From positions 1 to 20,460 of the IMG/VR virus record IMGVR_UViG_3300047557_000371: a stretch of 20,460 nucleotides of DNA; one strand, written 5' to 3'. Every line of letters begins with the position of its first letter. The first letter of the stretch is position 1. This DNA is from a virus. The notes below the pieces were generated by a model, which saw only the letters and a list, made by a program, of their open reading frames with translations, was not told the DNA's origin and ran no database searches. The translations under genes and the position numbers were made by a program. Shown here piece after piece: positions 1 to 20,460 of the stretch.

Positions 1-134
1 CCCCAGGGTTTTAACTACATTGTGTACATATATATAAATAAGCCCCTTGTAATTCTGCGTGTATTTCCTCGTGGGGGGATATTCAAGGGCTGTCCGTTTC
101 GGTCCTGTTTGGATAGGTTTGAAACGTCTATCTG

Positions 135-150
135 TGTGATGTCGGTCACA
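135..150. promoter_or_regulatory. CRP/GlxR-type operator, perfect TGTGA-N6-TCACA
   Basis: The bases read TGTGA, six spacer bases (TGTCGG), then TCACA. This is the exact consensus half-site pair of the CRP/FNR family, including CRP of enterobacteria, GlxR of corynebacteria and CRP of mycobacteria. It lies about 10 bp upstream of a -35-like hexamer in the only long non-coding region before the structural operon. Binding by a host cAMP-receptor-type regulator is an inference from the motif. Confidence 0.5.
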
Positions 151-159
151 GTGGTGCAC

Positions 160-188
160 GTGACACGCCGATGAGCAGGCACTATATA
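160..188 (+). promoter_or_regulatory. Candidate promoter for the late operon (GTGACA, 17 bp, TATATA)
   Basis: A -35-like GTGACA (160-165; five of six match TTGACA) is followed by a 17-bp spacer and TATATA (183-188), which overlaps TATAAG (185-190). A start near 195 would give a leader of about 200 nt before the terminase start. The centre of the upstream palindrome (142.5) would be roughly 52 bp from that start, which is neither of the classical CRP positions (-41.5 or -61.5), so the mapped start could differ. Confidence 0.4.
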
Positions 189-193
189 AGTGA

Positions 194-226
194 GGGGTTT
201 GAGCGAACGTAGTGAGCGAGAACCCC
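194..226 (+). repeat. Inverted repeat in the 5' leader (GGGGTT / AACCCC)
   Basis: GGGGTT (194-199) pairs with AACCCC (221-226) around a 21-nt loop that itself carries GAGCG twice as a direct repeat. A TTTTT run starts at 239, too far downstream for a classical terminator. It would lie at the very 5' end of the transcript from the proposed promoter. Confidence 0.4.
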
Positions 227-243
227 GAACGACATTACTTTTT

Positions 244-262
244 GGACCCCCCGAGGGGGTCC
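244..262 (+). repeat. Strong GC hairpin (8-bp stem, CGA loop)
   Basis: GGACCCCC (244-251) pairs perfectly with GGGGGTCC (255-262) around a three-base loop CGA. No T run follows on either strand (the T run lies before the hairpin on +), so it is not a standard intrinsic terminator. It may be an mRNA leader structure or a protein-binding palindrome near the packaging genes. Confidence 0.5.
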
Positions 263-265
263 GGG

Positions 266-291
266 TCAATGAATGAATCATTGACATTCAT
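266..291 (+). repeat. Two overlapping, mutually exclusive inverted repeats
   Basis: TCAATGA (266-272) pairs with TCATTGA (278-284). ATGAATG (269-275) pairs with CATTCAT (285-291). The two pairings share bases, so only one can form in RNA at a time; in duplex DNA they form a compact dyad cluster. Confidence 0.4.
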
Positions 292-399
292 GTATTAACT
301 GATTCCTGTCGGCGTGGTGGAGTCTGCCTTGTTTCGGGTGGATACCGGGCCTCGTAATTGTCCCCTTCATTTGGCCGCCTTGTGGAGGGTGGGGTTTTT

Positions 400-2253
400 G
401 TGTCGGGTCGTTCGAAGTCGGTGCCTGTTTCTGAGCTGAAGTCTCAGGTGTTGAAGTCGATTGCGGACGGGATGACGGTGGAGTCGGCGCTGGTCCGGGT
501 GGGTCGGACGGTGTCGGCGTATGAGCGTTGGCGGCGTGAGGATGCGGTGTTCGCGCAGCGCGTGGACGAGGTGCGGGGGATGCGCCAGCGGTCGGGGCCG
601 CTGAAATTGTCGTTCCCTGAGTTTTCGGAGCGGTTCCTGGGGATGCGGGTGTTCCCGCATATGCAGAATGTGGTGGATTTGATGGAGGGGCGTTCCCCTT
701 CGTGGACGCCCACGGGGATCGTGTTCGAGCCGGGTGAGCGGGACCTGGCGATTGTGAATATGCCGCCGGAGCATGGCAAGTCGGTGACGTTGACGATTAA
801 TTATGTGACGTATCGGATTGCGATGGACCCGAATATTCGCGTGATTATCGTGTCGAAGACCCAGTCGATGGCCCGGAAATTCCTTTATGCCGTGAAGACG
901 CGGCTGACGCATCCGAAGTTCACGGAGATGCATGCCCATTACGCCCCTGCCGGGGGGTTCGAGTCGTCGGACGCCTCGTGGACGCAGGACATGATTTACG
1001 TGTCGGGGGAATCGCGGGATTCGGGTGAGAAGGACCCGACCGTGCAGGCGCTGGGCATCCGAGGGCACATTTTTGGCGCACGTGCCGACATTGTCATTGT
1101 CGATGACGCGGTTGATCTGACGAACGCCCACGAGTACGAGAAGCAGATCGACTGGTTGCAGGCCGAGGTGATGTCGCGTCTGTCGGCGAACGGGATGCTG
1201 CTGGTGGTGGGCACCCGCCTGTCGGGCAAGGATCTGTATTCCGAGCTGCGGGACCCCACCCGCTACCCGGAGGAAACCTGCCCCTGGACGTACCTGTCCA
1301 TGCCGGCAGTACTCGAGACAGCCGATGACCCGCAGGACTGGGTGACGCTGTGGCCTTTCACGAATCACCCCGATCCGACGGATAAGGACGCCGAGCCCGA
1401 TGCCGATGGTTTGTTCCCGAAGTGGAATGGGCCGCGGCTGGCGAAGAAACGCGCCCGGGTCGCCCCCCGCACGTGGGCGATGGTGTACATGCAGCAGCAG
1501 GTGTCCGACGACGCCGTGTTCCACCCCGATGCGGTCCGTGGGGCGATTAATGGGAATCGGCTGGCGGGGATCATGCCGAGGGGGATGGCGAACTGCCGCC
1601 CCGACGGGATGGATGGCCTGCTGGTGGTGGCGGGTTTGGACCCGGCGATGGCGGGGCACACGGCTGCGGTGGTGATCGGCTTGGATCCGGCGACGCAGAA
1701 ACGGTTCGTGCTGGATGTGTGGAACAAGCCGGCGATGACACCGGATCAGATTCGGCAGATGATCCGCGACTGGACTTCGAAGTACGGGATTATCGAGTGG
1801 CGGGTGGAGAAGAACGCCTTCCAGTCGATGCTGACGCAGGACCGTGAGGTGCGGGAGTACCTGGCGGGGGCGGGGGCGATCCTGCGGGAGCATTTCACCG
1901 GGGCGAATAAGCATGACGTGGATTTCGGTGTGGCGTCGATGACGACGTTGTTCTCGGGGTGGCAGGACAAGCGCCAGTTGATTGAGTTGCCGTCCACGCA
2001 CGTGTCGGAGGCGACGACGGCACTGGTGGAGCAGCTCGTGACGTGGCATCCGGCTGCGCCGAAGACGCAGAAGACGGACGCGGTGATGGCGCTGTGGTTC
2101 GCTGAGCTTGCGTGCCGGGACCGGGTAGCGGCGATGACGAACTTCTCCCGCTCCCACGTGAACAACCCGTTCGCCACGAGGTATGACCGTTCCACGCAGG
2201 CAACAGTTGACTTGAATTCGTTTGAACGTGACCGCATGTTCGTGACCCTTTAG
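400..2253 (+). CDS. terL: Terminase large subunit with N-terminal HTH (TerS-like) extension
   Basis: This is the ATPase and nuclease that packages phage DNA into the procapsid through the portal. I chose the GTG at 400 (617 aa) because GGAGGG lies at 384-389, ten bases upstream; a TTG at 358 in the same frame has no good site. In this numbering the Walker A-like PPEHGKS is at residues 122-128, Walker B IVIVDDA at 231-237 and a coupling-type GTRL at 271-274. The RNase H-like nuclease part carries candidate acidic residues D414 (AGLDPA), E470 (RVEKN) and D560 (KTDAVMA). Residues about 10-60 resemble the helix-turn-helix of phage small terminases (ADGMTVESAL, then YERWRRED). No separate small terminase gene is visible nearby. 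Codons in this gene favour G at the third position more than in the genes further right. The portal follows after 8 bp. Confidence 0.93.
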   Translation: MSGRSKSVPVSELKSQVLKSIADGMTVESALVRVGRTVSAYERWRREDAVFAQRVDEVRGMRQRSGPLKLSFPEFSERFLGMRVFPHMQNVVDLMEGRSPSWTPTGIVFEPGERDLAIVNMPPEHGKSVTLTINYVTYRIAMDPNIRVIIVSKTQSMARKFLYAVKTRLTHPKFTEMHAHYAPAGGFESSDASWTQDMIYVSGESRDSGEKDPTVQALGIRGHIFGARADIVIVDDAVDLTNAHEYEKQIDWLQAEVMSRLSANGMLLVVGTRLSGKDLYSELRDPTRYPEETCPWTYLSMPAVLETADDPQDWVTLWPFTNHPDPTDKDAEPDADGLFPKWNGPRLAKKRARVAPRTWAMVYMQQQVSDDAVFHPDAVRGAINGNRLAGIMPRGMANCRPDGMDGLLVVAGLDPAMAGHTAAVVIGLDPATQKRFVLDVWNKPAMTPDQIRQMIRDWTSKYGIIEWRVEKNAFQSMLTQDREVREYLAGAGAILREHFTGANKHDVDFGVASMTTLFSGWQDKRQLIELPSTHVSEATTALVEQLVTWHPAAPKTQKTDAVMALWFAELACRDRVAAMTNFSRSHVNNPFATRYDRSTQATVDLNSFERDRMFVTL

Positions 2254-2261
2254 GAGGCTCG

Positions 2262-4100
2262 TTGCCTACGACTGCCGAGGTGGCTGGCCTCTACAACCGT
2301 CTGCGTGTGCAGAACAACGGTCGCGACCAGCGCATGCGTGACATCAAGATGGTGCGTTCGGGTCAGATGGCGAACGTGTTCCCTGACCTGTTCCCTGAGG
2401 ATGGCCCGTTCACTCGCCCGATCGTGGCGAACATGGTGGATGTGGCGGCGCGGGACCTGGCTGAGGTGATCGCGCCGCTGCCGTCGTTCAACTGCTCGTC
2501 CAGCTCGATGGTGTCGGATTCGGCGCGGAAGCGTGCGGAGATGCGTACCCGCATTGCAACGTATTACGTGCAGTATTCGCAGTTGCAGAAGCAGGCGTAT
2601 GCCGCTGCGGACAGGTATGTGACGTACGGCTTCGTTCCGGGGATCGTGGAGATCGACTGGGATGAGCGCATGCCGCGCATCAAGTGGCTGGATTCGATGG
2701 GCTGCTACACGGTGCGCGACAAGCGCGACCGCGTCAAGGCACTGTTCCAGACGATCAACTACCACATCGATGACCTGATCGCGAAGTTCCCGCAACTGGA
2801 AAACGTGATCCTCTCGCAGGCACCCGGTGCGACCACGAAGATCGAGGTGGTCCGCTACCACGACAAGGATGTAGACATCCTGTTCCTGCCCGGTGAGGGC
2901 GGGATTGAGCTGATCCGTACCGCGAACCCGGTGGGCAAGTGCCTCGCCGTGGAGGTGCGCCGCCCTGGTCTGGATGATGACCCGCGTGGGCAGTTCGATG
3001 ATGTGATCGCGGTGCAGGTGGCGAAGGCACGCTTCGCGCTCCTCGCAATGGAAGCAGCACAGAAGAGCGTCCAGGCACCTATCGCTCTCCCCCAGGACGT
3101 GCAGGAACTGTCCCTCGGTGCGGATGCGGTGCTGCGTTCGTCCACACCGGAGAAGATCCGCAGGATCCCGCTCGAGGTTCCCGCTGCCGCGTTCCAAGAG
3201 CAAGGCATCCTTGATAACGAACTGCGTCAGGGCAGCCGCTACCCCGAGGTACGCGGTGGCAACCTTGACGCATCCATCGTCACAGGCCGTGGCGTGCAGG
3301 CGCTGATGACCGGGTTCGACACCCAGGTCCGCACCGCGCACGCCATGTTCGCTGAGGCATACACGGATTTGATCGCCCTCTGCTTCGAAGTGGAGGAGGT
3401 CTGTTGGGCGTCGTTCCGCAAGACTGTTCGCGGTAACGACAACGGCACCCCGTATGAGGTTTCATACTCGCCCGAGAAGGACATCAAGAACGATTACTCG
3501 GTCGATGTTCAGTATGGCCTCATGGCGGGTCTGGACCCTAACCGCGCTCTGGTGTTTGGGTTGCAGGCCCGTGGTGACCGTCTCATCTCGCAGGACTGGC
3601 TACGCCGCTCCCTGCCGTTCTCGCTGAACGCGACGGAGGAAGAGCAGAAGCTGGACATTGAGGATATGCGTCAGGCGCTGCGTCAGGCGGTGTCTGGTTA
3701 CGCGCAGGCGATCCCGGTGCTGGCTCAGAATGGTCAGGATCCTGGGGAGATCCTTACCCGGTTGGCGATAATCATTGAGGGCCGGCAGAAGGGTAAGCCG
3801 ATTGAGGAAGTGATCGCTGAGGCGTTCGCTCCCCCGGAGCCGCCACCCGGCATGGTTGATCCGATGGTTGATGACGCCTCCCCGGTCCCTGGCGATCCCA
3901 TGCAGGATCCCATGTCGGGTGGTGGACCTGAGTCCCTTGAGGGCATTGACGCGATGGGCCGGGTGCGTGGCGTTGCACCGGGTCAAGCGGGTCTTCCTCC
4001 CGGTGGCAGGCCGGATTTGAACTTCCTGCTGGCTGGATTGTCAGCGCGCGGTGAGCCGAATCTCTCCGCTTCTGTATCACGACGAGTACCGATTGCATAA
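2262..4100 (+). CDS. Portal protein
   Basis: This 612-residue protein is the likely portal, the dodecameric ring at one capsid vertex through which DNA enters and leaves. Support comes from its place directly after the terminase, its length, and a sequence like portals of actinophages: an N-terminal helical start (VAGLYNRLRV), the conserved PFTRPIVANMVDVAARDLAE region near residues 48-67, and a helical core with TGRGVQALM near 347. The C-terminal 110 residues are rich in Pro, Gly, Asp and Met, as portal tails often are. The TTG start at 2262 is chosen because AGGAGG at 2252-2257 lies just upstream, overlapping the stop of the terminase gene. The next gene starts 9 bp after its stop, with AAGGAG formed over the stop codon. 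Confidence 0.85.
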   Translation: MPTTAEVAGLYNRLRVQNNGRDQRMRDIKMVRSGQMANVFPDLFPEDGPFTRPIVANMVDVAARDLAEVIAPLPSFNCSSSSMVSDSARKRAEMRTRIATYYVQYSQLQKQAYAAADRYVTYGFVPGIVEIDWDERMPRIKWLDSMGCYTVRDKRDRVKALFQTINYHIDDLIAKFPQLENVILSQAPGATTKIEVVRYHDKDVDILFLPGEGGIELIRTANPVGKCLAVEVRRPGLDDDPRGQFDDVIAVQVAKARFALLAMEAAQKSVQAPIALPQDVQELSLGADAVLRSSTPEKIRRIPLEVPAAAFQEQGILDNELRQGSRYPEVRGGNLDASIVTGRGVQALMTGFDTQVRTAHAMFAEAYTDLIALCFEVEEVCWASFRKTVRGNDNGTPYEVSYSPEKDIKNDYSVDVQYGLMAGLDPNRALVFGLQARGDRLISQDWLRRSLPFSLNATEEEQKLDIEDMRQALRQAVSGYAQAIPVLAQNGQDPGEILTRLAIIIEGRQKGKPIEEVIAEAFAPPEPPPGMVDPMVDDASPVPGDPMQDPMSGGGPESLEGIDAMGRVRGVAPGQAGLPPGGRPDLNFLLAGLSARGEPNLSASVSRRVPIA

Positions 4101-4109
4101 GGAGTAGAT

Positions 4110-4319
4110 ATGGCGGTTCCCGCAGCAGCGCCGAAGAAGCCTGCGAATCAGGGCGGTAAGGCCCCGGCGAATGTTCAGCCTGTGAATCATCAGGAGAAGG
4201 CCGTGTCGGGCACGAACGCGCTTCCTCACCAGTACGGCCCGACGCATGGCGCGTGGGGTAATCACATTGCTGCGAAGCAGCCGGGTGGCACTCGTGGATC
4301 AGGAAAGGGCGCGCGGTAA
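4110..4319 (+). CDS. Small basic low-complexity protein (69 aa)
   Basis: I do not recognise a family. The protein is rich in Ala, Gly, Pro, Lys and Asn, is clearly basic, and has no hydrophobic segment. The C-terminal half contains HQYGPTHGAWGNHIA and ends in a GSGKGAR tail. AAGGAG at 4098-4103 overlaps the portal stop and precedes the ATG at good spacing. The stop TAA shares a base with the ATG of the next gene (TAATG), indicating translational coupling. It is the first member of a run of seven tiny genes. Likely disordered; a role in the head, in DNA binding or as an assembly factor is only inferred from position. Confidence 0.7.
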   Translation: MAVPAAAPKKPANQGGKAPANVQPVNHQEKAVSGTNALPHQYGPTHGAWGNHIAAKQPGGTRGSGKGAR

Positions 4320-4501
4320 TGAAGGCTCAGTCTGCTAAAGGCAGCACTGGAAAGCGTGCGGCAGCCCGGAGGGCAACGCCATCTGGCCGTAATGGCGGTA
4401 CTGGAGTCAATCGCCAGGGCAGCTCGTCTGCTTCTGGCTACTACCACGACCGTAGTTGGCCCAGCCAGAAGTCAACTTCCAAGTCAAAGAAGAAGGGGTA
4501 G
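4319..4501 (+). CDS. Small Lys/Arg/Ser-rich protein (60 aa)
   Basis: Unrecognised. I count 14 Lys/Arg against one acidic residue. An Arg-rich N-terminal part (GKRAAARRATPSGR) is followed by a Ser/Gly linker and GYYHDRSWP, then a Lys tail ending KSKKKG. Its ATG overlaps the stop of the previous gene by one base. The composition suggests a disordered nucleic-acid-binding peptide, as seen for packaged basic proteins in some viruses, but no domain supports that directly. Confidence 0.65.
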   Translation: MKAQSAKGSTGKRAAARRATPSGRNGGTGVNRQGSSSASGYYHDRSWPSQKSTSKSKKKG

Positions 4502-4503
4502 TC

Positions 4504-4665
4504 ATGCCCGGAGCGCAGGCAAGTCGCAGTAGGTCTTCGGCCAAGAAGGACATTGCTGGCATGAAGTCAGCTACCAAGGCAAACAACGTCAAGAAGGTTG
4601 CTGACCGGTTGACCGCGACTAAGAAGCTGAATAGCGCGGCCAGCAAGATTAAGCGCGGTCGCTGA
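4504..4665 (+). CDS. Small basic protein (53 aa)
   Basis: Unrecognised. I count 15 Lys/Arg and two acidic residues in 53. The middle (MKSATKANNVKKVADRLTATKK) looks helix-prone with Lys on one face, and the protein ends KIKRGR. The ATG at 4504 is chosen over an in-frame ATG at 4456, because that one lies inside the previous gene, while AAGGGG just upstream of 4504 can act as a ribosome binding site. The stop TGA overlaps the start of the next mini-gene by one base. Confidence 0.65.
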   Translation: MPGAQASRSRSSAKKDIAGMKSATKANNVKKVADRLTATKKLNSAASKIKRGR

Positions 4666-4739
4666 TGTGCAATTTCTGTGGATGCCAGACGAAGACAGGC
4701 CAGGGTTACGGCGGTTCCGATAAGAAGGGCAGCAAGTAA
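4665..4739 (+). CDS. Cys-rich micropeptide (24 aa), CxxCxC
   Basis: A 24-codon frame starts with ATG at 4665, sharing one base with the previous TGA, and ends with TAA at 4737-4739, sharing one base with the next ATG. The peptide begins MCNFCGCQTK, giving a C-x2-C-x-C cluster at residues 2, 5 and 7, and ends in a Gly/Lys-rich tail (KKGSK). Exact stop/start overlap at both ends and the Lys-rich tail like its neighbours argue that it is translated. Three clustered Cys could bind a metal ion, perhaps with another protein supplying further ligands; that is inference. Confidence 0.55.
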   Translation: MCNFCGCQTKTGQGYGGSDKKGSK

Positions 4740-4933
4740 TGCCAGCGCACTACGGGTCCGCAAAAGGTAAGCCGAAGCCGATTGGTGGACGTAAGCCTCT
4801 TGCTGGCAAGCCTGGTACAGGATCGGCAGTAGGCAAGGGAGACAGCCCTAAGCCTCCCAAGAAGAAGCAGCCAGCCCCGACAAGGCTCGTCATCCAGCCC
4901 GTCAAGCCTAAGCCGTCCAAGCGTGGCAAGTAA
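4739..4933 (+). CDS. Small Pro/Lys-rich protein (64 aa)
   Basis: Unrecognised family. The protein consists largely of Lys-Pro units (KGKPKP, GGRKPLAGKP, SPKPPKKKQP, VKPKPSKRGK), with about 17 basic and one acidic residue. This resembles the composition of histone H1-type tails, without homology being implied. Its ATG overlaps the stop of the Cys-rich peptide by one base. Its own end (KRGK then TAA) lies inside the 19-bp junction repeat, which also contains the GTG start of the next gene, an overlap of 11 bases. Confidence 0.65.
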   Translation: MPAHYGSAKGKPKPIGGRKPLAGKPGTGSAVGKGDSPKPPKKKQPAPTRLVIQPVKPKPSKRGK

Positions 4934-4937
4934 GAAG
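4919..4937 (+). repeat. 19-bp stop/start junction repeat, copy 1
   Basis: AAGCGTGGCAAGTAAGAAG occurs here and again at 5073-5091 with no mismatch. In one frame it encodes KRGK followed by stop, ending the upstream gene; in the next frame it contains GTGGCAAGTAAGAAG, giving MASKK at the start of the downstream gene. Confidence 0.85.
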
Positions 4938-5087
4938 CAGTTCTGGGATAAGCCCAACCCGAAGAAGAAGTCCACCCCCTTGACCCCAGCTCAAAAGGCT
5001 GCGGCGAAGGCGAGGGCGAAGAAGGCGGGTCGGCCTTACCCAAATCTGGTGGATAACGCTGCTGTGCGGAGGAAGCGTGGCAAGTAA
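4923..5087 (+). CDS. Conserved small basic phage protein (54 aa)
   Basis: The frame opens with GTG at 4923, overlapping the previous gene by 11 bases, and ends at TAA 5085-5087. The product starts MASKKQFWDKPNPKKK and contains PLTPAQKAAAKARAKKAGRP, then YPNLVDNAA, and ends KRGK. I recognise the TPAQK...AKAAGRPYPNLVDN pattern from small hypothetical proteins of actinophages. It has about 17 basic and two acidic residues and an Ala/Lys-rich central helix. Function unknown; a DNA-binding or head-associated role is inferred from charge and position. Confidence 0.7.
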   Translation: MASKKQFWDKPNPKKKSTPLTPAQKAAAKARAKKAGRPYPNLVDNAAVRRKRGK

Positions 5088-5091
5088 GAAG
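5073..5091 (+). repeat. 19-bp stop/start junction repeat, copy 2
   Basis: Identical to 4919-4937 and with the same double coding: KRGK-stop of the 54-residue protein and MASKK of the 88-residue protein. The two copies are 154 bp apart. Confidence 0.85.
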
Positions 5092-5343
5092 GATTCGCGC
5101 CTGGAGCGCGCTGGCGTTTCTGGCTACAACAAGCCGAAGCGCACACCCAACCACCCCACCAAGAGTCACGTTGTCGTGGCTAAGGAGGGGTCGCAGGTCA
5201 AGACGATTCGTTTCGGTCAGCAGGGTGTGACGGGTGACAAGCAGCCGACGAAACGTCAGGCGTCGTTCAAGGCTAGGCATCGAGCAAACATTGCGAAGGG
5301 CAAGATGAGCGCGGCCTACTGGTCCGACAAAGTGAAGTGGTAG
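5077..5343 (+). CDS. Conserved phage protein of the KSxVVVAKEG / SFKARH family (88 aa)
   Basis: I recognise this as a small protein found in many marine and other phages, characterised by NKPKRTPNHPTKSHVVVAKEG, then KTIRFGQQG, then SFKARHRANIAKGKMSAAYW near the C terminus. Its function is, as far as I know, not established; it usually sits among head genes. The GTG start at 5077 overlaps the previous gene by 11 bases inside a 19-bp repeat. It is basic like its neighbours but has a more ordered-looking sequence. It closes the tiny-gene cassette. Confidence 0.8.
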   Translation: MASKKDSRLERAGVSGYNKPKRTPNHPTKSHVVVAKEGSQVKTIRFGQQGVTGDKQPTKRQASFKARHRANIAKGKMSAAYWSDKVKW

Positions 5344-5371
5344 GGCCGAGTCAAGTGGTAAGGAGCCGGGT

Positions 5372-5638
5372 GTGGACGAGGACGACGAGATCATCGAGAT
5401 CATCGAAGAGCAGCCTGTAGTCGTTGAGGCCACACCTTGGTTCAACTCTGACACGGTCGCAACCAGCATGGTGTTTGCCGCGCAGATGGCGCAGGCCGCT
5501 GCTGACCATTTCCAGAATCTCGCGTTTCTGGCGTTGGGGCAGTCAGCGCATGAGTGGGTGCAGAAAGACCGTGAGGAGTTCGCTGAAGAGACAGCGGCTG
5601 ATATTTCTAGGCTTGAGGTGAAGGAGAAGGATGGCTGA
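5372..5638 (+). CDS. Hypothetical protein with acidic N terminus (88 aa)
   Basis: Unrecognised. Residues 2-13 are almost all Asp, Glu and Ile (DEDDEIIEIIEE). The rest looks helical (SMVFAAQMAQAAADHFQNLAFLALG, with moderate hydrophobicity but too many polar residues for a clear membrane segment) and ends in a charged KEKDG tail. GTG at 5372 is preceded by AAGGAG at 5359-5364. The opposite charge to the basic mini-proteins just upstream is notable. The next gene starts 8 bases before its stop. Confidence 0.65.
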   Translation: MDEDDEIIEIIEEQPVVVEATPWFNSDTVATSMVFAAQMAQAAADHFQNLAFLALGQSAHEWVQKDREEFAEETAADISRLEVKEKDG

Positions 5639-6065
5639 GGGTCACGGCGGTATGCGCCGACCGAGCAACCCTGCTCCTGTGTCAGGCCCTGGGGCCTTGT
5701 CACGTCGCACGGATGGTCAGGGCGCTAGGTACATGGCTGGCGGGCAGTACGGGGAGGGTCAGGAGATGATGGATCTTCAGACCTCTGCCCCTATGTCGAA
5801 GGCTCCTGAGCAGCCGCGCATGCGGCAGCCTCGTTCTGGTCGCCAGGTGGTTGAGGAGGGCATGCGCCCCACTCCCCTGTTCGCTCCTACGGAGCGACCG
5901 GATGAGCCGATTACTGCTGGTGCCCCGTTCGGGCCAGGGCCGGGACCTAAGCGCGTCAGCCAACCGGCTCAGAGTGTTGCTGAGTCAATCGCCAGATTTC
6001 TACCCTACGACGATACTGGCACGATTGAACGCCTGTATCGTTTAGCGTCGGCTCGGGGCTGGTAG
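5631..6065 (+). CDS. Phage structural-type protein, Pro/Gly/Arg-rich (144 aa)
   Basis: The N-terminal half is disordered-looking and rich in Pro, Gly, Arg and Gln. Residues 36-55 (AGGQYGEGQEMMDLQTSAPM) match a short conserved segment I have seen in head-region proteins of several phage groups, where it has no assigned function. A second possible folded part is the C-terminal helix (ARFLPYDDTGTIERLYRLASARGW). The ATG at 5631 has GAAGGAGAAGG just upstream and overlaps the previous gene by 8 bases. The giant gene starts 4 bp after its stop. A head or connector-associated role is inferred. Confidence 0.65.
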   Translation: MAEGHGGMRRPSNPAPVSGPGALSRRTDGQGARYMAGGQYGEGQEMMDLQTSAPMSKAPEQPRMRQPRSGRQVVEEGMRPTPLFAPTERPDEPITAGAPFGPGPGPKRVSQPAQSVAESIARFLPYDDTGTIERLYRLASARGW

Positions 6066-6069
6066 CTGC

Positions 6070-9000
6070 GTGCCCCGCCCCCAGCTTGAACCTTCATCAC
6101 GGCCCACCTACTTCGGTGGTACACCGACTAGCACGCAGGGTTACAACCGTCCGCAAATCACCGCCCCACGCGGACCCCTGCCGGGCACTGAAAACTACGC
6201 CCCTGACGCTCAGGAGCAGCGTGAAGTTGAGCGGTACATCGCGGACAATCCGCTATCAACTGCCCAGCAGGTCGATTACGGATACGTTCAGTTTGCCGAA
6301 AACTACGGACCCTACGAAGGACCGGACAATGCGGGAGTACCGCGTATTGCTTCGGCGCGAGCTCGTGCCGCTCAGGCTGTCGTTCGCGCTGGTCTGACGC
6401 CCGAGCGTGCATCAACTCTAGAGAACTACCCGACGGTGGCTCGCGCCTTGGTCAACGCGGGGTTGATGATGTACCCCGAGCGAGTAAGCGAAACATTCCC
6501 TGAGGGCGACCCACGCGCTGCGATGATGCAGGCGCAACGGCTTCAAGCCCGAGGCATGGCAACTGATGCCGTTGACGAGGCTGATGTAGCCCGATTGCTT
6601 AACGTTGTTGAGTTAGACAACGCGGCTAGAAAGTACCTTATGGCCGGGGCGATGGGTGATGAAGTTCGCCAGTCAAACATCCTCTCCTCAATGGGTCCAT
6701 TAGATCAGATGGCGTTACTGGACACCGTGTTCCATAAGGCTCAAGAGCTGGCCGAACGTCGCGAGCTGGTTCCTGAATGGATGCGTAACATGTTCCACTA
6801 CATGACGTATGTAGTGGATGGTTTTTGGTGGGCGAATCGGCAGGCAATCCGCGCATTCAATGCGAACATTGAGGCGATTCAGGATGACCCCAAAAACGTG
6901 TTTTCTGCCGGTCCCCTGTTTGGCGTAGGGCAAGTACTGAATGCTGTTCGATACTGGGATGACGTTGCTGCTGGTCAGTACGACCAGGCAATGTTAGATG
7001 AGGCCCGTGCCCAGCACGGCAGTAAAGCTGTTGATGTCATTGTTGACATCACGAACGAGTATCAGAAGCAAAAATACGTATGGGATCCGACTGGGTCGGG
7101 CGGTTTCTTAAAGCCGTGGGATCAGCAGCCAGAGAACCGGGACGCCACTCCGTTCGAGGTCGTATTCCGTAAGTATCGGGATGACCCCGAGGCGCTTGCC
7201 GTTTTGCGTGGGTTGATTTACACCCAGGAAGAGGATCCGAACCTCGTGGCGGCCATGAAGGCCGTGGATGCGGCAAGTAACTCAAACATGGGCCTGAACT
7301 TGCTTCAAGGGATCCCCACGGAGATTCTTCCTGCTGACAGTCTTCTGCGTGAAAACGTTGGCAACGTTGTCAATATTGCTGCTGGCATCGGCCTTGACCC
7401 GACGCTTGGCGCCGCAAAGATTCTGCGAGTAGCCCGAGTGATGCGCTATTCTATGCTCAAGTTCGCACCTGGGGCTGACATTACTGCCGCACTGTCGATA
7501 CCTAAGGTGCGGCGAGAAATGCAGGCCGTTGTTGACGGTGTTCAACGGTACAAGACTTTGGTTGCCGCAGAGAAAGCTAGAACGGGTCGAACAGGGGCGG
7601 CGGCGAACTACCGCGCCACATTTGAGGAACTGCACGGCGACATTGCGCCGATCCTTGATGACTTGATTGACTACAACAATAAGGCTGGCGTCAAAACGCT
7701 TGACGACGTTCGTGACGTTATCGTCGCTGGTAATGACCTAGATGCTCTTTTGCGTGGCGTTCCGATCAGTCAGGCACGTCACATTCGGACTGTGTACGAG
7801 AGAATGTACGGCGCTGCTGCCCAGGGCGCTCGTCGCGATGTTCTCCTTCCTCGCGCTGGTCGCCTGAACACATTGCAGAAGATGGCTCGCCAGGAACTGG
7901 CCGCTCGCGGACTGGGTGCCCGTATGGGGGCGAAGCGGCTTGAGCGCAGGTTCGGGCCGCAGGGCTCCACAAACCCAGAGGCAATCGCAGCGATCCTAAA
8001 CGAGAACGCTCCCCTGATTGGTGACGCATCCGGTATCGCCCCTCGAGCCTTCAGGTCGCCTATCCTTGAGGCTGTTGGTTTCGTGGGTAAGCGCCGTCCC
8101 GCCTTCAAGAGTCGCGGGACGAGCGCATCAACCCAGGAAACTGATCGTGTCTTAACAACACCGGAATTGAACCCGGGGAAGTTTCGCTACTCGGACGACA
8201 CACTGTATGGACGCGTTACTCGCCTTACCCGCCTCTTTGTGCGGAAGCCGAATGCGGCGATCATTAGTACAGCCGATGGTCGCGACGCTGACAAGATCTT
8301 CACTTTTGCTCGCGCATTTTTTACGAAGTACGAGGCTCGGGCAATTGCCGACGCATTTAAGGTGGCTGACCAGTCCACACGGATCAATATTCGTAATGGC
8401 TTGGTGCGGTCGGCCGCCGAGATTGTCGGCGTTCGCTACAGGTTCGGATCAAACGCTGACCGTGTCATTGACGATCTGATCACGGGCAATCGGGCGTGGG
8501 AGCAGTACTCCCCCACCAAGGTGTATCGACGTAACGCAGACGGCTCGGTCACGACGTATAACCCGGCTGACTTTGGTGCAAACAACGCATCTAGGCAACA
8601 CCCGCTGCATCTGTGGCAGACCTCGGACTACACGAAAATGCCTGACTTCACCGACCTAGAGCTGTTGCAGCAAAGAGCCGGGTTTTGGAACGCTGTGATG
8701 GGTTGGGCTGACACGAACCCGGCGAAAACCATTACTGATGCTTGGAGTCTCGGCACCCTAGTTGGCCCCAGATTCATCCAGCGGTCCGCACTCGAAGACT
8801 ACGTCCTGTGGGCTATGACTTCAGGTTCGTGGACCAACGCTATTGAGGGGCGTCGCCTTAGCACTCGCGTGCGTGCCTACCGTGATGGTTTCGGCAGGGT
8901 GCCCAAGGACATCAAATATGAGGTGGGTGCCGCTACCTACGCTGGTGATGGTTCTCGTCTTGGTTTCTTCAATCGTCGCAAAAAGCCAAAGAACGAGCGG

Positions 9001-11748
9001 TACTCGTCGCAAGAGATGACGAACAACGCTTTTGGTCGATTCATCCTTGACCGTTTGGACGAGGTCGAAGCTGACGAGCTGGTTACTGCCATTGCCAATG
9101 GGGACAAGCCTACACAGGTGCGACTCCTAGCGACTTCTCTGATGCGTATGGAGGGTCTGCCTAAGGGCATGACCGAACTTCAGGCTCGGGGCATTGCAAC
9201 CTCTGCCATTGAAGGCTACGTGCAGCACAAGATGGATGATGTGCTGGAGCAGGCCACGTACATGAACTCTGTCCGCACGACCAGCACTCTGGACCGAACC
9301 GTTGAGGATCTAGGCGTTCTAGATGGCATAACTCTGGCTCGCGCTCAGTACGACGTTGACTTCGTTGACATTGACATGCGACTGGCTAGCCCAGCCGACT
9401 TCATGTCTTGGTATAGGAACATTAGCGGCGCGGTGCAGCTGGATGGTGCCCTCGGCACTGTGGGCGTTGCCAACATTCCGAAGTATCTAGATCCCGCTAC
9501 GCGCAGTCAGGTTATTGACGACCTTGCGTCAATTGTCCGCAACGACAAAACCTACGGGTACAAGGATCGACTTGCGGCCCTGACTGAACCCAATGTTACG
9601 CCCGAGGATTTTGTCGCCCGGTATATGGACGACGTGACAAACCTGTTTACACGGGCTGACGGCTCCCTTAACGATGGCCTTTGGGGTCGGGTCGTGAAGG
9701 TTGAGCAAAATCCAGATGGAGTTGGTCAGGTCACACGAGTGAGCATGGATGACCTTGATACCGGATACATGATGGAACTGGACGTTGCGGACCGACCGGT
9801 GTCGGTGTTGGGGATCAAAAAGACCCCGATTCCGAATCTTACCTCGATGGGCGCGATGGACAAGGTGTGGTCGGTCCTAGGTGCCCAGTACAACCGCATC
9901 TCTCGTGACCCGTTCTGGACCGCGAACTACATGACTGAAATAGGAAAACTCCAGGGCTACCGGGATTCGCTGGTTCCAATTGTAGGTGAGGCTCAGGCTG
10001 ACTTCCGCACCTTTAAGCTCGCTGCCGACCGCGCCTACGATCTCACGCTTGCCTATTCGGACAACCCAGCAAATCGCACGATCTTTGCGTGGAAGATTCG
10101 CAACCTGTCGCGCTATTACCGTGCAACTGAGGACTTTTTCCGACGCATGATGCGTGTCGGCAAGAACTACCCAGAGGGTTTTTGGAAGATCGCTCTCACG
10201 TATGACCTCATGGAGGACTCGGGGTTCGTGTGGGAAGACGACCGGGGCGGGAAGTACTTCATGTACCCGGGCGCGGGGATCGTGAACTCTATCGTGTCTA
10301 ACTCAATTCGTGCGTTGACTGGCAACAACACATTGTCACTTAGCCCATTTGAGGTTGGGGGCAAGGTCAACATGCTGTTGCCGTCGTCTGACCCCAATCA
10401 ACTGATCGCTTCCGCGACAGGGCCGGTAGGTGTCTTGCCGTTCTCTTCCGTATTTGCTGTCGTTCCACAATTTGAAGCTCTTGAAAGAGTGGTGCTTGGT
10501 GAGTACGCACAGGACGCGAAATTGTGGGAAACGATCTTTCCCGCCGGGGTGGTCCGACTGATCAAGGGGCTTGACTGGGACGAGCGTAACGCCGCTTACG
10601 GCAATGCTATGCGTGCCGCTTTCCAGATCTCTGTAGCCGCAGGCATTGAGCCAAAGGACACTTCACCTGAGGCGATGCGGGTCTATCGTGAGCAGGTTGC
10701 GACTATGGCCCAGCACTTTCTGGTTGGCAAGATGATCATGGGCTTCATGGTTCCTGCCTCGCCACAGTTGATCCCGGGAGACGTAACCAGGATCGGTCGC
10801 GAGATGGGCGTGATTTCAATGAACCGGGCATTCCGGTCGATGCTTGATTCTTACGGCGATGACCCGTATGCCTACGAGCAGGCGCTCGTTGACTTCTACA
10901 CCACATTTGGTCCTGAGGCCATGCCCTACACGGTCGGCTCAACCACCACCCCTGGGGCAGACGACGACCCCGGTGGATTGATGCGTACTGCCGCTCTGGA
11001 CTCAATGACCGACAGGGCATACGACTGGGTTCGCAAGAACGACGAGGTCGTTAGCAAGTTCCCGATTGCGGCAACATTTCTGTACCCGCGAGATGGCGAG
11101 TTTGATATCAAGATGTGGGCTTGGTATCAGAAGACCAAGTTTAAGCAACCGACACCTGAGGGCATGTACATCAGGAAGTTGCTTTCCGTTGAGGGGCGCT
11201 TCGAGTACGACCAAACTCAAAAGTATCTGCTAGAACTCCAGGCTAATGGGGAACCTTTTGTGGCTGAGGATGGCTCGGAGCATGAAGTCACAGACGACTT
11301 TATTGAATACAACCTGAAGTCAATTCGCCATGCGAATCCTTGGGCAGACATTGACATGGATTCTTCCTCATACCAGGGCTGGATTGGTTCCGTTGAGCGC
11401 CTACTCAATGGTGACGCATCAACGAAGGGCGAGGTGCGTCGCATGATTGACTACTACTACAGCGATGACTTTAAGTCCGAGATCCCAATTTCGGTGCAGA
11501 AGATCACGGAAGCTGTTGAGACTTTCGATTATTGGAAGGCGCAGCGCGACGGCCTGAATGCCCGCACTACCGAGGGTCGGGAGTTGCGTGATGAAATTGA
11601 CGCCCAATTGCAGGGCTTCCTGACGGAGATCGGGTCTGAAGACCCGAACGCGCAGATCTTCATTGACAGAGTTCTGATGCCCCTCTTGAAGGAGAACCTG
11701 TACGGGGACGGCGAGTTCATTCCGACTGGCGTATTGGTAGGTAGGTAA
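6070..11748 (+). CDS. Giant virion protein, candidate internal/ejection protein (1892 aa)
   Basis: At 1892 residues (about 210 kDa) this is by far the largest gene in the window. I see no clear catalytic motif such as a transglycosylase, peptidase or polymerase site, no signal peptide and no clear membrane helix. It begins with a disordered tag containing PTYFGGTPTS (residues 12-21), shared with the next protein, and is otherwise mostly helical. Stretches that recall large phage structural or polyvalent proteins are NPAKTITDAWSLGTLVGPRF near residue 885, FWKIALTYDLM then GGKYFMYPGAG near 1370-1405, and SKFPIAATFLYPRDGEFD near 1664. By size and position it may be an internal ejection protein, or act at the portal. 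It is not a typical tape measure: it precedes the capsid gene and lacks long coiled repeats. GTG at 6070 is 4 bp after the previous stop, with a weak ribosome binding site. Confidence 0.7.
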   Translation: MPRPQLEPSSRPTYFGGTPTSTQGYNRPQITAPRGPLPGTENYAPDAQEQREVERYIADNPLSTAQQVDYGYVQFAENYGPYEGPDNAGVPRIASARARAAQAVVRAGLTPERASTLENYPTVARALVNAGLMMYPERVSETFPEGDPRAAMMQAQRLQARGMATDAVDEADVARLLNVVELDNAARKYLMAGAMGDEVRQSNILSSMGPLDQMALLDTVFHKAQELAERRELVPEWMRNMFHYMTYVVDGFWWANRQAIRAFNANIEAIQDDPKNVFSAGPLFGVGQVLNAVRYWDDVAAGQYDQAMLDEARAQHGSKAVDVIVDITNEYQKQKYVWDPTGSGGFLKPWDQQPENRDATPFEVVFRKYRDDPEALAVLRGLIYTQEEDPNLVAAMKAVDAASNSNMGLNLLQGIPTEILPADSLLRENVGNVVNIAAGIGLDPTLGAAKILRVARVMRYSMLKFAPGADITAALSIPKVRREMQAVVDGVQRYKTLVAAEKARTGRTGAAANYRATFEELHGDIAPILDDLIDYNNKAGVKTLDDVRDVIVAGNDLDALLRGVPISQARHIRTVYERMYGAAAQGARRDVLLPRAGRLNTLQKMARQELAARGLGARMGAKRLERRFGPQGSTNPEAIAAILNENAPLIGDASGIAPRAFRSPILEAVGFVGKRRPAFKSRGTSASTQETDRVLTTPELNPGKFRYSDDTLYGRVTRLTRLFVRKPNAAIISTADGRDADKIFTFARAFFTKYEARAIADAFKVADQSTRINIRNGLVRSAAEIVGVRYRFGSNADRVIDDLITGNRAWEQYSPTKVYRRNADGSVTTYNPADFGANNASRQHPLHLWQTSDYTKMPDFTDLELLQQRAGFWNAVMGWADTNPAKTITDAWSLGTLVGPRFIQRSALEDYVLWAMTSGSWTNAIEGRRLSTRVRAYRDGFGRVPKDIKYEVGAATYAGDGSRLGFFNRRKKPKNERYSSQEMTNNAFGRFILDRLDEVEADELVTAIANGDKPTQVRLLATSLMRMEGLPKGMTELQARGIATSAIEGYVQHKMDDVLEQATYMNSVRTTSTLDRTVEDLGVLDGITLARAQYDVDFVDIDMRLASPADFMSWYRNISGAVQLDGALGTVGVANIPKYLDPATRSQVIDDLASIVRNDKTYGYKDRLAALTEPNVTPEDFVARYMDDVTNLFTRADGSLNDGLWGRVVKVEQNPDGVGQVTRVSMDDLDTGYMMELDVADRPVSVLGIKKTPIPNLTSMGAMDKVWSVLGAQYNRISRDPFWTANYMTEIGKLQGYRDSLVPIVGEAQADFRTFKLAADRAYDLTLAYSDNPANRTIFAWKIRNLSRYYRATEDFFRRMMRVGKNYPEGFWKIALTYDLMEDSGFVWEDDRGGKYFMYPGAGIVNSIVSNSIRALTGNNTLSLSPFEVGGKVNMLLPSSDPNQLIASATGPVGVLPFSSVFAVVPQFEALERVVLGEYAQDAKLWETIFPAGVVRLIKGLDWDERNAAYGNAMRAAFQISVAAGIEPKDTSPEAMRVYREQVATMAQHFLVGKMIMGFMVPASPQLIPGDVTRIGREMGVISMNRAFRSMLDSYGDDPYAYEQALVDFYTTFGPEAMPYTVGSTTTPGADDDPGGLMRTAALDSMTDRAYDWVRKNDEVVSKFPIAATFLYPRDGEFDIKMWAWYQKTKFKQPTPEGMYIRKLLSVEGRFEYDQTQKYLLELQANGEPFVAEDGSEHEVTDDFIEYNLKSIRHANPWADIDMDSSSYQGWIGSVERLLNGDASTKGEVRRMIDYYYSDDFKSEIPISVQKITEAVETFDYWKAQRDGLNARTTEGRELRDEIDAQLQGFLTEIGSEDPNAQIFIDRVLMPLLKENLYGDGEFIPTGVLVGR

Positions 11749-12668
11749 TGTCGCAGCCCACATACTTCGGTGGAACGCCGACCAGTTCAAGTGGATATTC
11801 AAGTACGAGTAAGCCTAAGCCGCCGCCTAGGGGCACACAGTCGGGGCCTGGCGTCAATGTGCTTGTACCCACGACCACGACTACGGCCCCGGCACGCGAC
11901 GACTCATCGTCAACATCAACGTCCACTAGTGGGTCGTCCCCTCGCCCTCCGGCGTACATGCGCTATCAGGTGACCTATCGCCCCCCCGTGTGGGGGACGG
12001 CTGATAGGCAAGAGCAGCAGATTTCCACGCTTCCGCTGGTGTATCGAGCGCAAACCTCTGGTGATCTACGCGAGGCGTACTGGAATGACCCCGACTCCCG
12101 TGCGATCATTCAAGCCGCTGCTCGGGTCTATTACCGGGATTACCCGAACTACAGCGATCAATGGGCTGAGGGGTTTTGGCAAGAGGACATCCTCAACGCC
12201 TCGCTAAACCCCGGCTCACCGCCGCCTTGGCAGGCGCTGCAAATGATCTTCTCGGGTCAGACTACTGCGCCAAGTGATCCCGGTAGCTCCAGCGGCTACT
12301 CAGGCTATTCCTCTTATGGAGGCAGTTACGGTGGTGGGTACGGCGGTGGCAGCGGTGGGGGCGGTTCGGTTGCCTTGACTGACCCAACGTCTGCGCGTGG
12401 CCTGCTGCTGCAAACGATGCAGGGTGTCCTGGGTCGTAACCCCACCGACCGGGAGTACAGGGATTTCCTGAAGACTTTGAACAAGTCCGAGATGGCTAAT
12501 CCCCGCACCGTGGAGATGGATGGGGATGTGGCTGTTCAGTCTGGTGGGATCGACGCAAGCGTCCTGGCTTTGGATTTCGCTAAGGCGGCTGATGACTACA
12601 AGGCCACTCAGGCTAACAAGTTTTATAACGCTTTCATGGGTGCGCTTGGGGGTGGTGTGAGTGGCTGA
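11748..12668 (+). CDS. Virion-associated protein sharing the PTYFGGTPTS N-terminal tag (306 aa)
   Basis: Its ATG shares one base with the giant gene's stop (TAATG). Residues 4-17 (PTYFGGTPTSSSGY) match residues 12-25 of the giant protein almost exactly, followed in both by a Pro-rich stretch with PRG. Then come a Thr/Ser/Pro-rich linker (about 20-70), a folded-looking part (about 72-170), a Gly/Ser/Tyr-rich spacer (177-207) and a C-terminal helical part with VLGRNPTDREYRDFL (227-241), a pattern I have seen in phage structural proteins. It ends in a helix with DYKATQANKFYNAFMGAL. Likely a partner of the giant protein in the virion or procapsid; exact role unknown. The next GTG overlaps it by 8 bases. 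Confidence 0.65.
   Translation: MSQPTYFGGTPTSSSGYSSTSKPKPPPRGTQSGPGVNVLVPTTTTTAPARDDSSSTSTSTSGSSPRPPAYMRYQVTYRPPVWGTADRQEQQISTLPLVYRAQTSGDLREAYWNDPDSRAIIQAAARVYYRDYPNYSDQWAEGFWQEDILNASLNPGSPPPWQALQMIFSGQTTAPSDPGSSSGYSGYSSYGGSYGGGYGGGSGGGGSVALTDPTSARGLLLQTMQGVLGRNPTDREYRDFLKTLNKSEMANPRTVEMDGDVAVQSGGIDASVLALDFAKAADDYKATQANKFYNAFMGALGGGVSG
11963..12008 (+). repeat. Hairpin with alternative outer arms inside the 306-residue gene
   Basis: CTATCAG (11963-11969) pairs with CTGATAG (12001-12007); alternatively CCTATC (11974-11979) pairs with GATAGG (12003-12008). A perfect CCCCC-GTGT-GGGGG hairpin (11983-11996) lies inside. It is coding sequence, so it could also be due to chance plus codon choice. 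Confidence 0.35.
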
Positions 12669-13821
12669 CCAGACCGCGGGTGATCCTAAGGATCGTGTGT
12701 CAGGTGGGCCTAATCCGGCCCAGGGTGGTGGGAAGAAACCATTTGCCGTTGAGCAGGCTCGCCGCGAGTTGGCTGACGCTGAGCGTGTCCTGAAGGATCT
12801 TGAGAAGCGCAAGATCAAGGGACCGCAGCTTGATCAGGCGAAGGAGGCGGTCCGAGAGGCCCGTAAGACTCTCCGTGACATGACGAAGGGTGACCGCGAA
12901 GATCGCATTGAGGCTCGCCGTGACTTCATGGACGAGTACTACAACGATCTTGGCGGTCCGTGGATTGCTGAACTTATCAAGCGTGACCCTGAACTGAATC
13001 GTCTCTTTCAGAAGCACATCCGTAACGATGACGTTGACGGGTTCATGGATGAGGTCTACCAGAGTGACTGGTGGAACGATCCTGAGAAGTCTACGTCGTG
13101 GAAGAACGCATTTAGGCTTGAGTTCGCTAAGGACAAGACAGCCTGGAACACGGCTTTATCTGACGCTGAGGATGCCATTGAGGCCCTTGCTGATGACTTG
13201 TACAACATTGAGATTCCTCCCGAGATTCTGGCTCAGATTGCTCGCCGTTACGTCTATGAGGGCTGGGCTCAGAAGGATGAGGGCCTGCGGGTTTGGCTGT
13301 CGAAGCAGTTCTCTAACCAGCGTAAGGCGGACCCGGAACTGACCCCTGGTGGTCAGCTACTGGACACCGAGCGTGCCTTGACTGAGGCTGTTCGTGCTTA
13401 CGGTGTTGACCGTGACGAGAAGTGGATCCGTCAGACTTCTCGCAAGATCTTGAACCCTGATGCGAACTTCGATGAGGATGACGCCTGGAATGAGATCATT
13501 GCTGAGGCTGAGTCCTTGTACCCAGTTTTTGCTGGGAAGTTGTCCAAGGATCGTTCTGTGCGTGACCTTGGTGCTGGCTACATCAATCAGTTGTATCGCC
13601 GTCTTGAGCTGGCTGGTCCCGATGAGGTTGACCTGACTGATCCTTTGCTGCGTAGGGCGTTCACTAGCCCTAACGAGAAGGGTGAGCCTGTGTTGATGCC
13701 GTTGTGGCAGTTTGAGCAGGAGATCAAGAAGGATGATCGCTGGCAGTTGACGAATAATGCGAGGGATACCTACATGGCTGCTGGCACTTCGTTGCTTCGT
13801 GCGTTCGGGTTCACGGGATAG
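12661..13821 (+). CDS. Putative virion structural protein with N-terminal coiled coil (386 aa)
   Basis: The protein starts with a disordered segment (to about residue 27), then a highly charged helix (about 29-80: VEQARRELADAERVLKDLEK and following) that reads as a coiled coil, and then an acidic, helical, Trp-rich body. The C terminus (PLWQFEQEIKKDDRWQLTNN, then ARDTYMAAGTSLLRAFGF) resembles ends of large structural proteins in actinophages; I cannot name a family. GTG at 12661 overlaps the preceding stop by 8 bases. Location between the giant protein and the scaffold suggests a head-internal or portal-associated protein. Confidence 0.65.
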   Translation: MADQTAGDPKDRVSGGPNPAQGGGKKPFAVEQARRELADAERVLKDLEKRKIKGPQLDQAKEAVREARKTLRDMTKGDREDRIEARRDFMDEYYNDLGGPWIAELIKRDPELNRLFQKHIRNDDVDGFMDEVYQSDWWNDPEKSTSWKNAFRLEFAKDKTAWNTALSDAEDAIEALADDLYNIEIPPEILAQIARRYVYEGWAQKDEGLRVWLSKQFSNQRKADPELTPGGQLLDTERALTEAVRAYGVDRDEKWIRQTSRKILNPDANFDEDDAWNEIIAEAESLYPVFAGKLSKDRSVRDLGAGYINQLYRRLELAGPDEVDLTDPLLRRAFTSPNEKGEPVLMPLWQFEQEIKKDDRWQLTNNARDTYMAAGTSLLRAFGFTG

Positions 13822-13823
13822 TC

Positions 13824-15206
13824 ATGGCGAAGCGTAATAGTCAGCGAGACAACGTCATTCGGCAGAATCGCAATGACCGCATTCGGGAAACTCGTGAGCG
13901 AGCGGCTGCCGAGCAGCGTCAGCGGGAGCAGCGTGCCGAGGCTGAACGTCGTGCCCGTGAGGAGAGGATGCGTCAGGCTGGTGTGACGCCCCCTAGTGAG
14001 CGGAAACCGAAGACGCCCCCTAAGCCGAAGGCTCCTCCGAAGCCTGGTTATGACTGGGTGTGGAACGGGTCTGCTTGGGTTGAGACGAAGTTGGGTAAGG
14101 ACAACCCCCCAACTCAGGAACTCCCTGATGGTTATGAGTGGACGTGGAACGAGACGACTCAGACGTGGGGTTTCACGCAGACTTCTACTGGCTCCGGTGA
14201 CGGTACTGGCGATGGAGACGGTGACGGCACCGGAGACGGAGATGGCACCGGGTCGGGATCTGGCGATGGCATCAACACGGGTCAGCGCCAGGCCGCGAAG
14301 GTGCTCGTCAAGGCAATGATGGAGCAGCTTGGCTTCTCTGAGTCTATGGGCTTCACCGCTGCCGAGATCAACACCATGCTGACGAGACTGGACGAGTGGA
14401 TTGAGTTGGGCATTGCCGACAATGATCCGTCCGGTCAGAATCTCCTACTGCTGTTCCGTTCCGATGAGAAAACCCGCAGCATCTACGAGAAGCGTTTCCC
14501 TGGCATGAAAGCAATGGCAGCCCGAGGGCAGTCCATGTCGGAAAGCGAATACATCAACATGGAGCGGGAGTACCGGAACACGCTTGCCAGTTTCGACCTG
14601 CCACCTGAGTATTACGACTCCTTCGATGACTACGGCAGGTTCTTCGCCGGAGGCGTCTCGGTCGCTGAGGTGGGTCAGAGGGCTATGGCTGCGAAAGCAG
14701 CGATCAATCCGACCGTGCTGGCTGAACTGCAGGAGTACTACGGAATCGGTGAAGGCACGGCTACGGCTTACCTTCTAGGTTTGACGGACGAGAAGGGCGT
14801 CATGCTGGCCTCTGATGCTGCTGCCCGTAACCAGCGGCAGATCTCTGACATCAACCGCAACATTCAGATCGGTGGAATGGCCGAGGCTTCAGGGTTCCGC
14901 ATGGGCCTGAATCAGGCATCCGCTCTGGCTGGGACTGTGCTGGGTCAGGGCATGGATCCGTTCGATCCACGCACTCAGTCCATGTTGAAGGGCACGTTTG
15001 ATAATGCGCGCAGGGTTGCCGACAGGGAAACGGTTCTCGCTGGAATTGACCGTGAGGCGTATAGCGAGCAGGACACTCTTGCGGCTGCTTTTGGTGATCA
15101 GCAGAAGGCGCTCGCCTCGGAGAGGCGTGCGAAGAGGGAGCGTGACAGGTTCGCTGGGTCGGCTGGCGCTTCTTCGGCATCTATCGGCGTGCAAAGGAAC
15201 ATTTAG
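13824..15206 (+). CDS. Virion protein with charged N-terminal helix, WxW repeats and a Gly-Asp linker (460 aa)
   Basis: Four parts are visible. Residues 1-52 form a long Arg/Glu/Gln helix (RERAAAEQRQREQRAEAERR) likely to be a coiled coil. A Lys/Pro linker leads to two related Trp motifs, PGYDWVWNGSAWVE (74-87) and DGYEWTWNETTQTW (102-115). Residues 123-149 are Gly, Asp, Thr and Ser only, mostly GDG or GTG units. From about 152 the protein is folded; 207-283 (LLLFRSDEKTRSIYEKRFPG, then SESEYINMEREYRNTL and VSVAEV) matches a segment I have seen in minor structural proteins of several phages. ATG at 13824 lies two bases after the previous stop. It is the last gene before the tRNA-like gap. Function unknown. 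Confidence 0.7.
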   Translation: MAKRNSQRDNVIRQNRNDRIRETRERAAAEQRQREQRAEAERRAREERMRQAGVTPPSERKPKTPPKPKAPPKPGYDWVWNGSAWVETKLGKDNPPTQELPDGYEWTWNETTQTWGFTQTSTGSGDGTGDGDGDGTGDGDGTGSGSGDGINTGQRQAAKVLVKAMMEQLGFSESMGFTAAEINTMLTRLDEWIELGIADNDPSGQNLLLLFRSDEKTRSIYEKRFPGMKAMAARGQSMSESEYINMEREYRNTLASFDLPPEYYDSFDDYGRFFAGGVSVAEVGQRAMAAKAAINPTVLAELQEYYGIGEGTATAYLLGLTDEKGVMLASDAAARNQRQISDINRNIQIGGMAEASGFRMGLNQASALAGTVLGQGMDPFDPRTQSMLKGTFDNARRVADRETVLAGIDREAYSEQDTLAAAFGDQQKALASERRAKRERDRFAGSAGASSASIGVQRNI

Positions 15207-15242
15207 CAAGTGAGCGATTGGGATTGGTACAGAGTTCACACG

Positions 15243-15257
15243 GGCAAATAGTTTGCC
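15243..15257 (+). repeat. Small perfect hairpin GGCAAA-TAG-TTTGCC
   Basis: GGCAAA (15243-15248) and TTTGCC (15252-15257) pair perfectly around a TAG loop, two bases before the start of the tRNA-like element. No T run follows, so terminator function is unlikely. It could be part of the processed RNA structure or a recombinase arm site. Confidence 0.4.
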
Positions 15258-15259
15258 TC

Positions 15260-15340
15260 GGGGGTGAATGGAATGCAGGACTGTAAAGCCTCACGAAGGA
15301 CACAGACCTAGACCTGGGTTCGATTCCCAGCACCTCCACC
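15260..15340 (+). ncRNA. tRNA-Tyr-like element, degenerate or D-armless (or attP-type tRNA 3' half)
   Basis: CTGGG-TTCGATT-CCCAG (15314-15330) is a textbook T arm with a perfect 5-bp stem and 7-nt loop. CACCTCC (15331-15337) follows as acceptor 3' strand, then A-CC (15338-15340), with C instead of the final A. GGGGGTG (15260-15266) can pair with all seven acceptor bases (one G-U). CTGTAAA (15281-15287) is the usual anticodon loop of tRNA-Tyr (anticodon GTA), and the 21 nt between anticodon arm and T arm fit a class II tRNA such as bacterial tRNA-Tyr. Against an intact tRNA: the anticodon stem (CAGGA/GCCTC) has only three good pairs, and only nine bases lie where the D arm should be. It is either a decayed or unusual phage tRNA, or a copy of the 3' half of a host tRNA. 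Confidence 0.45.
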
Positions 15341-15462
15341 CACACCTGGATCGGCAGGCCCCAGGGTGAGTCACAAGACCTGTATGTCACAGCCACACAT
15401 GACCCCCCAGTTGTGTGTGTGGGTGGCGACTTACTCACGGATGAGAAGAGGGTGATCGCCTT

Positions 15463-15963
15463 ATGGCGAATAACGAGTTCGATCTGCCTGACGATTTCGA
15501 TGACTACGATGATGGCGCTATTACGCAGGTGCGTAAGGCACATAAGGCGGCACAGCGCCGCATCAAGGAGCTGGAGTCTGAACTCCAGGGTTTCCGTGTT
15601 GAGTCTCGGAAGCGCAGCGTGCAGGAAGTTCTCACGTCACGCGGATACAACCCGAAGATCGCTGATTTGATCCCTGAGGGTCTGACTAGCGAGGCAGAGA
15701 TTACGTCTTGGCTCGATGACCGTAGCGACGTGTTCCAGCCCACGGTGGCTGTGAACGATGGTTCGCCGGACGATGGGCAGATGGGTAATCAGGCTGAGAT
15801 TCAGGTGCCTCCGGGCTATCAGCAGTTCAACGAGGTTGTGAACGCGGGACAAGCACCGATTGGTGACGAGTCGCAGATTATGGCGATGATTGCGGCGGCT
15901 AAGACTCCCGAGGAGCTTAATCGCATCATCTTCAATAACGCGGCTGGGCCAGCGGTGTACTGA
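15463..15963 (+). CDS. Putative capsid scaffolding protein (166 aa)
   Basis: The N terminus is very acidic (residues 6-18, ending DDFDDYDD), followed by a charged helix at about 21-58 (VRKAHKAAQRRIKELESELQ) with coiled-coil spacing. A segment TSRGYNPKIADLIPEGLTSE (58-77) is typical of scaffold-like proteins encoded just before the capsid gene in actinophages, as I recall them. The C-terminal part is polar and ends in a short helix with TPEELNRII. Scaffolds fill the procapsid and are lost or cleaved before DNA packaging. Position directly before the major capsid gene, size and charge support the call; direct proof is lacking. The start has GAAGAGGG about 11 bases upstream. Confidence 0.7.
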   Translation: MANNEFDLPDDFDDYDDGAITQVRKAHKAAQRRIKELESELQGFRVESRKRSVQEVLTSRGYNPKIADLIPEGLTSEAEITSWLDDRSDVFQPTVAVNDGSPDDGQMGNQAEIQVPPGYQQFNEVVNAGQAPIGDESQIMAMIAAAKTPEELNRIIFNNAAGPAVY

Positions 15964-16005
15964 CCAAGTCCAACAACTAACCGCGAAAGGTGGTGAATCT
16001 CAACT

Positions 16006-16965
16006 ATGCCTAACACCTACACTGGTACGGCTACGATCAGCAACCAGACTGGCATGACTAACCTCGTCCAGACTGCTTATGATCGCTATGTTGAGATGGC
16101 TCTGCGTTCGCAGCCGCTCATCCGTGATGTTGCTGATAAGCGGCCTGTGCAGCAGGCCATGCCGGGTTCGTCGGTTGTCTTCCAGATTTACACTGATCTG
16201 GCTCAGGCTACCTCAACCCTTACTGAGAACGTTGACCCTGATGCTGTTGCTCTGAGCAACACCAGCACGGTCACGGTGACGCTGAATGAGTACGGCAATG
16301 CTGCCCTGCTTACGCGCCGCCTGGGTCTGTTCTCCCTGTCCGATGTCGATCCGGCAGCAGCGGACATTATCGCTTACAACATGGCTGACAGCCTCGATGC
16401 TGTTGCTATGACGGAGCTTCGTGGTGGCAGCAATGTCCGCTACTCCCGTGACGCTTCTGACACTCCGTCTTCGACCGCTACGGTTGAGGCGACGGATACG
16501 ATTGCCCTGACGGACATTCGTTTCTGTGTGTCGAAGCTGCGTGCGGGTCTTGCTGTTCCGCGCCAGGGGTCGCTGTACGCGGCCTACATTCACCCTGAGG
16601 TTTCGCACGATCTTCGTAGCGAGACGACGGGTGGAGGTTTTCAGGATCTCCACAAGTACGATGCTTCGGAGAACTTCTGGCCTGGTTTCATCGGTACGAT
16701 TGACGGCGCTTACTTCATTGAGACGCCGCGCATGTACAACGCTACCGATGGTGCCACGTCGGCTCGCGTGTTCCGCACGATCATCGTGGGCAAGCAGGCG
16801 CTTGCTGAGGCTGTCGCGGAGGAGCCGCACACCATCGTCGGTCCCGTGACCGACAAGCTGATGCGCCACCGGCCCCTGGGCTGGTACGGCGTTCTCGGGT
16901 GGAAGCGTTACCGTGAGGCTGCGCTGTACCGCATCGAGTCCAGCTCCAGCATCAACTCTGCCTGA
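16006..16965 (+). CDS. Major capsid protein, N4-gp56-like family
   Basis: This 319-residue protein is the probable shell protein. Its sequence follows the N4-gp56-type major capsid family (HK97-like fold): an N-terminal helix (MTNLVQTAYDRYVEMALRSQ), a strand-rich middle (TLTENVDPDAVALSNTSTVT), the conserved YIHPEVSHDLR near residue 195, then the W-P-G-F-I-G-T-I-D-G-A-Y-F-I-E-T block, and VGKQALAEAV towards the C terminus. Unlike HK97 itself there is no sign of a fused protease or long delta domain. AAAGGTGGTG lies upstream of the ATG. A strong hairpin follows 14 bp after the stop, which may protect or limit the transcript. Confidence 0.88.
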   Translation: MPNTYTGTATISNQTGMTNLVQTAYDRYVEMALRSQPLIRDVADKRPVQQAMPGSSVVFQIYTDLAQATSTLTENVDPDAVALSNTSTVTVTLNEYGNAALLTRRLGLFSLSDVDPAAADIIAYNMADSLDAVAMTELRGGSNVRYSRDASDTPSSTATVEATDTIALTDIRFCVSKLRAGLAVPRQGSLYAAYIHPEVSHDLRSETTGGGFQDLHKYDASENFWPGFIGTIDGAYFIETPRMYNATDGATSARVFRTIIVGKQALAEAVAEEPHTIVGPVTDKLMRHRPLGWYGVLGWKRYREAALYRIESSSSINSA

Positions 16966-16979
16966 TAAGCACTGACGTA

Positions 16980-17019
16980 CCTGTAGGGGTCACTCAAATA
17001 GTGGGGTGGCCCCTACAGG
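16980..17019 (+). terminator. Strong hairpin downstream of the capsid gene (attenuator or mRNA stabiliser)
   Basis: CCTGTAGGGG (16980-16989) pairs with CCCCTACAGG (17010-17019) over ten perfect base pairs, and TCACTC / GGGGTG extends the stem inward with some G-U pairs, leaving a loop of about eight bases. No T run follows, so efficient intrinsic termination is uncertain. The next gene's ribosome binding site and start lie just after it. Confidence 0.55.
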
Positions 17020-17035
17020 CGTTGGAAGGATAGGT

Positions 17036-17356
17036 ATGGCCTGTAGGACCGGGTGTATCACGCAAGACCATGAGACTTACGGACAGTGCCTTCGGGCAGC
17101 GTCCTTGCGGGTTGGCTGGGGCCGATCCCATCTCGGCATTGACCGGACTGCTGAGAAGAACAAGGAACAAGAGCTTGCCTTCTATCGGGAGGCGAGGGCT
17201 GCGGGTGTCCAGCCTGCTTCAACGAGGACACCGGATATCGCCAGGGCGCTTGATGTGAGTGCTAGGGCGGGTGCGGCGTTTGACGCAACGAATAACACAT
17301 TCAGTAACGGTGCCCATTTCAGCCCCAAGACGGGGCAGGTTGTTAAGTTCGATTAA
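17036..17356 (+). CDS. Conserved small phage head-region protein with Cys/His motif (106 aa)
   Basis: I use the ATG at 17036, preceded by GGAAGGA at about 17024-17030; a longer version from GTG at 17006 would start inside the hairpin. The N terminus (MACRTGCITQDHETYGQCLR) carries C3, C7, H12 and C18, spaced as possible metal ligands. The pattern C...DH..Y..CLRAA, followed by DRTAEKNKEQELAFYREARA and a helix with ARALDVSARAGAAF, matches small proteins next to capsid genes in actinophages that I recall without a known function. It ends in a Gly/Asn-rich tail. Confidence 0.7.
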   Translation: MACRTGCITQDHETYGQCLRAASLRVGWGRSHLGIDRTAEKNKEQELAFYREARAAGVQPASTRTPDIARALDVSARAGAAFDATNNTFSNGAHFSPKTGQVVKFD

Positions 17357-17365
17357 GGAGAACAG

Positions 17366-17794
17366 GTGGCGAACGCTGTCTTCCCGAAGGCCAAGGAAGG
17401 CTTCCTCGATGGGAGCATTGACCTTGACACGGCGGTTATCAAGGTGGCCCTGGTTCGGGGTTACACATATTCTTCCTCGCATGACACAGTCTCTGATGTG
17501 ACTGGTGCTGGTGCGACTTTGCATGCCACGTCTGGTGCGCTGTCTTCTAAGACGGTGACTGATGGCGTGTTTGATGCGGCTGATGTGACGTTCACGACGC
17601 CTGCGTCTGACACGAATGATCATGCGCTGCTGCTGTTCCAGTCGTCGTCTTCGACCGGTGGCGCTGATGTGGCTTCGACTAGCCAGCGTCTGATTGCGTG
17701 GATTGACACGGGCACGGGTATCCCGATTAAGCCTGCTGGTGGCGACATCACTGTGGTGTGGGATTCCGGCGCTAACAAGATTTTCTCCCTGTAG
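17366..17794 (+). CDS. Conserved beta-rich phage structural protein (142 aa)
   Basis: This belongs to a protein type common beside capsid genes of many phages: it starts MANAVFPKAKEGFLDGSIDL, has VKVAL-like IKVALVRGYTYSSSHD, then GVFDAADVTFT, then LIAWIDTGTGIPIKPAGGDI near the C terminus and ends KIFSL. All predicted secondary structure is beta-like. I would expect a head decoration, head-tail joining or tail-associated role; the family function is not established to my knowledge. The GTG at 17366 is preceded by AAGGAGAACAG over the previous stop. Its own TAG lies inside an 11-bp copy of the left arm of the capsid hairpin. Confidence 0.75.
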   Translation: MANAVFPKAKEGFLDGSIDLDTAVIKVALVRGYTYSSSHDTVSDVTGAGATLHATSGALSSKTVTDGVFDAADVTFTTPASDTNDHALLLFQSSSSTGGADVASTSQRLIAWIDTGTGIPIKPAGGDITVVWDSGANKIFSL

Positions 17795-17798
17795 GGGT
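17788..17798 (+). repeat. 11-bp copy of the capsid hairpin left arm
   Basis: CCTGTAGGGGT here equals 16980-16990. It includes the TAG stop of the 142-residue gene; no matching right arm follows it. Confidence 0.5.
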
Positions 17799-17805
17799 TG
17801 TCTGA

Positions 17806-18600
17806 GTGACTGTCCAGTATCAGGACATCACTGAGCGTCCGGTCCAGTTCCTAGGTTGGAGTCTGGATCTGACGGTTTACCCGACCGGGGTGGGTTCGTC
17901 TGCTGCTGTGGGTACAGCTCAGGCGAACACCAGTATTGCCGTGTCTGGGGTTGCCGCTGCTGGCACTGTGGGCTCTGCCCAGGTGAATGCTGCCCTGCCT
18001 GTGGATGGGATTGCTGCTGGCTCTGGTGCTGTGGGCTCCCCCGCCCTGACAGCGGTCGTCGCCCCTTCGGGGCTGGCTTCAGGTGCGACAGTCGGCACGG
18101 CTAAGGCGAACGTCACTACCCCTGTTGCTGGTGTCGGTTCCGCTGCTGCCTTGGGTACGACGACAGCGTTCACCTCGATGAACATCACGGGGTTTGCCTC
18201 TACGGGTGCCGTAGGCAACCCGAGCCTGAACCTAGTGATGTCCCCTGATGGGATTGCTGGGTCTGAACTGTTCGGGGATGCGGACACTATCGCCACCGTG
18301 TTCATCATCCCTGGACCTGTGGATCCGTCTAACGATTTCGGGACGGTGACTGTGACCCGTAAGGGCTGGTTGTTCAGGACGCCTCGCAACACCTACCAGT
18401 GGCGCATGTTCAAGGAGTACGAGGGCATCTCACTGTTGAGGGAAGACGGTGTGTGGTCTGAGGTACAGCACCCTGACTTGGAGCGCACCCTGGCTGCCCA
18501 AATCTATTTGGGTGGTGGCAGGGATCACTTCTTGGATGACGTTACGAAGGATGAGCTGGTGGCTTTGGGTTACACGGTGACGGAGGAGTTTATCCTGTGA
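17806..18600 (+). CDS. Repeat protein with seven 20-residue beta repeats, head/neck-linked (264 aa)
   Basis: After a short start domain (residues 1-27), seven tandem repeats begin at G28, G48, G68, G89, G109, G129 and G149, a period of 20 residues (21 in the third). The consensus is G-[VILF]-x-S/A-x-x-x-[VLF]-G-x-A/P, followed by alternating small and hydrophobic residues and a Pro/Asp/Ser before the next G. This matches the GIASAEAFG-type repeats I know from phage proteins and suggests a beta-solenoid-like or stacked-hairpin fold. The C-terminal part (residues 180-264, with GWLFRTPRNTYQWRMFKEYE and a helical end) is not repetitive. GTG at 17806 starts it; the next gene overlaps by 4 bases (GTGA). 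Confidence 0.7.
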   Translation: MTVQYQDITERPVQFLGWSLDLTVYPTGVGSSAAVGTAQANTSIAVSGVAAAGTVGSAQVNAALPVDGIAAGSGAVGSPALTAVVAPSGLASGATVGTAKANVTTPVAGVGSAAALGTTTAFTSMNITGFASTGAVGNPSLNLVMSPDGIAGSELFGDADTIATVFIIPGPVDPSNDFGTVTVTRKGWLFRTPRNTYQWRMFKEYEGISLLREDGVWSEVQHPDLERTLAAQIYLGGGRDHFLDDVTKDELVALGYTVTEEFIL

Positions 18601-19484
18601 CGACGTTCGATGAACTGACGGATGATGTCCTGTCGATGCTGCGTGGCTATGTGCGTTCGCAGGAGTCTGTGACTGCTTTGAACGGGTCGCTGAATGCGAC
18701 GGCTACTACGTTCAATGTGGATAACGGTTCCCGCCTGGGTATGGGTCGGGCTGAGATTGATGATGAGCTTGTCTACATTGATGCGATCACGACGAATGCT
18801 GTGTCTTTGCAGCCGTGGGGTCGTGGTGTGGATGGGACGACTGCGACTACGCACAGCGATAATGCCCGTGTCACGTTCAATCCCCTGTTCCCTCGCCACT
18901 ATGTGAAGCGTGCAATCAATGACACGATCCAGTCGATGGGTGTGGAGTTGAAGGCTCAGGATGTGACGACGTTCACGTTCCTGGCTTCAAAGAGTACCTA
19001 CTCGATTCCTGCGACTGTGAAGTCTGTGTTTCAGGTGACTTGGCAGACGGTTGGCCCTTCGGGCCGCTGGGAGACAGTGAGGCGCTGGCAGGCTGATACG
19101 TCTGCTGCTGCTTCCGCTTACGCGACGGGGAAGACGATCACAGTATGGGATCCGATTGTTCCTGGCAGGACAGTTCAGGTGCGGTTCTTGAAGGAGCCGA
19201 CGAGCCTGTCAGCAGGGTCGGACACGCTCACGGGGACGACTGGTTTTCCTGCATCGTGCCGGGATGTTGTTGCTCTGGGGACGGCTGCCCGACTTGTGTC
19301 GTCAATCGATGTGGCACTGCTGGATCCGAGTTCTGTGCAGGCAGGCTTCTTTGATGAGCGCCGACAGATTGGTTCTGCCTCGAATGTGGCTAGGACTTTG
19401 TATGCGCTGTATCAGCAGCGTCTGGCTGAGGAGATCGCCAGGTTCCGTGACAACCTCAATACGCCCATTCACTATCGGAAGTAG
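18597..19484 (+). CDS. Putative neck/head-tail connector protein (295 aa)
   Basis: The protein begins MTTFDELTDDVLSMLRGYVR, and residues 33-93 form a beta domain with AEIDDELVYIDAI, then LQPWGRGVDGTTATTH, a pattern I know from conserved actinophage structural proteins. The segment FNPLFPRHYVKRAINDTIQS (94-113), followed by beta-rich sequence and a C-terminal helical part (ARTLYALYQQRLAEEIARFR), resembles head-tail joining proteins. Start GTG overlaps the previous stop as GTGA, so translation is probably coupled. Specific neck position (adaptor, stopper or tail hub) cannot be told from sequence alone. Confidence 0.65.
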   Translation: MTTFDELTDDVLSMLRGYVRSQESVTALNGSLNATATTFNVDNGSRLGMGRAEIDDELVYIDAITTNAVSLQPWGRGVDGTTATTHSDNARVTFNPLFPRHYVKRAINDTIQSMGVELKAQDVTTFTFLASKSTYSIPATVKSVFQVTWQTVGPSGRWETVRRWQADTSAAASAYATGKTITVWDPIVPGRTVQVRFLKEPTSLSAGSDTLTGTTGFPASCRDVVALGTAARLVSSIDVALLDPSSVQAGFFDERRQIGSASNVARTLYALYQQRLAEEIARFRDNLNTPIHYRK

Positions 19485-19489
19485 GATAG

Positions 19490-19942
19490 ATGCCCCGTAG
19501 GTATTACTCGTCTACTGCGGTAGCAACCACGTTGTCTGCTTCCGCAAATAATTCAACGACTTCGATCACGGTTACTGCCTTGTCGGGGTTCCCTGTGTCC
19601 ACTCCGTGGACTGCGATCCTTGATGCTGATACGGCCTCTGAGGAGGTTGTGACTGTCACGGGTGTCAGCGGTACCACGTTGACTGTGACTCGTGGTGTGG
19701 ATGGAACTTCGGCTGTGTCTCATGCTGCTGGTGCTGTGTTCCGGCATGGTGTGTCAGCTCGTGATTTCGATGAGACGAACTCACACGTTAATGACAACTC
19801 TACGGACGTTCATACGCAGTATGTCACTAAAGCCCTATTTACCGCCCCCCGTCAACTTCTGTCCTCAACCGCCTCGGGCACGCCTGTGGTTATTGCCATC
19901 GAGGACGACCAACTCATCCTGTCCGCTCAGGTATTCAACTAG
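19490..19942 (+). CDS. Tail-appendage or fibre N-terminal-type protein (150 aa)
   Basis: The opening MPRRYYSSTAVATTLSASAN, then VTALSGFPVSTPWTAILDAD, then SEEVVTVTGVSGTTLTVTRG and VDGTSAVSHAAGAVFRHG, is a motif series often found in tail or baseplate appendage proteins of actinophages. Residues 24-85 appear to be the same beta domain as residues 33-93 of the previous protein. The C terminus (DFDETNSHVNDNSTDVHTQY) resembles collar or hinge segments that in other phages lead into longer fibres, but here the protein ends at 150 residues. The ATG at 19490 follows GGATAG. Confidence 0.65.
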   Translation: MPRRYYSSTAVATTLSASANNSTTSITVTALSGFPVSTPWTAILDADTASEEVVTVTGVSGTTLTVTRGVDGTSAVSHAAGAVFRHGVSARDFDETNSHVNDNSTDVHTQYVTKALFTAPRQLLSSTASGTPVVIAIEDDQLILSAQVFN

Positions 19943-19954
19943 GGAGAAACCACC

Positions 19955-20317
19955 ATGGCTCAGTTCACTAAGACCCTCCTTAGTGGGTCCACTCAGGGCA
20001 GGGGTATCAAGGTCGTCGCTACGGCGTCGAGCGGCACGACGATCCATGCCACGGGCATCTCGTCGTCCACGATTGACGAGGTGTGGCTCTACGCCTATAA
20101 CAGCGACACCACGGCGCGGCTCTTGACGATCCAGTACGGCAACACAACCTCGCCCGATGACGACATAAAGGTGACCATTCCTGCACAGTCGGGACTTGTG
20201 CTCGTCGCCCCCGGTCTGACCCTCACGGGCACCGGGTCCGCGGCTAACACCATCCGCGCCTATGCTGCGACGGCTAACGTCATTACGATTCACGGCTACG
20301 TCAACAGGATTGCATAA
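19955..20317 (+). CDS. Conserved small phage virion protein (120 aa)
   Basis: I recognise the overall pattern of a small beta-rich protein widespread among uncultured and cultured phages: MAQFTKTLLSGSTQGRGIKV, then the IDEVWLYAYNSDTTARLLTI strands, PDDDIKVTIPAQSGLVLVAP, and the ending ITIHGYVNRIA. Function is not established; it lies in tail or appendage regions. AGGGAGAAACCACC precedes the ATG, and the stop shares one base with the next ATG (TAATG). Confidence 0.75.
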   Translation: MAQFTKTLLSGSTQGRGIKVVATASSGTTIHATGISSSTIDEVWLYAYNSDTTARLLTIQYGNTTSPDDDIKVTIPAQSGLVLVAPGLTLTGTGSAANTIRAYAATANVITIHGYVNRIA

Positions 20318-20460
20318 TGACTAGGCGGTCACGTCTATTCGTTACCACGGCGGTCAAGGATTGGGGGCAGTCGCCGCTCAGTCGCGTGCCCAATACTTCC
20401 GCGTTTGTGGCCGCAACTGGTGGCACAGAAACCACGCCCGGTGACGGCTACAAATACCAC
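20317..20460 (+). CDS. Start of a tail fibre or appendage protein (truncated by window edge)
   Basis: Only the first 48 codons are present. The product begins MTRRSRLFVTTAVKDWGQSP, and the visible end is ATGGTETTPGDGYKYH. The [AT]-T-G-G-T-x-x-x-x-G-[DG]-Y-x-Y/I-H pattern is how a Gly-rich, beta-structured receptor-binding domain starts in many phage and bacterial surface proteins. Its ATG overlaps the previous stop by one base. The call rests on a short fragment and on the neighbours. Confidence 0.5.
   Translation, partial: MTRRSRLFVTTAVKDWGQSPLSRVPNTSAFVAATGGTETTPGDGYKYH

Follow-up and report, generated by a model that had tools for sequence, protein, structure and literature searches.

The window, by which we mean the whole 20,460-base stretch of DNA analysed here, is an IMG/VR virus fragment of a phage that is also represented by a 28,663-base contig. 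It derives from an uncultured phage, whose hosts are probably actinobacteria. The features that concern us are as follows:

Start 358, plus strand: large terminase (from the gene-order listing)
2262 to 4100, plus strand: portal protein, 42% identical to the portal of WRightOn (Beephvirinae)
Between the portal and p144, plus strand: small ORFs (gene-order listing)
5631 to 6065, plus strand: p144, a small protein directly upstream of the giant gene and a conserved marker of this locus
6070 to 11748, plus strand: giant protein of 1892 residues with a GTG start, a putative ejection protein in the position of WRightOn gp10
6103 to 6144, plus strand: tag copy 1, PTYFGGTPTSTQGY, giant residues 12-25; also at the same place in the giants of L009, L013, L014, L015 and L057/L058/L060/L061
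11748 to 12668, plus strand: p306, a mosaic putative ejection protein of 306 residues (alignment, low-confidence model, phrog_13037 at residues 214-302, C-terminal match to WRightOn gp11)
11757 to 11798, plus strand: tag copy 2, PTYFGGTPTSSSGY, p306 residues 4-17, sitting where relatives have YVPGYGYV
11799 to 12029, plus strand: p306 post-tag linker, residues 18-94, predicted to be disordered (pLDDT below 50 over residues 1-94)
12267 to 12371, plus strand: p306 Gly/Tyr-rich linker, residues 174-208 (alignment, model)
12372 to 12665, plus strand: p306 conserved C-terminal domain, residues 209-306 (phrog_13037, alignment, WRightOn gp11 match)
12661 to 13821, plus strand: p386, whose homology is to the C-terminal domain found in WRightOn gp12 and gp13, which are annotated as peptidase and glycosylase, respectively
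13824 to 15206, plus strand: p460, of the same block and related to WRightOn gp14
Start 15463, plus strand: scaffold-like p166, named by position only
Start 16006, plus strand: major capsid protein (Phage_capsid_3)
Start 18597, plus strand: SU10-type adaptor (gene-order listing)

Portal identity to the Streptomyces phages WRightOn, Manuel and Immanuel3 is 42%, and the capsid shares 54% identity with that of WRightOn. This member of the Beephvirinae has an identical gene order, with a 1644-residue gp10 in the place of the giant followed by gp11, gp12, gp13 and gp14, and partial-length matches connect p306 with gp11, p386 with gp12/gp13 and p460 with gp14. With homologous portal and major capsid proteins and the same order of structural genes, the window phage is related to the Beephvirinae. 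Because of the gene order and the homology to the WRightOn block, we take the giant, p306, p386 and p460 to be a set of putative ejection proteins; they include large variable proteins in the portal-to-capsid interval, and wall-hydrolase domains occur in family members, as judged through homology to gp10-gp14 and their annotation. The window giant itself matched no Pfam, PHROG or PDB entry.

Several smaller features of this region were recorded. The protein p386 resembles WRightOn gp12 and gp13 minus the enzyme domain, the C-terminal domain being common to all three (L078, 12562-15170). A further short motif, (P)SGGPNP, occurs close to the N-terminus in p386 (window 12661-12740, L019, L045) and in p460 homologues (L005, L009, L036; the L004 p460 N-terminus was also in the compared set), and the N-terminal ends of p386 and p460 are unrelated apart from it. 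The N-terminal half of p460 contains a degenerate PxGYxWxWNxxxxxW repeat in two copies (PKPGYDWVWNGSAWV and PDGYEWTWNETTQTWGF), with similar stretches in the L005 and L036 homologues. An 88-residue protein encoded at window 5077-5343 (phrog_7595, function unknown) has counterparts of approximately 86-95% identity in almost every podophage relative; its GYNKPKRTP resembles the TGYNKPKARR that ends one of the tag copies in L011.

The giant and p306 share the sequence PTYFGGTPTSxxGY near their N-termini. The initial annotation had described this correctly: the coordinates are exact, 12 of the 14 residues are identical, the encoding DNA (6103-6144 versus 11757-11798) agrees at 30 of 42 bases, and each tag is followed by a Pro-rich linker, more precisely a Pro/Ser-rich stretch, with PRG. 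The remainder of the two proteins is unrelated, as the best local alignment covers the tag alone (score 88, against a maximum of 63 in 200 shuffles and 76 in 600; Gumbel p ~4e-5). Moreover, when p306 was used as a protein query against the record, the tag region of the giant was the sole match, and no further copy of the tag was found in the window in any frame. At seven of the 12 shared residues the two copies use different synonymous codons, so they are old or of independent origin, and it is the peptide that has been conserved. A recent DNA duplication or a DNA-level element was therefore rejected, all the more so because the p306 tag is not closest to that of its own giant (32 of 42 bases are shared with the tags of L013 and L008).

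Further tag loci were obtained by exact scans of viral contigs with back-translated, degenerate-codon patterns. With Y[FY]GGTPx(S/T)xxGY, 14 of 15 loci fell in giant genes, p306 or tape-measure-type ORFs. The same pattern applied to 84,980 prokaryote genomes (257 billion bases) gave three unrelated matches, which is the level expected by chance; thus the tag is a phage motif and not a copy of one in a host protein, and mimicry of a host protein was discarded as an explanation. In a profile HMM search over ORFs the tags scored 23-38 bits, a degenerate second copy in L008 scored 14.4 bits, the next non-tag sequences reached about 10 bits or less and reversed proteins at most 7.3. Nine core positions hold a single residue each, an invariance partly imposed by the search pattern, which under-samples weaker variants; the search pattern does not impose the codon variety, with two to six codons used at each of these positions and both serine codon families represented. 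Among loci, the tag DNA varies at the majority of third positions.

Some matches were set aside. Those to HYDGGTPITRTGY (L079, L084, L087, L088) lie in apparent amidase or endolysin sequences and were considered coincidental, and L059, L063, L064, L131, L132 and L134 were classed as chance matches. Two weak candidates scoring 9-15 bits, in the L128 tape measure and at the C-terminus of a 436-residue tail-region protein of L130 (two copies), were not relied upon. A tblastn search of cultured phages and plasmids found no convincing tag, filtered tblastn being poorly suited to short, low-complexity queries.

Among the relatives, the tag opens the giants of L009, L013, L014, L015 and L012 in the form [VL]ARPQLPxSSRPTYFGGTPTS, and it also opens a second set of giants, those of L057, L058, L060 and L061 (MSVQPEYFGGTPTSQTGYRKP). 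The giants fall into clade A (window, L009, L013, L042, L023, ct2KA10) and clade B (L005, L016, L017, L019, L036, L057, WRightOn gp10), between which the tag is the only stretch that BLASTP can align (L009 versus L057). In the tagged giants of clade A, identity is 80% over the first 25 residues, compared with a mean of 21% over the 1190 aligned N-terminal residues, and the best-conserved windows of that alignment are those of the tag region. The tag is carried by about six of some 20 distinct giant N-termini, and it must consequently be dispensable or replaceable. AlphaFold modelling of giant residues 1-1190 gave a mean pLDDT of 39.5, with residues 1-44 in coil and the tag within low-confidence coil. 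The mean for p306 was 50, its tag likewise in low-confidence coil, and models this weak were not useful for a fold search that might add function.

At the giant locus the two clades have been swapped (window 6070-11748; L005, L016, L019, L036, L057), while its neighbours are well conserved and portals are 79-97% identical among close relatives. Untagged clade A giants begin with NFSADRLEQK (L042) or RPSADRAQQ (L048); SADRxE also precedes the tag in the tape measures of L008, L112 and L081, a likeness of four residues that may be due to chance. The FLFGTPDSQTG that starts the L005 and L019 giants is tag-like and was excluded from the counts; the related L016 giant lacks it.

The second tagged protein of the window has a different history. 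The layout of p306 is the tag, a Pro/Ser linker, a variable helical middle domain, the Gly/Tyr-rich linker and the conserved C-terminal domain, and its homologues align over the last 100 or so residues and are mosaic elsewhere. The initial annotation envisaged the giant and p306 as a pair held to one partner by a common tag, and this pairing fails by the refuting observation that it had itself named, absence of the motif from the homologues of one of the two proteins in relatives: among eleven aligned p306 homologues the YFGGTPTS tag is found in that of the window alone. Six distinct homologues instead carry YVPGYGYV after a short M-S/A-x leader, and four (L017, L023, L042 and WRightOn gp11) carry neither. 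In L009 and L014/L071 the p306 homologue has YVPGYGYV while the giant has YFGGTPTS. It appears from these alignments that the window p306 exchanged one conserved N-terminal tag for another, and a swap at this position suggests that both tags do the same kind of job. Elsewhere in viral contigs YVPGYGYV is rare; a match in L077 lies inside a 332-residue protein beside a portal-like gene and a 1094-residue protein of another phage, and may be fortuitous. PDB profile matches to p306 look like glycine-linker artefacts and were rejected.

The tag was also found inside very long proteins of siphophage-type contigs, namely L008 (3692 residues), L011 (full ORF 3858 residues, the same as L112), L055/L056 and L081. 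Tape-measure models match L008, L055, L081 and L112. There are two copies in L008, three in L112 and one in each of the others, with tandem copies in L008 and L011 spaced 18 residues apart, and all occupy linkers near a GPGGPxSDxIPAxLSNGEYV element. Two of the tagged tape measures also contain wall-hydrolase domains: Amidase_2 in L055 (tag at 803, domain at 929-1071) and NlpC/P60 in L008. In L112 the tags are at 2576, 2594 and 2955, and DUF2786 is at 2876-2910. The motif thus recurs in other phages, at giant N-termini among other places. The window phage alone has the same N-terminal peptide on more than one of its proteins, the other phages having the tag on one protein each. Together, a short conserved motif, unrelated carrier proteins and regions that are disordered, as judged from low-confidence models only, are the hallmarks of a short linear motif. 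The combined comparisons support the view that the tag is a genuine short peptide, selected at the peptide level and present on two otherwise unrelated putative ejection-block proteins.

We compared three tagged podophage contigs with four tagged siphophage contigs by all-against-all BLAST. Apart from the tag, no virion protein, including portal, scaffold and capsid, was common to the two groups in this comparison, and neither was any phage protease. The genes they appear to have in common, named here from our reading of the sequences and not from database assignments, code for a WhiB-like protein, a phosphoesterase, a small holin-like protein and a primase-like fragment; fragments also matched around a tRNA region, which in the 84-kb siphophage contig has tRNA-Trp. 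A shared phage-encoded partner was therefore rejected, only non-virion genes and the tag having been recovered. WhiB is a hallmark of the actinobacteria, and actinobacterial hosts are indicated by the WhiB-like genes and the Streptomyces relatives. The G+C content is 50-58% in the tagged podophages and 38-42% in the siphophages, which makes a single host species unlikely.

We give about an even chance to the reading that the tag is a portable docking motif on disordered parts of ejected entry proteins; its partner would less likely be portal or scaffold than a host envelope protein or other tagged chains. We favour a docking motif because the residue order and spacing of the peptide have been preserved in flexible segments of proteins with no other relationship. 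The peptide P-T-Y-[FY]-G-G-T-P-T-S-x-x-G-Y would act from disordered tails or linkers. The large proteins that bear it would be ejected at infection, as gene order, tape-measure identity and hydrolase domains suggest, and would share one fate, passing into the cell envelope before the DNA or together with it. There the tag could bind a partner met by both phage types, either a protein of the host envelope or membrane or else further chains that carry the tag, and in the window p306 it would stand in place of an equivalent YVPGYGYV. A broader version, which we regard as tentative, is that actinobacterial podophages and siphophages use the same conserved host envelope factor through a common entry code, with YVPGYGYV as a second, exchangeable code word. 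The G+C gap allows for different hosts, and the case for a single host partner is weakened by it.

The initial annotation proposed instead an assembly role, with both proteins docked on a partner such as portal or scaffold or targeted into the procapsid. We extended this reading to docking of the giant and p306 on one another and to a comparison with the T4 capsid targeting sequence, which does this for internal proteins. In its favour, every tagged giant and the window p306 have the tag at the N-terminus, and the two window genes belong to the putative ejection block, which is flanked by the portal and scaffold-like p166. However, the p306 homologues of relatives lack the tag, the annotated structural genes include no recognisable prohead protease, and the tag is present inside siphophage tape measures, which are not head proteins and are assembled in tails. 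Loading into procapsids is thus not the purpose that the distribution points to, and a portal or scaffold partner does not explain that distribution as a whole because, within the reach of BLAST, the two groups have no portal, scaffold or capsid protein in common. What survives of the proposal is a real, selected and portable peptide on two unrelated proteins, without their joint docking on portal or scaffold. An assembly role may be specific to the window phage alone; as a general explanation we think it unlikely.

Alternatively, the tag could be a processing site at which a phage or host protease trims giants and tape measures or frees their domains on entry. The positions of the tape-measure copies between domains fit such a role, the L055 tag preceding Amidase_2 and the L112 tags flanking DUF2786, and a cut in the giants would release a short propeptide. 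Yet tandem copies 18 residues apart are unnecessary for a cut, and the tagged podophages and siphophages have no phage protease in common, so that we consider processing distinctly improbable. Self-association seems to us doubtful to the same degree. Segments rich in aromatic residues, Gly and Thr/Ser might stick together in the manner of low-complexity kinked segments (LARKS), bundling the ejection proteins within the head or the tape-measure chains within the tail, and the composition (Y/F-G-G-T-P-T-S-G-Y), the tandem copies and the long Gly/Tyr-rich stretch in p306 are all compatible with this; most phages, however, have one copy on one protein, and stickiness would not call for residue order and spacing to be preserved as exactly as they are from one unrelated protein to the next. 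Finally, the tag could be a passive cassette in linkers that recombination moves from phage to phage and that has no function of its own; this would account for the constant location in linkers or tails and for the mosaic p306 and tape-measure genes, but residues fixed despite synonymous divergence, in what is the best-conserved stretch of the giant, argue for selection on the peptide and make it very improbable.

To our knowledge, the entry proteins of short- and long-tailed phages have no common sequence, and host partners are known for few phages only. A fixed 14-residue peptide present on both kinds of phage is a ready bait for finding such a partner directly. In addition, the tag provides a sequence handle for entry proteins in uncultured phages whose giants match no Pfam, PHROGs or PDB entry.

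Compared with known systems, the window phage resembles the Beephvirinae (WRightOn, Manuel, Immanuel3, FlowerPower), with portals 41-42% and capsids 54% identical and a giant gene between portal and capsid; unlike the window, WRightOn has a clade B giant, and neither tag opens gp10 or gp11. The nearest precedent for a shared terminal tag is the T4 capsid targeting sequence, a common short N-terminal peptide on different internal, injected virion proteins. The present tag differs in that it is also internal in siphophage-type tape measures, and hence not restricted to the head, and in that it is not conserved on the p306 of relatives. Tag removal by a prohead protease is a trait of the T4 system, and the scan of the main window proteins revealed no such enzyme.

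The ejection proteins of podophages form mosaics, with a hydrolase domain that can move between members (PMC8954989). The block described here is like T7 gp14-16 and the P22 counterparts in being a variable, mosaic set of internal proteins, one of them very large, with mobile wall-hydrolase domains, and unlike them in that no sequence similarity was detected; in the passages of PMC8954989 that were consulted, no shared terminal tag was found on such proteins. According to PMC1796659, mycobacteriophage tape measures carry mobile motifs 1-3 that resemble host proteins (Pedulla 2003), motif 3 being peptidoglycan-hydrolysing. Homology to host cell-wall proteins is not a trait of the tag, for which the prokaryote scan stayed at chance. 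It differs from motifs 1-3 further in being 14 residues long, in lying within segments predicted to be disordered and in occurring also on podophage proteins. Like them, the tag is a module in the tape measures of otherwise different, probably actinobacterial phages, with a likely link to passage through the wall.
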